NCBI GenBank assembly: GCA_017308235.1
Contig: JAFKFL010000015.1
Span: 62,001-126,000, forward strand
Reading direction: 5' to 3'
Length of the DNA: 64,000 nucleotides
Origin: Alphaproteobacteria bacterium
GTDB taxonomy: Bacteria; Pseudomonadota; Alphaproteobacteria; Reyranellales; Reyranellaceae
Positions within the stretch are counted from its first letter, which is position 1; each line of letters opens with the position of its first letter. The notes beneath the pieces were generated by a model, which did not search any database, was not told the DNA's origin, and saw only the letters and a program-made list of their open reading frames with translations. Below, in pieces: positions 1 to 64,000 of the stretch. The position numbers were made by a program, and so were the translations under genes.

Positions 1-42
1 ATTCGCCCCTTAAGCTCGCCGTCCAAGCGAGGAGGGGCAAGC

Positions 43-930
43 ATGGTTGAGTTGAAGCTGGGCGCCGCCACCGTCACCCGTGTCGAGGAAAGCTACGAGC
101 CCAACTTCGAGGCCCAGAAGTTCTTCGCCAACTGGAATGCCGATGTGGTGCGCGAGCACGGCACATGGCTTTCGCCTAACCATTACGACGAGGCCTCGGG
201 CTTCCTGAAGCTTAGCGTCCATAGCTGGCTGATCAAGATCGGCGGAAAGAAAATCCTGATCGATACCTGCGTCGGCAACCACAAGCCCCGGGCCTATCGG
301 CCGAAGTGGCATATGATGGAGACCAATTATCTCGAGCGCCTGGCCGCCGCCGGCGTAAAGCCTGACGAGATCGACATGGTGATGTGCACGCATCTGCATG
401 TCGACCATGTCGGCTGGAACACGCAGCTCGACAACGGCCGCTGGGTGCCGACGTTCAAGAACGCGAAATACGTCTTCAGCCGCGAGGACTACGACTTCTA
501 TCAAAAGATGGATGCTGATCCCGAGAAGGGGCCGGCGAACGGCGGCTCGTTCCGCGATTCGGTGCTGCCCGTTGTCGAGGCCGGTCTCGCGCAGATGGTG
601 ACGGGTGCGGCGTCTCTCGACGAGAGCTTGAAGGTCGAGCCGGCGCCCGGCCACACGCCCGGCACCATCGCCATCAAGTTTGAATCAAGGGGCGAGAAGG
701 CGCTGTTCTGCGGCGACATCCTGCACCACGCAGTGCAGGTCTATCATCCTGAGTGGAACAGCTTCGCCTGTCTCGATCAGGACAACGCACGCAAAAGCCG
801 GAAGGTGGCGCTGGAACATTGCGCGGGCACGGGCGCGCAGCTGATGCCTTGCCATTTCGGTGCGCCCTTCACCTGCCACATCGAGTCCAAGGGCGGCGGC
901 TTCGCGCCGCGCTTCGACGGCAATTTCTGA
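43..930 (+). CDS. MBL-fold metallo-hydrolase (lactonase-like)
   Basis: A 295-aa metallo-beta-lactamase-fold hydrolase. The metal-binding motif HLHVDHVGW lies near residues 117-125, followed by later ligands in PAPGHTPG, in CGDILHH and in the PCHFG motif near the C-terminus, so the full two-zinc set is visible. The family includes N-acyl homoserine lactonases and other ester or lactone hydrolases; the exact substrate cannot be read. There is no signal peptide, so it is cytoplasmic. A strong Shine-Dalgarno (GAGGAGGGG) precedes the ATG. The first 42 bases contain a possible stop of an upstream gene but too little to call it. A NIPSNAP gene follows 26 bases later, so the two are probably co-transcribed. 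Confidence 0.9.
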   Translation: MVELKLGAATVTRVEESYEPNFEAQKFFANWNADVVREHGTWLSPNHYDEASGFLKLSVHSWLIKIGGKKILIDTCVGNHKPRAYRPKWHMMETNYLERLAAAGVKPDEIDMVMCTHLHVDHVGWNTQLDNGRWVPTFKNAKYVFSREDYDFYQKMDADPEKGPANGGSFRDSVLPVVEAGLAQMVTGAASLDESLKVEPAPGHTPGTIAIKFESRGEKALFCGDILHHAVQVYHPEWNSFACLDQDNARKSRKVALEHCAGTGAQLMPCHFGAPFTCHIESKGGGFAPRFDGNF

Positions 931-956
931 CCGGGCTTTTCCAGAAGGAGGAAATC

Positions 957-1283
957 GTGATCTATGAAATGCGCGTCTATCGCTGTGTGCCGGGCCGGTT
1001 GCCGGCATTGCTCAATCGCTTCGCCAACATCACGCTGAAGCTGTGGGAGAAGCACGGCATCAAGCAGGCGGGCTTCTTTACCACGCTGGTGGGCGAGTCG
1101 AACCAGGAGCTGACCTACTTCCTGCAATGGGAGTCGCTTGCCGACCGTGAAAAGAAGTGGAATGCCTTCGCGGCCGACCCGGAATGGCACGCCAAGCGCG
1201 CCGAGACCGAGAAGGACGGCCAGATCGTGGCCAACGTCGCCAACCAGTTCCTGGCGCCGACGGCTTTTTCGTCGGTGAAGTGA
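957..1283 (+). CDS. NIPSNAP family protein
   Basis: A 108-aa protein beginning MIYEMRVYRC, the typical first strand of the NIPSNAP dimeric alpha/beta-barrel fold, with the conserved WESLADREKKWNAF stretch and a D-P-EW segment. NIPSNAP proteins are small ferredoxin-like dimers of mostly unknown biochemical role, often beside hydrolases and oxidoreductases of catabolic operons. The GTG at 957 is chosen because AGAAGGAGG sits 6-14 bases upstream; the open frame extends further 5' but overlaps the MBL gene. Probably in one transcript with the upstream MBL-fold hydrolase. Confidence 0.85.
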   Translation: MIYEMRVYRCVPGRLPALLNRFANITLKLWEKHGIKQAGFFTTLVGESNQELTYFLQWESLADREKKWNAFAADPEWHAKRAETEKDGQIVANVANQFLAPTAFSSVK

Positions 1284-1325
1284 CAGATCGGGATGGCAAG
1301 GGGCGGGCCAAGCTCGCCTCTTTTG

Positions 1326-2267
1326 TCATTCCGCTTTCAGCCCCGCCTCCCTGGCAAGCCGGGTCCATTTGGCGAGGTCGGCCGCCACGTAGGCGGCGAA
1401 TTCGACCGGCGTGCCGAATTGAGGATCGGCGCCGAGATCGGCGAACTTCCGCGCGACGTCGGGCGAGCGGATGGTGGCGTCGACGGCGGTGTGCAGACGC
1501 TCGACCAGAACCGGCGACGCCCCCGCGGGCAAGAAGATGCCGTAGGAGATCGCCGCCTCATAGCCCGGCAGGCCTGATTCGGCGATGGTCGGAATGTCGG
1601 GAGCGGCTGCCGAACGCGTCGTCGAGGTTTGGCCGAGCACGCGCATCTTGCCCGCCTTGACGTGCGGCAGCGCCGTCGAGAGGCCGCCGAAATAGAGATC
1701 GACCTGACCCGCCATGAGGTCGGCCATCGCGGGCCCGCCGCCTTTGTACGGCACATGCACGATGTCGACGTGGCCCAACGACTTGAAAAGCTCGAGCGCA
1801 AGATGCGTGGCACCGCCGGCGCCTGCAGAGGCGCCGTTCAGTTTGCCGGGCCGGTCGCGCGCCAGCTTGAGAAGCTCGGCGATATTTGCTGCTGGCAGGT
1901 CGTTGCGTACGACCAACAGCATGGGATTGATTCCGACGGGCGCCACCGCAGCGAAATCGGTGCGCACGTCGAAGGGCAGATTTGGATTGAGCGCCGGCGC
2001 AACGGTGGTCGAGCCATTCGAGGCCAGCATGAAGATGCTGCCGTCGGCGGGTGACTTGGCGACCGAGGCGGCAGCGATCTCGCCGTTGGCGCCGGCACGG
2101 TTCTCGACAATGACCGAGCGTTTCAGCCTCTCGCCGATGCCGGGCGCCACGAGGCGCGCCAGCAGATCGTTGGGTCCGCCGGGCGGAAATCCCACGACGA
2201 AGCGCAGCGGCTTGTCGGGAAAATCCACGTCCTGAGCGTGGGCGCGAGAATCGGCATTTGCCGTCAC
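1326..2267 (-). CDS. Bug-family (tripartite tricarboxylate) solute receptor, signal peptide missing
   Basis: Family typical from PDKPLRFVVGFPPGGPNDLLAR onward, with the hallmark VPYKGGGPAMADLMAGQVD and FLPAGASP stretches of Bug/TctC periplasmic receptors, which bind small carboxylates for TTT-type transporters. The mature domain looks complete. The N-terminus is odd: from the GTG at 2267 it reads MTANADSRAHAQDVD, with an A-H-A-Q that resembles a signal peptidase site but no hydrophobic stretch before it. The same frame stays open upstream to about 2360, again without a hydrophobic segment or an ATG. So either the 5' end has been lost or the protein is not exported. No TctA/TctB membrane genes are nearby. 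Confidence 0.8.
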   Translation of the reverse strand: MTANADSRAHAQDVDFPDKPLRFVVGFPPGGPNDLLARLVAPGIGERLKRSVIVENRAGANGEIAAASVAKSPADGSIFMLASNGSTTVAPALNPNLPFDVRTDFAAVAPVGINPMLLVVRNDLPAANIAELLKLARDRPGKLNGASAGAGGATHLALELFKSLGHVDIVHVPYKGGGPAMADLMAGQVDLYFGGLSTALPHVKAGKMRVLGQTSTTRSAAAPDIPTIAESGLPGYEAAISYGIFLPAGASPVLVERLHTAVDATIRSPDVARKFADLGADPQFGTPVEFAAYVAADLAKWTRLAREAGLKAE

Positions 2268-2365
2268 TCTAAGCTCATTCGCCTGGTGGAGGAATAAACG
2301 CCGCCGGTCGCGAAGGGCCTCATCTACGTCCTGCCTTACGGCGGGAGCGGTGAAGGGCTAAGCTG

Positions 2366-3661
2366 CTACGCGCGCGCGGGCTGGATCCCCGCCAACGGCG
2401 AGGCGTACTGGGCGAGACGCTTGCGGTCGGCTTCCGGCCGGATGAACAGCAAGCCGATGACGCCGCCTGCCAGCAGCAGGAAGCCAAAGATCACGTAGCC
2501 CTCCTCGTAACCTGCAACAGGATTGGCTGCGTTCTGGATGATCGAGCCCATGATCAGCGGAGCGAGCACACCGGCGAAGGTCACGAACGAGGTGGTGATG
2601 GCGAGCATGCCGGCGCGCTGGGCGTGCGGGGTGAGCTCGCTCACGATCATCGGGAGGACGACGTAAATCGTGCTGCCAATCGCCGAGCCAAATACCAGGA
2701 AGGCAAGCTTGAGATCGGGCGTAGGCATGCTGCCGACGAAGGGCAGTACGCAGCCGCCCAGCACGACCGTGCTGCAGGCTAGCACGCCGCGACAGAGGCG
2801 GCTCGACACGCCGTTTTTCTTCAGCCGTTGCGAGATGGCGCCGCCCACCAGCAGTACGCAGGCGCCAAACACCCAAGGGATGGCGGTCAGGTTGCCGCCG
2901 ACCTTCTGGCTGTAACCCAATCCGTCGACCAGGTAGGACGTGAACCAGGTAAGACCGAGCGCCAGGCCCCAATAGCTAGCGAAGCCCGCAAGACAGGCGG
3001 CGACGATGCTGGGGCAGGTGAGGAGATAGCGATAGGGAATGCGCTCGTTGGCATCGGCGGCGTTGGACACCGGTTTGTCGACCAGGGTGCCTTCCTTGCC
3101 GAACAGGACCCAGAGCACCGCCCAGACGAGGCCCGCAATGCCGAGTGCGCCGAATGCCCAGTGCCAGCTGTAGGTACGGATGATCCAGTTGAGGATGGGA
3201 ACAGCCAGGATCACGCCGAAGGCCGAGCCTTGGGCGATGATGGCGGTGGGCAGGCCGCGCAGCGAGTCGGGAAACCACTTGTAGACCGCGTGCGTGGCCA
3301 CGGGAGCGGCCGGGCCTTCGCCTGCACCGAGGACGACGCGGCAGGCGATCAGCACTTCGAGGCTGATCGTGCCCAGCATCGGAAACTGCACCAGCGCCCA
3401 GATGATCGCCATGACCAGGAGCGTGTGTTTTGCCTTCACGCGATTGGTGATGAGCCCTACCGCAATGGCCGAGATCGCGAACAGGAAGAAGAACGACGAG
3501 CCGATCAGCCCGAACTCGCGATCGCTCAACATGAGGTCCTTGCGGATGGGGGGGCCGGCAAGCCCGACCACGACCTTGTCGGCGAAGTTTATCAACATGA
3601 AGACGAACAAGAGCCCGGTAATTTTCCAGGCGCCCTTCAGCGGGCGGTCTTGAGCTGTCAC
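2366..3661 (-). CDS. MFS transporter, anion:cation symporter-like
   Basis: A 431-aa polytopic protein with about 12 hydrophobic segments and features of the ACS branch of the major facilitator superfamily: an N-terminal FADKVVVGLAGPPI segment in TM1, ACRVVLGAGEGPAAP in TM4, and VYKWFPDSLRG after it. ACS members import organic anions such as sugar acids, phthalate or glucarate with protons or sodium; the substrate here is unknown. The start is GTG, with a GGGAG about 12 bases upstream. It lies 98 bases upstream of the signal-less Bug receptor on the same strand. Confidence 0.85.
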   Translation of the reverse strand: MTAQDRPLKGAWKITGLLFVFMLINFADKVVVGLAGPPIRKDLMLSDREFGLIGSSFFFLFAISAIAVGLITNRVKAKHTLLVMAIIWALVQFPMLGTISLEVLIACRVVLGAGEGPAAPVATHAVYKWFPDSLRGLPTAIIAQGSAFGVILAVPILNWIIRTYSWHWAFGALGIAGLVWAVLWVLFGKEGTLVDKPVSNAADANERIPYRYLLTCPSIVAACLAGFASYWGLALGLTWFTSYLVDGLGYSQKVGGNLTAIPWVFGACVLLVGGAISQRLKKNGVSSRLCRGVLACSTVVLGGCVLPFVGSMPTPDLKLAFLVFGSAIGSTIYVVLPMIVSELTPHAQRAGMLAITTSFVTFAGVLAPLIMGSIIQNAANPVAGYEEGYVIFGFLLLAGGVIGLLFIRPEADRKRLAQYASPLAGIQPARA

Positions 3662-3774
3662 TTGGTGTTACTCCCTCGGCCCGCTCTTCCAGACTCGACT
3701 GTCATTAAGACAGGGCATCTCGCCCGCTTGCAAGCGCAGACACGAAAACGTGCATGCCGCGAGATGCAAATGAA

Positions 3775-3799
3775 AAGGGCGCCCGTCAGGGGCGCCCTT
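3775..3799 (-). terminator. Rho-independent terminator after the LivK-like gene
   Basis: A perfect 10-bp inverted repeat, AAGGGCGCCC / GGGCGCCCTT with a 5-base loop, lies 20 bases beyond the stop of the minus-strand receptor gene. Read on the minus strand the stem runs into a short T-run (CTTTTC), which fits an intrinsic terminator ending the receptor transcript. Confidence 0.7.
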
Positions 3800-3819
3800 C
3801 CGAAGAATGCGTCGAACGT

Positions 3820-5046
3820 TCAGCCCTTGATGAGCGGGCACTTGCCTTCGTTCATCGGACGGTAGGCCTTGTCGCCCGGCACAGTGGCGATCAGCTTGTA
3901 GATGTCGTCCTTGCCCTTGGACTCCGCCGGCGACTTCACCTGGAAGAGGTACATGTCGCGGACCAGCCGGCCGTCCTCGCGCAGCTTGCCGTTCTTGGTC
4001 ATCATGTCGTTGACCGGCATCTCGCGCATCTTGGCCATCACCGCCTTGGCATCGTCGGTGCCGGCCGCCTGTACGGCCTTGAGATAGTGCAAGGTCGAGC
4101 TGTAGACGCCGGCGGTCAGCATGCTCGGCAGCTTGTCCTTCTTGGCGCGATAGCGCTTGGTCCAGGCGCGGGTCTCATCGTTCAGGTCCCAGTAGAAAGC
4201 CTCGGTCAGCACCAGACCCTGCGCAACCGGCAGAGTGAGCGACTGCACGTCGGTGGCGAAGACCAGGAGGCCGGCCAGCTTCTGGCCGCCCTTGACGATG
4301 CCGAACTCGCCGGCTTGCTTGATCGAGTTGATCGTGTCCTGGCCGGCATTGGCGAGGCCGATCACCTTGGCTTTCGAGGCCTGGGCCTGCAGCAGGAAGG
4401 ACGAGAAGTCCTGCGTGCTCAGCGGATGGCGGACGCTGCCCAGCACCTTGCCGCCCGCGGCCTTCACCACCGCCGTGACATCACGCTCCAGCGCATGGCC
4501 GAAGGCATAGTCGGCGGTGAGGAAGAACCAGCTGTCGCCGCCGGCCTTCACCATCGCGTCACCCGTCACATGGGCCAGCGCATAGGTGTCGTAGACCCAG
4601 TGGGCGCCGGTTGGCGAGCACGCCGGTCCCGTGAGATCGGCCGAGGCGGCGCCGGTGTTGATGTCGATCAGGCCTTTTTCCTGGCTGATCTTGCGTACCG
4701 CCAGCGCCACGGACGAGGTGCCGAGACCGGTGATCATCTTCACGCCCTCGACGTCGTACCATTTGCGCGCGATGGCGGCGCCAACGTCGGGCTTGGTCTG
4801 GTGATCGGCCGACAGGATCTCGATCGGACGGCCCAGCACCTTGCCGCCGACATCGTCGATGGCGAGCTGCATGGCCTCGACTTCGCCGGCGGTCAGGTCG
4901 CCGTAGACGCCGGAGAAACCCTCCATCACGCCGATCTTGAGGGGCGCGGGGGTCTGGGCCTGGGCGATGACGGCGAGGCCCGCGACCGCGAGGCCCACGC
5001 CAGCTGCCAGCGCCGCCCCGAGCCGGGCAACGTTCGTGATTTTCAT
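3820..5046 (-). CDS. LivK-like ABC transporter substrate-binding protein (copy 1)
   Basis: A 408-aa type I periplasmic binding protein of the branched-chain amino acid/amide group. A signal peptide with a hydrophobic core and an AQAQ cleavage region is clear, followed by PLKIGVMEGFSGVYGD, the SADHQTKPDVGA stretch and WFFLTADYAFGHALE. It is closely similar in protein and DNA to the next gene (5150-6373) and less so to the receptor at 19175-20386. It carries a conserved C-terminal Cys (GKCPLIKG) and an internal PACSPTG Cys shared with those paralogues. RBS GGAGG lies 8 bases before the ATG. It probably delivers an amino-acid-like or amide ligand to a Liv-type permease such as that at 8386-11662; the ligand is unknown. 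Confidence 0.9.
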   Translation of the reverse strand: MKITNVARLGAALAAGVGLAVAGLAVIAQAQTPAPLKIGVMEGFSGVYGDLTAGEVEAMQLAIDDVGGKVLGRPIEILSADHQTKPDVGAAIARKWYDVEGVKMITGLGTSSVALAVRKISQEKGLIDINTGAASADLTGPACSPTGAHWVYDTYALAHVTGDAMVKAGGDSWFFLTADYAFGHALERDVTAVVKAAGGKVLGSVRHPLSTQDFSSFLLQAQASKAKVIGLANAGQDTINSIKQAGEFGIVKGGQKLAGLLVFATDVQSLTLPVAQGLVLTEAFYWDLNDETRAWTKRYRAKKDKLPSMLTAGVYSSTLHYLKAVQAAGTDDAKAVMAKMREMPVNDMMTKNGKLREDGRLVRDMYLFQVKSPAESKGKDDIYKLIATVPGDKAYRPMNEGKCPLIKG

Positions 5047-5149
5047 GTTCTTTCCTCCCTGAGGCGGCCAGGCCGCCGAGGCGCAAACTTAGCGCCCCGC
5101 AGTTCGATATGCCAAGCGCACCCGTGTCGCGGTGCCAGGGCCGCCAGGA

Positions 5150-6373
5150 TCATTCCTTGATCAGCGGGCAATTGCCTTCCTTGAGCGGACGATAGGCCTC
5201 GTCGCCCGGCACGGTGGCGAGCAGCTTGTAGATGTCGTCCTTGCTCTTGGACTCCTCAGGCGACTTCACCTGGAAGAGGTACATGTCGCGGACCAGCCGG
5301 CCGTCCTCACGCAGCTTGCCATTCTTGGTCATCATGTCGTTGACCGGCATCTCGTGCATCTTGGCCATCACCGCCTTCGGGTCGTCCGTGCCGGCCGCCT
5401 GCACCGCCTTGAGGTAGTGCATCGTGGCGCTATAGACGCCGGCCGTCGTCAGGTTCGGTAGCTTGTCCTTCTTGGCGCGGAAGCGCTTCGTCCAGGCGCG
5501 AGTCTCGTCGTTCATGTCCCAATAGAAGGCTGTGGTCAGCACCAGGCCTTGCGCCACGGGCAGGCCGAGCGACTGAACGTCGCTTTCGAAGACGATCAGG
5601 GCCGCGATGCGCTGGCCGCCCTTCACCACGCCGAACTCGGCCGCCTGCTTGATGGCGTTGACGGTATCCATGCCGGCGTTGGCGAGGCCGATGATCTTCG
5701 CCTTGGAGCCCTGGGCCTGCAAAATGTACGACGAGAAATCCTGCGTGCTCAGCGGATGACGGACACCGCCCAGCACCTTGCCGCCGGCAGCCTTGACGAT
5801 TTTGGTGCTCTCCTCTTCCATCGACTTGCCGAAGGCATAGTCGGCGGTGATGAAGAACCAGGTATCGCCGCCGTTCTTCACGATGGCATTGCCGCTCACG
5901 TGCGCCAAAGCGTAGGTATCATAGACCCAATGGGCACCGGTCGCCGAGCATGCCGGTCCCGTGAGATCGGCGGTCGCCGAACCGACGTTGAGATCGATCT
6001 GACCCTTTTCCTGGGCCACCTTGCGGACCGCGAGGCCGACCGACGAGGTGTCGAGCCCGCTGATCATCCTCACGCCCTCATCGTACCAGCGGCGGGCGAT
6101 GCCTGCGGCAACGTCCGGCTTGTTCTGGTGATCGGCCGATACGATCTCGATCGGACGTCCCAGCACCTTGCCGCCCATATCATCGACGGCAAGCTGCATG
6201 GCTTCGGGCTGACCCTGGGCAACGTCGGCATAGACACCCGAAAGGCCTGCCAGCACGCCAATCTTGAAAGGCGCTGGCGCCTGTGCCTGGGCGATTACCG
6301 TCAGCCCCGCGACCGCCAGACCCGCGCCGGCCACCAGGACGGCCGCCGCTCGAGCGACATTTGAAATTCTCAT
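5150..6373 (-). CDS. LivK-like ABC transporter substrate-binding protein (copy 2)
   Basis: About 407 aa, a tandem paralogue of the downstream receptor at 3820-5046. The N-terminus MRISNVARAAAVLVAG aligns with MKITNVARLGAALAAG, which favours the ATG at 6373; a TTG two codons upstream (6379) has better spacing from GGGGAG and is a real alternative. Signal peptide, ADHQNKPDVAAG, WFFITADYAFGKSME and the C-terminal GNCPLIKE are visible. It is read before copy 1 with a 103-base gap, so the two may share a transcript. The strong DNA identity of the pair, especially near the 3' ends, points to recent duplication and ligand diversification. Confidence 0.9.
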   Translation of the reverse strand: MRISNVARAAAVLVAGAGLAVAGLTVIAQAQAPAPFKIGVLAGLSGVYADVAQGQPEAMQLAVDDMGGKVLGRPIEIVSADHQNKPDVAAGIARRWYDEGVRMISGLDTSSVGLAVRKVAQEKGQIDLNVGSATADLTGPACSATGAHWVYDTYALAHVSGNAIVKNGGDTWFFITADYAFGKSMEEESTKIVKAAGGKVLGGVRHPLSTQDFSSYILQAQGSKAKIIGLANAGMDTVNAIKQAAEFGVVKGGQRIAALIVFESDVQSLGLPVAQGLVLTTAFYWDMNDETRAWTKRFRAKKDKLPNLTTAGVYSATMHYLKAVQAAGTDDPKAVMAKMHEMPVNDMMTKNGKLREDGRLVRDMYLFQVKSPEESKSKDDIYKLLATVPGDEAYRPLKEGNCPLIKE

Positions 6374-6467
6374 AACCAAGCTATCTCCCCACGCAACGTC
6401 ACAGTGTTGCTGCCATTTAGCGTCACTTCACAGCAGGTGCCAAGCGCGTTGCCGACGCACCGGTTCT

Positions 6468-8225
6468 TCAGGGAGCCCGGGTCGATACGTTGGCGTTGGA
6501 GCGGAGATCCGAGGAGGGGGATGGGGCGGTATCGGTCTCGGCACGTGGCGGCCGGCTCAACAAAATCCAGCTGTCGCTCTCAGCCTTCTGGGGGAAATGG
6601 AGGTCGAGATAGGGGCGGTAGGTGGCCAAGGCCTGTTGTGTCCACGGGCTGAAGGTCGAAAATTTCGGAATAAGCACGCTGTCGGCGTCTGAGAAAAGCT
6701 GTTCGGGATCCGGCACGGGCGCGCCCGGCCCCGACCAGAGATTACCGCCCCGCGGCGGCGCCAGGCCGAGCATGAAGGGGAACGGATTGACCTGGTCGAG
6801 AACCACGATCCGGTCGTGGCGGCCAGGCGCCTTGCGAAGAAAGTCGACCGCATTGAGCAGCGTCTCGACATATTCGCTGGGCGACAACTCATAGCGAGGA
6901 GCAATGGCGCGCGCCCGATTGAGCAGGTGATAGTCCGATTGCGTGCCGGCAAAGGCGGCGAGCAGGCCCGGCGTCTCCTTCGGAACGGCAAGACCACGTA
7001 GATTGGTGCTCTCGACGGTCGCCGTCGTGTGGTGCATCGCCTTGAGATGATAGCCGGTAAGGCTCGCCGTGGAGGCGCCGATGCTGAGAACGGGAAAAAC
7101 CAGCAGCGCCGCCAGCAGTCCAACGCTTCCGCCATGGAGCAGCTTCAACCGGCGTTCGCGCAATACGGCGTAGAACAGGAAAGCGATAACGACGGCAACC
7201 GGCAGGTTGTGGGTTTGGGCATTCTGCGACAACAGCGCCGCGCCGGCCGCGAGGATGAAGCCGGTGGCGACCGGCAAACGCAGGGGCGCATCTCCCCGTC
7301 GCCACATCCACAGAGCGACGGCGAAGCCCGCGAGATAAGGGGCATATTCGCCGGCATGCGCCAGGAAATTGTTGATGTGGTCGGCCAATACGTCACGCGC
7401 CTGTCCGGCGTCGGCCGCTGCGACCAGGTCGGACCAGTAAGCGCGATTGAAGGGCGAAATAGCCAACGCGACAGCAGCGATCGCCAGGATCATCCAGCCA
7501 TAACGCGCTTTGCGGAGGTGAGGACTGACGAGCGCCGCGACGGGGAGCGCCGCGATCCCCATCAGGAAATAGGTCATCTTGAGATAGAACATCGCTGCCA
7601 GCAGCGCAGCTGCCACCACGATGTCCAGAGCATCGCCCCAACGCCGCGGCTGCGGCGGTTGGAACAGGATCAGGAAGAGGATACTGACGCAGCTCCAACC
7701 ATATCGGTTGTACGACATGGCGAAGGAATAGGCGTTGGGATTGTCGCCGACATTGGCGGGCATCAGCGAGAGCAAGCAGACGAAGGCGATGAAAATCGCG
7801 GCAGGCAGAGCCGGCAGTCGTCGCCAGGCGGTGCTTGCGGCGGCCACAAAGAGCGCCGCCGCCATCACCACGGCGCCGACCAGGAAGGCGTGCGGCCCTA
7901 CGCCGACGAGATCGAAGCCGATATCCGTCAGCAGGAAATTCAGTTCGCCAACCGGATCGTGGAAGTCGACGTGAGCGATCTGGCCGAGATGAAGGTGCCA
8001 GGCGCCGGCAAGATTGAACAGCAAGTCCCAGGTCATCTCGCGGGACAGGACGACTGGAGGCGACAGCACCGCCCAGCCAGCGACCGCAACCGGAATCGCC
8101 GCCAGCACCAACATCCACATCGGCGATACGGCTGACACGAGCCACGCAAAAAGAAGACGGCCCGCCATTGGATCAGCCAAGGCGCTTCCGTGCGACGGCT
8201 CTCGCTGGCCAGCCGCCATCGTCAT
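6468..8225 (-). CDS. polytopic membrane protein, GT-C glycosyltransferase-like
   Basis: About 585 aa with roughly ten or more hydrophobic segments, then a soluble C-terminal domain of about 150 residues containing DRIVVLDQVNPFPFMLGL and ADSVLIPKFSTF. This layout (many TM helices plus a C-terminal periplasmic domain) is seen in GT-C lipid-linked glycosyltransferases and related proteins, but I see no diagnostic acidic catalytic motif, so the assignment is loose. The ATG at 8225 is chosen because GAGGGGAAGGG precedes it; the frame is open further upstream but that extension is polar and lacks an RBS. It is divergent from livG and separates the Liv permease operon from the two LivK-like receptors. 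Confidence 0.7.
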   Translation of the reverse strand: MTMAAGQREPSHGSALADPMAGRLLFAWLVSAVSPMWMLVLAAIPVAVAGWAVLSPPVVLSREMTWDLLFNLAGAWHLHLGQIAHVDFHDPVGELNFLLTDIGFDLVGVGPHAFLVGAVVMAAALFVAAASTAWRRLPALPAAIFIAFVCLLSLMPANVGDNPNAYSFAMSYNRYGWSCVSILFLILFQPPQPRRWGDALDIVVAAALLAAMFYLKMTYFLMGIAALPVAALVSPHLRKARYGWMILAIAAVALAISPFNRAYWSDLVAAADAGQARDVLADHINNFLAHAGEYAPYLAGFAVALWMWRRGDAPLRLPVATGFILAAGAALLSQNAQTHNLPVAVVIAFLFYAVLRERRLKLLHGGSVGLLAALLVFPVLSIGASTASLTGYHLKAMHHTTATVESTNLRGLAVPKETPGLLAAFAGTQSDYHLLNRARAIAPRYELSPSEYVETLLNAVDFLRKAPGRHDRIVVLDQVNPFPFMLGLAPPRGGNLWSGPGAPVPDPEQLFSDADSVLIPKFSTFSPWTQQALATYRPYLDLHFPQKAESDSWILLSRPPRAETDTAPSPSSDLRSNANVSTRAP

Positions 8226-8385
8226 ATTTTGCGCCCTTCCCCTCTGGTCGACCGACCGAAGATGACCCCTGCTGATTGGGTACCACGGCTGGGGCGCATA
8301 GGGGGTGACAATCCTGGGACATAGGGCGCGCTGGACATCGCGACAAAGCTTCGATTTATTCAGATGCACCGCAAAGGGAGAGCGG

Positions 8386-9144
8386 ATGGCCAAAGAAGAA
8401 GCAATTCTCGAGGCGACAGGATTAACGAAGGAATTCAAGGGGTTTGTGGCAGTCAAGAACGTGGATCTACGCGTTCGACGCCACACGATTCATGCGCTTA
8501 TCGGGCCCAATGGCGCCGGTAAGACGACCTGTTTCAACCTCCTGACGCACTTTCTGACGCCGACATCGGGGCGCATCCATTTCAATGGGCAGGAGATCAC
8601 CGGCAATTCGCCTGCGGCGATCGCGCGCATGGGATTGGTACGGTCGTTCCAGATTTCGGCGGTGTTCCCGCACCTCAGCGTGCGGGAGAACGTGCGCGTC
8701 GCGCTGCAGCGCAAGCTGCGCAATTCCTTCCACTTCTGGCGTTCCGAGCGCGTCCTCAACGGGCTCGACGATCGAGCGCGGGAACTTGTCGAAGCTGTGG
8801 GCCTCGGCGCGTTTGCCGAGTTGCCGGCCGTCGAGCTGCCCTACGGTCGCAAGCGGGCGCTGGAGATCGCCACCACGCTCGCGCTCGATCCGGAGATGAT
8901 GCTGCTCGACGAGCCGATGGCCGGTCTCGGCCAGGAGGATATCAAGCGGATCGCCGCCCTGATCCGCACCGTCGCTCGCGACCGAACCGTGCTGATGGTC
9001 GAGCACAACATGTCGGTCGTTGCCGATCTCTCCAACACGATCACGGTGTTGGCACGCGGAGAGGTCCTGGCCGAGGGTCCCTACGAAACCGTTTCGAAGG
9101 ATGCGCAAGTCGTGGAGGCTTATGTCGGAACCGGCCATGCATGA
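8386..9144 (+). CDS. livG: branched-chain amino acid-type ABC transporter ATPase LivG
   Basis: A 252-aa ABC ATPase. Walker A GPNGAGKTT is at about residues 40-48, the C-loop is the LivG-type variant ELPYGRKRALEIA rather than LSGGQ, and Walker B MMLLDEPMAGL is followed by a switch His in VEHNMSVV. It energises import of branched-chain amino acids or related amides on the inner face of the membrane, paired with LivF. Start ATG 8386 has AAAGGGAGAG upstream; an in-frame start at 8305 lacks support. First gene of livGFHM; its 3' end overlaps livF, so translation is probably coupled. Confidence 0.93.
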   Translation: MAKEEAILEATGLTKEFKGFVAVKNVDLRVRRHTIHALIGPNGAGKTTCFNLLTHFLTPTSGRIHFNGQEITGNSPAAIARMGLVRSFQISAVFPHLSVRENVRVALQRKLRNSFHFWRSERVLNGLDDRARELVEAVGLGAFAELPAVELPYGRKRALEIATTLALDPEMMLLDEPMAGLGQEDIKRIAALIRTVARDRTVLMVEHNMSVVADLSNTITVLARGEVLAEGPYETVSKDAQVVEAYVGTGHA

Positions 9145-9841
9145 CGTCCTGCTGAAGGTCGACCGGCTGGAGGCCTGGTACGGCGAGTCGCATATCCTGC
9201 ACGGCGTCGGCTTCGAGATCGGTCGCGGCGAACTCGTCACGCTGCTCGGCCGCAACGGCGCGGGCAAGACGACGACCCTGCGCTCGATCATGGGCATCGT
9301 CGAAAAGCGCCAAGGTTCGGTGCGGTTCGATGGCCAGGAGACGGTGGGTCGGCCATCCGACACCATTGCCCGCCTCGGCATCGCCTATTGCCCCGAGGAG
9401 CGCGGCATCTTCTCGAGTCTCAGCGTCGAGGAGAATCTTCTGTTGCCGCCGTCGGTCAAACCGGGCGGCCTGCCCATGTCCGAGATCTACGGCCTCTTTC
9501 CCAATCTCGAGGAGCGTCGTCGCAGTCAGGGCACCAAGCTCTCCGGCGGCGAGCAGCAGATGTTGGCGATCGGCCGCATCCTGCGCACCGGCGCCAACCT
9601 GTTGCTGCTCGACGAGCCCACCGAAGGGTTGGCGCCGGTGATCGTGCAGCGCATCGGCGAGATCATCCGTCAGCTGAAGCAGCGCGGTTTCACCATTCTC
9701 CTGGTGGAACAGAACTTTCGCTTTGCCGCCACCGTGGCCGATCGCCACTACGTTATGGAGGATGGGCGGGTGGTCGACATGATCGAGGCTAGCGACGTGA
9801 CACAGAGCGTCGACAAGCTGCACAACTATCTCGGGGTTTGA
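9122..9841 (+). CDS. livF: branched-chain amino acid-type ABC transporter ATPase LivF
   Basis: A 239-aa ABC ATPase: Walker A GRNGAGKTT, signature LSGGEQQ, Walker B LLLLDEPTEGL and a switch VEQN motif. The ERGIFSSLSVEENL stretch is typical of LivF. Partner of LivG in the heterodimeric motor. The ATG at 9122 overlaps the livG end by 23 bases and has GGAGG only 3 bases upstream; the ATG at 9137 (MHDVLL) is an equally plausible start. livH begins 7 bases after the stop. Confidence 0.93.
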   Translation: MSEPAMHDVLLKVDRLEAWYGESHILHGVGFEIGRGELVTLLGRNGAGKTTTLRSIMGIVEKRQGSVRFDGQETVGRPSDTIARLGIAYCPEERGIFSSLSVEENLLLPPSVKPGGLPMSEIYGLFPNLEERRRSQGTKLSGGEQQMLAIGRILRTGANLLLLDEPTEGLAPVIVQRIGEIIRQLKQRGFTILLVEQNFRFAATVADRHYVMEDGRVVDMIEASDVTQSVDKLHNYLGV

Positions 9842-9848
9842 TCGCGCG

Positions 9849-10730
9849 ATGCTCGATATCTTCAGTATCCCGCTGCCGGCGCTGTTCGGCCAACTGCTGC
9901 TCGGCCTGATCAACGGCGCCTTCTACGCCATGCTCAGTCTCGGCCTCGCGGTCATCTTCGGCATGTTGAACGTCATCAACTTCACGCATGGCGCGCAGTA
10001 CATGCTGGGGGCCTTCGCCGCCTGGCTGATGCTCACCAACCTTTCGATCCCGTTCTGGGCGGCGCTGGTGTTGGCGCCGCTGGTCGTCGGCCTGTTTGGC
10101 GTGGTGATCGAACGCCTGTTGTTGAAGCGCATCTATCATCTCGACCATCTCTACGGCTTCCTGCTCACCTTCGGTCTGGCGCTGGTGATCGAAGGCCTGT
10201 TCCAGTGGAAGTGGGGCTCGTCGGGTGCGCCCTATCCGGCGCCGATTCCCGGCGGCTACAACCTCGGCTTCATGTTCATGCCGGCCTACCGCGGCTTCGT
10301 CGTGGTGGCGGCGTTGGTGGTCTGCCTCGCCACCTGGTACGGCATCGAGCGCACGCGTCTCGGTGCCTATCTGCGTGCGGCCACCGAGAATCCGACGCTG
10401 GTGCGCGCCTTCGGCATCAACGTACCGCGCCTCATCACGCTCACCTACGGCCTCGGGGTGGCGCTGGCGGCGCTCGCAGGCGTGCTCGCGGCGCCGATCC
10501 AGCAGGTCTCGGCGTTGATGGGCACCAATCTCGTGCTGGTGGTATTCGCCGTGGTCGTGATTGGTGGCATGGGCTCGATCATGGGCTCGATCGTCACGGG
10601 CTTCGGTCTCGGCTTGATCGAGGGCTTCACCAAGGTGATCTATCCGCCGGCTTCCAACACCGTGATCTTCGTCGTCATGGCGCTCGTGCTGATGGTGAAG
10701 CCGGCCGGCCTGTTCGGGCAGACCAAATGA
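9849..10730 (+). CDS. livH: branched-chain amino acid-type ABC transporter permease LivH
   Basis: A 293-aa inner-membrane permease with about eight hydrophobic segments. The opening LLGLINGAFYAMLSLGLAVI and NVINFTHGAQYMLGAF segments, and the GGMGSIMGSIVTGFGLGLIEG loop that contacts the ATPases, are characteristic of LivH. It forms the translocation pore with LivM. The stop codon overlaps the livM start as ATGA, a classic coupling arrangement. Confidence 0.93.
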   Translation: MLDIFSIPLPALFGQLLLGLINGAFYAMLSLGLAVIFGMLNVINFTHGAQYMLGAFAAWLMLTNLSIPFWAALVLAPLVVGLFGVVIERLLLKRIYHLDHLYGFLLTFGLALVIEGLFQWKWGSSGAPYPAPIPGGYNLGFMFMPAYRGFVVVAALVVCLATWYGIERTRLGAYLRAATENPTLVRAFGINVPRLITLTYGLGVALAALAGVLAAPIQQVSALMGTNLVLVVFAVVVIGGMGSIMGSIVTGFGLGLIEGFTKVIYPPASNTVIFVVMALVLMVKPAGLFGQTK

Positions 10731-11662
10731 CCAATCAGCGTTTCATCTTCGCCGCGGGACTGATCGTTCTGGCGCTGGTCGGCCCGTTCTTCGTCTATCC
10801 GGTGTTCCTGATGACGGCGCTCTGCTTTGCGCTGTTCGCCTGCGCCTTCAATCTGCTGCTGGGTTACGCCGGATTGATGAGCTTCGGCCATGCCATGTTC
10901 TTCGGCTTGGGCGGCTATCTCTTCGGCTACGTGGTGAAGACGGCAGGGCTTCCGCCCGAGGTCGGATTGCTTGCAGGCGTGGCCGGCGCGGCGCTGCTTG
11001 GTCTCGTGACCGGGGCGCTGGCGATCCGCCGACAGGGCATCTACTTCGCCATGATCACGCTCGCGTTTGCACAGATGGTCTACTTCATCTGCGTGCAGGC
11101 GCCCTTCACCGGCGGCGAGGACGGCCTTCAGGGCATTCCAAGGCGGGCGCTGCTGGGCGGCCTGATCCCCATCGAAAACGACCGCGCGCTCTACTATGTG
11201 GTGCTGGCGATCTTCCTGTTCGGCTTCGCCGCCATCAATCGTTTCATCCATTCGCCGTTCGGCCAGGTGCTGAAGGCGATCCGCGACAACGAGCAGCGTG
11301 CGCTCTCGCTCGGCTACGAGGCCGACCGCTACAAGCTGCTGGCCTTCGTGCTGTCGGCGTCGCTGGCAGGCCTCGCCGGCGCCACCAAGGCGATGGTGCT
11401 CCAGTTCGCGACGCTGACCGACGTCAGCGCCGGCATGTCGGGCGAAGTCGTGCTGATGGCCCTGGTCGGCGGGCTCGGCACGGTCCTTGGTCCAGTGCTC
11501 GGCGCTTTCGTGATCGTCGCGATGCAGAACTACCTTGCCTCGTTCGGCGAGTTCGTCCTGGTGATCCAGGGCTCGATCTTCGTCGTGATCGTGATGGCCT
11601 TCCGCAAGGGGCTGGTCGGCGAGATCGGCGACTGGTGGCGAGCCCGCCAAAAGGCAGGGTGA
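10727..11662 (+). CDS. livM: branched-chain amino acid-type ABC transporter permease LivM
   Basis: A 311-aa permease with many hydrophobic segments. LLGYAGLMSFGHAMFFGLGGY, TGALAIRRQGIYFAMITLAFAQM and a late LVGGLGTVLGPVLGAFV are typical LivM segments. ATG 10727 overlaps the livH stop by 4 bases. The operon ends here without a receptor gene, so binding must come from receptors elsewhere, such as the tandem pair at 3820-6373 or the one at 19175. Confidence 0.93.
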   Translation: MTNQRFIFAAGLIVLALVGPFFVYPVFLMTALCFALFACAFNLLLGYAGLMSFGHAMFFGLGGYLFGYVVKTAGLPPEVGLLAGVAGAALLGLVTGALAIRRQGIYFAMITLAFAQMVYFICVQAPFTGGEDGLQGIPRRALLGGLIPIENDRALYYVVLAIFLFGFAAINRFIHSPFGQVLKAIRDNEQRALSLGYEADRYKLLAFVLSASLAGLAGATKAMVLQFATLTDVSAGMSGEVVLMALVGGLGTVLGPVLGAFVIVAMQNYLASFGEFVLVIQGSIFVVIVMAFRKGLVGEIGDWWRARQKAG

Positions 11663-11675
11663 CGCAACGGAGCTT

Positions 11676-11915
11676 TCAGCGCAGGTTGCCGGCCGGCTTG
11701 GGCGGCTCGACCATGTCGTTGCAGTTGCTGGCACGGGTCATCAGGCAGTCCTGAAGCCGTGACACGTCGCGTAACTTCTCGAACAGGAAGATCCCGGCAA
11801 TAACGAGGACGGCCAGGATCGCCAACGCAACGACGCTCTTCTTGCGTTGGATGCGTTCGGCCTCTTCCTCGTCCTGCTCGAAATATTCTTCCTTCTCGTA
11901 CCGGCTTTCGATCAT
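11676..11915 (-). CDS. small single-TM protein in the RND operon
   Basis: A 79-aa protein with a very acidic N-terminus (EKEEYFEQDEEEAER), a short RKK cluster, one hydrophobic helix (VVALAILAVLVIAGIFLF, about residues 28-45) and a short C-terminal tail with two cysteines spaced C-x7-C and a proline-rich end. The charge pattern predicts N-in/C-out. It begins 11 bases after the RND pump stop on the same strand, so it is probably in that operon. I do not recognise a family. By analogy with AcrZ of AcrB it could be a small pump partner, but this is inference from position only. Confidence 0.65.
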   Translation of the reverse strand: MIESRYEKEEYFEQDEEEAERIQRKKSVVALAILAVLVIAGIFLFEKLRDVSRLQDCLMTRASNCNDMVEPPKPAGNLR

Positions 11916-11926
11916 GCGTGGCTCGC

Positions 11927-14900
11927 TCAGTCAGCGGCGCGTGTGCCGGCGTCGGCCGGGCTCTCCGAAATCGCAGGAATGGTGGCCGGGATCTCGCCGG
12001 TCGGGCGGCGGCGCTTGCCGCTCAGCCAGTGGGCGAAGCGGTCGAGGTAGAGATAGATCACCGGCGTCGTGTAGAGCGTAAGCCACTGCGAGACCAGAAG
12101 GCCGCCGACGATGGCAATACCGAGCGGCCGGCGCAGCTCCGAGCCCGCGCCCTGACCGAGGGCGAGCGGCAGTCCGCCACCAATCGCGGCGAAGGTCGTC
12201 ATCATGATTGGACGGAAGCGCAGCAGGCAGGCCTCGTGGATCGCCTCGAGCGGACTCTTGCCTTGCTCGCGTTCCGCCTCGAGGGCGAAGTCGATCATCA
12301 TGATCGCGTTCTTCTTCACGATGCCGATCAGCAGGATGATGCCGATCAGGGCGATGACGCTCAGGTCATAGCGGAAGACCATCAGCGCCAGCAGGGCGCC
12401 GACGCCGGCCGACGGCAATGCCGACAGGATGGTGATCGGGTGGACGTAGCTCTCATAGAGCATGCCGAGCACGATATAGACCGCGAGGATCGCGGCGGCG
12501 ATCAGCAGCGGGGTCGAGGCGAGCGACGACTGGAAGGCCTGCGCCGTGCCCTGGAACGAGCCGTCAAGCGTGATCGGCGTCTTGAGCTCGGTCTGCATCT
12601 CCTTGATCTTCTCGACGGCATCGCCGAGTGCAACGCCCGGCGCCAGATTGAACGAGAGGGTTACGGCAGGAAACTGACCCTGGTGACTGACGGTGAGCGG
12701 TGCAATCCGGTTCACGAACCGAGCCACCGTGCTGAGCGGCACCTGCACGCCGCCATTGCCGGTGAGATAGATGCGGGACAGAGCAGCGGGGTCGGTCTGG
12801 AATTCCGGCTGGACCTCGAGCACGACCTTGTATTGCGTGGCCGAGCTGTAGATCGTGGCGACCTGCCGCTGGCCAAAGGCGTCATACAGGGTCTGGTCGA
12901 TCTGGGCCAACGACAGGCCCAGTCGCGAGGCGGTGTCGCGGTCGACATTGATGGCGATATGCGGCGAGGCGATCTGCTGGTCCGAAGCCACATCCTGCAG
13001 TTCGGGCATCTTGGCCATGTGCTGCTCGATGATCGGTGCCCAGTGGTTGAGTTCCTCCGCGTCGGTCGAGGTGATGGTGTACTGGTACTCGGTCTTCGAC
13101 AGGCGGCCGCCGACATTGATGTCCTGACCGGCCTGCATGAAGTATTTCACGCCCGGCACTCGAGCCACCTTCGGTCGCAGATTCTGGATAATCTTCTGGG
13201 CCGACAGGCCGGGGCGCTCACTGAAAGGCTTGAGCTGGATGAACATGCGGGCGGAGTTTTCCGCCGCATTGCCGCCGGTCGAACCGACGAAGCCCACGAC
13301 GCCCGACACGCCCGGCTCCTGCTTGATGATGGCGGCGAGCTGGTTCTGGATATCGGCCATCGCATAGAAGGAGATGTCCTGCCGCGCTTCGGCCTGGCCG
13401 AAGATGAAGCCCGTGTCCTGCTCCGGGAAAAAGCCCTTGGGGATCGTGACGTAGAGATAGCCGGTGACGAAGATCAGCACGATCGTCGACATGAGGGTCA
13501 CGAACTGGTGGCGGAACACCCACCTCAAGCCGCGATCGTAAAAGCGCATCACGGCATTGAAGGCATCCTCGCACATCTGGTTCAGCCGGCCGCGCTGGTG
13601 ATGCGCTTCGCGCTTCAGGAATTGCGCGCACATCACCGGCGTGAGCGTGAGCGAGACGAAGGCCGACATGCAGACCGCGACCGTCACCACAACCGCGAAC
13701 TCGCGGAACAGCCGGCCGACGATGCCGCCCATGAACAGAAGCGGGATGAACACGGCGATCAGCGAGAAAGTGATCGACACGATGGTGAAGCCGATCTGGC
13801 CCGCACCCTTCATCGCGGCGTCGAACGGACGCTCACCTTCCTCGATGTAGCGCACAATGTTCTCGATCATCACGATCGCGTCGTCGACCACGAAGCCGAC
13901 AGCGATGGTGAGGGCCATCAGCGACAGGTTGTCGATCGAATAGTCGCAGACGTACATCACCCCGAAGGTGCCGATCAGTGCCAGCGGCACGACGATGCTG
14001 GGGATGATCGTCGCCCACATGTGGCGCAGGAAAGTGAAGATGACCAGCACCACCAGGGCCACGGTCAGCAGCAGCGTGAACTGCACTTCATCCACCGAAT
14101 CGCGGATTGACTGCGAACGGTCGGACATCAGTTCGACATGTACGGTCTGCGGGATCGAAGCGAGGAGGCGGGGCATCATCGCCTTGACCTTGTCGACGAT
14201 CTCGACCGTGTTGGCGCCGGGCTGGCGGAAGATCAGGAGCAGCTCGGCGCGCTTGCCGTTGTACCAGGCGCCCGTGCGCGGTGACTTCGTCGCGTCGATG
14301 ACGTCGCCGATATCCTGCAGCTTAACCGGTGCGCCGTTCCGGTAGGCGACGATGATATTGCGGTAAGAGGCGGCATCGAAGAGCTGGTCGTTGGTGTCCA
14401 GCATGACCGACAGGTTCTCGCTCTCCAGGTTGCCTTTCGCCAGATTGAGAGTCGAGTTGGTGATGGCGGTCCGCACGTCCTCGAGCGAGATGCCGCGCGA
14501 GGCGAGCGCGGCCGGATTGGCCTGGACGCGAACGGCGTAGTCCTGTTGGCCGGCGACGATCACCTGCGACACGCCCGACACGGCCGAAAGTTTTTGTGCC
14601 AAGAGGACGTATGCGTAGTCGTCGACCTTGTACATCGGCAGATCGTCGGAATAGATGGCGTAGATGAGCACCGAGCGATCGGCCGGATTGACCTTGCGAT
14701 AGGTTGGCGGATTGGGCAGTTCCTTCGGCAACAGACCGCTGGCGGCATTGATGGCGGTCTGCACGTCGGTCGCGGCGCCGTCGATCTTCCGGTTGAGGTC
14801 GAATTGCAGCGTGATCGCCGTGGCGCCGAGCCCGCTGGTCGAGTTCATCGAGGCGAGGCCGGGGATCGCTGCGAACTGCTGTTCGAGCGGCGTGGCCACC

Positions 14901-15085
14901 GATGAAGCCATGGTCTCGGGGCTGGCGCCCGGCAGGTTGGCCGAAACGGTGATGGTGGGAAAATCGACGTTGGGCAGTGCCGACACCGGCAGCAGGCCGT
15001 AGGTCGCGGCGCCGAACACCAGCAGTCCAAGCATCATCAGCGACGTGGCGATCGGCCGCTTGATGTAGGTTTCGGAGATATTCAT
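11927..15085 (-). CDS. RND multidrug efflux transporter, inner-membrane pump (MdtB/MdtC-like)
   Basis: A 1052-aa HAE1-type resistance-nodulation-division pump. It begins MNISETYIKRPIATSLMMLG, has the usual two large periplasmic halves and 12 TM helices, and carries NVDFPTITVSANLPGASPET, TM4 AIVGFVVDDAIVMIENI-like segments (seen as AVGFVVDDAIVMIENIVR, with the proton-relay Asp pair) and the C-terminal GIVKKNAIMMIDFALE segment. This subgroup uses proton motive force to extrude drugs, bile salts or metabolites through an outer-membrane channel. No TolC gene is present here. The adaptor gene ends 8 bases upstream, so the two are co-transcribed. Confidence 0.93.
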   Translation of the reverse strand: MNISETYIKRPIATSLMMLGLLVFGAATYGLLPVSALPNVDFPTITVSANLPGASPETMASSVATPLEQQFAAIPGLASMNSTSGLGATAITLQFDLNRKIDGAATDVQTAINAASGLLPKELPNPPTYRKVNPADRSVLIYAIYSDDLPMYKVDDYAYVLLAQKLSAVSGVSQVIVAGQQDYAVRVQANPAALASRGISLEDVRTAITNSTLNLAKGNLESENLSVMLDTNDQLFDAASYRNIIVAYRNGAPVKLQDIGDVIDATKSPRTGAWYNGKRAELLLIFRQPGANTVEIVDKVKAMMPRLLASIPQTVHVELMSDRSQSIRDSVDEVQFTLLLTVALVVLVIFTFLRHMWATIIPSIVVPLALIGTFGVMYVCDYSIDNLSLMALTIAVGFVVDDAIVMIENIVRYIEEGERPFDAAMKGAGQIGFTIVSITFSLIAVFIPLLFMGGIVGRLFREFAVVVTVAVCMSAFVSLTLTPVMCAQFLKREAHHQRGRLNQMCEDAFNAVMRFYDRGLRWVFRHQFVTLMSTIVLIFVTGYLYVTIPKGFFPEQDTGFIFGQAEARQDISFYAMADIQNQLAAIIKQEPGVSGVVGFVGSTGGNAAENSARMFIQLKPFSERPGLSAQKIIQNLRPKVARVPGVKYFMQAGQDINVGGRLSKTEYQYTITSTDAEELNHWAPIIEQHMAKMPELQDVASDQQIASPHIAINVDRDTASRLGLSLAQIDQTLYDAFGQRQVATIYSSATQYKVVLEVQPEFQTDPAALSRIYLTGNGGVQVPLSTVARFVNRIAPLTVSHQGQFPAVTLSFNLAPGVALGDAVEKIKEMQTELKTPITLDGSFQGTAQAFQSSLASTPLLIAAAILAVYIVLGMLYESYVHPITILSALPSAGVGALLALMVFRYDLSVIALIGIILLIGIVKKNAIMMIDFALEAEREQGKSPLEAIHEACLLRFRPIMMTTFAAIGGGLPLALGQGAGSELRRPLGIAIVGGLLVSQWLTLYTTPVIYLYLDRFAHWLSGKRRRPTGEIPATIPAISESPADAGTRAAD

Positions 15086-15093
15086 CGGTTGTG

Positions 15094-16251
15094 TCAGCCG
15101 GACTGGCCGGAGGCAGCCGGGCTGTCGACGCGCACGTGAGAGCCGTTGACGAGGCGGTACTGGCCGTCGACGACAACCTTCTCGCCCGCCGCGAAGCCCT
15201 TGGCGATGACGGCGAGTCCATCCTGCTGCGAAACGACCTCGAGGTCGCGCCGCTCCACGGTCAGGTCAGGCTTCACGACAAAGCCGTAATAGCCGTTGGC
15301 GCCCTGCATGATGGCCCGCTGTGGCACTGTAACGGCGCCCTTGTTCACCGAGGTCTGCAGGTGAACGTTGACGAACTCGCCCGGCCACAGCCGCTCGTCC
15401 GAGTTCTCGAAGCTTGCCTTCAGCCGAAGCGTTCCGGTTGCGGTGTCGATCTGGTTGTCGACGAGCGTGAGCGTGCCTTCGGCCAGCTTGAATTTGTCAT
15501 CCGCGGCGTAGGCCAGCACCTTCAGCGGATTGGCGGCATGGTTCTTGCGCAGATTGTGGTTCGCATATTGGGGAATGGTGAAGTTCACGTAGATCGGCTT
15601 GATCTGCGTGATGGTGACGAGGGTGGTTCCCTGGCCTGCCTGGATGAGATTGCCGAGATCGACGAACCGCTGACCGGTTCTCCCATCGATCGGCGCCCGA
15701 ATGTCGGCATAGGCGAGGTTGAGTTGCGCTGTATCGATCTGGGCCTGGTCGGCTGCAATCGATCCCTTCAGCGTGTCGACTAGCGTTTTCTGCTGGTCAA
15801 AACTCTGACGCGACTGATAGCCCGAGCCGATCAGCTTGCTGTAGCGCTCGAGATCCTGCTGGGCGCCCGCAAGCTGCGCCTCATCGCGTTGCCTGGCGGC
15901 CTGGGCTTGTTCGAGCAGCGCCTTGAACGGTCGCGGATCGATCTGGAACAACGGGTCGCCGGCCTTGACGTCCTGGCCTTCCGAGAAGGCGATCTTGATG
16001 ATCTGGCCGTCGACGCGACTTTTCACCTGCACCGTTTGATAGGCCTGAACCGTGCCAATGCCGCGCACGAAGACAGGGACGTCCCGAGTTTCGGCAATCG
16101 TTGTCGTCACCGGAATGACCGGACCGGACGGTGCCGCGGCGGCGCGCGCCTTGTCCCGGCCCATCTGCTCGATCGCGAAATAGCCCCCCGCCGCCGCGAC
16201 CAGGACCATCACGATCGCAGCAACCCCCGACGATCTCTTCACACCCGCCAT
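15094..16251 (-). CDS. RND efflux periplasmic adaptor (MdtA-like membrane fusion protein)
   Basis: About 385 aa. The ATG at 16251 (MAGVKRSSGVAAIVMVLVAA) gives a clean signal anchor and has AAGGA 8 bases upstream; the frame extends to an ATG at 16344 through an Arg-rich stretch that is less likely. Typical adaptor features follow: VPVFVRGIGTVQAYQTVQVK, the lipoyl-like SEGQDVKAGDPLFQIDPRPF, a coiled-coil hairpin and DIRAPIDGRTGQRFVDLGNL. It bridges the RND pump and an outer-membrane channel. First gene of the efflux operon; no local regulator is adjacent. Confidence 0.9.
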   Translation of the reverse strand: MAGVKRSSGVAAIVMVLVAAAGGYFAIEQMGRDKARAAAAPSGPVIPVTTTIAETRDVPVFVRGIGTVQAYQTVQVKSRVDGQIIKIAFSEGQDVKAGDPLFQIDPRPFKALLEQAQAARQRDEAQLAGAQQDLERYSKLIGSGYQSRQSFDQQKTLVDTLKGSIAADQAQIDTAQLNLAYADIRAPIDGRTGQRFVDLGNLIQAGQGTTLVTITQIKPIYVNFTIPQYANHNLRKNHAANPLKVLAYAADDKFKLAEGTLTLVDNQIDTATGTLRLKASFENSDERLWPGEFVNVHLQTSVNKGAVTVPQRAIMQGANGYYGFVVKPDLTVERRDLEVVSQQDGLAVIAKGFAAGEKVVVDGQYRLVNGSHVRVDSPAASGQSG

Positions 16252-16773
16252 TCGAAAGTCCTTCGCTCTTGGCCGCCCCGTTCTCGCCCGTTTTCCGGCC
16301 CGCACCGGCGCGTCGCTTTCCCCAATACGCGACGTACGCGCCATCTTATCCCCGATTGTGAAGCGCTGACGGCCAAGCGGGGGCGAAGAAGCAGTCCGAG
16401 CGTCACAAGCATGTGAGCAAACAACCCTTTATCTTAACAGTTCATCCGCTTTTGCGCCCCGCCAAACTGGCCAACCGGCCAATTCACAGGGCTGCTGCCG
16501 GCGTGGCCCGGCAGTTGGTGCGACATCCCAAAAGCGAAGCAGGATCAGGGTCTTATCTGGGTATGCGATCGGCGGCCAAGAGGCGATTGCGGTCGTGCCG
16601 GCAAGGTGACCTTTCAAGGGCGCCAATCAAGAGCGCCCGCTTGGGAAGGCTCAAATGGAAGCCGCTTCGGCACCATCGCCGCGATGAAACCCACGAAACC
16701 CGATTGGCAAGCTTGCAACATCACCGTGTTACCGATCCTACCCAGGATGGCAGCGTCGATCGTGGAGGATGCA
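16252..16773. other. intergenic region between the efflux operon and a small-protein gene
   Basis: 522 bases separate two divergent units. The part next to the adaptor (16252-16344) could encode an N-terminal extension of it. I found no convincing promoter consensus, hairpin terminator, RNA gene or conserved reading frame in the rest; the open frames present have shadow-like, Arg-rich composition. Confidence 0.5.
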
Positions 16774-16953
16774 ATGTACCAATTCATCGGTGCCGCCGCT
16801 TTCGTCCTTGCCGCAGTCGGGTTCGTTCATTGGGGTGACCTGATCATGGCAAGTCTCCTTGCCGTCTGCGCCATTGTGTGGGGCGCGACGGCGCTGGTTC
16901 CGCTCCGGAATGGGCGGGTGCGCAAGCACGATTCCCTTCTGCGGTCGGAATAG
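16774..16953 (+). CDS. small two-TM membrane protein
   Basis: A 59-aa protein, MYQFIGAAAFVLAAVGF followed by a second helix MASLLAVCAIVWGATALV and a basic tail. GGAGG lies 6-10 bases before the ATG at 16774, which decides this start over an in-frame upstream ATG at 16606. Family not recognised. It is isolated, with 97 bases to the next gene on the same strand. Confidence 0.6.
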   Translation: MYQFIGAAAFVLAAVGFVHWGDLIMASLLAVCAIVWGATALVPLRNGRVRKHDSLLRSE

Positions 16954-17050
16954 CTCCAACCGCCGATTGCCGGACATGTGGGATGGCTGGCAGTCGGCGG
17001 GTTTGGATCCTCAACGCCGGGGACCGGCGTGACCTGACAGGGAGGCCACA

Positions 17051-17422
17051 GTGACGACAACTTGGTTCGCGGCCATCGCCGAAAGCGACTTTCCCGAATT
17101 CGCGCGCCGCGTTCGTGGGCTTCGGCCTTCCTATGCCGCCTATCTGGCCGAGCTCGATCGCCAAGAAGCGAACTGGCTGGTCAGCAGCCTGGACGGCGAG
17201 GTCGTTCGTGTGCGGGTCACTCTTGCCGACCTCGAAAGATATTGCCGCTATCACGGAGGCCGCTGCGTTGCACGGGAGCTCGGCCGGCTGGCAAACCTCA
17301 AGCATGCGGGCCGGTTGTGGGCGCATGACGAGGCGCCGCGATCCCATCCCTTCACCGATCCTGCGGCGGACCCTGCAGCGGGTGCGGCGACTGGTGTTGC
17401 GCCGGCCTTACGTTCGAGCTGA
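17051..17422 (+). CDS. hypothetical protein, 123 aa
   Basis: Begins with GTG, with GGAGG ending 5 bases upstream, a strong start signal. The middle is predicted mixed alpha/beta with a VRVTLADLERYCRYHGG segment; the C-terminal 25 residues are Ala/Pro-rich and likely disordered. No signal peptide or TM segment, so cytoplasmic. I do not recognise a family. It may share a transcript with the small membrane protein upstream, and a hairpin follows at 17453. Confidence 0.6.
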   Translation: MTTTWFAAIAESDFPEFARRVRGLRPSYAAYLAELDRQEANWLVSSLDGEVVRVRVTLADLERYCRYHGGRCVARELGRLANLKHAGRLWAHDEAPRSHPFTDPAADPAAGAATGVAPALRSS

Positions 17423-17452
17423 GACGAGGCCAAGGACGCCGTGAGCGATCGA

Positions 17453-17474
17453 GCCACGGCTCGGTGGCCGTGGC
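17453..17474 (+). terminator. hairpin, possible terminator
   Basis: GCCACGGC / GCCGTGGC form a perfect 8-bp stem with a 6-base loop, 30 bases after the stop of the 123-aa hypothetical gene. The T-run (CTTTTG) is 13 bases further on, so an intrinsic terminator is possible but not ideal. Confidence 0.4.
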
Positions 17475-17538
17475 CGATGAAGCGGCGCTTTTGACGATCA
17501 ACGCGTGACGACTCCCGGGCCTTGACCGGTGTTCGAGG

Positions 17539-17567
17539 TTGACAGCGATTGGCTCCGGCAAAATAAT
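17539..17567 (+). promoter_or_regulatory. near-consensus sigma70-type promoter of the PhyH-family gene
   Basis: TTGACA at 17539-17544 is followed after exactly 17 bases by AATAAT at 17562-17567. This is unusually close to the sigma70 consensus for such GC-rich DNA. The expected start site near 17574 leaves a leader of about 24 bases before the ATG at 17598. Confidence 0.65.
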
Positions 17568-17582
17568 GATACTTCGGTATCA
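17567..17582. promoter_or_regulatory. palindromic operator candidate TGATAC-TTCG-GTATCA
   Basis: A perfect inverted repeat with 6-base arms around TTCG that begins at the last base of the -10 box and covers the expected transcription start. This position would let a repressor block initiation. The TetR-family regulator at 18447-19097 is the obvious local candidate. The same bases could form a C(UUCG)G tetraloop hairpin, but most of it would lie at or before the transcript start, so an operator is more likely. Confidence 0.55.
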
Positions 17583-17597
17583 AAATTGAGGCCGGTC

Positions 17598-18419
17598 ATG
17601 CCCAAGCACCTCACCCCAGCCCAGTCCGAGCAATATGCCCACGATGGCTTCACCGGGCCGGTGCCCGTTCTCACCGCCGACGAGGCCCGTTCGTTCCGGG
17701 ACGAGCTTGAGGCCTACGAACGGTCGGCCGGCAAGGTGATCGGCTTTCCGGAGAAGTCGAAATCGTATCTGCTGTTCGGATGGGCCGATGCGATCGTGCA
17801 CCATCCGAGGGTGCTGGATGCCGTCGAGGACGTCATCGGTCCCAATATCCTGGCCTATCACACCACGCTCTGGGTGAAGGAAGCCCATGCGGAGATGTTC
17901 ACCCTCTGGCATCAGGACGATGCGTATTTCTTTCTCGATCCAGCCGAGCAGGTGACGGCCTGGGTCGCCCTTTCCGACGCGTCGGTGCAAGCGGGCTGCA
18001 TGAGGATGATCCCGGGCAGCCACAGGGAAGGGCTTGCCGAGCACACTGATTCGCCCAGCCGCGGCAACATCATCCGTCGCGGCCGAGCGATCCACGACCG
18101 CTTCGACGACTCCGACGGCGTGCTGGTGCCGCTTCGCGCCGGCGAGATGTCGTTGCACAACACCCATACGATCCACTCGTCGGGCGCTAACAAGAGCGAC
18201 GATCGCCGGATCGGGCTTGGCATCAGCTACATTCCCACCCGCGTGTGCTCCCGCGTCGAGACCCGCTCCAGCGCGCTCCTGGTCCGCGGTGTCGATGAAT
18301 ACAGGCACTTCCATCCGGAGGAGCGCTTGCGCCAGCCGCTTTCGGCAGAGGCGCGGGCTCAGCATGCGCGAGCGTACGATTTCTACATGAAGTCGGCCAA
18401 AATTCCCGAGGGAGCGTAG
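17598..18419 (+). CDS. phytanoyl-CoA dioxygenase (PhyH) family protein
   Basis: A 273-aa Fe(II)/2-oxoglutarate dioxygenase. The facial triad is readable: H105 and D107 in WHQDD and the distal H193 in IHSSGANKSDDRR, with an Arg nearby for 2-oxoglutarate. MRMIPGSHREGL is the usual PhyH loop. Members hydroxylate diverse small molecules; the substrate cannot be inferred. ATG 17598 (MPKHLTPAQ) is preceded by GAGG at 7 bases; an upstream in-frame start at 17529 would lie inside the promoter. It converges on a TetR gene 27 bases downstream and has its own strong promoter and operator. Confidence 0.88.
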   Translation: MPKHLTPAQSEQYAHDGFTGPVPVLTADEARSFRDELEAYERSAGKVIGFPEKSKSYLLFGWADAIVHHPRVLDAVEDVIGPNILAYHTTLWVKEAHAEMFTLWHQDDAYFFLDPAEQVTAWVALSDASVQAGCMRMIPGSHREGLAEHTDSPSRGNIIRRGRAIHDRFDDSDGVLVPLRAGEMSLHNTHTIHSSGANKSDDRRIGLGISYIPTRVCSRVETRSSALLVRGVDEYRHFHPEERLRQPLSAEARAQHARAYDFYMKSAKIPEGA

Positions 18420-18446
18420 CGCGGCGCGAGCATGGCCGAGCGAACG

Positions 18447-19097
18447 TCAGCCCCGTCGCCGTACTGTCTTTGGGTCGGGACCGCGGTTCAGCGTGTCGTC
18501 GACAAGCCGGATGGCCGACTTCTCGTCCAGCGAGCCGACCTTGAACAGAAATCGGTAGAAGATCGCGCCGTAGAGCTCGTCATGCCGCTCCTCGGCGGTT
18601 CCGGAAAAGTTGAACGAACCGTCGGCCGCGCCTCGCTTGATGATGCTGATCGCCGTGCGCCGGCGCAGCGCGAGATAGCGGTCGCGAAGGGCGAAGCGCG
18701 CGTCGCCGTCCGTCAGGCTTTGTGCGATCACGCGCTCGAACAGGATGCCGAGCTTTCCCGTCAGGCCGTGCGTGAAGGCTTTGACGTGATCGACGATGGC
18801 CGTATGGGGCGGCGCGCGTTCGTCGAGAGGAGCGGCGTGCTGCAGTTCGTGGAGAAGGGCATCGGCCAGCAGCGCCGTCTTGGATGGCCAACGGCGATAG
18901 AGCGTGATCTTGGTGATGCCGGCGCGCCTTGCGATCTCCTCCATCGTGATCTTCGCCGGATCCTTGGTCCGGACCAGCCGCAGGGCTGCCTGCAGCACGG
19001 CTCCTTCATCGGCCGGCGGCCGGCCTCTGCCTCGGCGCGGCCTTGCGCTTGCCGTCGGCCTCGAGCTCTGCATCTCCACATTCGGAACATAAGGCAA
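18447..19097 (-). CDS. TetR/AcrR family transcriptional regulator
   Basis: Up to 216 aa. The N-terminal half carries a TetR DNA-binding domain: GRPPADEGAVLQAALRLV, then the helix-turn-helix TMEEIARRAGITKITLYRRW. The C-terminal ligand domain is not recognised. Start is uncertain: ATG 19097 has no RBS, ATG 19073 (MQSSRPTAS) has GGAG immediately before it. It is convergent with the PhyH gene and divergent from a LivK-like receptor, with 77 bases between. That spacer holds a small imperfect dyad, CACCG-ACG-CGGTG (19132-19144), a possible autoregulatory site. Likely represses one or both neighbours. Confidence 0.88.
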   Translation of the reverse strand: MPYVPNVEMQSSRPTASARPRRGRGRPPADEGAVLQAALRLVRTKDPAKITMEEIARRAGITKITLYRRWPSKTALLADALLHELQHAAPLDERAPPHTAIVDHVKAFTHGLTGKLGILFERVIAQSLTDGDARFALRDRYLALRRRTAISIIKRGAADGSFNFSGTAEERHDELYGAIFYRFLFKVGSLDEKSAIRLVDDTLNRGPDPKTVRRRG

Positions 19098-19174
19098 CAG
19101 TGATGCCAGTCCCAGCCAAACATTTTGGGCTCACCGACGCGGTGAAGAAATTTTGATCATTGGGGAGAGACGCG

Positions 19175-20386
19175 ATGTTGACCAGAAGATCGGCGATGGC
19201 GGGCGTAGTCTCGATGGCGAGTGTCGGGGCCGCTCGTGCGCAGACGCCGCCCACGCTCAGGATCGGGGTGTTGAACGACCAGACGGGACCTTATCGTGAG
19301 AATGGCGGCCCGGGCTCAGTGGCGTGCGCGCGCCAGGCGGTTCAGGAGATGGCCGGGAAGCTCGGGCTGAATGTCGATGTGATCGGCGCAAACCATCAGA
19401 ACAAGGCTGACATAGGCGCGACGATTGCCCGGAAATGGTTCGACGAGGACGGCGTCGATGCCATCCTCGATATCCAGAATTCGGCGATCGCACTCGCCAT
19501 CGCCGACATCGCGCGCGAGAAGGACAAGATCGTGATGCCGTGTGCAGGCGTGAGCGATCTCACCGGAAAGCGGTGCACACCGAACACGGTGCACTGGTGC
19601 TACGATACCAGCATGTTGTCGCGCGTGCTGGGCGACGCGCTGGTCAAGAACGGCGGCGACAGCTGGTTCTTCATCACCGCGGACTATGCCTTCGGGCATT
19701 CGCTGGAGAGCGAGACCGCGGCGCGGGTCGAAGCCGCCGGCGGAAAGGTCGTCGGCAGCATCCGGATGCCGTTTCCGACTGCCGATTTCTCGTCGGCGCT
19801 GGTTCGGGCGCAGACGTCGGGCGCCAAGATCATTGCGCTCGCCAACGCCGGCAGCGACACCATCAACGCCATCAAGCAGGGCGCCGAGTTCGGCGTGACG
19901 CGCAATGGCGCCAAGGTTGCCGCATTGCTGATCCAGATTTCCGATGTTCACGCCATCGGCCTCCAGGCGGCCCATGGGCTGGCCCTCACCGAGACCTTCT
20001 ACTGGGATCTGAACGAGGGGACGCGGGCCTTCTCCGGACGAGTCCGCAAGGCGCTGTCGGACAAGGCGCCGACGGCGCCGCAAGCTGCCTGCTATGCGGC
20101 GGCGCTGCATTATATGAAAGCAGCGGCGGCGATCGGCGCGGCAGCTGCCAAGCGCTCGGGTCGGGAAGCGGTCGCGCGCATGAAGGCGATGGCCGTTGAG
20201 GACGACGCCTTCGGCAAGAGCTCGATTCGCGCCGACGGCCGGGTGCTGCACACGGCCTACCTTTTCCAGATAAAGTCACCGGCTGAGAGCAAGCAGGCCT
20301 GGGACTACTACACGACGCTGGCCACAGTTCCGGGAGAGCAGGCTTTCAGACCAATGTCCGAGGGTGGGTGTCCTTTGACACAGTGA
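19175..20386 (+). CDS. LivK-like ABC transporter substrate-binding protein (copy 3)
   Basis: A 403-aa type I periplasmic binding protein. The signal peptide begins MLTRRSAMAGVVSMASVGAA and ends at an ARAQ site. IGANHQNKADIGA, WFFITADYAFGHSLE and the C-terminal EGGCPLTQ match the tandem receptors at 3820-6373, including the two shared cysteines, so this is a dispersed third copy. ATG 19175 follows GGGGAGAG at 5 bases; a TTG at 19160 is in frame but lies before the RBS. It is followed 13 bases later by a PuuE-like deacetylase, which suggests a nitrogenous ligand such as a ureide, but this is inference. Confidence 0.9.
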   Translation: MLTRRSAMAGVVSMASVGAARAQTPPTLRIGVLNDQTGPYRENGGPGSVACARQAVQEMAGKLGLNVDVIGANHQNKADIGATIARKWFDEDGVDAILDIQNSAIALAIADIAREKDKIVMPCAGVSDLTGKRCTPNTVHWCYDTSMLSRVLGDALVKNGGDSWFFITADYAFGHSLESETAARVEAAGGKVVGSIRMPFPTADFSSALVRAQTSGAKIIALANAGSDTINAIKQGAEFGVTRNGAKVAALLIQISDVHAIGLQAAHGLALTETFYWDLNEGTRAFSGRVRKALSDKAPTAPQAACYAAALHYMKAAAAIGAAAAKRSGREAVARMKAMAVEDDAFGKSSIRADGRVLHTAYLFQIKSPAESKQAWDYYTTLATVPGEQAFRPMSEGGCPLTQ

Positions 20387-20399
20387 TGAGGGGGAAGCG

Positions 20400-21305
20400 A
20401 TGACCGATGAGAGTGCTGGCCACGTGCGCGATTTCGTGGGTTACGGCCGCAGTCGGCCCGACCCGAAATGGTCCAATGGCGCGCATGTCGCCGTGAACTT
20501 CGTCATCAACTACGAGGAAGGCGGCGAATATTCGGTGCCGGATGGCGATGCCGCCTCCGAAACCGGACTCACCGAAGGCTCGACCATGACGGTCAAGGGC
20601 CGCGACCTTGGCGCCGAGAGCATGTTCCAGTACGGAAGCCGCGCGGGCTTCTGGCGCTTCCACCGGATCTTCACCAAGCGCAAGCTGCCGTGCACCGTCT
20701 TCGCCATTGCCCGGGCGTTGCAGCGCAACCCAGAGGCCTGCGCCGCCATGCGCGAAGCGGAGTGGGAGGTGGCGGGACACGGCTATAGGTGGGAGATCCA
20801 CGCCAATCTTGAGAAGGATGTCGAGCGCGATCAGATCAAGCTGGCCACGGAAGGCATCGCGGCCGCCATCGGCGTTCGCCCGCTCGGTTGGTACAGCCGA
20901 TACGCGCCTTCGCTTCATACTCGGGCGATGCTGCTCGATGCCGGCTATGAATACGACAGCGACGCCTACGACGACGACCTGCCTTACTGGGTCAAGGTCG
21001 GCAGCCGCGATCAGCTGGTCGTTCCCTATTCCCTGGTCCACAACGACGTACGCTTCAGCCGGCAGGGCCTGACCACGGGCGACGAATATTTCGCCTACGT
21101 CAAGAATGCCGTGCAATGCGTCCTCGAGGAGGATCCGCCGTGCATGCTGAGCTTCGGCCTGCACAATCGCATCATCGCCCATCCCGGCCGCGCCATGGGG
21201 CTCGTCCGCGCCCTCGATTGGCTGGCCGAGCAGCCGCGCGTGTGGATAACGCGGCGCATCGATATCGCGCGCCACTGGCGGCGGCTGCATCCGCCTCGGC
21301 GCTAG
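20400..21305 (+). CDS. polysaccharide deacetylase family protein, PuuE/allantoinase-like
   Basis: A 301-aa NodB-fold hydrolase. FVINYEEGGEYSVPDGDAAS, EVAGHGYRWEIH, YSRYAPSLHTRAML and YDSDAYDDDLPYW are the marks of the PuuE-type branch (cofactor-independent allantoinases and relatives) rather than chitin deacetylases. Such enzymes open cyclic amides of purine breakdown; relatives act on other amides, so the exact substrate is open. It is cytoplasmic and sits 13 bases after a LivK-like receptor, consistent with uptake and hydrolysis of one nitrogen compound. A PuuD-type urate hydroxylase lies at 45553. Confidence 0.8.
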   Translation: MTDESAGHVRDFVGYGRSRPDPKWSNGAHVAVNFVINYEEGGEYSVPDGDAASETGLTEGSTMTVKGRDLGAESMFQYGSRAGFWRFHRIFTKRKLPCTVFAIARALQRNPEACAAMREAEWEVAGHGYRWEIHANLEKDVERDQIKLATEGIAAAIGVRPLGWYSRYAPSLHTRAMLLDAGYEYDSDAYDDDLPYWVKVGSRDQLVVPYSLVHNDVRFSRQGLTTGDEYFAYVKNAVQCVLEEDPPCMLSFGLHNRIIAHPGRAMGLVRALDWLAEQPRVWITRRIDIARHWRRLHPPRR

Positions 21306-21315
21306 TGCTGCGTTC

Positions 21316-22497
21316 TCATCCGCGCCGCTGCCTGAGATCGTTCTCCAATTTCTCGATGTAGGTCCAGTCAGACACCGAGTACCACGCCGCCTTGAGGCGC
21401 TGGAAGAACGTGGGGCGCTGTGGTGCAGGCGCAAGCGTGGCGGCAGAAGCCGGGGGCGAAGAAGGCGGCGGGTAGAATTCCGGCGAATCCGTCGCGAACA
21501 GCGCCATGTAGTCGCGATAGGGAAGGGGACGTTCTTTGCCGGCCTGTGTTTGCGCAGCCAGCCGATCCAGTGCGGCATCGACATCGAGCAGCGGCGCGAT
21601 GCGGTCGCGAAAGGTCACCAGGATTTCAGCCGCGCCGTCCGGCTGGTTCCAGACCGAGAAGATGGCGGCAAGCTTGATCAGCTTCTCGGCCGTCATCGAG
21701 GTGGCAAGAGCGCTGTCCGGAGCGCTGGCGGGAACGCGCGCATAGTACGCCTCACCCTGGAACAGCCGGCCGCTCACGGTGTTGGTTGGCGACATATAGA
21801 GAAACCGCGCCGGCAGGGCTCGCTTGGAATAAATGTAGGTGTCGAGCCGGACCAGGGCGTAACCCTGTTGGCGCATGAAGCGGTCGGTGTTGTGGAAGAT
21901 GTTAGTCGTTTCGCCGGCGCCGCCGAACATGTTCACTTCCAGGCGGATTCCGACCAGCCCGAGTTTCTCGAACAGTCCGTCGAATGAATTCAGGATGCGA
22001 AAGTCTGGACCATCGACATCGATCTTCAGGAAGTCGACATCCGTGAATCCATGCTCCTCCAGAACTTGCGGCGCGTAGAGGGGCTTGTTCGGGTCGGCGA
22101 GCTCGGTGCTCTGCCACTGGTTGTGCGTGAGCTTCTCCTGATCCGAAGCGCTGTTCAGCCTCGCGGCGCGCAGTTCCATGGTCCAACTGGAGCTGGTCTC
22201 CTCGTAGAAGCCCCCGGCATGGCCGCCCCAGACGAGCCCGTCCCGCTTGGTGAAGGGATGATCCGGCGGAATATCGACGAAGCCTGCCACATAGTGCACG
22301 TCCGGATTGGTCTCTTCCGCGGCGAGTCGACGGCATTCGGAGGCACTGGCATCGAAGCCGATGGCACGGAGCCGATCTCCGAACACACGCCAGGCGGGCT
22401 CGAGGCCCCCTGAGCAGCCGACGTCGACCAGCGTGAACCGTTCGTTCTTCAGGCTTTCGGCGGCGAGCTTGAGGAAGCTTGTGTCCGTCCCGTTCAT
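21316..22497 (-). CDS. FkbM family methyltransferase
   Basis: About 393 aa. The SAM-binding motif reads LVDVGCSGGLEPAWRVFG, followed by RAIGFDAS, and the FkbM hallmark DVDFLKIDVDGPDFRIL is in the middle with GLVGIRLEVNMFG after it. FkbM enzymes O-methylate sugars or secondary metabolites. A C-terminal region of about 150 residues, with a proline-rich linker, is not recognised. ATG 22497 has GGAG at 5 bases; the open frame continues upstream without support. Convergent with the PuuE-like gene and divergent from the next receptor. Confidence 0.82.
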   Translation of the reverse strand: MNGTDTSFLKLAAESLKNERFTLVDVGCSGGLEPAWRVFGDRLRAIGFDASASECRRLAAEETNPDVHYVAGFVDIPPDHPFTKRDGLVWGGHAGGFYEETSSSWTMELRAARLNSASDQEKLTHNQWQSTELADPNKPLYAPQVLEEHGFTDVDFLKIDVDGPDFRILNSFDGLFEKLGLVGIRLEVNMFGGAGETTNIFHNTDRFMRQQGYALVRLDTYIYSKRALPARFLYMSPTNTVSGRLFQGEAYYARVPASAPDSALATSMTAEKLIKLAAIFSVWNQPDGAAEILVTFRDRIAPLLDVDAALDRLAAQTQAGKERPLPYRDYMALFATDSPEFYPPPSSPPASAATLAPAPQRPTFFQRLKAAWYSVSDWTYIEKLENDLRQRRG

Positions 22498-22655
22498 CGA
22501 TGCTCCATTGGTGCGAATCCTGATGGCAAATTGACGTGCCGCGGTTGTGCAGGCAAGTCGATCAAATGCAGTCACGGCGCGGAATTGACTGGCGCCTTCG
22601 ACGTGCGCCGCCGCCGACGGCGTGCCTATGCTTCCAACAAAATCAGGAGGAAGCC

Positions 22656-23846
22656 TTGTCCAAGCTCTTCATGACTGTATTCAGCCTCGCCGTATTCGGG
22701 TTCGGAGCCGCCAATGTCGCGGCTCAGGCGAAATACGGCCCCGGCACGTCGGCAATCGAGATCAAGGTCGGCCAGAGCATCGCCTATAGCGGCCCCGCTT
22801 CGGCCTATGGCCAACTCGGCAAGGCAGAAGCCGCCTACTTCAAGGGGCTGAACGCCAAGGGCGGCCTCAACGGCCGCAAGATCAACTTCATCAGCCTCGA
22901 TGACGGCTACTCGCCGCCGAAGGTGGTCGAGAACGCCCGCAAGCTTGTCGAGAACGACGAAGTGGCGGTCGTGTTCAATGTGCTGGGCACGCCGCTCAAC
23001 ATGGCGATCCGGTCTTATCTCAACCAGAAGAAGGTGCCGCAGCTCTTCATCGCTGCCGGCGCCACGGCGTTCAATGATCCGGCGCACTTTCCCTGGACAA
23101 TGGGCTGGCAACCCAACCTGCAGGCGGAAGCGGCGTTCTATGCCGGGCATCTGTTGAAGAGCAAACCCGACGCCAAGATCGCCGTCCTCTACCAGAACGA
23201 CGATTTCGGCAAGGATCTGCTCAACGGCCTCACGATGGCACTGGGCGACAAAGCGAAGACGATGATCGTCGACACCCAGAACTTCCAGGCGACCGATCCC
23301 ACGATCGACAGCCAGCTCATCACGCTCAAGAACTCAGGCGCAGACACGCTCTTCCTCTTCACCTATTCCAAGCAGGCGGCGCAGGCGATCGCCAAGCTCG
23401 ACGATCTCAACTGGAAGCCGACCACCTACCTGCATCTCGGCGCCGCGTCGATCGGCGCCACCTTCAAGCCGGCCGGGCTCGAGAAATCGAAGGGCATCCT
23501 GTCAGCGGGCTTCCTGAAAGACGTTACCGATCCGAAGTGGGCCAACGACGACGACGTGAAGGAGTTCTTCGCCTGGATGAAGGAGAACCTGCCTCAGGCC
23601 GAGCCCAGCGACAGCCTGAACGAAGCGGGCTACATGTACGCCAAGTCGCTTGAGCAGGTGTTGCGCCAGGCCGGCGACGACCTTACCCGCGAGAACATCA
23701 TGAAGCAGGCGGCAAGCCTGAAAGACTTTCGCCTGCCGCTCCTGCTGCCGGGAAGCGCCATCAATACCAGCGCCATCGATTACCGGGTCATCAAGACCAT
23801 GAAGTTGCAGCGCTTCAACGGCAAGACGTGGGACTTCGTGGATTGA
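22656..23846 (+). CDS. type I ABC transporter substrate-binding protein (LivK-like, distinct group)
   Basis: About 396 aa. The start is TTG at 22656, chosen because AGGAGG lies 5 bases upstream and the product MSKLFMTVFSLAVFGF is a clean signal peptide ending NVAAQ; an ATG at 22671 has poor spacing. The mature protein has IKVGQSIAYSGPASAYGQLG, SLDDGYSPPKVVENARKLVE and VLYQNDDFGKDLLNGL, typical of Leu/Ile/Val or aromatic-acid binding receptors. It differs from the three paralogues at 3820, 5150 and 19175 and lacks their terminal Cys. It ends 4 bases from a convergent Dpp-type gene. Confidence 0.87.
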   Translation: MSKLFMTVFSLAVFGFGAANVAAQAKYGPGTSAIEIKVGQSIAYSGPASAYGQLGKAEAAYFKGLNAKGGLNGRKINFISLDDGYSPPKVVENARKLVENDEVAVVFNVLGTPLNMAIRSYLNQKKVPQLFIAAGATAFNDPAHFPWTMGWQPNLQAEAAFYAGHLLKSKPDAKIAVLYQNDDFGKDLLNGLTMALGDKAKTMIVDTQNFQATDPTIDSQLITLKNSGADTLFLFTYSKQAAQAIAKLDDLNWKPTTYLHLGAASIGATFKPAGLEKSKGILSAGFLKDVTDPKWANDDDVKEFFAWMKENLPQAEPSDSLNEAGYMYAKSLEQVLRQAGDDLTRENIMKQAASLKDFRLPLLLPGSAINTSAIDYRVIKTMKLQRFNGKTWDFVD

Positions 23847-23850
23847 CGTC

Positions 23851-25761
23851 TTACTTCGAGATCCAGAACGTGTCGGGCTGGTAGAGCCCGATATAGCCGC
23901 CGGGATCCCAGGCGTAGTAGCCGTCCTTCGGCACATTGCGTACATGGGAACCAACCATGATCGGCTGGCGAATGCCGTTCACGGTGCCGATGGAGAACAC
24001 CTCGTCGGCGTTGGTCTGAAGGATCTTCTCCCAGGCCTTGCGACGGCCGGCCTCGTCGGTTGCGTTCTGCCATTCCTCCACGTAGTCCAGAAGCCGGCAG
24101 GCGGAGTCCATGTCGCACTTCTCGCCCTGCTTGCCCTTGCCCTCGACATACATGCCCCATTTGGGCCATTGCAGTCCGCCGCGCATCGTCGGGGCGAATT
24201 CCCTGGGGCTGCTGTTCGGCGTCGGCACCGCCGTCGCGATGCCCGCATAGGCTGTCATCTGGGCCTCTCCGGAGAAGGTGCGCAGCCGGAAGTTCTCCTT
24301 GGACTGCGGCTTCACCAGCATCTTGATGCCGATCGCCTTCCAGTAGTCGGTGATCAGCTGAAGGGCATCGGCGCTCTCGGCATCCTCGCTCGAACTCTCG
24401 ACGACGATGGCGGCCGATCGCCCGTCAGGGCGCAGGCGAATGCCTTGCGCATCCCGATTGGTGAGGCCGATCTCATCCAGCAGCTTGTTGGCAAGCTTGG
24501 GGTCGTACTGCGACCAACTGGTCGCATACTCGCGTTTGAACAACGTCGACCTCGGCATGATCGTGTTGTTCGAGGGCGTGGCCAGGCCGATGTAAAGGAC
24601 CTGGTTCATCTCCTCGCGATCGATGGCGAGCGATAGCGCACGGCGGAAACGCCTATCGCGGAACAGCTTGCGCCATCCCTCGTCGTTGGTGTTGAGGTTG
24701 GGGTAGAGCGCAACCTGGGAGCCCGAGCCCAGTTGCCAGAGCCGCACCTTGGCCCCCGAGGTCTTGGCGTTCTTCTGCAGGAAAGTATAGTCGCGCATGC
24801 TGAGGTAGCGTGACTGAAGGTCGGCTTCGCCGAGGCCGGCCTTGGCCGGGATCAGGCCGACCGCGGACAACGTAAAAACGATGCGGTCGACATAGGGCAG
24901 CTGCTGTCCCTTCTCGTCGATGCGGTGGTAGTAGGGGTTGCGCACGAAGACGAAGCGCTGCGCCGGCGAGGGCGTGGTGTTGACCCAAGAATTGAGCGTC
25001 GGAAGGTCGATGTTGTCGTCGCCGAACATCGCGTCGAGGCGGTGAAAGACCTGAACCCAGCTCCAGCCTTGTTGGCCTCCCTTGGCCGCCTTTGCGATTT
25101 CCGCGGGATCGGTATAGCGGGCGTGGACCTTCTTGAGGTAGTGCGCCGGCCGGAACAGGAAGAGGGGTGCTGCGCGCGCCTGGCTTTCGATGAAGTACGG
25201 ATTGGGTTTGTCCCAGCGATACCGGATCGTGCGTTCGTCGATGATGTCTACCTGGGGCGGTTTGTCGTCCACCATGAGCTCGACAGCCGGACCCGACGGA
25301 GAGAGCTCCTTGTTGTTGGCGATGTCCTCCCAGAAGAAGCGGAAATCCTCGGTCGTGAAGGGATGTCCGTCGGACCATTTGTGGCCGGCGCGCAGCTTGA
25401 AGGTGAACTCGCGACCGTCCGAGACCTCGTAGCTTTCCAGCAGGTCGGGACGGAGCTTGAACTTGTCATCGTAGACGATGAGACGCGTGTAGCTGTAGAC
25501 CGTCATCAGTGCCGTATCGCGAGCACTCGACACCAGCATGTTGAGCTGGCCACCTGGCACGCCGGGACCGTCGCCCCCGGCAAACTCCTTCACGATCAAG
25601 GGCGGCCGTGGGATGCGTTCGGCGACCGGCGGCAAGGCGCCCGACGCTACCCGCCCGGCGAGCATCGGGGTTTCCTGCATCGTTGGAAGCGGATCGTCGG
25701 CCAGGGCCGGGCCGGAAAACAGGCCGAAGAGAAGTCCTTGGGTAAAAACGCGTCGCTGCAT
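23851..25761 (-). CDS. ABC transporter substrate-binding protein, peptide/nickel (Dpp/Opp) type
   Basis: A 636-aa SBP_bac_5 family receptor. The signal peptide MQRRVFTQGLLFGLFSGPALA is followed by YDDKFKLRPDLLESYEVSDG, LRAGHKWSDGHPFTTEDFRF and RRALSLAIDREEMNQVLY, the standard class C receptor motifs. At 636 aa it is longer than most DppA proteins (about 535), with extra N-terminal sequence rich in proline. No permease or ATPase genes of the Dpp type are adjacent, so it is an orphan receptor. Divergent from a nucleoside hydrolase gene. Confidence 0.88.
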   Translation of the reverse strand: MQRRVFTQGLLFGLFSGPALADDPLPTMQETPMLAGRVASGALPPVAERIPRPPLIVKEFAGGDGPGVPGGQLNMLVSSARDTALMTVYSYTRLIVYDDKFKLRPDLLESYEVSDGREFTFKLRAGHKWSDGHPFTTEDFRFFWEDIANNKELSPSGPAVELMVDDKPPQVDIIDERTIRYRWDKPNPYFIESQARAAPLFLFRPAHYLKKVHARYTDPAEIAKAAKGGQQGWSWVQVFHRLDAMFGDDNIDLPTLNSWVNTTPSPAQRFVFVRNPYYHRIDEKGQQLPYVDRIVFTLSAVGLIPAKAGLGEADLQSRYLSMRDYTFLQKNAKTSGAKVRLWQLGSGSQVALYPNLNTNDEGWRKLFRDRRFRRALSLAIDREEMNQVLYIGLATPSNNTIMPRSTLFKREYATSWSQYDPKLANKLLDEIGLTNRDAQGIRLRPDGRSAAIVVESSSEDAESADALQLITDYWKAIGIKMLVKPQSKENFRLRTFSGEAQMTAYAGIATAVPTPNSSPREFAPTMRGGLQWPKWGMYVEGKGKQGEKCDMDSACRLLDYVEEWQNATDEAGRRKAWEKILQTNADEVFSIGTVNGIRQPIMVGSHVRNVPKDGYYAWDPGGYIGLYQPDTFWISK

Positions 25762-25858
25762 ACTGAACCGCCTGTCCTACGGGCTTTCGAGCCGGAAACC
25801 CGATCAATCCCGGTGTATACTAGATGACCCGAGTCCCGATGAGGAACAGTAACCGGAA

Positions 25859-26809
25859 ATGGCCCTGAACCGGCTGATCGTCGATACCGACGGCGGCGTC
25901 GACGATGCCCAGGCACTTCTGCTGTTGATCGCCGCCGGGCGCCCGCCGATCGCTGTCACCGCGGTATATGGCAATGTGGACCTGGAGGCTGCCACCCGGA
26001 ACGTGCTGGCCACGCTCGCCGTCGCCGGCGTCGCGATTCCGGTGCACGTCGGGGCAGCGCAACCGCTCGTCCAGACCCGGATAGATGCCCGCCATGTCCA
26101 TGGCGAGGACGGACTGGGTGGCGCCCCGAGACCGGCGCGAACGGCCGAGGCCGCCAGCGCGGACGCTGTCGGCTTCCTCGTGTCGACCCTCACGGCGGCG
26201 GCATCAACAGGCGAGCGCGTCGATCTGCTGACGATCGGCCCGCTTACCAATCTTGCGCTGGCGCTGCAGCGGGCGCCCGCCATCGCTCGCGGCATCGGTC
26301 AGCTCACCATCATGGGCGGCACCGTTTACGGCCGTGGCAACGTCACGCCGGCCGCCGAGTTCAACATCTTCTGCGACCCCGAGGCTGCTGCCATCGTTTT
26401 CGACCTTGCGGTCGACATCACAGTCGTGCCCTGGGAGACATGCCTGGCGCATGGCTTGAGTGGCGCCGAAATCGACCGGATGTTCGCGTCGGTCGCCGAC
26501 AGCGACTACAAGGCTTTTGCGCAAGCCTTGGTGCAGCACGATCGCAACAGGCACGTGCAGAGCGGCAAGGGTGACGGCTTCTATCTCATCGATCCTCTTG
26601 CTGCGGCTGTCGTTATCGAACCTGCCATCGTGACCCGATCGCTGCGCGCCTCCGTCAAGGTTGCTTTGGCGCCGGGCGTCACGCGCGGCATGACCGTGAT
26701 CGATCCGTCCGGACGGCTTGGCACGCCCGCGGTTACGCTTGTCGAGCAGGCGCACCTTGATCGGCTTGCCGACCTTTACGCGGCGTCAGTAGCGTACGCG
26801 CCGCGGTAA
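25859..26809 (+). CDS. nucleoside hydrolase (IunH family)
   Basis: A 316-aa inosine-uridine-type nucleoside hydrolase. The calcium-binding DTDGGVDDA motif is at residues 9-17, with TIGPLTNLALAL, MGGTVYGRGNVTPAAEFNIF (Asn/Glu/Phe substrate loop) and a C-terminal DPLAAAV motif, so the active site looks intact. The enzyme splits N-glycosidic bonds of ribonucleosides, feeding purine or pyrimidine salvage. No signal peptide. A TATACT hexamer at 25816-25821 is a possible -10 box in the divergent spacer but lacks a matching -35. Together with PuuD- and PuuE-like genes it fits purine use. Confidence 0.9.
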   Translation: MALNRLIVDTDGGVDDAQALLLLIAAGRPPIAVTAVYGNVDLEAATRNVLATLAVAGVAIPVHVGAAQPLVQTRIDARHVHGEDGLGGAPRPARTAEAASADAVGFLVSTLTAAASTGERVDLLTIGPLTNLALALQRAPAIARGIGQLTIMGGTVYGRGNVTPAAEFNIFCDPEAAAIVFDLAVDITVVPWETCLAHGLSGAEIDRMFASVADSDYKAFAQALVQHDRNRHVQSGKGDGFYLIDPLAAAVVIEPAIVTRSLRASVKVALAPGVTRGMTVIDPSGRLGTPAVTLVEQAHLDRLADLYAASVAYAPR

Positions 26810-26817
26810 AAGGGCGA

Positions 26818-27135
26818 TCAACCCGCCCGGACGAGGCGCAGCACGGTGCCGTTGCCTCCGTCCTTGCCCCTTACTTCCGCCTCCTCGAATTCGGCTGACG
26901 CAATCGCGCGGTCGAGCGCGGCGCGGAGTTCCTTGGCGGTCTCCAGCGTCAGTTCGACCGCTGCCCGCGCGCCGGGGTCGAGGCCGGTATTGACGAAATC
27001 GAGCGTGATGACGTCGCCCAGATGCGCGTGGCGCGCGTGGTCATAGGCCACCACAGCCTGCGAGAGCGGGAACCATTCATCGCCGCGCTTGGCCATGCCT
27101 TCGGCACGGGCGATCTCGATGATGGACGTGCACAT
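26818..27135 (-). CDS. small conserved protein, DUF6295-like
   Basis: A 105-aa protein starting MCTSIIEIARAEG, then GDEWFPLSQAVVAYDHARHAHLGD and DFVNTGLDPGARAAVELT. The order Cys-rich start, WF, DHA-HA, DFxN, VELT resembles the DUF6295 group as I remember it; that name is tentative. Function unknown. ATG 27135 has AGGGAG at 7 bases upstream. It starts 10 bases after the stop of the dienelactone-hydrolase gene, so the two are an operon. Confidence 0.7.
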   Translation of the reverse strand: MCTSIIEIARAEGMAKRGDEWFPLSQAVVAYDHARHAHLGDVITLDFVNTGLDPGARAAVELTLETAKELRAALDRAIASAEFEEAEVRGKDGGNGTVLRLVRAG

Positions 27136-27145
27136 GCTCGGCTCC

Positions 27146-27907
27146 CTATTTCTTCGCCAGATGCTTGCCGAAGAAGGCGAACACCTTGCTCCATCCATCC
27201 ATTGCCTGCTCGACCCGGTAGAGCGGCCGGTGCCAGTAGAAGAAGCCGTGGCCGGCGCCGTCGTAGCGATGGAACTCGTAGTTCTTGCCCTGCTTCTTGA
27301 GTTCGGCCTCGTGCTGGTTGACCTGCTCGGGGCTCGGCGCGCGGTCGTCGTTGCCGAACAGGCCGAGCAGCGGGCAGGAGAGATCCTTGGTCATGTCGAT
27401 CGGCGCGACCGGTGTCTTGGTATTGAGCTCTTCCTTGCCCATGACCACGCGGCCACCCCAAAGCTCGACGCAGGCATCGACATCCTTCTTCTGGCAGGCA
27501 TAGATGAAAGCGTGCCGTCCGCCGGAGCAGGAGCCGAAAAGGCCGACCTTGCCGTTGTGGTTGGGCTGCGCGCGCATCCATTTCACCGCGGCTTCCGTGT
27601 CGCCGACCATCTGGGCGTCGGCAATGCCGCCGTCGGCGCGGACCTTGGCGGCAACGTCGTCCGGGTTGCCGTCGCTGCCGCCACCCTCGCGCTCATAGAG
27701 GTTGGCGCAGATCGCGAGATAGCCGTGGTGCGCGAACCGACGCGTCGTCTCGATGTAGAGCTCGCTCCAACCCGGCAGATGGTGGATCAGCACGACGCCC
27801 GGAAACGGCCCCGCGCCGGACGGCTTGGCCACGTAAGCGGTAATCGGGGTTCCCTTGTCGCCTTTGAGAATCAAGTTCTCGCAGGTCATGCCTCGGTAGA
27901 ATGACAT
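27146..27907 (-). CDS. dienelactone hydrolase family protein
   Basis: A 253-aa alpha/beta hydrolase. The nucleophile elbow is GSCSGGRHA (Cys, as in dienelactone hydrolase), with the acid in GNDDRAPS and the His in GAGHGFF. LIHHLPGWSELYIETTRRFAHHGY fits the family oxyanion region. No signal peptide. These enzymes hydrolyse dienelactone in chlorocatechol degradation, but many paralogues have unknown substrates. Read toward a small DUF6295-like gene, and downstream of an amidase on the same strand. Confidence 0.88.
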   Translation of the reverse strand: MSFYRGMTCENLILKGDKGTPITAYVAKPSGAGPFPGVVLIHHLPGWSELYIETTRRFAHHGYLAICANLYEREGGGSDGNPDDVAAKVRADGGIADAQMVGDTEAAVKWMRAQPNHNGKVGLFGSCSGGRHAFIYACQKKDVDACVELWGGRVVMGKEELNTKTPVAPIDMTKDLSCPLLGLFGNDDRAPSPEQVNQHEAELKKQGKNYEFHRYDGAGHGFFYWHRPLYRVEQAMDGWSKVFAFFGKHLAKK

Positions 27908-27946
27908 CGATCTTCCTCCACGAGTGTTAAGTCACATTGCTCGACG

Positions 27947-29338
27947 TCAGGCCGGTGTAGCGACCCGCCGCAAATTCTCCATGAACCAGCGTGCGAGGCC
28001 GGTCATGCGGGCATCTTCGTGCTGTTGGCCCATGAGCTGGACGCCCACGGGCAGGCCGCCGACGCTCATCAGCGGGACGGTCACGACCGGCGCGAACAGC
28101 ATCGACGAGGGCGCATTGAACACGAAGTCGCCGGTCGGCCGTGGCGCCAGGGGCTGGCCCGGCGCGTCGCCTGACCAAATCGGCGCAGGGCCGGGGCAGG
28201 AGAGGGTGATCGCGGCATCGGCCAACGACGCAACGGCCGCGTGCGCAAGCTGCGCCTGCTGGCGGGCGAGCAGCCCGACCCGATAGTCGTTCGGCGTCAT
28301 GGCCTCGGCCTTGAGGAGCGTCGCCTTGGCGCGGGCGCTCAGGCCATCGGGCGCGGCGTCGAGCATGCCTCGCTGATACCAGCGGTTCTCCCAGCTTGTG
28401 ATGCTGTTGCATACGGCGCGGCCGTTGCCGACCGCTTTCTCCAGCGCCTCGACGAACGGATGGTCGGCGCGGCGGATCAGCGTGACGCCGGCCGCCTCGA
28501 GCTGACTCAGCACCTGGGCGAAGCCCGCCTTGGTCGCCGGGTCGACCTCGGGCCATCCCTCGGTCTCGAGTACGATCAGTCGGTTGGGCTTGATCGCAGC
28601 GGGTAGGGCGTCGGGGCCCATCAGGCCGATCGCGCCGCGGTCGCCGCCGCAGCGCCTGGCGATCTCGATCGCGACTTGCCACATGTCTTCGAGACAACCG
28701 GCATGCGGGCCGTGCGTGCTCTGGCTGGTGGCCAGCCGCTCGCCGCGATTGATGCCACCTTGTGTGGGCTTGAGCGCGACGTTGCCGCAATAGGCAGCCG
28801 GCCGGATGATCGAGCCGCCGACCTGGGTGCCGATCGCGGCTGGCACCATGTTGGCGCCCACGGCGGCGGCGGAGCCTGACGACGAGCCGCCCGGCGTGCG
28901 CTTGGGATCGAACGGATTGGTGGTCGGCCCGGGATGTGAGCCTCCGAGTTCGGCCGTCACTGTCTTGGCGAGGATCACCGCGCCTGCCTGGCGTAAGGCC
29001 CAGACGGCTGCATTGTCGCGCTTGGGGAAGTTCCCCTTCATCGCCGCACAGCCCATCTCCGTGGGCATGTCCTTGGTCTCGAGCAGGTCCTTTATGGCGA
29101 CCGGCATGCCGTCGATCGGCGACAGGGGCTTGCCGGCCTTCCAGCGTGCGGCGCTCGCATCGGCGGCGGCGCGTGCGCCCGTCTCGTTGAGGGCAGTGAG
29201 AGCCTTCACCATCGGTTCGCGTTGCGTGATGGTTTCGAGGCAACGCTCGAGGTAAGCGCGCGGATTGTCGTTGCCGTCGGTGAAGCGTCGAGCGGCATCG
29301 TGGAAAGTGAGCGGCTTGTAGTCAGCGTAGGTAGTCAT
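27947..29338 (-). CDS. amidase (amidase-signature family)
   Basis: A 463-aa amidase. The catalytic Lys lies in AIKDLLETKD, and the glycine/serine-rich core reads PGGSSSGSAAAVGANMVPAA then GTQVGGSIIRPAAYCG, giving the Ser-cisSer-Lys triad. Cytoplasmic. Family members hydrolyse diverse amides; GatA is unlikely because no GatB/GatC is near. ATG 29338 starts MTTYADYKPLTF. Followed by the dienelactone hydrolase at a 39-base gap, so possibly one transcript. Confidence 0.9.
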   Translation of the reverse strand: MTTYADYKPLTFHDAARRFTDGNDNPRAYLERCLETITQREPMVKALTALNETGARAAADASAARWKAGKPLSPIDGMPVAIKDLLETKDMPTEMGCAAMKGNFPKRDNAAVWALRQAGAVILAKTVTAELGGSHPGPTTNPFDPKRTPGGSSSGSAAAVGANMVPAAIGTQVGGSIIRPAAYCGNVALKPTQGGINRGERLATSQSTHGPHAGCLEDMWQVAIEIARRCGGDRGAIGLMGPDALPAAIKPNRLIVLETEGWPEVDPATKAGFAQVLSQLEAAGVTLIRRADHPFVEALEKAVGNGRAVCNSITSWENRWYQRGMLDAAPDGLSARAKATLLKAEAMTPNDYRVGLLARQQAQLAHAAVASLADAAITLSCPGPAPIWSGDAPGQPLAPRPTGDFVFNAPSSMLFAPVVTVPLMSVGGLPVGVQLMGQQHEDARMTGLARWFMENLRRVATPA

Positions 29339-29722
29339 TTCCGCTACCTAGCACGAGCGGGTACCTGAGCGGGAGAACTGTCGCGGGTTTCGTTTGCAGC
29401 GCGGATGAGGCGGCGGTTTGGGCGACACCAGCACAACCTCGATGTTGCCGGCTTGAGACCAGAGATGTCGCGATCAAAGTCGCGTGAGTTCTGCCCGGAA
29501 CGACTCTTCGCTCCGGAGTGGCAGAGTGGCAGAAGGCGCTTTCCCTGCGAGGCCCATCTTTGGTTTTCCCGGTTATTTACCTGGGCCTCTGGTCAGCCGA
29601 TGTTTTCAGCATGACGAGCAACCCTTCCGGTCCGAATCGCTTCTGTTGCTGTCGCGGCTGAGTCCGCTGGGCGCGCGTGTGCGCCTGTCCTGCCTTTTCC
29701 TCCTGCGTTCCTGGGTATCAGT
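29339..29722. other. intergenic region upstream of a Bug receptor
   Basis: 384 bases between divergent genes. It contains a tandem GTGGCAGA repeat near 29519-29534 and a locally less GC-rich stretch (TTTTCCCGGTTATTTACC) near 29572. The open frames on the plus strand are Arg/Phe/Pro-rich and have no recognisable content. I see no RNA gene or clear promoter. Confidence 0.45.
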
Positions 29723-30703
29723 ATGTTTGCGCGTCGAAGCTTCACCAGACTCTTGTCAGCCGCCGTGGTGGCGACCCCGTCTGCCGTTCGTGCCGCGGAG
29801 GATTATCCGGCGCGGCCGATCCGGCTGATCGTGCCGTGGCCCGCCGGCGGCGGCGTCGACACGTTCGGCCGCGTCATCCAGGCAGCACTGGGCGCACAGC
29901 TGGGCCAGACTGTCATCATCGACAATATCGGCGGCGGATCGGGCCGTATCGGCACTCAGACCGCCTCCCGCGCCGCAGCGGACGGCTATACGCTGTTGCT
30001 GGCCAACGATACCTTTGCCGCCACCGAGGCGCTGCCTATCACCGGCGCGGCGCCGCTGAGGTCGGCCTTTGTGCCTGTCACGTTGGCGATCTCGGGGCCA
30101 CAGGGTCTGTTCACTCATCCGAAATCGGGATTCAAGTCGGTCGACGAGTTTGCCGCCGCAGCGCGTGCGCGGCCGGGCCAGCTCAACGTCGGCGTGCCTG
30201 GTATTGGAAGTTCGCAGCATCTCACCAGCGAGCTGTTGCTGAAGGCGGCTGGCGATCTCAAGGTGACGCACGTGCCCTACCGCGGCGGCGGGCCGCTGAT
30301 CCAGGATTTACTGGCCGGCAATGTCGATGCGGCGACTGTCACGTTCGCGGCCGGCGCCCAGCAGGTGAGCGCCGGGCAGCTCGTCGGGCTCGCGGTGACC
30401 ACTGCGGAGCGACAGGCCTCTTTCCCCAACGTTCCGACGATCGCTGAGACCATCGCGCCAGGCTTCGTCCAGCCGACCTGGATGGGCTTCTTCGCCCCCA
30501 GGGGAACGCCGGTGGAGGCGCTGCGTCGCGTGCACGCGGCGACAACGGGAGCGCTCAAGGATCCCGCCGTGATCGCGCGGCTACAGGATCTCGGCTTCAG
30601 CCCCGTCGGGCTCGATGGTGCGGACTTTGGCCGGCTGTTCGACGGCACGGTTAAAACCTTTGCCGACATCGCGGCCGAGCGGCAGATCGCGGCCGGCGAG
30701 TGA
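29723..30703 (+). CDS. Bug-family (tripartite tricarboxylate) solute receptor
   Basis: A 326-aa receptor with an intact signal peptide (MFARRSFTRLLSAAVVATPS, cut near VRAAE). YPARPIRLIVPWPAGGGVDTF, VTHVPYRGGGPLIQDLLAGNVD and MGFFAPRGTPVEALRRVH are hallmark Bug motifs. It would bind a carboxylate in the periplasm. As with the receptor at 1326-2267, no TctA/TctB genes are nearby. Confidence 0.9.
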   Translation: MFARRSFTRLLSAAVVATPSAVRAAEDYPARPIRLIVPWPAGGGVDTFGRVIQAALGAQLGQTVIIDNIGGGSGRIGTQTASRAAADGYTLLLANDTFAATEALPITGAAPLRSAFVPVTLAISGPQGLFTHPKSGFKSVDEFAAAARARPGQLNVGVPGIGSSQHLTSELLLKAAGDLKVTHVPYRGGGPLIQDLLAGNVDAATVTFAAGAQQVSAGQLVGLAVTTAERQASFPNVPTIAETIAPGFVQPTWMGFFAPRGTPVEALRRVHAATTGALKDPAVIARLQDLGFSPVGLDGADFGRLFDGTVKTFADIAAERQIAAGE

Positions 30704-30929
30704 GATCCTTGTCGTTCTCTTCATAGCCATGTGACGGAGAGTGGTGAATGGGCAGCATCCAGCACACGGGTCTCTGTAGACCCTGACGTCAGCGCGAGCA
30801 TCGGCTCGCTCCAATAACAACGCGACAGTGATCGTTTTGCACCGTCGGCACCCGCGGCCGATGAACGGCGGTGCCTTGCCTTCGCCTAACCATCGGCCGC
30901 GACGAATTTCGGATCATCAGGAGCACATC

Positions 30930-31874
30930 ATGACAACAGCAACTTCCATCGCGCGCAAAGCCGCCACTCCGTCGACGACGGATTTCTTCATCCCCGAGGC
31001 CGATGTCGTGCGTCGGGCGGGACGGCTGGGTGCCGAGATCAAGAACGTCCGCCTGTCGGGAGATCTCCCGTTGGCGGCAATCGACGCCATCCACGACTTG
31101 TTGCTGCGTCACAAGGTGATCTTTTTTCGCGGCCAGGAGCATCTCGACGATGCCGAGCAGGAGCGGTTTGCCCGACGCCTGGGAAACCTCGTTCCGCATC
31201 CGACGATCGGCGCGCTCAAGGGAACGGCATCCATCCTGGAGCTCGACGCCAGCCGTGGCGGCGGGCGCGCCGACCAGTGGCATACCGACGTGACCTTCGT
31301 CGATGCCCATCCCAAGTTCTCGATCCTGCGTGGTGTCGTGATCCCCGAGTTCGGCGGCGATACCGTCTTTGCCAACACCTCGGCCGCTTACGAAGAACTG
31401 CCCGACGCGCTCAAGCTGCTCGCCAACAACCTGTGGGCCGTCCACAGCAACGCCTACGACTACGCCGTCAAACCGCGCGCAACCGATGCCGATCGCAAGC
31501 ACTTCGAGGAAGTGTTCACGGGCACGGTGTACGAGACGGAACACCCCGTTGTGCAGATCCATCCGGAAACTGGCGAGCCCGCGTTGCTGCTGGGCAACTT
31601 CGTGCAGCGTTTCGTCGGACTGACCAAGAACGACAGCCAGAAGCTGTTCGATCTCTTCCAGGCGCGCATTACCGCGCCGGAGAACACTGTGCGCTGGAGC
31701 TGGACGGCGGGCGACGTCGTGATCTGGGACAACAGGGCGACCCAGCACTATGCGGTGAACGACTACAGCGATCAGAAGCGGGTGGTCCGCCGCGCCACCG
31801 TGGACGGCGATGTGCCGCGCAGCGTCGATGGCCGGCACAGCATCCTGCGCAAGAAGGTCACCAAGGCCGCTTGA
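30930..31874 (+). CDS. TauD/TfdA family dioxygenase
   Basis: A 314-aa Fe(II)/2-oxoglutarate dioxygenase. The metal triad is H118 and D120 in WHTDVTF and H273 in QHYAVNDY, with a following Arg pair for 2-oxoglutarate; LLRHKVIFFRGQ is the standard N-terminal segment. TauD releases sulfite from taurine, TfdA cleaves aryloxyacetates, and others attack alkylsulfates. ATG 30930 has AGGAG at 6 bases; a longer frame from 30828 lacks an RBS. It starts a co-directional series with an SsuA/B/C-like importer, which favours an imported sulfonate or similar acid. Confidence 0.9.
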   Translation: MTTATSIARKAATPSTTDFFIPEADVVRRAGRLGAEIKNVRLSGDLPLAAIDAIHDLLLRHKVIFFRGQEHLDDAEQERFARRLGNLVPHPTIGALKGTASILELDASRGGGRADQWHTDVTFVDAHPKFSILRGVVIPEFGGDTVFANTSAAYEELPDALKLLANNLWAVHSNAYDYAVKPRATDADRKHFEEVFTGTVYETEHPVVQIHPETGEPALLLGNFVQRFVGLTKNDSQKLFDLFQARITAPENTVRWSWTAGDVVIWDNRATQHYAVNDYSDQKRVVRRATVDGDVPRSVDGRHSILRKKVTKAA

Positions 31875-31902
31875 GGCGCATCCCTTTCGAAGGAATCGAC
31901 AA

Positions 31903-32940
31903 ATGACATTCGCTTTCAACTGGCTGCGCGCGTTGCTCGCGGCCGCGGCTCTCGGCTTGTTCACTGCTGCTCCGGCGACGGCTCAGCCCCTGGAGAAAAC
32001 TTCCCTCGAGAAGACGGAGGTGCGCTACCAGGGATGGACCGGCCAGGTCCTCTATCCCGAGCTGGCGGAGGATCTGGGCTACCTCGCGCCGCTCAAGCTC
32101 AAATGGATCGGAAACACCATCAGCGGTCCGCTGGACATCCAGACCGTTGTCACCGGCGACGTCGATATCGGCGGCGCCTTCTACGGGGCAATCATCAAGT
32201 TGATCGCGACCAAGGCGCCGATCAAGGCTGTGATCGGCTACTACGGATCGGACGAGAACACGTGGCAGGGCTACTACGTGAGGGAAGACAGTCCGATCCG
32301 GACCGCACGCGATCTGATCGGCAAGAAAGTCTCCGTCAATACGCTGGGCGGCCATCTGGAGTTTGTCCTGCGCGAGTACCTGGCGCGCGGCGGACTGACG
32401 GCCGAGGAGATCAAGCAGGTCACGCTAGTGGTCGTGCCGCCGGTCACCGGCGAGCAGGCGCTGCGGGCGGGTCATGTCGATGTCGTCACGCTGGGCGACG
32501 TGCTGCGCGACAAGGCGCTCGAGCGCGGCGGCATCCGCAGGTTGTTTGCCGACACCGATCTGTTCGGCAATTTCACCGGCGGCGCCTATGTGCTGCGCGA
32601 CAAGTTCATCCGGGACAATCCCGCCACCTCCCGCAAGCTGGTCGAGGGGATCGCCAAGGCCATCGAATGGGCACGCACGACGCCGCCGGCAGAGGTGCGG
32701 GCACGCTTCGAGAAGATCATCGCCGAGCGCAAGCGCAACGAGGATGCCTCGTCTATCAAGTACTGGAAGAGCACCGGCGTGGCGGGGCAGGGCGGCCGGA
32801 TCACTGACGGCGAGCTGCAGACCTGGATCGACTGGCTGGTCAAGGACGGCATCCTGAAGCCGGGCCAGCTTAAGGCGCCCGATGCCTACACCAACCAGTT
32901 CAACCCCTACGGCAGGTCGGCCGCGGCGGTGTCGAAATGA
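31903..32940 (+). CDS. aliphatic sulfonate/nitrate-type ABC substrate-binding protein (SsuA/TauA-like)
   Basis: A 345-aa NMT1/SsuA-type receptor. Signal peptide WLRALLAAAALGLFTAAPATA, then VRYQGWTGQVLYPELAEDLGY and the KVSVNTLGGHLEFVLREYL core. Ligands of this family include sulfonates, taurine, nitrate and thiamine precursors. ATG 31903 follows AAGGA at 8 bases and lies 28 bases after the dioxygenase stop. The stop overlaps the ATPase start as ATGA, so translation is coupled. Confidence 0.88.
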   Translation: MTFAFNWLRALLAAAALGLFTAAPATAQPLEKTSLEKTEVRYQGWTGQVLYPELAEDLGYLAPLKLKWIGNTISGPLDIQTVVTGDVDIGGAFYGAIIKLIATKAPIKAVIGYYGSDENTWQGYYVREDSPIRTARDLIGKKVSVNTLGGHLEFVLREYLARGGLTAEEIKQVTLVVVPPVTGEQALRAGHVDVVTLGDVLRDKALERGGIRRLFADTDLFGNFTGGAYVLRDKFIRDNPATSRKLVEGIAKAIEWARTTPPAEVRARFEKIIAERKRNEDASSIKYWKSTGVAGQGGRITDGELQTWIDWLVKDGILKPGQLKAPDAYTNQFNPYGRSAAAVSK

Positions 32941-33788
32941 GCCTCGCCAAGATCGCGCTCGACCGCGTGCGCAAGGAGTTCGACGTCCGCGGCGATGACG
33001 GCTCGGCACATCGCTTCGTCGCCCTGAGGGACATCACCTTCGATGTCCGCCCCGGCGAGTTCCTGACCCTCGTGGGGCCGAGTGGCTGCGGCAAGTCGAC
33101 GTTGCTCGATCTGCTGGGCGGGCTGACCTTGCCGACCGAGGGGACGATCCTGCTCGACGGCGAACCGATCGTCGGCCCGGGCCGCGACCGAGGCATCGTT
33201 TTCCAGCAGTATGCGCTGTTTCCCTGGCGAACGGCGGCACAGAACATCGAATTCGGGCTCGAGGTCGCGGGCGTCGGTGCGCGGGAACGCCGCGAGAGGG
33301 CACTGCACTATCTCGACCTCGTGAATCTGGCGGCGTTCGCCAATCGCTATCCGCAGGAGCTGTCGGGCGGCATGAAGCAGCGGGTCGCGATCGCCCGCAG
33401 CCTCGCCTACGAGCCGCAGGTCCTGCTGATGGACGAGCCGTTCGCGGCGTTGGATGCGCAGACGCGAGAGAGCCTGCAGGTCGAGTTGCTGCGCATCTGG
33501 CACAGCACCGGCAAGACCATCGTGTTCATCACCCACGGTATCGACGAAGCGATCGTGCTGGGCGAGCGCGTGGCGGTGATGACGGCGCGGCCAGGTCGCA
33601 TCAAGCGGGTCTTCGATATTCCCAAGGCGCTGCACAGCGAGGCCGACGACGTGCGCTCCCTGCCACTGTTCGGCGAAGTGCGCCACGAGATCTGGACGCT
33701 CCTGCGCGAGGAAGTGTCGAAGACACAACAAGCCCGGCCATCGCGCGCCCACCGACCCGACAAGGAGCCAGCCTATGTCCAACCTTGA
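32937..33788 (+). CDS. ABC transporter ATPase (SsuB/TauB-like)
   Basis: A 283-aa ABC ATPase: Walker A GPSGCGKST, Q-loop FQQYALFPWRT, signature LSGGMKQR, Walker B LLMDEPFAALDAQTRE and switch THGIDEAI. FPWRTAAQNIEFGLEVAGV is typical of the sulfonate/nitrate/taurine group. It powers import with the downstream permease. Its 3' end overlaps the permease start by 14 bases. Confidence 0.92.
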   Translation: MSLAKIALDRVRKEFDVRGDDGSAHRFVALRDITFDVRPGEFLTLVGPSGCGKSTLLDLLGGLTLPTEGTILLDGEPIVGPGRDRGIVFQQYALFPWRTAAQNIEFGLEVAGVGARERRERALHYLDLVNLAAFANRYPQELSGGMKQRVAIARSLAYEPQVLLMDEPFAALDAQTRESLQVELLRIWHSTGKTIVFITHGIDEAIVLGERVAVMTARPGRIKRVFDIPKALHSEADDVRSLPLFGEVRHEIWTLLREEVSKTQQARPSRAHRPDKEPAYVQP

Positions 33789-34626
33789 GCTTCTCGAGAG
33801 CCAACCGCAGGTAAGAACTTTTAGGTTGGAGAAAGCGGAGACCAGGCACAAGCGATGGGTCGCATCCTGGCGCTGGGTGTCGGGAGCCTTGGGCCGCTCG
33901 GCGCTGCTGCTGGCACTTCTTGTCCTGTGGGAGGGGGCGCCGCGGCTCGGCCTGGTCGACGTGGCGTTCCTGCCGCCATTGTCCGACGTGCTGGCGGCGG
34001 GCTGGGAACTCGCCGTCAGCGGGCAGCTCTATGATCATCTCGAAGCCAGCCTGTTGCGCGCCTTTGGGGGCTTCGCCGTCGCCGTGATCACGTTCGTGCC
34101 GTTGGGGCTCGCCGTCGGCTGGTATCGCGGTTTCGCACATGCGCTCCAACAGATCATCGAGGTGCTGCGCAACACTGCGCCACTCGCCTTGCTGCCGGTA
34201 TTCATCCTGTTGCTGGGGATCGGCGAGGTGTCGAAGGTCGCGATGGTGGTCTACAGCTGCGCCTGGCCGCTGCTGCTCAACACCATCGCGGCGGTGAAGC
34301 AGGTCGATCCTTTGTTGATCAAGTCGGCGCGAACGATGGGGGCGACCCCGCCGCAGCTCTTCGCCAAGGTCATCCTGCCGGCGGCGTTGCCGACCATCTT
34401 CGTCGGCGTGCGGCTGGCAAGTGCTGCCGCCATGCTGGTGCTGATCGCGTCGGAGATGGTCGGGGCCAAGGCTGGGCTGGGGTATCTGATCATCTACGGC
34501 CAGTACAATTTCCTCATCCCGCAGATGTATTTCGGCGTGCTGTCGATCACCGCGATCGGCTTGCTCGCCAACTACGCGGTCGAAGCCATCGAGCGGCGCT
34601 TCACGCGCTGGCGGCCGGCATCATGA
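33775..34626 (+). CDS. ABC transporter permease (SsuC/TauC-like)
   Basis: A 283-aa inner-membrane permease with about six hydrophobic segments. The EAA-type ATPase-contact loop reads LIKSARTMGATPPQLFAKVILPAALP, and IEVLRNTAPLALLPVFILLLG matches SsuC/TauC permeases. The N-terminal 40 residues are polar and cytoplasmic. Third component of the importer; the CmcJ-like gene starts 101 bases later. Confidence 0.92.
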   Translation: MSNLELLESQPQVRTFRLEKAETRHKRWVASWRWVSGALGRSALLLALLVLWEGAPRLGLVDVAFLPPLSDVLAAGWELAVSGQLYDHLEASLLRAFGGFAVAVITFVPLGLAVGWYRGFAHALQQIIEVLRNTAPLALLPVFILLLGIGEVSKVAMVVYSCAWPLLLNTIAAVKQVDPLLIKSARTMGATPPQLFAKVILPAALPTIFVGVRLASAAAMLVLIASEMVGAKAGLGYLIIYGQYNFLIPQMYFGVLSITAIGLLANYAVEAIERRFTRWRPAS

Positions 34627-34727
34627 TCGACACAAGAAGTCTTATCCGAGGAGTGAAGCAATCTCGCTGGCATTGCCGGCGGTCGTCACAAGATTAGGTC
34701 TCGTCAACCAACAGGTGGAGTGTTGCC

Positions 34728-35549
34728 ATGCCTCTCGATGTTGCTGCCCAAGCGAAATCCCTCACCACCACGCTTCACTACCTGAAGCGCGGGAGCGAGA
34801 AGCCGGCACGGTACGTCTTTGATCCGCCGCCGGGCGTTGCGCAATGGAATGGCATCGACGATCCGCATCAGATCCGGGTCGAGGATGCCCGCGGCCGCGA
34901 GCAGGAATTCACCCTGGATCGCAACGGCTTCGCGCTCGCCAAGGCACCCTCGCAGGTGCGCGACTTCTACTCGGACGAAGAGGTCAAGCAAACCTACTAT
35001 CCCGAGGTCGAACGGCTGCTGCGCGAGAAAGTGGGCGCGAACCGCGTCTTCATCTTCGATCACACCGTTCGCAACGCCGGCCGCAAGAATGGGCGTGAGC
35101 CTTCACGACGCGTCCACAACGACCATACCGTCAATTCGGCACCGCGCCGCGTGCAGGATCATCTCGGCGTCGATGCACCCGAGCTGCTGAAGCATCGGTT
35201 CGGCATCGTCAATGTCTGGCGTCCGATCCGCGGTCCGGTGCTCGACTCGCCGCTGGCACTGTGCGACGCCCGGACCTTCACGGATGGCGACCTGATCGCC
35301 AGCGACCTCGTCTATCCGCACGTCCGCGGCGAGACCTCGTCGGTCGAGTACAAGCCCGGCCACCGCTGGCACTACTTCTCCGAGATGCAGCCGGACGAAG
35401 CCGTGTTGATCCGCGTCCACGACAGCGCCAACGACGGTCGCGCCCGGCTTTCGTTCCATACGTCCTTCGACAACCCGCTGGCGCCGGGCGCGCCGCCGCG
35501 GGAGAGCATCGAGGTTCGCAGCCTGGTATTCTTCCCGCCGGCCGCCTAG
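34728..35549 (+). CDS. CmcJ/NvfI family protein (putative oxidoreductase/oxygenase)
   Basis: A 273-aa protein with the family's recurrent motifs: VFIFDHTVRN, VHNDHT near residue 125, FGIVNVWRPIRGPVLDSPLALCDA, GHRWHYFSEMQPDEAVLIRVHDS and SFHTSFDNP. The family contains the CmcJ component of cephamycin methoxylation and fungal NvfI/AsaB-type iron- and 2-oxoglutarate-dependent enzymes, so a hydroxylase/desaturase role is likely but not shown. It is the last gene of the TauD-ABC series and ends just before a hairpin. ATG 34728 has GGAG about 9 bases upstream. Confidence 0.8.
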   Translation: MPLDVAAQAKSLTTTLHYLKRGSEKPARYVFDPPPGVAQWNGIDDPHQIRVEDARGREQEFTLDRNGFALAKAPSQVRDFYSDEEVKQTYYPEVERLLREKVGANRVFIFDHTVRNAGRKNGREPSRRVHNDHTVNSAPRRVQDHLGVDAPELLKHRFGIVNVWRPIRGPVLDSPLALCDARTFTDGDLIASDLVYPHVRGETSSVEYKPGHRWHYFSEMQPDEAVLIRVHDSANDGRARLSFHTSFDNPLAPGAPPRESIEVRSLVFFPPAA

Positions 35550-35572
35550 CGGCGACGCTCACCGTTCGGTGT

Positions 35573-35597
35573 CTCCGGCCTCGAAGGGAGGCCGGAG
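35573..35597 (+). terminator. hairpin terminator after the CmcJ-like gene
   Basis: CTCCGGCCTC / GAGGCCGGAG form a perfect 10-bp stem with a 5-base loop, 23 bases after the stop codon. A T-run is weak (GGGTTTC), but the stem is strong and the next gene is convergent. Confidence 0.5.
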
Positions 35598-35648
35598 CGC
35601 CGGGTTTCGACTAGGGACTGCTTTCTAGACAGTCGTTGCGGCGAATGC

Positions 35649-35906
35649 TTATGCGCGCGACGGCAGCTTCGCACCCAGATTCCTCAGGGCCTGCTCCAGG
35701 ACCGGAATGCCGGCCGCAGGCTCACCTGCCGCGCATTTGGCCACTGCCACCGGCACTGCCGTGCTGGCCGTCTGATGGAACGATGCCGTATTTCGATACA
35801 TCTTGGTCAGCGCCGCGCAGTAGGCAGCATCATCCGTTTGGGCGCTTGCCGTGAATGGCAGCATGGCGAGCGAGCAGGCGATAGCGAATTTGGCAATGGT
35901 AGTCAT
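35649..35906 (-). CDS. small secreted protein, 85 aa
   Basis: Signal peptide KFAIACSLAMLPFTASAQ followed by about 62 mature residues with two cysteines (AYCAAL and AKCAAG) that could form a disulfide, mostly predicted helical. Function and family not recognised. It is isolated between a terminator and a divergent ring-cleavage dioxygenase gene. Confidence 0.7.
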   Translation of the reverse strand: MTTIAKFAIACSLAMLPFTASAQTDDAAYCAALTKMYRNTASFHQTASTAVPVAVAKCAAGEPAAGIPVLEQALRNLGAKLPSRA

Positions 35907-36100
35907 GATCTGGCTCCCTATTGGAAGAACCTACGCTTGCGCTTCGATCAGCGCCAAAGAACTACCGTGCGGGGTGACGATTTATTCCCCTTCGAGTGTC
36001 CGGCCCCGGATTGAGATGGCTAGACCAACGGCGGCCTTTTGTGCTCGGCTTGGGGGCTTGGCGAGGAGCTGAATGCCGAAGCCAGATTCGGAAGGACAGT

Positions 36101-37093
36101 ATGGCCCGCATCGTTATGGGAATCGGAACTTCGCACAGCCCTCTCCTGACGCTGGAAGGATCGCGCTGGGAGGAACGCGCTGCCGACGATTATCGAAATC
36201 GACGCCTCAACCTGTCGGATGGCCGCTGGGTGTCTTATGACCAATTGGCGGCAGAGGTCAAAAATCGGTACGCCTCGGTAAGCACCAGTGAGCAATTCGT
36301 TGCCAAGGCAAAGCTCTGTCAAAGTGCTCTGGACAGGATGGCAGCGAACCTCGCAGAGGCTGCGCCGGACGTCGTTGTCATCATTGGCGACGATCAAAAC
36401 GAACTATTCAGCTCGTCGAACATGCCGGCGGTATCGATTTTCTACGGCCACGAAGTCGCAATGCATCCTCGTAAGATCAATGGCGCATCGCCGTCGTGGC
36501 TGCCCACTGTGGCGAAGGGCTACGCCATGGATGACGCCCATGTCTTTCCCGGTGCTCCAGAGTTTTCTCTCGATCTCATCAAAGGGCTGATTGAACGCAA
36601 TATTGACGTAGGGGCTGCTGCAAAGGTCGATGACCCGCACAATGCGGGTTTTGGCCATGCCTATGGCTTCGTGGTGCGCCGCTTGTTTGCCGGGAAGGCA
36701 ATCCCGATCGTGCCCGTACTGCTCAATACCTATTACCCGCCCAACGTCCCGACGCCGGCTCGCTGCTACGACATCGGCCGAAACCTGCGATCGGCGATCG
36801 AGGGCAGTTCTGCAGATCTTCGCGTCGCTATCGTGGCGTCTGGTGGATTAAGCCATTTCGTCGTTGACGAGCAGCTTGATCGCCAAGTGGTCGGTGCCCT
36901 GGTGAAGGGCGATGGTGAGGCCCTGCGAAGTCTCCCGATATGTGCATTGAATGCGGGATCATCCGAAATCCGGAACTGGATCGTCCTGGCGGCCGCTATC
37001 GAGAACATGAAGAACCGCTGGTTTGAATATCAACCACTCGTCCGAACGCCAGCTGGAACGGGGATCGGCGTGGGGTTCGGGGTCTGGTCATAG
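36101..37093 (+). CDS. LigB-type extradiol ring-cleavage dioxygenase
   Basis: A 330-aa class III extradiol dioxygenase. The iron ligands expected in this fold can be placed: H12 in GIGTSHSP, then a GDDQNE segment, and the late GGLSHF motif. These enzymes cleave catecholic rings such as protocatechuate or gallate; some relatives open other substrates, so the target is open. ATG 36101 has AAGGA 6 bases upstream. The gene is AT-richer than its surroundings: sample lines give 29 of 60 and 32 of 60 G+C against 42 of 60 in the CmcJ-like gene. This suggests a different origin. It stands alone. Confidence 0.85.
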   Translation: MARIVMGIGTSHSPLLTLEGSRWEERAADDYRNRRLNLSDGRWVSYDQLAAEVKNRYASVSTSEQFVAKAKLCQSALDRMAANLAEAAPDVVVIIGDDQNELFSSSNMPAVSIFYGHEVAMHPRKINGASPSWLPTVAKGYAMDDAHVFPGAPEFSLDLIKGLIERNIDVGAAAKVDDPHNAGFGHAYGFVVRRLFAGKAIPIVPVLLNTYYPPNVPTPARCYDIGRNLRSAIEGSSADLRVAIVASGGLSHFVVDEQLDRQVVGALVKGDGEALRSLPICALNAGSSEIRNWIVLAAAIENMKNRWFEYQPLVRTPAGTGIGVGFGVWS

Positions 37094-37622
37094 TGCCGGC
37101 CCGTGACTGCACGAGCGTCGACGCCACCGGGGCGGGCTTCAAGGTCACGGCCTACCCGCAGGCTGCGTACGCCCGTCCTCGTCGAGCAGCAAATGCCTCG
37201 AGTCGCTAAATAAGCAGCTTTTTAAGTAGCTCGATCAGGGGCCGCCAGCGCAGGCGACTGTCGCAAGAAGTCAATCGTCCTTCGCGCTCGTCGATGTAGG
37301 TTCGCCAGTGAGGCGATGCCCTGGCACGCCGCCTGAATTGGAGATTTGAGCTAATGCGAACCGTCATCTGCACGGCGCTGGTCAGTTGAGTGACGAATGA
37401 GATTCGGACTGGCTCTCGCCTCGATCATCGCGTTGGGCATGTTCGGCATTCGCGTGGCGATCTCGAAGATCAATTACCGCCGACCGCCGGACGCCAGCGT
37501 TTCCCGCCCTTAACTTGTGATCTCGAGCACCACCAATATCGGGGTGGCCGAGCTCTGGCCAGTGTGGTTCGAGATTCGCATTGAAAGTAGACTGCCTGCC
37601 AATGGTATGTGATTCGGTAAAG
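37094..37622 (+). other. long spacer upstream of the radical SAM gene
   Basis: 529 bases between co-directional genes. It holds the microprotein candidate at 37397-37513 and, before it, an 11-codon frame at 37356 preceded by GGAG. I see no RNA gene or promoter consensus. The stretch near 37200-37230 is AT-rich compared with the average. Confidence 0.4.
37397..37513 (+). CDS. possible 38-aa single-TM microprotein
   Basis: ATG 37397 opens a 38-codon frame: a hydrophobic helix (LALASIIALGMFGIRVAIS) followed by a basic, proline-rich tail KINYRRPPDASVSRP. The shape (short Arg start, one TM helix, positively charged end) is that of a real small membrane protein, but the Shine-Dalgarno is weak and composition alone cannot prove it. 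No family is recognised. Confidence 0.35.
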   Translation: MRFGLALASIIALGMFGIRVAISKINYRRPPDASVSRP

Positions 37623-39452
37623 ATGGATCTCTCGGCAAAGCGCGCGGTCTCGACGTCGACCTTTCAACTCGTGTTGATCAAGCCGACGCACTACGACGAC
37701 GACGGCTATCCCATCACATGGCTGCGGTCTCATATTCCATCCAACAGCCTGGCCGCACTCTATGGCCTGGGGGAGGATTGCCGCCGGCGCGCCATACTGG
37801 GACCGGACGTCGACATCGTCACCACGCCAATCGACGAAACCAATACCCGGGTCCGGAGTGACCGCATCGTCCGCGACTTCAAGCGCTCGGGCGGCAAGGG
37901 CCTGATCTGCCTGGTCGGTGTGCAGTCCAACCAGTTTCCGCACGCTGTCGATCTCGCCCGCCAGTTCATCAAGGCGGGCGTGCCGGTGGCGATGGGCGGT
38001 TTCCATGTCGCCGGCTGCCTGTCGATGCTTCCAGTGGTGCCGCCGGAGATCAAGGATGCCATGGACATGGGCGTTTCGATCTTCGCCGGCGAGGCCGAGG
38101 AAGGCCGTCTCGACGAGGTGATCCGCGACGCATGGAACGGCACGCTGAAGCGCCTCTACAACTACATGGATGACCTGCCGGGCATCGAAAATGCGCCGAC
38201 GCCGCACCTGCCGGCCGCGGCGCTCGCCCGCAACGAAGGTAAGAGCTCGAGTTTCGACCTCGGCCGAGGCTGTCCCTTTCAATGCTCGTTCTGCACCATC
38301 ATCAACGTGCAGGGCCGCAAGAGCCGCTTTCGCAACGCCGACGATCTCGAGGCGATCATCCGCGAGAACCACAAGCAGGGAATTACGTCGTTCTTCATCA
38401 CCGACGATAACATGGCCCGCAACCGGCATTGGGAAGAGTTCTTCGATCGCATCATCGAGCTCAAGGAGAACGAAGGCATCGAGCTCTCCCTCCTGATCCA
38501 GGTCGACACGCAATGCCATCGCATCCCGCGCTTCATCCAGAAGGCGGACTGGGCCGGCGTCTACCGCGTGTTCATCGGGCTGGAGAACATCAACCCCGAT
38601 AACCTGCTGGCTGCCAAGAAGCGGCAGAACAAGATCACCGAATACCGCAAGATGCTGCAGGCCTGGCACAAGGTCGGCATCTCGACCTGGGCGGGTTACA
38701 TCCTCGGCTTCCCCGGCGACACGCGCGAATCGATCCTGCGCGACATGGAGATCATCAAGAAGGAGCTGCCGCTCGACATCCTCGAGCTGTTCATGCTCAC
38801 GCCGCTGCCGGGCTCCGAGGACCATCAAAAGCTTTGGAAGCAGGGCGTATGGATGGACCCCGACCTCAATAAGTACGACGTGCACCACCGGGTCGTGCAC
38901 CATCCGAAGATGGGCGACGCGGAGTACGAGCAGACCTACCGCGACGCCTGGCGCGCCTACTACACGCCCGAGCACATCGAGACGGTGGCGCGCCGCCATG
39001 GCTCGGTGAAGGGCCGCAATCCGGCCGAGCCGGCCCAGTTCATGACAATGTTCAAGATCATGTTCGAGGCTGAGGGGATCCATCCGCTCGAGGGCGGCTT
39101 CGTGCGTTTGAAGTACCGCCGCGACCGCCGCTACGGCCTGCCGATCGAGCCGATTGGAGTGTTCCACTGGAAGCTGGCGGTCGAGGGCTGGAGGAAGTTG
39201 CGCATCTACGCGAAGCTCGCCTGGCAGGGCTGGCGGATCGGCCAGAAGGTCAAGCACGATCCCAGACGCCATGAGTACATGGATCTCGCTCTCTCGCCGG
39301 TGGACGACGAGGACGACAAGCTTGCGCTGTTCGCCGAAACGTCGGGTGGCGAGGCCGCTCTTGCCAAGGTGCGCAGCGAGGACCTCGCCCGCGCCAAGCT
39401 CGCCGTCGCTCAGAACCAAAGGCTAGTGACGTCCAGAGTAGCTTCTGGCTGA
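37623..39452 (+). CDS. radical SAM protein with an N-terminal B12-binding-like domain
   Basis: About 609 aa from ATG 37623; earlier in-frame starts (ATG 37602, TTG 37581) cannot be excluded. The [4Fe-4S]-SAM motif is GCPFQCSFC, just over 200 residues in. It is preceded by a Rossmann-like region (LICLVGVQSNQFPHAVDLARQ) that resembles cobalamin-binding domains but lacks the DxHxxG corrinoid ligand motif. FFITDDNMARNR, VFIGLENINPDNL and GYILGFPGDT are standard later segments. The C-terminal region of about 150 residues is basic, with FHWKLAVEGWRKL repeats. Likely a SAM-radical methyl or C-C bond enzyme; the substrate is unknown and no partner gene is adjacent. Confidence 0.82.
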   Translation: MDLSAKRAVSTSTFQLVLIKPTHYDDDGYPITWLRSHIPSNSLAALYGLGEDCRRRAILGPDVDIVTTPIDETNTRVRSDRIVRDFKRSGGKGLICLVGVQSNQFPHAVDLARQFIKAGVPVAMGGFHVAGCLSMLPVVPPEIKDAMDMGVSIFAGEAEEGRLDEVIRDAWNGTLKRLYNYMDDLPGIENAPTPHLPAAALARNEGKSSSFDLGRGCPFQCSFCTIINVQGRKSRFRNADDLEAIIRENHKQGITSFFITDDNMARNRHWEEFFDRIIELKENEGIELSLLIQVDTQCHRIPRFIQKADWAGVYRVFIGLENINPDNLLAAKKRQNKITEYRKMLQAWHKVGISTWAGYILGFPGDTRESILRDMEIIKKELPLDILELFMLTPLPGSEDHQKLWKQGVWMDPDLNKYDVHHRVVHHPKMGDAEYEQTYRDAWRAYYTPEHIETVARRHGSVKGRNPAEPAQFMTMFKIMFEAEGIHPLEGGFVRLKYRRDRRYGLPIEPIGVFHWKLAVEGWRKLRIYAKLAWQGWRIGQKVKHDPRRHEYMDLALSPVDDEDDKLALFAETSGGEAALAKVRSEDLARAKLAVAQNQRLVTSRVASG

Positions 39453-39602
39453 CTTTGCGGGGACGCGCTGCGGATCGCCGACCGAGGAGCGCGCAAGTAG
39501 CCGCACGTCCAAGTGATCTTTGATTCAGCGAAATGCCGCCGCCTGCTTCGCCCTTGCTTCCGCAAAATGGTCGAAGTGTTTGGACGCTAAGTTGTTGATA
39601 TA

Positions 39603-39679
<77 letters not shown>

Positions 39680-39824
39680 GCGACGCGCCGGACCATAGCG
39701 GAGCGAGATCGGTCCCGCAATGCGGCCGGCATCGCGGCGGCCGGCGATAAGCCTTGGTGATCGGCCGGCCTTCGGGCAAAAGTCCGCGGCGATATCGAGC
39801 CATGTACCGAGGGAGAGACGAGCA

Positions 39825-40205
39825 ATGGCCAAGCAACTGTTCCGCGACGGCACGGAAGTCGTCGGTTTCTATGTCCGTGCGCTGAAGAGCGGCCCGTTCG
39901 TGTTCGTGTCGGGCACCACGTCGCTCGACAAACGCGGCCGCGTGCAGGGCAAGGATGCCGCCGAGCAGACGCTGATCACCATGCGCAAGATCGAGGCCGC
40001 GCTGAAGTCGGCCGGTGCGCGGCTCCGGGATCTGACGCGGCTCACCATCTTCGTCACCGACATCCGCGACATGGGCGCCGTCTCCAAGGCGCTCGGCAAG
40101 GTGCTGAAGGGCTCGGCGGTGAGCGCGACCCTGGTCGCGGTCAGCGCGCTTGCGGCACCGGGTCTGTTGGTGGAGATCGAATCGACGGCGGTGGTCGAGC
40201 GCTAA
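39825..40205 (+). CDS. RidA/YjgF family protein, atypical active site
   Basis: A 126-aa RidA-fold protein (FVFVSGTTSLDKRGRV, EQTLITMRKIEAALKSAGA, TIFVTDIRDMGAVSKAL, VEIESTAVV). RidA proteins are trimers that hydrolyse reactive enamine/imine intermediates using a conserved Arg near the C-terminal strand. Here the segment reads SATLVAVSALAAPGLLVEIE with no Arg at that place, so this is probably a RidA-like paralogue with a changed role. ATG 39825 follows GGGAGAG about 10 bases upstream. Confidence 0.88.
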   Translation: MAKQLFRDGTEVVGFYVRALKSGPFVFVSGTTSLDKRGRVQGKDAAEQTLITMRKIEAALKSAGARLRDLTRLTIFVTDIRDMGAVSKALGKVLKGSAVSATLVAVSALAAPGLLVEIESTAVVER

Positions 40206-40211
40206 GCCAGG

Positions 40212-41297
40212 CTACTCGCCGTGGCTGATGGCGCCGACATTGGTGGGCGTCTGCGCCATGTGTCGGCGCGAGCCCCAGAGGGAGGCCATCTTGGGCTGCA
40301 CCTTTCCGGCGTCGGCGCCGGAGGGCAGGTTGGCGGCGTGGTTATCGATCCAGGCCACGATATCGGCCGAGACCTGGGGCCCTTCCTTGTCGCGCAGCAG
40401 CAGGTGATAGCCGTGCTCGTAGAAGGCAAGCTTTGAATCCGTCCGCCGTGGCATCAGCTCGATCACCTCGCGGACCGGGCCCGTCGGCACGATGCGGTCC
40501 TCCATCCCATGCAACAGCATGTACGGCATCCGCACGTTCTCGGCTGCGGCGCAGGCGGCATCCATCAGGTCGAGCAGGCCCGCGCCCATGTCGATCCGCG
40601 GATTGCGCAGCATCAGCGGATCCTTTTGCAGCTTCTCGATGGTCTTCGGGTTGTCGGTAGGACGGAAGTCGATCGAGGTCGGCCCCGCTGGCAGCCAGGG
40701 GATGGTATGGGTGAAAAACCAGACGCCGGCAGTGACGAACTTGCCCAGCGACTGGCGCGAGCGCACGGCGGGTGCCAGCAGGATCAGCCCGTCGGCCGCA
40801 ATGCCGCGGTCGGCCGCCACCAGCGCCACGGCGCCGCCCATGCTTTCGCCTGCGACGTAGAGCGGCACGTCGGGATGGCGCCGGCGGACGAGGGTCGCGA
40901 CCGTGTTGGCGTCGTCCACCAGCGTGTCGGTGCCAGGCCAGCGGTTGCGTGTCGGGCTCTTGCCGAAGCCGCGCTGATCGTAGGCGTAGGTGGCGAACCC
41001 CGCCTTGGACCAGATCTCGGCAGGTTCCGAGAAAGCATCGCGGTAATCGCCGAAGCCGTGCAGGCCCAGGATGACCGCCTTGGGGTTGGCGCCGTTTGCC
41101 GCAGGCCAGACCGAGAGCGGTAGCGACGTGCCGTCGGCCGCGACATAACGGTCGCCCGTCAGTCGGGGCGCGCCTTCGGGCCTTCCGGCCGGGACGACCA
41201 GCGGCGAGCATGCAGCCAGCATGACCGGCGCGCAGCTAGCGGCTATCATGCGGCGACGCGACAGGAGAGAGATCGTGACCGAGCCTTTTGAAACCAT
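40212..41297 (-). CDS. alpha/beta hydrolase, putative lipoprotein (monoglyceride lipase-like)
   Basis: Up to 361 aa. The start at 41297 gives an N-terminal region with RRR, a hydrophobic segment and a lipobox VMLAAC, so a lipid-anchored envelope protein; a shorter start at 41249 lacks the positive charges. The body is a serine hydrolase: [21 protein letters not shown], nucleophile GESMGGA, acid near HGMEDRIVP, His in EHGYHLLL. This matches monoacylglycerol-lipase/lysophospholipase types. It overlaps the divergent zinc-finger gene by about 23 bases if the long start is right. Confidence 0.85.
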
Positions 41298-41460
41298 CAC
41301 CGTCGACACGGACCGCGTTGCCTGTGATGGCGGTGGCGGCCCCCTGGGGCACCCCAAAGTCTACCTGAACCTCGGCGAGGAAGGGCGAATTGAGTGTCCC
41401 TATTGCAGCCGGATTTACCTGCTGCGGGAAGGGACCAAGCCGGACGCCCATGCCCATTGA
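41275..41460 (+). CDS. zinc-finger protein, NDUFS6-like
   Basis: A 61-aa protein with a Cys/His set: [20 protein letters not shown], then [12 protein letters not shown]. This is the bacterial short zinc-finger group related to complex I subunit NDUFS6 (13 kDa A subunit), widespread in alphaproteobacteria. GTG 41275 is chosen because AGGAGAGAG lies just upstream. Function in bacteria is not well defined. Followed 41 bases later by a MaoC-like gene. Confidence 0.85.
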
Positions 41461-41501
41461 GGCTCATGCACATCGACGCCCATCCACAGCGAGGATCAGC
41501 C

Positions 41502-41960
41502 ATGAAGCAACTGGGCGAAGGTTGGAACTGGCGTGACCTCAAGGTCGGGGACCGGTTTGTCACCTTCGGCCGGACGCTGTTCGAGGCCGACCTGCTGAAT
41601 TTCGTGACGCTTTGCGGCTTTTCCGAGGAGCTGTTTACCAACAAGCAATACATCGAACGGCACGCGCCCATGCGCGGCGGCCATCCGGTTCCCGGCGCGC
41701 TGGTCTATTCCATGGCCGAAGGCCTGGTGATCCCGACCACCCTGCAGGGCACCGGGCTCGCCTTCCTGTCGATGGGCTTCGACATCAAGGGCCCGACCTA
41801 TGTCGGCGACACGATCCATGTCGAGATCGAGGTGACGGAGATAAAGCCCACGTCCAAGGACCCGATGCGCGCCCTCGTGCGCACGACCAACGAGGTCAAG
41901 ACCCAGAGGGGCGCCACCGTCCTGGTCTACACGCCGCTGCGCATGATGCAGGGCCACTAG
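41502..41960 (+). CDS. MaoC-like dehydratase domain protein
   Basis: A 152-aa single hot-dog domain. WNWRDLKVGDRFVTFGRTLF, DLLNFVTLCGFSEELF, then VPGALVYSMAEGLV and GPTYVGDTIHVEIEV fit MaoC-type (R)-specific enoyl-CoA hydratases, though the catalytic Asp/His pair is not cleanly readable. ATG 41502 follows GAGGAT. A crotonase gene follows at 49 bases, consistent with a CoA-ester pathway. Confidence 0.85.
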   Translation: MKQLGEGWNWRDLKVGDRFVTFGRTLFEADLLNFVTLCGFSEELFTNKQYIERHAPMRGGHPVPGALVYSMAEGLVIPTTLQGTGLAFLSMGFDIKGPTYVGDTIHVEIEVTEIKPTSKDPMRALVRTTNEVKTQRGATVLVYTPLRMMQGH

Positions 41961-42009
41961 CTTTCACACGGACCGCGCGTATCCTGCGCGCTTCCATGAG
42001 GTCACTGAG

Positions 42010-42792
42010 ATGGCGAAGGTCGAGGTCGAGAAGGAAGACGAGATCACCATCGTGTCGATCAACCGCTTTGCCGAGGCGCGCAATGCGGTCGATCCGGAAA
42101 CGGCACTTCTCCTGCGCGAGGCCTTCCTTGCGTTCGATGCCGACGATAGCCAATCGGTCGCGATCCTGACCGGCCGCGAGGGCTCTTTCTGCGCCGGCTA
42201 CGATCTCAAGGTGACGGCGGTGGTGCAGGGGCAGGGCCGGGCAGCGCACGACTTCGAGGGCCCGGGCCCGATGGGGCCGACGCGCCATCTGCTCACCAAG
42301 CCGGTGATTGCCGCCGTCGAGGGCTATGCCGTCGCGGGCGGACTGGAACTCGCCCTGTGGTGCGATCTGCGCGTGGCGTCGGAAACGGCGAAGTTCGGCG
42401 TCTTCTGTCGCCGCTGGGGCGTGCCCCTGGTCGACGGCGGCACGGTGCGATTGCCGCGCCTGATCGGCCAAAGCCGTGCGCTCGACATGATCCTGACCGG
42501 CCGCGAGGTGGGTGCGCGTGAGGCGTTCGACTGGGGCCTCGCCAATCGCCTGGCGCCGGCCGGTGCTGCGCTGGCCGAGGCGAAGCGGCTCGCCCAGCAG
42601 CTCGCGAAGTTTCCGCAACTCTGCCTGCGTTCCGACCGTCGTTCTTCCTACGAGCAATGGGGATTGGAGCTCAGCCGTGCGCTCGTCAACGAAGGGCGCC
42701 TCGGCCAGCCGTCGCTGGACGCCGAGGCGGGGACGGGCGCTTCCCGCTTCGCCGCAGGCAAGGGCCGCGGCGGCAATTTCAGCGATATCTGA
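42010..42792 (+). CDS. enoyl-CoA hydratase/isomerase family protein (crotonase)
   Basis: A 260-aa crotonase. REGSFCAGYDLKV is the oxyanion-hole motif, and LTKPVIAAVEGYAVAGGLELAL the second. LWCDLRVASETAKFGVFCRRWGVPLVDGG matches the paralogue at 43850-44620 closely, so the two are likely ancient duplicates. The usual catalytic Glu positions are not preserved exactly, so hydratase, isomerase or other CoA-ester activity is open. Ends at a bidirectional terminator. Confidence 0.9.
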   Translation: MAKVEVEKEDEITIVSINRFAEARNAVDPETALLLREAFLAFDADDSQSVAILTGREGSFCAGYDLKVTAVVQGQGRAAHDFEGPGPMGPTRHLLTKPVIAAVEGYAVAGGLELALWCDLRVASETAKFGVFCRRWGVPLVDGGTVRLPRLIGQSRALDMILTGREVGAREAFDWGLANRLAPAGAALAEAKRLAQQLAKFPQLCLRSDRRSSYEQWGLELSRALVNEGRLGQPSLDAEAGTGASRFAAGKGRGGNFSDI

Positions 42793-42820
42793 GGAGCGCG
42801 CCACTGGAGTGGCGCGCTCC
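42793..42820. terminator. bidirectional terminator between convergent genes
   Basis: GGAGCGCGCCACT / AGTGGCGCGCTCC, a perfect 13-bp stem with a 2-base centre, immediately after the stop of the crotonase gene and 7 bases before the end of the convergent oxidoreductase gene. T-runs are lacking, but its placement strongly suggests a shared transcription end. Confidence 0.6.
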
Positions 42821-42826
42821 CTTGAG

Positions 42827-43849
42827 TCACGGAACCAGCACGGCCTTGCCGACAACGGTCCGTTGCTGGATCAGCTTGAACGCCTTCACCCAGTCGGCGA
42901 GGTCGAGGGTTACGGCAACCGTGGCCAGGAGCTTGCCCTCGGTGAACCAGCGCATCAGCTCTTCTTGCGCCATCGCCACCATCGCGCGCCGCCGTTCGAG
43001 GCCCGCCGCATCCTTCGTACTGGGTGCCTTCTTGCCACCCCAGCCGGTCCAGTAGCCGTAGTAGAAGCCGATCACCGTCACGTTCTTGACCAGCAGGATG
43101 TTGGCAGGGATCTGCGGGATGGCGCCTGACGCGAAGCCCATCGGGATGATGCGGCCCTCCGGCGCCACACAGCGCAGCGAGACGTCGAACGCCGAGCCGC
43201 CAACTGGATCGTAGATCACGTCAGCGCCGCGGCCGTCGGTCAGCTCAAGTACGCGGGCGCGCAGATCCTCGGTGCGATAGTCGATCAGGTGGTCGGCGCC
43301 GGCCACTTCCGCCGCGGCGAGCTTGTCGGCGCCGCCGGCTGAGGCGATCACGGTGGCGCCCATCGCCTTGCCGACCTCGATGCCGGTCAGTCCCGAGCCG
43401 CCGCCCGCGCCATGCACCAGCAGTACTTCGCCAGGCTGCAGGTTCGCCTTCCACTTCAACGCGCCATAGGCGGTGGGATAGAGCGTCGGGAAGTTGGTCG
43501 CCTCGGCGTACGGCATGCGGTCGGGGATCCGCGCCGCATTCGCCGCCGTCGCGACGGCATATTCGGCGAAGCCGCCCTGAGGCACGCCAGTGGCGATGCG
43601 ATCGCCGACCTTGAGCGTGTCGACGCCCGACCCCAGCGCCACGACATGGCCCGCGAGCTCGTTGCCGGGAATGTAGGGCAGCGCCGGCTTGTTCTGGTGC
43701 TTGCCCTCGATGCCCAGCATCGCGGCAAAGCTCACACCTGCCGCGCCAACCCGGATCAAGACCTCGCCGGCCTTCGGTTCCGGCGTCGGCGCATCCTCGA
43801 TCTTGAGACTCTCGATCGGACCGTACGCATGACACACCAACGCTCGCAT
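42827..43849 (-). CDS. NADPH:quinone oxidoreductase family protein (zinc-independent MDR)
   Basis: A 340-aa medium-chain dehydrogenase/reductase. The N-terminal GroES-like domain (EVLIRVGAAGVSFAAMLGIEG) has no zinc ligands, and the nucleotide motif LLVHGAGGGSGLTGIEVGKAMGA binds NADPH. DYRTEDLRARVLELTDGRGADV is typical of quinone oxidoreductases. The start codon directly follows the upstream crotonase stop (TGA-ATG), so the two form an operon. Confidence 0.9.
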   Translation of the reverse strand: MRALVCHAYGPIESLKIEDAPTPEPKAGEVLIRVGAAGVSFAAMLGIEGKHQNKPALPYIPGNELAGHVVALGSGVDTLKVGDRIATGVPQGGFAEYAVATAANAARIPDRMPYAEATNFPTLYPTAYGALKWKANLQPGEVLLVHGAGGGSGLTGIEVGKAMGATVIASAGGADKLAAAEVAGADHLIDYRTEDLRARVLELTDGRGADVIYDPVGGSAFDVSLRCVAPEGRIIPMGFASGAIPQIPANILLVKNVTVIGFYYGYWTGWGGKKAPSTKDAAGLERRRAMVAMAQEELMRWFTEGKLLATVAVTLDLADWVKAFKLIQQRTVVGKAVLVP

Positions 43850-44620
43850 TCATTTCCTCTTGAAACTGCCGTGCCGGCCTTCGCCTTGCGCGAAGCGCGC
43901 GGCGCCCTGTTGCGATTCTTGCCGGCGCGCGACAAGTGACAGCTCCATCTCGCGCCGGATGGCGGCCGCCTGGGCGCGGTCGAAGCTTTCGTAGGCCGAT
44001 TGCCGGTCCGATGTCATGGCGATGGGCGGAAAGGTCGCGATCTCTGCCGCCAGTTTCTCCGCCTCGGCTCGGGTCGTGCCGCGCGCGACTTTGCGCGTTG
44101 CAAGCCCGATCGCAACAGCCTCGTCGGCGCCGACCGCACGGCCGGTCAGCAGCATGTCGATTGCCCGGCCCTGGCCTACGATGCGGGGCAGTCGCACCGT
44201 GGTGCCGTCGCTCATCGGCACCCCCCAGCGACGCGAGAAGACGCCGAATACAGCGGTGTCGTCGACGATTCGGATGTCGCAGAACAGGGCCACGCCCAGC
44301 CCGCCGGCGCAGGCATGGCCTTCGACCGCCGCGATCACCGGCTTGGCTAGCGGCGCGCGCAACGGACCTTCATCGCTGCCGGCCCAGGGGAAGTAGTCGG
44401 TGCCGCCACCCACCTCCTTGAGATCGGCGCCGGCGCAGAAGGCGCCATCCGCGCCGGTCAGGACGGCGACGCGCGCCTCGGCATCGGCCTCGAACGCGCG
44501 AAGCGCCGCGGCAAGCGCGTGCGCGGCCTCGTTGTCGAGCGCGTTGCGCGCCTGCGGACGATTGATGACGATAGTGGTGACGGCGCCGCTGCGTTCGACG
44601 AGGATCTTCTTGGATTCCAT
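43850..44620 (-). CDS. enoyl-CoA hydratase/isomerase family protein (crotonase)
   Basis: A 256-aa crotonase. GADGAFCAGADLKEVGGG and KPVIAAVEGHACAGGLGVAL are the oxyanion-hole motifs, with FGVFSRRWGVPMSDGTTVRL as in the paralogue at 42010-42792. ATG 44620 (MESKKILVERSG) has GGAAAAG upstream; an in-frame ATG at 44665 lies inside the palindromic repeat and is rejected. It is in an operon with the downstream quinone oxidoreductase. Confidence 0.9.
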   Translation of the reverse strand: MESKKILVERSGAVTTIVINRPQARNALDNEAAHALAAALRAFEADAEARVAVLTGADGAFCAGADLKEVGGGTDYFPWAGSDEGPLRAPLAKPVIAAVEGHACAGGLGVALFCDIRIVDDTAVFGVFSRRWGVPMSDGTTVRLPRIVGQGRAIDMLLTGRAVGADEAVAIGLATRKVARGTTRAEAEKLAAEIATFPPIAMTSDRQSAYESFDRAQAAAIRREMELSLVARRQESQQGAARFAQGEGRHGSFKRK

Positions 44621-44629
44621 ATCATGCTT

Positions 44630-44708
44630 TTCCGGACCGCGAGCTTCCAGCTCGCTCATTCGCATTCATATGCACCTCATGAGCGCGCTGGAAGCGCGCG
44701 GTCCAGAA
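44630..44708. repeat. palindromic intergenic repeat, family A copy 1
   Basis: 30-base arms at 44630-44659 and 44679-44708 with three mismatches, around a 19-base loop; core sequence begins TTCCGGACCGCGAGC and ends at CTCAT/ATGAG. The same core builds the perfect inverted repeat at 60084-60154, so this is a dispersed REP-like family. It separates two minus-strand genes and may act as a terminator or mRNA stabiliser. Confidence 0.75.
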
Positions 44709-44712
44709 GATG

Positions 44713-45093
44713 CTACCGCACCGTGGCCAGCTCGTCCTCGAGTTGGGCATTGGACCGTCGCGGCGTGCGGAAGTACCACCAGTTCGCCGGCGCGGTCCAT
44801 TTCTCCTTCTTGGCGGTGCCAGCACCCCAGACGCAGCGCCGGAAAGGGTGCGTATTGGCCTGGAAGAGCTTGTCGGCCTCGTCGAGCTTCAGCGCGTGAT
44901 CGCCGATCTCCTCGCGGCTGAACATCGGCAAGGCCTCGAGGATGAGCTGGCGCACGTCGACGTCGTTGCGCCAGTTGTCGAGATCGAACGTATATTCCTT
45001 GCGCTCCAGATCGGCGTTGAGCTCCGACCATTGATCGATCAGGTCACGCAGCTCGCCGACATCGGGCAGACCGGGTGGAGGCGCTGCGCTCAT
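44713..45093 (-). CDS. hypothetical protein, 126 aa, candidate immunity/partner of the upstream toxin-like gene
   Basis: No signal peptide or TM segment, so cytoplasmic. The N-terminal half is acidic and helical (DVGELRDLIDQWSELNADLE); the C-terminal half holds HPFRRCVWGAG, an NWWYFRTP segment and a basic patch. Family not recognised. Its ATG overlaps the stop of the upstream gene as ATGA, so the two are translated together. Because the upstream product looks like a barnase/colicin-type nuclease domain, an immunity role is a reasonable guess, but nothing in the sequence proves it. Confidence 0.6.
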   Translation of the reverse strand: MSAAPPPGLPDVGELRDLIDQWSELNADLERKEYTFDLDNWRNDVDVRQLILEALPMFSREEIGDHALKLDEADKLFQANTHPFRRCVWGAGTAKKEKWTAPANWWYFRTPRRSNAQLEDELATVR

Positions 45094-45548
45094 TCGCCCC
45101 GCTCGGCCTGTCGGCGGTAGTAACGCTCGCCGTCGTTGGGTTTGAAGAAGGTGCGGATGGTGCCGTCGCGATTGAAGGCGACGAAGGCGCCGGTCTGGCG
45201 GTCGAAGCGGGTGGTCACGCCGTCGCGCCGCACGGTCTCCAGCACCGGCCCGCCCACCGATGTGTCACGCAGGAGCTGCGCCTGGTGGAGATAGTCGAGC
45301 CTGGTGATGTTGCCGAACTCCGCGCCGTGCTTTCGATAGTGCTCCTCGAGCCGTTGCTCGTTGACGAAGCCGACGCCGTTGCCCCAGCTCTTGCGGTCGG
45401 CCTCGGACGTGGCGACGCTGCCCGGCGCACGCGCGAGGGCGCGCTCGTTCCCTGCGGGAAGGTGGCTCCAGTAGACGATAATCGCCGCCGCCGCCAAGAC
45501 CAACGTCAACAGACGGCGCCACGGCCATTGGCCCATGCCCGAAATCAT
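45090..45548 (-). CDS. membrane-anchored protein with a barnase/colicin-type toxin-like C-terminal domain
   Basis: About 152 aa from ATG 45548 (an ATG at 45536 is also possible). A signal-anchor helix follows RR at residues 11-12 (LLTLVLAAAAIIVYW). A linker leads to a domain at residues 61-148 with RLEEHYRKHGAEFGN (H70, H74), DYLHQAQLL, VRRDGVTTRFDRQTGAF, then DGTIRTFFKP and a YYRRQ end. This order matches the compact RNase domains at the C-termini of polymorphic toxins (BECR-type barnase/colicin families). Here the domain stands alone behind an anchor. It lies 4 bases after puuD and overlaps the next gene by ATGA. Nuclease activity is inference. Confidence 0.65.
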   Translation of the reverse strand: MISGMGQWPWRRLLTLVLAAAAIIVYWSHLPAGNERALARAPGSVATSEADRKSWGNGVGFVNEQRLEEHYRKHGAEFGNITRLDYLHQAQLLRDTSVGGPVLETVRRDGVTTRFDRQTGAFVAFNRDGTIRTFFKPNDGERYYRRQAERGE

Positions 45549-45552
45549 CCGC

Positions 45553-46743
45553 CTATTGTGCGCCGGACTTGAACCATCGCGCAATCAGGCCGCGCTCGGC
45601 GTCGGTGATGTTGGTGAGGTTGCCGGGCGGCATCACCCTGGAGGCGACCGCCTGCTGATAAATGGCCGCGGCGCGGGCGTGGATCTCATCGGGCGTTTCC
45701 AGGATCACGCCCTTGGGCGGTGCTGCGAAACCTTCTTGCGTCGGTTTGGCGGCGTGGCAGGGCGCACAGCGTTGCTGGATGACCGGCTGCACTTCGGCAA
45801 AGGCGACCGGGCCGCCGGCCATTTCCGGATCGGGGCGGGGCAGGGAAACGATTGCGGTCAGCGCCAGCACCACCAGGCCCGAGGCGAGCACCAGCGGATT
45901 GGCATTGCCCTTGTGGCGCTGCACGAACCATACGCGCACCAGCGCGCCGGCCGCCGAGATCATCACCAGCAGTACCCAGTTCCACGGATGGCCGTAGAGC
46001 CCGGCGTAGTGGTTGGCGATCATGGTGAACAGCACCGGCAGCGTGAAGTAGGTGTTGTGCACCGAGCGCTGACGGCCCATCAGGCCGAACTTGGCCTCGG
46101 GCACGCGGCCTTGCTCCTTCGCCTTCACGAGCTCGCGCTGGCCGGGGATGATCACGAAGAAGACGTTCAGCACCATGATCACGCCCAGCATGGCGCCGAA
46201 ATGGATGTAGGCGCCGCGGCCGGAGAACAGGTGGCAGAGCGCCCAGGCGGCGACGATGCAATAGAGAAAAAGCAACCCGCCCAGGATCGCGTCGTCTTCG
46301 CCCAACGCCGACCGACAGAGGAAGTCGTAGACGAGCCAGCCGCCGACCAGGAAGGCGAGGCCGATGGCGATCGCTTCCGGACGGCTGAGCGCCATCACGG
46401 CCGGGTCGATCAGCGCCACTTGCGCGCCGTAGTAGTAGACGAGGCAGAGCAGCAGGAAGCCGGTGATCAGCGTCGTGTAGGCTTCCCATTTGAACCAGTG
46501 CAGCTCGGGGGGCAGCCGTTCGGGGGCCAGTTTGAACTTTTTGGCGGTATAGAAGCCGCCGCCATGGACAGCCCAAACCTCGCCGCCGATCCCCTTGGCG
46601 GTGTCGGCCGGGTCCAGGGGGGCATGAAGATGGTTGTCCAGCCAGATGAAGTAAAAGGAGGCGCCGATCCAGGCGATGCCCACGATCATGTGGGCCCAGC
46701 GCAGAACGAGATTAAGCCAATCGATCACGAAGCCGGCATCCAT
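45553..46743 (-). CDS. puuD: urate hydroxylase PuuD-like membrane protein with cytochrome c domain
   Basis: A 396-aa protein with about eight hydrophobic segments, starting MDAGFVIDWLNLVLRWAHMI, with WIGASFYFIWLDNHL and several conserved His in FMN-free helices, then a C-terminal cytochrome c domain with CAPCH as the heme site and MPPGN as the distal Met. This is the architecture of PuuD, which oxidises urate to 5-hydroxyisourate and passes electrons to the respiratory chain. ATG 46743 is preferred over TTG 46779. It is divergent from malate synthase, with a shared 92-base promoter region, fitting glyoxylate formation from purines. Confidence 0.85.
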   Translation of the reverse strand: MDAGFVIDWLNLVLRWAHMIVGIAWIGASFYFIWLDNHLHAPLDPADTAKGIGGEVWAVHGGGFYTAKKFKLAPERLPPELHWFKWEAYTTLITGFLLLCLVYYYGAQVALIDPAVMALSRPEAIAIGLAFLVGGWLVYDFLCRSALGEDDAILGGLLFLYCIVAAWALCHLFSGRGAYIHFGAMLGVIMVLNVFFVIIPGQRELVKAKEQGRVPEAKFGLMGRQRSVHNTYFTLPVLFTMIANHYAGLYGHPWNWVLLVMISAAGALVRVWFVQRHKGNANPLVLASGLVVLALTAIVSLPRPDPEMAGGPVAFAEVQPVIQQRCAPCHAAKPTQEGFAAPPKGVILETPDEIHARAAAIYQQAVASRVMPPGNLTNITDAERGLIARWFKSGAQ

Positions 46744-46835
46744 TCCTCTTTCGTACCGCCTTGCCCGGTAGCCCCTCAAGGCGGTAAATCGCCCTTCACT
46801 TTCTCAATCTCGGGATATTTTAAGGGGAACCGACC

Positions 46836-48452
46836 ATGGCATTGGACCTTCCGGAAGGCGTCGCGATCGATGGGGCAATCGAGCCCGGCTTCGAGAAGGT
46901 GCTGACGAAGGAAGCCCTGGCGTTCGTCGCCGACTTGCAGCGTCGGTTCAACGGCCGCCGCGAGGAGCTCCTGGCGGCCCGGGTTGAGCGGCAGAAGCGG
47001 TTGGACGCCGGCGAAAAACCCGATTTCCTGAAGGAGACGGCCAAGATCCGCGAGAGCGACTGGACGGTGGCGCCGTTGCCCAAGGACATCCTCGACCGCC
47101 GCGTCGAGATCACCGGCCCCGTCGACCGCAAGATGATCATCAATGCGCTGAACTGCGGCGCCAATGTCTTCATGGCCGACTTCGAGGATGCGAGCACGCC
47201 TTCCTGGACCAATATGGTCGAGGGCCAGTTCAACCTCAGGGACGCCGTCCGCCGCCAGATCGACTATGTCGATCCGCAAAGCCAGAAAGCCTACAAGCTG
47301 AACGACAAGACGGCGGTGCTGTTTGTGCGGCCGCGCGGCTGGCATCTGCCCGAGAAGCACATGACCGTCGACGGCAAGCCGATGTCGGGCTCGCTGTTCG
47401 ATTTCGGCCTTTTCTTCTTCCATAACGCCAAGGAAGCGCTGGCGCACGGCACCGGGCCCTACTTCTACCTCCCCAAGATGGAAAGCCATCTCGAGGCACG
47501 GCTATGGAACGACGTGTTCGTCCATGCGCAGAACGTGCTCGGTGTGCCACAGAAGTCGATCAAGGCAACGGTGCTGATCGAGACCATCCTCGCCACCTTC
47601 GAGATGGACGAGATCCTGTGGGAGTTGAAGGACCACTCCGCCGGCCTCAATTGCGGCCGCTGGGACTACATCTTCTCCTTCATCAAGAAGTTCCGCGAGC
47701 AGGATTGGGCGGTGTTGCCCGACCGCGCGCAGGTGACGATGACCGCGCACTTCCTGCGCACCTACAGCCAGCTTCTGATCAAGACCTGCCATCGCCGTGA
47801 AGTGCATGCGATGGGCGGCATGGCGGCACAGATCCCGATCAAGAACGACGCCGCCGCCAACGAGGTCGCCATGGATCGCGTGCGTGCCGACAAGAAGCGC
47901 GAAGCGGGCGACGGCCACGACGGTACCTGGGTCGCCCATCCCGGCCTGGTCGCGATCGCCAAGGCGGAGTTCGACGCGGTGATGAAGGAGCCCAACCAGA
48001 TCGCCCGCAAGCGGCAGGATGTCCATGTCGGTGCCGCCGACCTGGTCGCGATGCCCGATGGCACCAAGACCGAGGCGGGGCTGCGGCAAAACGTGGCGGT
48101 CGGCATCGGTTATGTCGAGGCGTGGCTGCGCGGCATTGGCTGCGTGCCGCTGTTCAACCTGATGGAGGATGCCGCCACCGCCGAGATCAGCCGCGCGCAG
48201 GTCTGGCAGTGGGTGCGTCACGGCCAGAAACTCAACGATGGCCGGCTGATCACCAAGGAGTTCGTGCGCCAGATCGTGCACGAGGAGAACGACAAGGTGA
48301 AGGCGCAGATCGGCGAAGCGGCCTATGCCAAGGCCCGCTACGAGGATGCGGCCCAGCTCATGATCGACCTGGTCGAGCAGCCGCAGTTCTACGAGTTCCT
48401 GACGCTGCCCGCCTACGACCGCATCATCGCCGACGAAAAGAAGGCGGCATAG
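46836..48452 (+). CDS. aceB: malate synthase A
   Basis: A 538-aa enzyme, close to the usual length of malate synthase A (about 530). NVFMADFEDASTPSWTNMVE, RPRGWHLPEKHM, KATVLIETILATFEMDEILW, NCGRWDYIFSFIK and QIPIKND are hallmark segments, including the catalytic Arg and Asp region. It condenses glyoxylate with acetyl-CoA to malate and CoA in the glyoxylate shunt. No isocitrate lyase gene is in the window, so glyoxylate may come from purines or oxalate here. ATG 46836 has AAGGGGA upstream. Confidence 0.95.
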   Translation: MALDLPEGVAIDGAIEPGFEKVLTKEALAFVADLQRRFNGRREELLAARVERQKRLDAGEKPDFLKETAKIRESDWTVAPLPKDILDRRVEITGPVDRKMIINALNCGANVFMADFEDASTPSWTNMVEGQFNLRDAVRRQIDYVDPQSQKAYKLNDKTAVLFVRPRGWHLPEKHMTVDGKPMSGSLFDFGLFFFHNAKEALAHGTGPYFYLPKMESHLEARLWNDVFVHAQNVLGVPQKSIKATVLIETILATFEMDEILWELKDHSAGLNCGRWDYIFSFIKKFREQDWAVLPDRAQVTMTAHFLRTYSQLLIKTCHRREVHAMGGMAAQIPIKNDAAANEVAMDRVRADKKREAGDGHDGTWVAHPGLVAIAKAEFDAVMKEPNQIARKRQDVHVGAADLVAMPDGTKTEAGLRQNVAVGIGYVEAWLRGIGCVPLFNLMEDAATAEISRAQVWQWVRHGQKLNDGRLITKEFVRQIVHEENDKVKAQIGEAAYAKARYEDAAQLMIDLVEQPQFYEFLTLPAYDRIIADEKKAA

Positions 48453-48463
48453 AATACTTTTTG

Positions 48464-48643
48464 CCTCCCCTTCGCGGAGCCCGCGAAGGGGAGGTGCCCT
48501 CGTCTTACGAGGGCGGAGGGGTCATGGGTGGACTGACACCGTGACCCATGACCCCTCCGTCGCCTCAGCCGCTTTCGCCGCTCAGGCGGCGAAACGGCGA
48601 GACGGCGACACCTCCCCTCGGCGGAGCCCGCCAAGGGGAGGAG
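48464..48643. repeat. mosaic of nested palindromes (family B)
   Basis: Starts 12 bases after aceB. It includes a perfect 14-bp stem with 3-base loop (48464-48494), GCCCTCGT/ACGAGGGC (48496-48514), a 16-bp stem GGAGGGGTCATGGGT-type with 14-base loop (48514-48559), a partial GC palindrome (48568-48600) and a second CCTCCCC-type stem (48611-48642) echoing the first. The whole resembles composite intergenic repeats seen in alphaproteobacteria. It may end aceB transcription. Confidence 0.75.
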
Positions 48644-48670
48644 TGTGAAACAGAAGAGGGCAAACAGACC

Positions 48671-50203
48671 ATGATTCAGGCTGTCTACGACATCACCTCA
48701 TCGGGCAAACCCGACGCACCGGCAGTGGGCGCTCCCGGCCGGCCATGGCTCACCTTCGCAGGCCTGAAGAAGCTCACGGACGACACGCTTGCGACCTTGA
48801 ACGGTGTCGGCATCGGCCGCGGCGATCGTGTGGCGATGGTCTCGCCCAATGGGCCGGAAGCCGCGACGTCGTTCGTGGCGGTCGCCTCGGGCACGACGTC
48901 GGCGCCGCTCAATCCCGCCTATCGCGCCGACGAGTTCCAGTTCTATCTCGATGACCTGAAGCCCGAGGCCGTGATCGTGCAGAAGGGCGTGGAGAGCCCG
49001 GTGCGCGCCGTGGCGCAAAAGCTCGGCGTGCCGATCATCGACCTGGTGCTGACGGAGGGCGCACCCGCCGGCGTCTTCACGCTCGACGTATCGGCGCTCA
49101 AGCCGGCCAAGGCCGGCAAGCCCGGCGTCTCGTCCAACGGCGAGATCGCGTTGGTGCTGCATACCTCGGGTACGACGGCGCGGCCCAAGATCGTGCCGCT
49201 CGCGACCGCCAACCTCGCGGCCTCGGCACGGCATATCGGCGCCACGCTCGCGCTGACGCCGACCGATCGCTGCCTCAACATCATGCCATTGTTCCATATC
49301 CATGGCTTGATCGCGGCGACGCTCTCCTCGCTCGCGGCGGGCGCGTCGGTCTCGTGCTCGCCGGGCTTCAATGCGCTGCGCTTCTTCGCCTGGCTCGAGG
49401 AGGTGAAGCCCACCTGGTACACGGCCGTGCCGACCATGCATCAGGCGATCCTGGGCCGACTGCGCGGTAATGCCGAAGCGGCGAAGGCTGCGAAGCTGCG
49501 CTTCATCCGCTCCTCCTCGTCGTCGCTGCCGCCGCAGGTCATGGCGGAGCTGGAAGCGGCGTTCGATTGTCCGGTGATCGAGGCCTACGGCATGACCGAG
49601 GCCAGCCATCAGATGGCGTCGAATGCCCTGCCGCCGGGCAAGCGCAAGGCCGGCGCGGTCGGCATGGCGGCCGGTCCCAAGATCTCGATCATGGACGATG
49701 CCGGCAACCTCCTGGCGCAGGGCCAGACCGGCGAGGTCGTGATCCAGGGGCCGAACGTCACCGCGGGTTACGACAACAATCCCGACGCCAACGCCAAGGC
49801 CTTCACCAACGGCTGGTTCCGCACCGGCGATCAGGGCTACTTCGACGAGGACGGTTACCTGTTCCTCAACGGCCGTCTGAAGGAGATCATCAACCGGGGC
49901 GGCGAGAAGATCAGCCCGATCGAGATCGACGTCATCCTGATGGACCATCCATCGGTCGAACAGTGCCTGACCTTCGCCATCCCCCATGCCAAGCTCGGCG
50001 AGGAGGTGGGTGCGGTCGTGGTGCTGCGCTCGGGCGCCGAATGCACCGAGCGCGAGCTGCGCGACTTCGTGGCCGCTCGCGCCGCCGACTTCAAGGTGCC
50101 GCGCAAGGTCCTGTTCGTGAACGAGATCCCCAAGGGCGCCACCGGCAAGCTGCAGCGCATCGGCCTCGCGGCCAAGCTCGGCCTCGCGGAGACGACGGCG
50201 TGA
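48671..50203 (+). CDS. AMP-binding acyl-CoA ligase, oxalyl-CoA synthetase-like
   Basis: A 510-aa ANL enzyme. LVLHTSGTTARPK is the P-loop, then YGMTEASHQMASNALPPGKR, GWFRTGDQGYFDEDGYLFL and GKLQR with the catalytic Lys. The EASHQMASNALPPG stretch is the pattern I associate with oxalyl-CoA synthetases (Pcs60/AAE3 type) rather than long-chain fatty acid ligases, so oxalate is a candidate substrate. ATG 48671 begins MIQAVYDITS, directly after the repeat and a GAGGG; the upstream frame runs through repeat DNA. Next to malate synthase, it fits C2-acid metabolism. Confidence 0.85.
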   Translation: MIQAVYDITSSGKPDAPAVGAPGRPWLTFAGLKKLTDDTLATLNGVGIGRGDRVAMVSPNGPEAATSFVAVASGTTSAPLNPAYRADEFQFYLDDLKPEAVIVQKGVESPVRAVAQKLGVPIIDLVLTEGAPAGVFTLDVSALKPAKAGKPGVSSNGEIALVLHTSGTTARPKIVPLATANLAASARHIGATLALTPTDRCLNIMPLFHIHGLIAATLSSLAAGASVSCSPGFNALRFFAWLEEVKPTWYTAVPTMHQAILGRLRGNAEAAKAAKLRFIRSSSSSLPPQVMAELEAAFDCPVIEAYGMTEASHQMASNALPPGKRKAGAVGMAAGPKISIMDDAGNLLAQGQTGEVVIQGPNVTAGYDNNPDANAKAFTNGWFRTGDQGYFDEDGYLFLNGRLKEIINRGGEKISPIEIDVILMDHPSVEQCLTFAIPHAKLGEEVGAVVVLRSGAECTERELRDFVAARAADFKVPRKVLFVNEIPKGATGKLQRIGLAAKLGLAETTA

Positions 50204-50213
50204 GAGAAGGGAC

Positions 50214-51191
50214 GTGACCTCGATCTGCGTCTTCGGTGCAGGTGCGATCGGCGGCCTGATGGCCGCGAAGCTTGAGATGGCCGGCATACCTGTGACAGTC
50301 ATCGCTCGTGGCCCGCATTACGAGGCGATGCGTGCCAAGGGGCTCGTGCTGCATAGCGAGAGCCAGAAGACTGTCATCAGGCCGCGCGTCGAGACCGACC
50401 CGAAATATGTCGGGCCGCAGGACTATCTGGTGCTGACGCTCAAGGCGCATTCACTGGTGCCGGCGATGGCCCAGCTCAAGCCATTGATCGGCCCGACCAC
50501 CACCATCGTCGCCGCAATTAACGGCGTACCCTGGTGGTACACCTACAAGCTCGGCGGCGAGTTCGAGGGGCGGCGCGTCGAGGCGGTCGATCCGGCGGGC
50601 GTCGTGTCGGCGGGTCTGCCGCCGGAGCAGACGCTAGGCTGCATCGTTTATCCCGCGGCCGATGTCGTGGAGCACGGCGTGATCAGTCACACCTACGGCG
50701 ATCGGTTCACGCTCGGAGAGCCCGACGGCAGCCGCAGCGAGCGGGCAGGCAAGCTCTCCGAGCTTTTGATCAAGGCCGGCCTCAAGGCGCCGGTGCGGCC
50801 ACGCCTGCGCGACGAGCTCTGGGTCAAGCTGTGGGGCAACATGGCGTTCAATCCGGTGAGCGCGCTCACCGGCGCCACGCTCGACCGCGTGCTGGCTGAC
50901 CCAGGCACGCACGCCGTCTGCCGCGCCCTGATGGTCGAGGGCCAGGCGGTGGCCGAGAAGCTCGGCGTCAGGTTCGCGATCAATGTCGACAAGCGGCTGG
51001 CGGGCGGTGCCGAGGTGGGTGCCCACAAGACCTCGATGCTGCAGGATCTCGAGCGCGGCCGGCCGCTCGAGATCGAGGCGTTGCTGGGCGCTGTCGTGGA
51101 AATGGCGGACTGGGTCGGCCGCGACATGCCGATCGGGCGTTCGATCCTTGCTCTGGTGCGCCAACGGGCAGAAACGCGCGGCCATGGCTGA
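50214..51191 (+). CDS. ketopantoate reductase family protein (2-dehydropantoate 2-reductase-like)
   Basis: A 325-aa NADPH-dependent reductase. The N-terminal ICVFGAGAIGGLMAAKLE is the Rossmann motif, with a late LWVKLWGNMAFNPVSALTGATL and KTSMLQDLERGRPLEIEALLG motif typical of PanE/ApbA proteins. PanE reduces ketopantoate in pantothenate synthesis, but family members act on other 2-keto acids, and the location beside a CoA ligase suggests such a role. GTG 50214 follows AGAAGG. The 3' end overlaps the GNAT gene by 8 bases. Confidence 0.87.
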   Translation: MTSICVFGAGAIGGLMAAKLEMAGIPVTVIARGPHYEAMRAKGLVLHSESQKTVIRPRVETDPKYVGPQDYLVLTLKAHSLVPAMAQLKPLIGPTTTIVAAINGVPWWYTYKLGGEFEGRRVEAVDPAGVVSAGLPPEQTLGCIVYPAADVVEHGVISHTYGDRFTLGEPDGSRSERAGKLSELLIKAGLKAPVRPRLRDELWVKLWGNMAFNPVSALTGATLDRVLADPGTHAVCRALMVEGQAVAEKLGVRFAINVDKRLAGGAEVGAHKTSMLQDLERGRPLEIEALLGAVVEMADWVGRDMPIGRSILALVRQRAETRGHG

Positions 51192-51603
51192 CCTGGAGAT
51201 CGTCTTTTCCCAGGAAGGCGGCAGTGCCGCCCAGTTCGTGCGCGAACATCTCGACATCTTCAATGTCGGCGCCACCGGCGTCTCCGCTTTCTATCCGGTG
51301 AATTTCTTCCTGAAGAGTGCCCGGGACGAGATCATGGGCGGCCTGCTCGGCAGCATCTGGGGCGGCTGGCTGCACATCACCTATCTCTGGGTCGACGAAG
51401 CCGAGCGGGGCAATCGCTGGGCGACCCGGCTGATGGACCGGGCCGAGGCTTATGCACGCGAGCGCGGCTGCCATTCGGTGACGCTCGACACGCATTCCTT
51501 CCAGGCCCGGCCGTTCTATGAGAGGCGCGGCTACGAGGTTTTCGGCACGCTCGACGATTTCCCCAAGGGCCATAAGAAGTTCTTCCTGCAAAAGAGGCTC
51601 TGA
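51184..51603 (+). CDS. GNAT family N-acetyltransferase
   Basis: A 139-aa GNAT fold. The acetyl-CoA pyrophosphate loop reads DEAERGNRWATRLMDRAEAYA (a loose form of the Q/RxxGxG/A motif) and ARPFYERRGYEVFG is the C-terminal motif. The N-terminal half has SARDEIMGGLLGSIWGG. Substrate unknown. The ATG overlaps the end of the ketopantoate-reductase-like gene, so coupled translation is likely. Confidence 0.85.
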   Translation: MADLEIVFSQEGGSAAQFVREHLDIFNVGATGVSAFYPVNFFLKSARDEIMGGLLGSIWGGWLHITYLWVDEAERGNRWATRLMDRAEAYARERGCHSVTLDTHSFQARPFYERRGYEVFGTLDDFPKGHKKFFLQKRL

Positions 51604-51720
51604 AAGAGGAGCTTTGCTGCCGAGGCCCGCACGTCGAGCAGTCGCGCCTGCGGGCTCATGTGCTAGTATCGGATCGCGTCCGACGACATTGTCATCGACC
51701 TGACGAAAGGGAGGTGCGTT

Positions 51721-53112
51721 ATGGCGACATGGACCCCTGATCCCAGTTTCTATCCGTCTCCGCGCATGGCGATGAAAGCGCCGGCCGAAACCTTGGCCTA
51801 CGTTGCGGCCTTCGATCCGCAACGCGCCCAACCGGATGCGATCGCCGTCGTCGATGTCGATCCGCGCTCGCCCGGCTATTCGACGATCGTGGGCAATACA
51901 GCCATGCCCAACGTCGGCGACGAGTTGCATCATTTCGGCTGGAACGCCTGCTCGTCCTGCCTTTGTCCCAACGCGCCGCATCCTCACAGCGAGCGGCGTT
52001 ACCTGATCGTGCCGGGCCTGCGGTCGTCACGCATCCACGTCCTCGACACCAAGACCGATCCGCGCAAGCCCGCCATCGTCAAGGTGATCGAGCCGGCCGA
52101 GGTTGCGGAGCGGGCAGGCTACACGCGGCCCCACACCGTGCACTGCGGCCCCGAGGGCATCTATGTCGCCGCGCTCGGCAATCGCGAGGGCAAGGGGCCG
52201 GGCGGCATCTTCCTGATGGATCATGAAACCTTCGAGGTGCGCGGCCAGTGGGAGATGGATCGCGGCCCGCAGCATTTCGCCTACGACGCCTGGTGGCATC
52301 TCGGCCACGACACGATGGTGACCAGCGAATGGGGCACGCCCGACACCTTCGAGAACGGCCTCATTCCAGAGATCCTGCTCGGGGCGAAGTACGGACGGCG
52401 CCTGCACTTCTGGGACCTGCACAAGCGCAAGCATCTGCAGACCATCGATTTCGGCGACAAGCACCAGCTCGTCTTCGAGCTCCGGCCGGCGCACGATCCG
52501 ACCAAGGCGTACGGCTTCGTCAACTGCGTCCTTAGCCTGGAGAATCTCTCGTCGTCGATCTGGACCTGGTATCGCGACGGCGACAAGTGGGCGGTCAGGA
52601 AGATCATCGAGATCCCGGCCGAGCCGGCGCATGAGGACCAGCTGCCGCCAGTGCTGAAAGGCTTCAAGGCCTGCCCGCCGCTGGTCACCGACATCGATCT
52701 CTCGATGGACGACAGGTTCCTGTACGTCGCCTGCTGGGGCACCGGCGACCTGCAGCAATACGACGTCTCCGACCCGTTCAATCCCAAGCTGACCGGCAAG
52801 GTGCGGATCGGCGGCATCGTCGCTCAAGCCGCTCATCCGTCGGGAACGGGGCCGCTCAACGGCGGGCCGCAGATGGTCGAGATCAGCCGCGACGGTCGGC
52901 GCATCTACTTCACCAACTCGCTCTACGGTGCGATCGATCCGCAATTCTATCCCGACGGCATCGACGGTTGGATGGTGAAGCTCGACGCCGCACCATCCGG
53001 CGGTATCGCGTTCGATCCGAAATTCTTCGTCAAATGGCCCAAGTCGCATCGCCCGCACCAGGTCCGGCTCGAAGGCGGTGACTGTTCGTCCGACTCCTAC
53101 TGCTATCCCTAG
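51721..53112 (+). CDS. selenium-binding protein SBP56 family (methanethiol oxidase-like)
   Basis: A 463-aa beta-propeller protein. The cysteine motif NACSSCLCPN, then RYLIVPGLRSSRIHVLDTK, PHTVHCGPEGIYV and DRFLYVACWGTGDLQQYDVSDP are hallmark segments. Bacterial homologues (MtoX) oxidise methanethiol to formaldehyde, H2S and H2O2 and are copper enzymes; human SELENBP1 is related. Conserved His ligands (HHFGWN, HFAYD, HRPHQV) are present. No signal peptide is visible; some MtoX proteins are exported, so location is uncertain. A membrane protein with HGLNP motif follows 12 bases later. Confidence 0.88.
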   Translation: MATWTPDPSFYPSPRMAMKAPAETLAYVAAFDPQRAQPDAIAVVDVDPRSPGYSTIVGNTAMPNVGDELHHFGWNACSSCLCPNAPHPHSERRYLIVPGLRSSRIHVLDTKTDPRKPAIVKVIEPAEVAERAGYTRPHTVHCGPEGIYVAALGNREGKGPGGIFLMDHETFEVRGQWEMDRGPQHFAYDAWWHLGHDTMVTSEWGTPDTFENGLIPEILLGAKYGRRLHFWDLHKRKHLQTIDFGDKHQLVFELRPAHDPTKAYGFVNCVLSLENLSSSIWTWYRDGDKWAVRKIIEIPAEPAHEDQLPPVLKGFKACPPLVTDIDLSMDDRFLYVACWGTGDLQQYDVSDPFNPKLTGKVRIGGIVAQAAHPSGTGPLNGGPQMVEISRDGRRIYFTNSLYGAIDPQFYPDGIDGWMVKLDAAPSGGIAFDPKFFVKWPKSHRPHQVRLEGGDCSSDSYCYP

Positions 53113-53124
53113 ACGCCGCCGATC

Positions 53125-53748
53125 ATGAGCGACGCCTGGCCCTGGATCGTCGTCGCCGGGCTGGGCGCGTTCCACGGTCTCAATCCGGCCATGGGATGGC
53201 TGTTCGCCGTGGCGCTGGGACTGCATCGCCACGACCGCCATGTCGTCTGGCTCTCGCTGCTGCCGATTGCCGCCGGACACGCGCTGTCGGTCGCCCTCGT
53301 CGCCGCGGCCGTCGTCTCGATCGGCATGCTGATCGACGGCCGTGCGCTCTCCGTCGTCGCGGGCTTCGGCCTGATCGTGTGGGCGCTCTATCACTGGCGG
53401 TTCGGAGCGCGCCATCGTGTTCGCGTCGGACTGCAGACCGGTCTTCTTGGCCTTGGCCTATGGTCGTTCCTGATGGCGACCGCACACGGCGCGGGTCTGA
53501 TGCTGTGGCCGGCCCTGATGCCGCTCTGTTTTCCCGGCACCGCCGCCGCTTCTTCGGGTGGACCGCTCGTTCCAGCACTTGCCGGTGTCGGCCTGCATAC
53601 GCTCGCGATGCTGCTGGTCACCGGTGCGATCGCCGTCACGGTCTACGAATGGGTCGGGCTCGCCGCCCTGCGTCACGCCTGGATCAATCTCGACCTGATC
53701 TGGACCGTGGCGCTGATCGCGGCAGGCCTCTGGCTCATCGTCGGCTGA
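53125..53748 (+). CDS. polytopic membrane protein with HGLNP motif, possible metal transporter
   Basis: A 207-aa protein with about six hydrophobic segments. The first helix has GLGAFHGLNPAMGWLFAVALG and a loop PIAAGHA, both reminiscent of NiCoT/HupE-type metal permeases where His residues in such motifs bind the metal, but I cannot assign a named family. It follows the SBP56 gene by 12 bases, so it may supply or export the metal or handle the product of that enzyme. That link is inference from neighbourhood. Confidence 0.7.
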   Translation: MSDAWPWIVVAGLGAFHGLNPAMGWLFAVALGLHRHDRHVVWLSLLPIAAGHALSVALVAAAVVSIGMLIDGRALSVVAGFGLIVWALYHWRFGARHRVRVGLQTGLLGLGLWSFLMATAHGAGLMLWPALMPLCFPGTAAASSGGPLVPALAGVGLHTLAMLLVTGAIAVTVYEWVGLAALRHAWINLDLIWTVALIAAGLWLIVG

Positions 53749-53758
53749 CGACGCCGAC

Positions 53759-54637
53759 CTAACTGAGTTCCTTCAGTTTCTTGTCGACGGCGAGCAAATC
53801 GAGCCAGCTCTGGCGCTTGCTGGCGGGTGTGCGCAGCAGGAAGGCGGGATGGAAGGTCGGCATGGTCGGCAGCTCGCTGCCGTCGCCCATCCGGTAGTTC
53901 ACCCATTTGCCGCGCATGCGGGTGATGGTTTCTGTCGTGTCGAGCACGGCCTTGACCGACGTGCCGCCGGTCAGCACCAGAACCTTCGGCCGCGCGAGCT
54001 CGATATGGCGGCGCGTGAAGGCAAGGCACATCGCCTGCTCGGCGAGCGTCGGCGTGCGATTGCCGGGCGGCCGCCAGAACAGGATGTTGGTGATGTAGAA
54101 GCCGCCCTCGCGGGTGAGGCCGATCGCCGTCATCATGCGGTCCATCAGCTGGCCGCTCACACCGACGAACGGCTTGCCCAGCCGGTCCTCGTCGGCGCCC
54201 GGCGCCTCGCCCACGACCATGACCGGCGCACCGGGCGTGCCGTCGGCGAACACGGTGTTCTTCGCCGTGCGCTTCAGCGCGCAGCCGTCGAAGCCGCGCA
54301 CCGCTGCTTCCAGCTCGGCGATGGTGTTGCAGTTTTCGGCAAGCGCGCGAGCATCCTCCACGACCTGCGGCGATTCGATTGGCACGGGGCCACGCGCCGC
54401 GGGGGCCGGCGATGACGGTCGCAGTAGCGTCGGCGCGGCCGGGCGCGCGGCGGAGGTCTTCGCTCCCGGCGCCAAGGTCGTGACAGATGCTGGCGCAGCC
54501 TGGATCGGCGCCTGAGCCGGCCGGGGCAGGGCGAAGCGGTCGATCGGGTCCTCGCCTACCGCCTCGTCGATGCCCTGGTCGACATACCAGCGCAGCAGCG
54601 AGGCGAGCGCGTCGGGAGCGATCGCGGTATCTACCAT
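53759..54637 (-). CDS. family-4 uracil-DNA glycosylase
   Basis: A 292-aa protein with a 100-residue Pro/Ala-rich N-terminal region, then FDGCALKRTAKNTVFADG, the active-site GEAPGADEDRLGKPFVG and YITNILFWRPPGNRTP, HPAFLLR near the end. Family-4 enzymes carry a 4Fe-4S cluster and remove uracil from DNA. The usual CxxC before CAL is reduced to FDGC; other Cys (NCNTI, MCLAF) may complete the cluster, as in other alphaproteobacterial members. ATG 54637 shares its first base with the stop of the upstream acyltransferase-like gene, so the two are coupled. Confidence 0.88.
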   Translation of the reverse strand: MVDTAIAPDALASLLRWYVDQGIDEAVGEDPIDRFALPRPAQAPIQAAPASVTTLAPGAKTSAARPAAPTLLRPSSPAPAARGPVPIESPQVVEDARALAENCNTIAELEAAVRGFDGCALKRTAKNTVFADGTPGAPVMVVGEAPGADEDRLGKPFVGVSGQLMDRMMTAIGLTREGGFYITNILFWRPPGNRTPTLAEQAMCLAFTRRHIELARPKVLVLTGGTSVKAVLDTTETITRMRGKWVNYRMGDGSELPTMPTFHPAFLLRTPASKRQSWLDLLAVDKKLKELS

Positions 54638-55659
54638 CACAGACTCTTCACGAACGCGCCCAGGATCGGCGCCCACATCGCGGCGTCGGCGTGGCTCGCC
54701 AGATGACCCTTGTCCGAGGGCAATTCCACGTAGGTGATGTCGAGGCCGGCCTTGCGCATATCGCTCACATAGGCTGGACACTGCGCGATGTCGAAAAGTT
54801 TGTCCGTTTTCGACTGCACGTAGAGGATCTTCGCGGTCATCTTCTTGTACTGGCCGGTGATGTCGAACGAATCGATCGCCCGGCGAAGCGTCACCAGCGA
54901 ATGGGCATCATAGATCTTGGCCCAGCTGCGCGCCGCCGCCTTGGCCTCGCGCTCGGCCTGGCCGTAGTTCAGCAGGGTCTCGTAGCGGATCTGTTCCAAA
55001 GTCGCCGCCACGCCGCCCTTCTCATAATACCAGCCACCGTTCCAGTTCGGGTCGCTCGCCAGCCGCTTCTGCAACTGCGCGAGCCCGCCCAGCCGCGACG
55101 GCGCGCGTGGCGCGCTGACCGACGGCACGATCGCCGTCATGAAGCCCGGATAGGAGGCGGCCCACTGGAACGACTGGAAGCCGCCCATCGATGGGCCGAT
55201 CACCGCGACCAGTCGCGGGATGCCGAACGAATCGACCAAAAGCTTCTGGCTCGCCACCATGTCGCGGAGCGTGATCTCGGGGAACGTCGGCCCATAGGGC
55301 TTCTTCGTGCGCGGATCGATCGCATTGGGTCCGCTGCTACCGTGGGCCGATCCCAGCGCATTTACCGCGATCACGAAATGGCGATCCGTGTCGACCGCCT
55401 TGCCCGGCCCGATCAGCGCATCGAACCACCCCGCTGATCCCTCGGCGACGCCGCGGCCTGCCTTGCCCTTGGCATTGCGGCCGGCCGCGTGATGGCTCGA
55501 GGTGTAGCCGTGCACGACCAGGATGGCGTTGTCGCGTTGTGGCGTCAGCGTGCCGTAGGTCTCGTAGGCGAGTTCGAGAACCGGCAAGCTTTTCCCATTT
55601 TCAAGCTGGAAATCGCGCGCTGTGAAGGTTTTGCTCTCGATTTCCGTCAACTCAGCCAT
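54637..55659 (-). CDS. homoserine O-acetyltransferase-like alpha/beta hydrolase (MetX family)
   Basis: A 340-aa MetX-fold protein: [21 protein letters not shown], then [16 protein letters not shown], nucleophile [13 protein letters not shown], acid in SKTDKLFD and a His in [10 protein letters not shown]. This triad and order fit homoserine O-acetyltransferases (methionine synthesis), although paralogues in other pathways share the fold. ATG 55659 ([10 protein letters not shown]) is preferred; the frame extends far upstream without a start signal. Divergent from ETF-QO with a 118-base spacer. Confidence 0.85.
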
Positions 55660-55777
55660 GGGAATGCCCCTTTCGACAGGTAGCGATCCTGCGCCCGACA
55701 GGCTATTTACGAACAAAAGGATCGCCGCCGGTCTGGGCGACGTCCATCTGGAAAAGGCACTGCAGAGCGAGACGGGA

Positions 55778-57433
55778 ATGGCACGCGAGTCAATGGAATA
55801 CGACGTGGTGATCGTTGGCGGTGGCCCGGCAGGCCTCTCTGCGGCGATCCGGCTGAAGCAGCTTGCCGCGGAGCGCAACCACGACGTGTCGGTCTGCGTG
55901 CTGGAGAAGGGCTCCGAGGTCGGCGCCCACATCCTGTCCGGCGCGGTGATCGACCCGGTCGCCATCAACGAGCTCATTCCCGACTGGAAGGAGAAGGGCG
56001 CGCCGATCGAGACGGCGGTCACGGACGACCAGTTCCTGTGGCTCACCAAGACCGGCTCGTTCCGCTTCCCCAATGCGTTCATGCCGAGGCTGATGAACAA
56101 TCACGGCAACTACATCGTGAGCCTGGGCGAGGTCTGCCGCTGGCTCGGCCAGCAGGCCGAGGCGCTGGGCGTCGAGATCTATCCCGGCTTTGCCGCTGCC
56201 GAGGTGCTGTACAACGACGACGGCTCGGTGAGGGGCGTGGCCACCGGCGATATGGGCATCGCCAAGGACGGCCATCACAAGGACAGCTACACCGAAGGCA
56301 TGGAGCTGCTCGCCAAGTACACGCTGATCGCCGAAGGCGCGCGCGGCTCGCTCGCCAAGACCATCATGACCCAGTTCGAGCTACGCGCCGGAGTCGATCC
56401 GCAGAAATTCGGCATTGGGCTGAAGGAGCTGTGGCAGGTCGATCCGGCCAAATTCAAGAAAGGCCTGGTCGTGCACTCGCAGGGTTGGCCATTGTCGGAG
56501 ACCGGAAGCCAGGGCGGCTCCTTCATGTACCATTTCGGCGATAACCTGGTGGCGATCGGCTTCGTCGTCCATCTCTCGTACGAAAACCCCTATATCTCGC
56601 CGTTCGACGAGTTCCAGCGCTTCAAGACCCATCCCGAGGTCGCGAAGTACCTGCAGGGCGGCAAGCGACTGTCGTACGGCGCGCGCGCGATCAACGAGGG
56701 CGGCCTGCAATCGGTGCCCAAGCTCGTCTTCCCGGGCGGTGCGCTGATCGGCTGTGCCGCGGGCTTCGTCAACCTGCCGCGCATCAAGGGCAGCCACAAT
56801 GCCATCAAGAGCGGCATGCTGGCCGCCGAGTCGGCGTTCGAGGCTTTGGTCGCCGGCAAGACCGGCGGCGATGAGCTGATCGCCTATCCGGTGAAGCTCA
56901 AGGCCTCATGGATCTGGAAGGATCTCTACAAGGTGCGCAACGTGAAGCCGGCGCTGAAGTGGGGCACGGTGTTGGGCACGCTCTACGGCGGCTTGGACAT
57001 GTGGCTGCACGATCTTGGGCTTCGCGTGCCGTGGACGCTGCGCCATCACAAGGCCGACCACGAGTGCTTGCGGCCGGCGTCGGAATTCCAGCCGATCCAG
57101 TATCCCAAGCCGGACGGCGTGCTTTCGTTTGACAAGCTTTCGTCGGTGTTCCTGTCGAGCACCAACCACGAGGAAGACCAGCCGGTCCATCTCAAGTTGC
57201 GTGATCCCTCGATCCCGATCGCGGTCAATTTGCCGCTCTACGCCGAGCCTGCGCAGCGTTATTGTCCGGCTGGCGTTTATGAAGTCGTCACCGGTGACGG
57301 CGGCCAGCCCCGGTTCCAGATCAACGCGCAGAACTGCGTCCACTGCAAGACATGCGACATCAAGGACCCCGCGCAGAACATCGACTGGGTGGTCCCCGAA
57401 GGCGGCGGTGGCCCCAACTATCCCAACATGTGA
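55778..57433 (+). CDS. electron transfer flavoprotein-ubiquinone oxidoreductase
   Basis: A 551-aa enzyme, the usual ETF-QO length. [20 protein letters not shown] is the FAD motif, [19 protein letters not shown] follows, and the C-terminus has the 4Fe-4S ligands [12 protein letters not shown] with a Cys upstream (YCPAG). It passes electrons from acyl-CoA dehydrogenases through ETF to ubiquinone in the inner membrane. ATG 55778 (MARESMEYD) is preferred; an ATG 15 bases later is also plausible. Consistent with the many CoA-ester genes here. Confidence 0.95.
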
Positions 57434-57438
57434 CAGGC

Positions 57439-59211
57439 ATGCGATCCAAATCCCTCGCGCTGTTGTTGACGATCCCGCTGCTGGCGTTGCCTCTCTCAGG
57501 GCATGCGCAATCCGGCGGGCAGGCGCCAAAGCAGTCGCTCAATCTCCCGCAGCGCACCGTGCCGGCGAAGACGAGCTCGATCGATGGGCGTTACCTCGCG
57601 GCTCGCGTGGCCGAGGAGGATCACGACTACGAAGGCGGCGCCCTCCAGCTCGACCAGGCCCTCGCCCAGAACCCGGGCGATCCGGTGCTGCTCTATGCCG
57701 CTTTCCGCATGCACACCTACGCCGGCCACTTCGACGTGGCGGCAAAGCTCGCGCCGCGGGTGCTGGCGGCCAAGCCCGGCGACGGGTTCGCCAACCTCGT
57801 GCTCACGCTCGAGCAGGTGAAACGCGGCGACTACAAGAAGGCCGAGCAGCAGCTCGCCAAGATCGGCGCCGAGAACCAGCTGGGACCGTTGCGCGAATTC
57901 GTGATCGCCTGGCTGAAGGTGGGCGAGAAGGACTTTGCCGCGGCGCGCGATATCCTCGCAAAGCTGAAGCCCAAGGAGGGCGATCGCTCGGAGGCGCCAT
58001 CGCTCATCATCCGCGCCCAGATCGACGAGCTGGCCGGTGACCGCGCCGCCGCCGAGGCGAAGTACCGCCGCGCAATCGAGCTCGATCCGGCAGGGTTGCG
58101 CATTACGGTTTCGGCGGCCGAGGGGCTTCGCCGCCTCGGCAAGACCGCCGATGCGCAGGCGCTTCTTAAGGCCTATGGCGAGAAGAACAGCGACTCCGTC
58201 GTCATGGACGGTTTGCTCGCCGCCAATGCGTCCGCGACCAAGCCGCCGACGCCGGCCTCGGGCATCGCCGAGATCATGTTCGATATTGGCGGCATCCTGG
58301 GATCCGATCAGCGCAATGAGCGCACCGATCTCGCCCTGATCTTCGAGCAGCTCGCCGTCGAACTGAAGCCCGATCTCGATTTCGGCTGGCTGATGATCGC
58401 TGGCATCTACGAGCAGTTCGGCAACAACGCCAAGGCCGTGACGGCCCTCGGCAAGATCGGCACCATTTCGCCGCTCTACTGGCAGGCCCGGATGCGGGCC
58501 GCCACGCTCGAGGCGCAGGACGGCAACATCGACCAGGCGGCGCAACGCCTGCGGACGATGGTCGCCGACAAGCCGGACCGCATCGACGCCGCGCTCACCC
58601 TCGCCGATCTGCTGCGCACCAAGGAACGCTTCAAGGACGCGGTGGCCGCCTACGACACCGCGATCCTGCGCATCAAGACGCCCGACGAGAAATACTGGCC
58701 GGTCTACTTCGGGCGCGGGATCTGCCTCGAACGGATCAAACAATGGCCGCGCGCCGAAGCCGACATGAAGAAGGCGCTCGAGCTCTCTCCCGACCAGCCC
58801 TACGTGTTGAACTATCTCGGCTACAGCTGGATCGACCAGGGCATGCATCTCGACGAAGGCATGAAGATGCTGAAGCGGGCAACTGAGCTGCGGCCCGATG
58901 ATGGTGCCATCACCGACTCGGTCGGCTGGGCCTACTATCGCCTCGGCCAGTTCGACGAGGCCGTGAAGTGGCTCGAGCGCGCGAGCGAGCAGAAGGGCGA
59001 CGACGCCACCGTCGTCGAGCATCTGGGCGATGCCTACTGGCATGTCGGCCGCTTCCGCGAGGCCCGCTTCGAATGGTTGCGGGCGATCAACCAGAAGCCC
59101 GACAAGGACCGGCTACCGATCCTGCAGGACAAGCTCGACAAGGGGCTCAACTCGTCCAACGACAAGCCGACCGTCTACGAGAAGGCCGCCGAAAAGAACC
59201 AGGGTGGCTGA
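57439..59211 (+). CDS. secreted tetratricopeptide repeat protein
   Basis: A 590-aa protein with a signal peptide MRSKSLALLLTIPLLALPLSGHAQ. The rest is predicted helical with many TPR units (for example AEAKYRRAIELDPAGLR, AEADMKKALELSPDQPYVLN, EGMKMLKRATELRPDDGAIT). TPR proteins scaffold complexes; no catalytic domain is seen. Probably periplasmic. It lies 5 bases after ETF-QO and its end overlaps or abuts ispE, so it belongs to that transcript. Confidence 0.9.
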   Translation: MRSKSLALLLTIPLLALPLSGHAQSGGQAPKQSLNLPQRTVPAKTSSIDGRYLAARVAEEDHDYEGGALQLDQALAQNPGDPVLLYAAFRMHTYAGHFDVAAKLAPRVLAAKPGDGFANLVLTLEQVKRGDYKKAEQQLAKIGAENQLGPLREFVIAWLKVGEKDFAAARDILAKLKPKEGDRSEAPSLIIRAQIDELAGDRAAAEAKYRRAIELDPAGLRITVSAAEGLRRLGKTADAQALLKAYGEKNSDSVVMDGLLAANASATKPPTPASGIAEIMFDIGGILGSDQRNERTDLALIFEQLAVELKPDLDFGWLMIAGIYEQFGNNAKAVTALGKIGTISPLYWQARMRAATLEAQDGNIDQAAQRLRTMVADKPDRIDAALTLADLLRTKERFKDAVAAYDTAILRIKTPDEKYWPVYFGRGICLERIKQWPRAEADMKKALELSPDQPYVLNYLGYSWIDQGMHLDEGMKMLKRATELRPDDGAITDSVGWAYYRLGQFDEAVKWLERASEQKGDDATVVEHLGDAYWHVGRFREARFEWLRAINQKPDKDRLPILQDKLDKGLNSSNDKPTVYEKAAEKNQGG

Positions 59212-59221
59212 CCAGCCGACA

Positions 59222-60082
59222 ATGTCGGTTGAAACCGAGACCGCGCCCGAGATCGCACGCGCCAAGGTCAATCTCTGGCTGAACGTCGTCGGCCGCCGTG
59301 ACGATGGCTATCATCTGCTGCACTCGCTGGTGGCCTTCGCCGATCTCGGTGACACGCTCGAGATCGCACCGGCGGAAGACCTCTCGCTGGTCATCGATGG
59401 CCTGGGCGCCGCAGTGCTATCGGCCGACACGGACAACCTCGTGCTCAAGGCAGCACGGCTGCTCGCGGCCGAGTCAGGCGTCAGGGCGGGCGCTGCCTTT
59501 CGGCTCACCAAGCGGATTCCCATGGCCGCCGGCCTGGGCGGTGGCTCGGCCGATGCTGCCGCGGCCCTGCGCGGTCTCGATCGCCTCTGGCGGCTCGATG
59601 CGCCGCCCGCACGCCTGTCCGCACTGGCGGCTCGGCTGGGGGCCGATGTACCGATGTGCCTGCACCAGCGTCCCTGCATCGCCAGCGGTGTCGGTGAGAA
59701 GCTCGATCCTGCGCCGCCATTGCCGGGCTGCGGCATGTTGTTGGTCAATCCTGGCATTCCCTTGTCGACGCCGGAGGTCTTTGCCGCGCGACGTGGCGAT
59801 TTCTCACCGGTGCGACCGATCGACCGGCCGTGGACGGACCTTGCCGGCCTCGTGGCGGCTCTCGCCATCCGCGGCAACGATCTCACCGATGCTGCTGCTG
59901 CCCGTCTGCCGGTCGTGGGCGAGATGCTGTCGGCGCTGCGCCGGACCTCCGGCGTGCGCTATGCCGCCATGAGCGGCAGCGGCGCCACCTGCTTTGCGCT
60001 CTACGACGCGGTCGCCGACGCCGGGCGCGCCGCGCGGGATCTACCCGCATCGTGGTGGCACTACGCCGGTCGTCTGGCCTGA
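59222..60082 (+). CDS. ispE: 4-diphosphocytidyl-2-C-methyl-D-erythritol kinase
   Basis: A 286-aa GHMP kinase. ARAKVNLWLNVVGRRDDGYH is the conserved IspE opening, then the phosphate loop PMAAGLGGGSADAAAALRGL, and AMSGSGATCFALY near the end. It phosphorylates CDP-methylerythritol in the non-mevalonate (MEP) isoprenoid pathway. A GTG at 59204 is an alternative start; the ATG at 59222 is used. Followed directly by a large inverted repeat. Confidence 0.95.
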   Translation: MSVETETAPEIARAKVNLWLNVVGRRDDGYHLLHSLVAFADLGDTLEIAPAEDLSLVIDGLGAAVLSADTDNLVLKAARLLAAESGVRAGAAFRLTKRIPMAAGLGGGSADAAAALRGLDRLWRLDAPPARLSALAARLGADVPMCLHQRPCIASGVGEKLDPAPPLPGCGMLLVNPGIPLSTPEVFAARRGDFSPVRPIDRPWTDLAGLVAALAIRGNDLTDAAAARLPVVGEMLSALRRTSGVRYAAMSGSGATCFALYDAVADAGRAARDLPASWWHYAGRLA

Positions 60083-60083
60083 C

Positions 60084-60154
60084 TCTTCCGGACCGCGAGC
60101 GTCTCGCTCGCTCATCCGGTGCATGAGCGAGCGAGACGCTCGCGGTCCGGAAGA
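60084..60154. repeat. perfect 32-bp inverted repeat, family A copy 2
   Basis: 32-base arms (60084-60115 and 60123-60154) match perfectly around a 7-base loop. The core TTCCGGACCGCGAGC is shared with 44630-44708. It fills the gap between the convergent ispE and ctaA-SEL1 genes, ending right at the stop codon of the latter, and would act as a very stable bidirectional terminator hairpin. Confidence 0.85.
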
Positions 60155-62482
60155 CTAACGCTTCGCGAGCGCTTGCTTGAGCGCGAGATAGAGGTCCCTC
60201 GACGGTTCGCCGGTTTCCGTGATCCCGGCATTCTTCTGGAAGTTCTTGATGGCGTTGCGCGTCATCGGCCCCAGGGCGCCGTCCGGCTTGTCCTTGAGCA
60301 GCTTGAGATCGAGCAGGGCCTGCTGGATGGCGCGCACCTGCTCGACCTTGTCGTTCGGCCAGGCGACTTCCGGCGCGTTGGATGTCGAAGAGAGGGTTTG
60401 GCCTGTCGGTGCCGAAGGTGCTGACGAAGATGCCGACGGCAAGGCGGGCGACGGCAATTGGCCTGGCCGCTGTGGCGATGTCGCCTCGACGATCTGCTTG
60501 ATCTCGCGTTGTCCCATGTCCTGCGCGCGCTGCAGTTCGACAGGCGTCATGACCCGGCGCAGGTTTTCCGAGCGGCGCGCGGCGTTCTTGGCAAGCGGCG
60601 TTTCCTTGTTGTCATGCGAGCGGCGTTCGAACTGCTCGGCCATGCCATACCAGGCGACGGCGGTCGCATTGTCCTTGGGTGCCGCATCGCCCTGTTCGTA
60701 GATGTCGCCCAACGCAAACATCGAGGCGGTCATGCCCTGATGCGCCGCCGCCAGCAGCAGCCTGACCGCTTCGCCGCCGTCGCGCGCCACGCCTTTGCCC
60801 TCGCGCAGCATCAGCGCGAGATTGTGCTCGGCGACCGGAAGGCCCTTGTCCGACGCGCGGCGGTACCAATCGGCGGCGCGCGTCGAGCTTCGTTCGACGA
60901 CAAAGCCACTTTCGTACATGACGCCGACATTGAACGCCGCTTCGGGGGAACCGAGCTCGGCGGCGCGCAGCATCCAGCCGGCGCCGGCCTGCGGATCCTT
61001 GGCGACACCGACACCGAGGATGAGGCGGCGCGACAGCTCCGCCATCGCCAGCAGATTATGGGCTTCGGCCTGGGCGCGAAGCTGTTCGATCGGCCATGCC
61101 GCCGGGTCTCCGGTCGGCGTCGCCTCCGCAGCACCCGGCTTGGGCGCCGAGGGGGCGGGAGGTGCCATTTCGGCAGCGCTCGGTGGCGGCGGTGGCTCGG
61201 TTGGCGCCGGCAGGGAAACGTCGCTGCCAAAGGCCGGCGGCCGTGCGACGGCGACGTTCTCCTTCTTGTCGCCCGGGGCCGCTGCCTCACGCCGTTCCAG
61301 CAGCGATGGCCACTTGAGGGCGATGAACGCAAAAGCGGCAACCACGACGACAGCCGCCAACAGACCGAGCAGCGCACGAGAGGAAGATGCGGGTGCTTTG
61401 CGCGCTGCCGACTTGTCCGCCGCCGATTTATCCGCCACCGACTTATCTGAAAGACTGCTCATCCCCGGGACAATAACCGAGAGGGCGCGCGCTGGAGAAG
61501 GCGCGGCACGGTGGCGCACGACGATCAGCGTCGTCAGCAGCAGGACCGCGCCGGCCTGGTGCATCGAGGCGAGCGCGATATCGACACCGCTCAGGATGGT
61601 GGCGACGCCGAGGCAGAATTGCACCAGGACCATGGCACCCGCGGCATAGGTCTCGGGCCGCCGCGCGCGCCAGGCCATCGCCAGCACACCCAGGGCCAGA
61701 AGCTTGGCGAGCCAGCGATGGATGAACTGCACCGTCGTGCCGTTCTCGGAGATGTTGATCCACCACGGTGAGCGGTCGAACATCCCGGGCGGGATCCAGT
61801 ATCCCGACATTGTGGGGAAGGTGTTGTGCGAGAGACCGGCGCGCAGGCCGGCCATCAACGCACCGAACGTCATCACCACGAACACGAAGGCCATCAGACC
61901 GGTGGCCTCGCGCCGCGTCTTGCGATCGTCGCGTCGGCTGCTCTGCGGGCCAAGCTCGAGGATCAGCCAGACCGTGTAGGCATAGAGCGCTACGGCGGCC
62001 AGCAGATGCGCGGCCAGGCGGTAGTGGCTCACCGAGGGGCGGTCGACCAGCCCCGAGGCGACCATCGCCCAGCCCAAAACGCCTTGGAGTCCGCCCAGGA
62101 CCAGCAGCGCCACAAGTCGCGGCTTGAGGCCAGGCGAGAGGCGTCCACTCAACCAGAACCAGAGGAGGGGTACGGCGACGACAAGGCCGATCAGCCGTCC
62201 CCACAGGCGATGAATGAATTCCAGCCAGTAGATCTGCTTGAACTGTGCAACGGTGAAATCGGAATTGACCAGCCGTCCCTGCGGCGAGGCGAGGTATTCC
62301 TTCAACTCCGCCTGCCAGGCCTGCTCGGTTATCGGCGGCACGACGCCGGTAACGGGCTTCCATTCGACCATCGACAGGCCGGACTCGGTCAGTCGCGTGA
62401 GCGCGCCGAGCACGATCATGACGAAGATCATCGCCGCAACGACGATCAGCCAGCTCCGCACAATGGGGGGAACGGTCTTCAT
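60155..62482 (-). CDS. ctaA: heme A synthase fused in frame to a SEL1/peptidoglycan-binding protein
   Basis: About 775 aa from ATG 62482. Residues 1-340 are a full CtaA: LTRLTESGLSMVEWKPVTG, LEFIHRLWGRLIGLV, NTFPTMSGYW, QFIHRWLAKLLALG and ASMHQAGAVLLL with the heme His residues. CtaA oxidises heme O to heme A for cytochrome aa3. After VIVPGM the frame continues, without stop, into SLSDKSVADKSAADKSAARK, a second TM anchor, a Pro-rich linker, several SEL1 repeats (for example AAFNVGVMYESGF) and a C-terminal peptidoglycan-binding domain (PDGALGPMTRNAIKNFQ). The second half looks like a separate gene whose start may be ATG 61462, which lacks a good RBS. So either a real fusion or overlapping genes. 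Confidence 0.82.
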   Translation of the reverse strand: MKTVPPIVRSWLIVVAAMIFVMIVLGALTRLTESGLSMVEWKPVTGVVPPITEQAWQAELKEYLASPQGRLVNSDFTVAQFKQIYWLEFIHRLWGRLIGLVVAVPLLWFWLSGRLSPGLKPRLVALLVLGGLQGVLGWAMVASGLVDRPSVSHYRLAAHLLAAVALYAYTVWLILELGPQSSRRDDRKTRREATGLMAFVFVVMTFGALMAGLRAGLSHNTFPTMSGYWIPPGMFDRSPWWINISENGTTVQFIHRWLAKLLALGVLAMAWRARRPETYAAGAMVLVQFCLGVATILSGVDIALASMHQAGAVLLLTTLIVVRHRAAPSPARALSVIVPGMSSLSDKSVADKSAADKSAARKAPASSSRALLGLLAAVVVVAAFAFIALKWPSLLERREAAAPGDKKENVAVARPPAFGSDVSLPAPTEPPPPPSAAEMAPPAPSAPKPGAAEATPTGDPAAWPIEQLRAQAEAHNLLAMAELSRRLILGVGVAKDPQAGAGWMLRAAELGSPEAAFNVGVMYESGFVVERSSTRAADWYRRASDKGLPVAEHNLALMLREGKGVARDGGEAVRLLLAAAHQGMTASMFALGDIYEQGDAAPKDNATAVAWYGMAEQFERRSHDNKETPLAKNAARRSENLRRVMTPVELQRAQDMGQREIKQIVEATSPQRPGQLPSPALPSASSSAPSAPTGQTLSSTSNAPEVAWPNDKVEQVRAIQQALLDLKLLKDKPDGALGPMTRNAIKNFQKNAGITETGEPSRDLYLALKQALAKR

Positions 62483-62889
62483 GGCGGCCGGACCTTGGGC
62501 GAAGCGGCTCGCCCCGTCATCAGGCATTTATGTCGCGAGGGGTGGTCGCTTGGCATCCCACCATGGGTGTCATCCCGAGGCGAAGCCGAGGGATCCTTGA
62601 TTAGGCGCCGCCAAAGGTCCCTCGCTGCGCTCGGGATGACACCGGTTTTTTACACCACGCTACCTCGGGCGGCGCCCGGCGAACCTCCGCTTACGCGCTT
62701 GAAGGCCCTCGTCCGCGGCAAGAACGCAGCGTCTGACATGCCGAATGTGCAAAACATTTTCCATATGCGACGGCCCATGGCCTACCTAAATTCATCGAGC
62801 CATCACTACCTTGCGCTCCCTTGGCTCCTTGGCTAATCGGTTCGCTTACGAACAATATTCACCCCTCGTTGCATCTGGACATTTCGACA
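62483..62889. other. intergenic region with repeat, upstream of the terminal flavoprotein gene
   Basis: 407 bases between divergent genes. The half near ctaA holds the palindromic repeat at 62566-62650. The rest (62651-62889) contains less GC-rich patches near 62750 and 62850 that could include a promoter, but no clear consensus, riboswitch or reading frame was found. Confidence 0.5.
62566..62650 (+). repeat. imperfect palindromic repeat, family C, with T-run
   Basis: Arms GGTGTCATCCCGAGG... (62566-62596) and ...CTCGGGATGACACC (62615-62643) are imperfect complements of about 29 bases; the motif GTCATCCCGAG is a common intergenic repeat in alphaproteobacteria. The second arm is followed by TTTTTT at 62645-62650, as in an intrinsic terminator, although no plus-strand gene ends before it. 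Confidence 0.65.
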
Positions 62890-64000
62890 ATGACGGCGCC
62901 TCAGCTCGGTCCCTCGCTCGCTCACGGGCTGAGTTTTCAAGACCTCTACGCCCGCGACGGCCTCGCCCGGCTGGATGCGGCCTTCGTCGCCTGGCTGCAG
63001 GGCGTCAATGTCGAAGCCCACGCCCGTTTGATGGCGGCGCGCGCGGCGCCCGATGCCTTGCCGGCGAAAGAGGAGTCGAACCTCCTGATCGACATCGCCC
63101 GGCCATTCGAGGATTTCGTGGCCGCGCTGTTCGATGTCGCGTCCGAAGCGTCTGATCTGCGCGCACGCCATGTCGCGCTGGCGCCGCTCTACGACTGCAA
63201 GCGGCTGTTCGTGCAGCGCTATGTGACGCGCGCGATCAAGCCCGATGTCGCATCAGCGCTCGATGGCGGAGAAGTGACCGCAGCGATCAAGGTGCCGGCC
63301 AAACTCGAGGATGGGCTTGAGGCCTGGGAGCTCGCTTTCGCGCTCGCCGTGCGCGGCCTGATCGGCGCGGAGTTCAAGGTCGAGACGCCGACACCGGAGA
63401 TCGAGGCGCTGGTGCGCTATGCCGCCTGGGCGTTGCACAATCCCGAAGGCAAGCGGCGCCATCGCGATGGCCCCCTGTTCAAAGTCCCGCACAAGCTCGA
63501 CTTCGAGCATCTGGTGCCGATCGAGACCGAAGTCGTCGATGGCGTGACGCGCATGAAGTTGCCGCGGCCATTGCTGCGCCATCGCGAGGGCTTTGCGCTC
63601 ACCGACGAGGGCTACGACCTGGTGCGGGCGCTCGATCACGCCAACTACTGCATCTGGTGCCATAACCAGGGCAAGGACAGCTGCTCCCGGGGATTGCGTG
63701 ATCGCAAGACGGCGAAGTTCCAGAAGTCGCCGTTCGGCGTCACGCTTGCGGGCTGCCCGCTCGAGGAAAAGATCTCGGAGATGAACCTGCTGAAGAGCGA
63801 GGGCTTCTCCCTGGGCGCGCTCGCCGTGGCAATGGTTGATAATCCTTTGCTGGCTGCAACCGGCCATCGCATCTGCAACGACTGCATGAAGGCCTGCATC
63901 TACCAGAAGCAGGAACCGGTCGACATCCCGCAGATCGAGACCCGCACGCTGAAGGATGTGCTCGGCCTGCCGTGGGGCTTCGAGATCTATTCGCTGCTGA
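62890..64000 (+). CDS. pyridine nucleotide-disulfide/FAD oxidoreductase, N-terminal part (runs off window)
   Basis: From ATG 62890 the frame is open to the window end (370 codons). It has a long, mixed N-terminal region, a LDHANYCIWCHNQGKDSCSRG cysteine cluster, and HRICNDCMKACIYQKQEPVD, which resembles the CxxCxxxC iron-sulfur segment (Fer4_20 type) that precedes GltD-like FAD domains. The product is probably a large flavoprotein related to glutamate-synthase small subunits, seen in alphaproteobacteria. The catalytic domain lies beyond the window. The upstream 1-kb has no partner gene. Confidence 0.65.
   Translation, partial: MTAPQLGPSLAHGLSFQDLYARDGLARLDAAFVAWLQGVNVEAHARLMAARAAPDALPAKEESNLLIDIARPFEDFVAALFDVASEASDLRARHVALAPLYDCKRLFVQRYVTRAIKPDVASALDGGEVTAAIKVPAKLEDGLEAWELAFALAVRGLIGAEFKVETPTPEIEALVRYAAWALHNPEGKRRHRDGPLFKVPHKLDFEHLVPIETEVVDGVTRMKLPRPLLRHREGFALTDEGYDLVRALDHANYCIWCHNQGKDSCSRGLRDRKTAKFQKSPFGVTLAGCPLEEKISEMNLLKSEGFSLGALAVAMVDNPLLAATGHRICNDCMKACIYQKQEPVDIPQIETRTLKDVLGLPWGFEIYSLL

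What the first reader, a model, noticed from the sequence alone, without database searches (positions are those of the whole stretch)
60155..62482. CtaA and a SEL1/peptidoglycan-binding protein in one open frame
The CtaA part is complete to its last heme-ligand helix, then continues without a stop into a second TM anchor and SEL1 plus peptidoglycan-binding domains. The internal ATG at 61462 has no good Shine-Dalgarno. Either these are fused to give a respiratory-heme enzyme with a cell-wall-facing tail, or a stop codon between two overlapping genes has been lost.
Basis: partly seen in the sequence, partly recalled or inferred. Interest (0 to 1): 0.58.

Follow-up and report, generated by a model that had tools for sequence, protein, structure and literature searches.

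The report
Fused heme-A synthase and Sel1 gene
In this bacterium one extra DNA letter has joined two neighbouring genes that nearly all of its relatives keep separate, so the enzyme that makes heme A appears to carry a long cell-wall-facing tail; it looks like a real but modest evolutionary event rather than a sequencing slip.

Summary
Window 62482-60155 (- strand) is one 775-codon frame: a complete CtaA/COX15 with eight predicted transmembrane helices, then a ninth helix, Sel1 repeats and a PG_binding_1 domain. In the same family the two genes are adjacent but separate: 41 of 69 loci examined share an ATGA stop/start overlap and only 2 of 69 are fused. Against its sister genomes the window has one extra base in CCCGGGG just before the Sel1 ATG, which puts that ATG in the CtaA frame and removes the CtaA stop. 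A sequencing error is unlikely, not excluded: 0 of 14 candidate frame breaks in about 100 kb of compared coding DNA were true within-gene breaks, both halves show purifying selection, and a second fusion of different shape arose independently in another genus. In both genomes the fused gene is the only CtaA detected. Known CtaA fusions are with CtaB; my searches found none with Sel1. A new variant of a known kind, of modest interest. No protein evidence exists.

The parts
60155..62482 (-). Fused open frame, 775 codons plus TAG stop
61463..62482 (-). CtaA/COX15 heme A synthase part, 340 codons, eight predicted transmembrane helices; E88, H91, H159, H255, H308 invariant among 24 aligned family members
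61463..61469 (-). Junction CCCGGGG: one base longer than in the nearest split relatives (G015 has CCGAGG before the ATG), which moves the downstream ATG into the ctaA frame
61460..61462 (-). ATG that starts the separate Sel1 gene in relatives; internal Met341 here
61316..61372 (-). Ninth hydrophobic segment (aa 371-389, Kyte-Doolittle mean 2.96), the anchor of the former Sel1 protein
   Evidence: model helix aa 367-401
60479..61090 (-). Sel1-repeat alpha solenoid, aa 465-668
60188..60343 (-). PG_binding_1 domain, aa 714-765
60084..60154 (.). Palindrome between the fused gene and the convergent neighbour; a dispersed repeat of this genome, possible two-way terminator

Best explanation
A genuine, lineage-specific gene fusion. 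The family ancestrally carries ctaA followed by a gene for a membrane-anchored, periplasmic Sel1/peptidoglycan-binding protein. In most genomes of this genus the two overlap by ATGA, the arrangement known for translational coupling by termination-reinitiation. In this lineage one inserted base just before the ATG removed the ctaA stop and put the downstream ATG in frame, so ribosomes should now read straight through and make one nine-helix protein. Topology would be kept (inferred): CtaA is taken to end in the cytoplasm, and the ninth helix carries the Sel1 and peptidoglycan-binding domains to the periplasm, as the separate protein would. Shown: the DNA architecture, the ancestral overlap, the one-base difference, two independent fusions, selection on both halves, and that it is the only CtaA detected. 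Inferred: a single polypeptide, topology, activity. Most likely effect: CtaA works as usual with a tethered envelope domain made 1:1.
For: One frame with all three domain families. 41 of 69 loci have the ATGA overlap in the Sel1 frame, 1 has GTGA, 19 have other separate layouts, 2 are fused, 5 had no Sel1 gene on the fetched stretch and 1 had a truncated ctaA. The one-base difference against sister genomes is at the junction. A second in-frame fusion, 706 codons, lies in G087 of another genus, in the same gene neighbourhood, while its congeners G088 and G090 are split. The CtaA tree needs two separate origins. dN/dS is 0.085-0.140 for the CtaA part and 0.283-0.318 for the Sel1 part, against 0.072-0.179 and 0.214-0.314 among split relatives. 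Only one COX15-CtaA match in G000 and one in G087, with three COX1-family genes in G000. The model gives eight CtaA helices plus a ninth. No true within-gene frame break in the survey.
Against: The fused state is seen in one genome of its genus; no second assembly of the species and no reads could be examined. The extra base lies in a C/G run, where indel errors are commonest. The second fusion has a much weaker ninth helix: none was called in G087 at the threshold used. The internal ATG is intact, so some separate Sel1 protein could still be made. No transcript or protein data.
Confidence: 0.68

Rival explanations
1. Assembly or sequencing error: one base was added in the C/G run, and the organism really has the usual ATGA-overlapping gene pair.
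For: Fused in one genome of the genus only; the extra base sits in CCCGGGG; both frames remain intact on either side, as an error would leave them.
Against: In 100,401 coding bases compared with G015 (75,840 with G002, 90,069 with G010) there were 14 candidate frame breaks. In 11, at least one side is clearly a wrong-frame match; the other 3 have a short unclear N-terminal piece, of which the one I read at DNA level is intergenic; 0 of 14 is a shown within-gene break. That bounds indel errors at roughly 3 per 100 kb. The junction also differs by a substitution, and other genomes show natural junction changes (shifted stops in G054, G049, G085).
Confidence: 0.2
2. Real insertion, but two products: the fusion plus separate Sel1 protein initiated at the internal ATG (61462).
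For: The ATG is intact, and GGGG lies directly before it.
Against: Predicted pairing (-4.5) is no better than chance positions and spacing is zero. Reinitiation needs an upstream stop at or very near the start (abstract of PMC10666635), and that stop is gone.
Confidence: 0.1
3. A damaged locus: the fusion is a recent mildly deleterious mutation that impairs CtaA or the Sel1 protein.
For: Rarity, 2 of 69 loci.
Against: The only CtaA detected in a genome with three COX1-family genes; both halves evolve as in split relatives; putative catalytic residues kept. The age of the insertion is unknown, so selection figures cannot settle it.
Confidence: 0.1

Closest known systems
CtaA-CtaB (heme A synthase - heme O synthase) fusions in bacteria and archaea (PMC9145763, PMC8239418, PMC12808453; passages read)
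   Same: CtaA fused to another protein in one frame
   Different: Partner there is the preceding enzyme of the pathway; here it is an anchored Sel1/peptidoglycan-binding protein with no known role in heme A synthesis
ATGA-overlapping, translationally coupled gene pairs (PMC6728339 passages, PMC10666635 abstract and one section)
   Same: Relatives keep exactly this 4-base overlap
   Different: Here the overlap has been turned into an in-frame joint
Human COA7, a Sel1-repeat cytochrome oxidase assembly factor (PDB 7mqz; PMC6505684 passages)
   Same: Sel1 solenoid (Foldseek E 2.1e-5); link to cytochrome oxidase by gene context
   Different: Better matches are generic bacterial Sel1 proteins; COA7 has 13 cysteines, the Sel1 half here has none
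Bacterial Sel1 plus PG_binding_1 envelope proteins (the separate gene in relatives, e.g. G015)
   Same: Same domains and order
   Different: Separate protein with its own N-terminal anchor

Membership tests
CtaA/COX15 heme A synthase | COX15-CtaA profile above cut-off, full length | tested here: met
   336 bits against cut-off 29.9, profile 2-321 of 322
CtaA/COX15 heme A synthase | Eight transmembrane helices | tested here: met
   Eight long helices before residue 326 in the model; Foldseek matches to heme A synthases 8aw5 and 6a2j
CtaA/COX15 heme A synthase | Conserved Glu and four heme-ligand His | tested here: met
   E88, H91, H159, H255, H308 invariant in 24 rows; assigning them to E57, H60, H123, H216, H278 of B. 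subtilis is from recall (E57, H60, H123, H278 are named in the passages)
CtaA/COX15 heme A synthase | Converts heme O to heme A | not testable with these tools
   needs spectroscopy or complementation
CtaA-CtaB fusion | Second domain is CtaB | tested here: not met
   Second part is Sel1 and PG_binding_1
COA7 | Cysteine-rich Sel1 protein (13 Cys, 10 conserved) | tested here: not met
   Only Cys of the fusion is C290, in CtaA; COA7 cysteines from passages
Translationally coupled overlapping pair | Stop and start overlap or nearly so | tested here: not met
   Met in 41 of 69 loci of the family but not in the window, where the stop is gone
Sel1/PG-binding envelope protein | Sel1 and PG_binding_1 profiles above cut-off with an anchor | tested here: met
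   82.7 and 46.2 bits against 30.7 and 23; hydrophobic segment aa 371-389

The most novel reading that the evidence does not exclude
The Sel1/peptidoglycan-binding protein is an undescribed partner of heme A synthase, an envelope-anchored assembly factor that works beside CtaA in cytochrome oxidase biogenesis in this family, as Sel1-repeat COA7 works in mitochondria. The conserved ATGA coupling and two independent fusions would be its traces: proteins that bind one another are the ones whose genes tend to overlap and fuse.
Probability: 0.2. Interest if true: 0.65.

Novelty: new variant of a known kind. Interest (0 to 1): 0.4.

Why it matters
It catches a fusion one base away from its ancestral state, with both states in sister species, and shows how a translationally coupled ATGA pair can become one protein by a single insertion. 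Two independent fusions of the same pair are a Rosetta-Stone hint that heme A synthase and a cell-wall-binding Sel1 protein act together, which is testable. How heme A is inserted into cytochrome oxidase after synthesis on CtaA is still open (PMC9145763, passage).

Tried and rejected
Long open frames as further fusions: many class-level CtaA matches had frames over 500 aa. I fetched eleven of them (nine without a stop in the match, two with one), plus G025; none has a C-terminal extension into Sel1, and in the longest ones the extra length lies upstream. Other listed long frames with stops inside the match were not fetched, and the listing was truncated, so this screen is partial. G053 (1559 aa) and G083 (710 aa) proved to be ordinary ATGA pairs.

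COA7 homology: rejected as membership, see above. Plasmid collection: 0 of 408 matching records cover 80% of the protein. A genome-contig scan gave 2 loci: G002's contig and a distant MAG labelled Sphingomonas with CtaA only. Alignment A1 placed split Sel1 rows against CtaA and was not used. Literature searches returned nothing; the two papers of one search were judged irrelevant from the listing.

Full report
What is there. The minus-strand frame 62482-60155 is open for 775 codons. Pfam places COX15-CtaA on aa 10-319, Sel1 repeats with aa 513-547 as the best of four stretches, and PG_binding_1 on aa 714-765. An AlphaFold2 model from a 24-row alignment shows eight CtaA helices (aa 6-31, 78-111, 119-142, 149-177, 187-216, 248-273, 276-297, 302-325), a low-confidence linker, a ninth helix (aa 367-401, itself of low to modest confidence), a confident Sel1 solenoid and a PG-binding domain; mean pLDDT 76.3, pTM 0.48. 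Foldseek matches the CtaA part to solved heme A synthases 8aw5 and 6a2j, and the rest to bacterial Sel1 proteins.

Relatives. A search of 75 genomes of the family matched 68 for CtaA at E <= 1e-60; the other 7 had no match and were dropped. One locus per matching genome, plus G025 of the same order, makes 69 loci. Of these, 41 have ctaA ending in TGA inside an ATGA overlap with the Sel1 frame, 1 has GTGA, 19 have other separate layouts, 2 are fused (window and G087), 5 had no Sel1 gene on the stretch fetched, and G016 has a truncated ctaA. Of those 5, the fetched stretch after the ctaA stop was only 92-694 bases in G017, G076 and G089; G025 has a Sel1/PG gene further downstream; G024 had no Sel1 match in 1.5 kb and only a CtaA match. 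So the pair is ancestral and normally split.

The change. In G015 the junction reads GTCCGAGGATGAGC and in the window GTCCCGGGGATGAGC: one base more plus a substitution. CtaA has 340 codons in the window and in G015, G002, G010 and G062. The insertion removes the TGA from the CtaA frame and puts the former start ATG in frame.

Error or evolution. I compared contig C2 of the genome with G015, G002 and G010 over 100,401, 75,840 and 90,069 aligned coding bases. Fourteen candidate frame breaks appeared. By codon-position substitutions, 11 have at least one side clearly in a wrong frame, 3 have a short unclear N-terminal piece, and none has both sides clearly in true frame. One of the unclear ones, read at DNA level, is an indel between divergent genes. 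The assembly is therefore not rich in indel errors, as far as this one contig shows. The CtaA tree places the window with G002 and G015 (support 100/99) and G087 with G088-G090, and needs two separate fusions. G087's fusion has a much shorter joint and the same neighbours; those neighbours (ETF-QO, TPR, ispE) are named from sequence by recall, not by a family search.

Function. Both fused genomes have a single COX15-CtaA match, and the window genome has three COX1-family genes. The CtaA half is thus probably needed and working. dN/dS (Nei-Gojobori) of both halves resembles split relatives. Overlapping pairs are enriched for subunits of heteromeric complexes (30.4% against 6.8% of pairs in E. 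coli; PMC10666635, one section read) and reinitiation needs very short distances (abstract). With the stop gone, coupling is replaced by read-through. The internal ATG has no good Shine-Dalgarno. I infer one polypeptide; this is not shown.

Known or new. CtaA-CtaB fusions are described. My searches for Sel1 with heme A synthase found no paper; a wider one gave two papers, neither holding Cox15 (listing only). The Sel1 half resembles COA7 in fold but lacks cysteines. I file it as a new variant of a known kind: a lineage-specific fusion of a conserved overlapping gene pair.

Against. One genome in the genus, no reads, extra base in a C/G run, no protein data, and a weak ninth helix in the independent case.

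Noticed in passing
window 60084-60154: Near-perfect palindrome; its 24-base arm has 33 matches (18 forward, 15 reverse, 0 in the reversed control) in the genome at up to 2 mismatches.
   Followed up: partly
window 62569-62595: A second dispersed repeat, GTCATCCCGAGG type, with 24 matches in the genome at up to 2 mismatches, 0 in the control.
   Followed up: partly
L018, L019, L086, L087, L091: In these relatives Sel1 is in the same frame as ctaA with one stop codon between the two; a single stop change would fuse them too.
   Followed up: no
window 61406-61447: A DKSVADKSAADKSA repeat lengthens the linker by about ten residues in the fused lineage compared with the four nearest relatives.
   Followed up: no
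L066, L010, L069, L018, L019, L083, L085, L086: The separate Sel1 proteins of several relatives carry an extra C-terminal stretch aligned like a second peptidoglycan-binding domain; the window has only one.
   Followed up: no
L020 (G024): One genome of the genus has ctaA without a Sel1 match in the next 1.5 kb.
   Followed up: no
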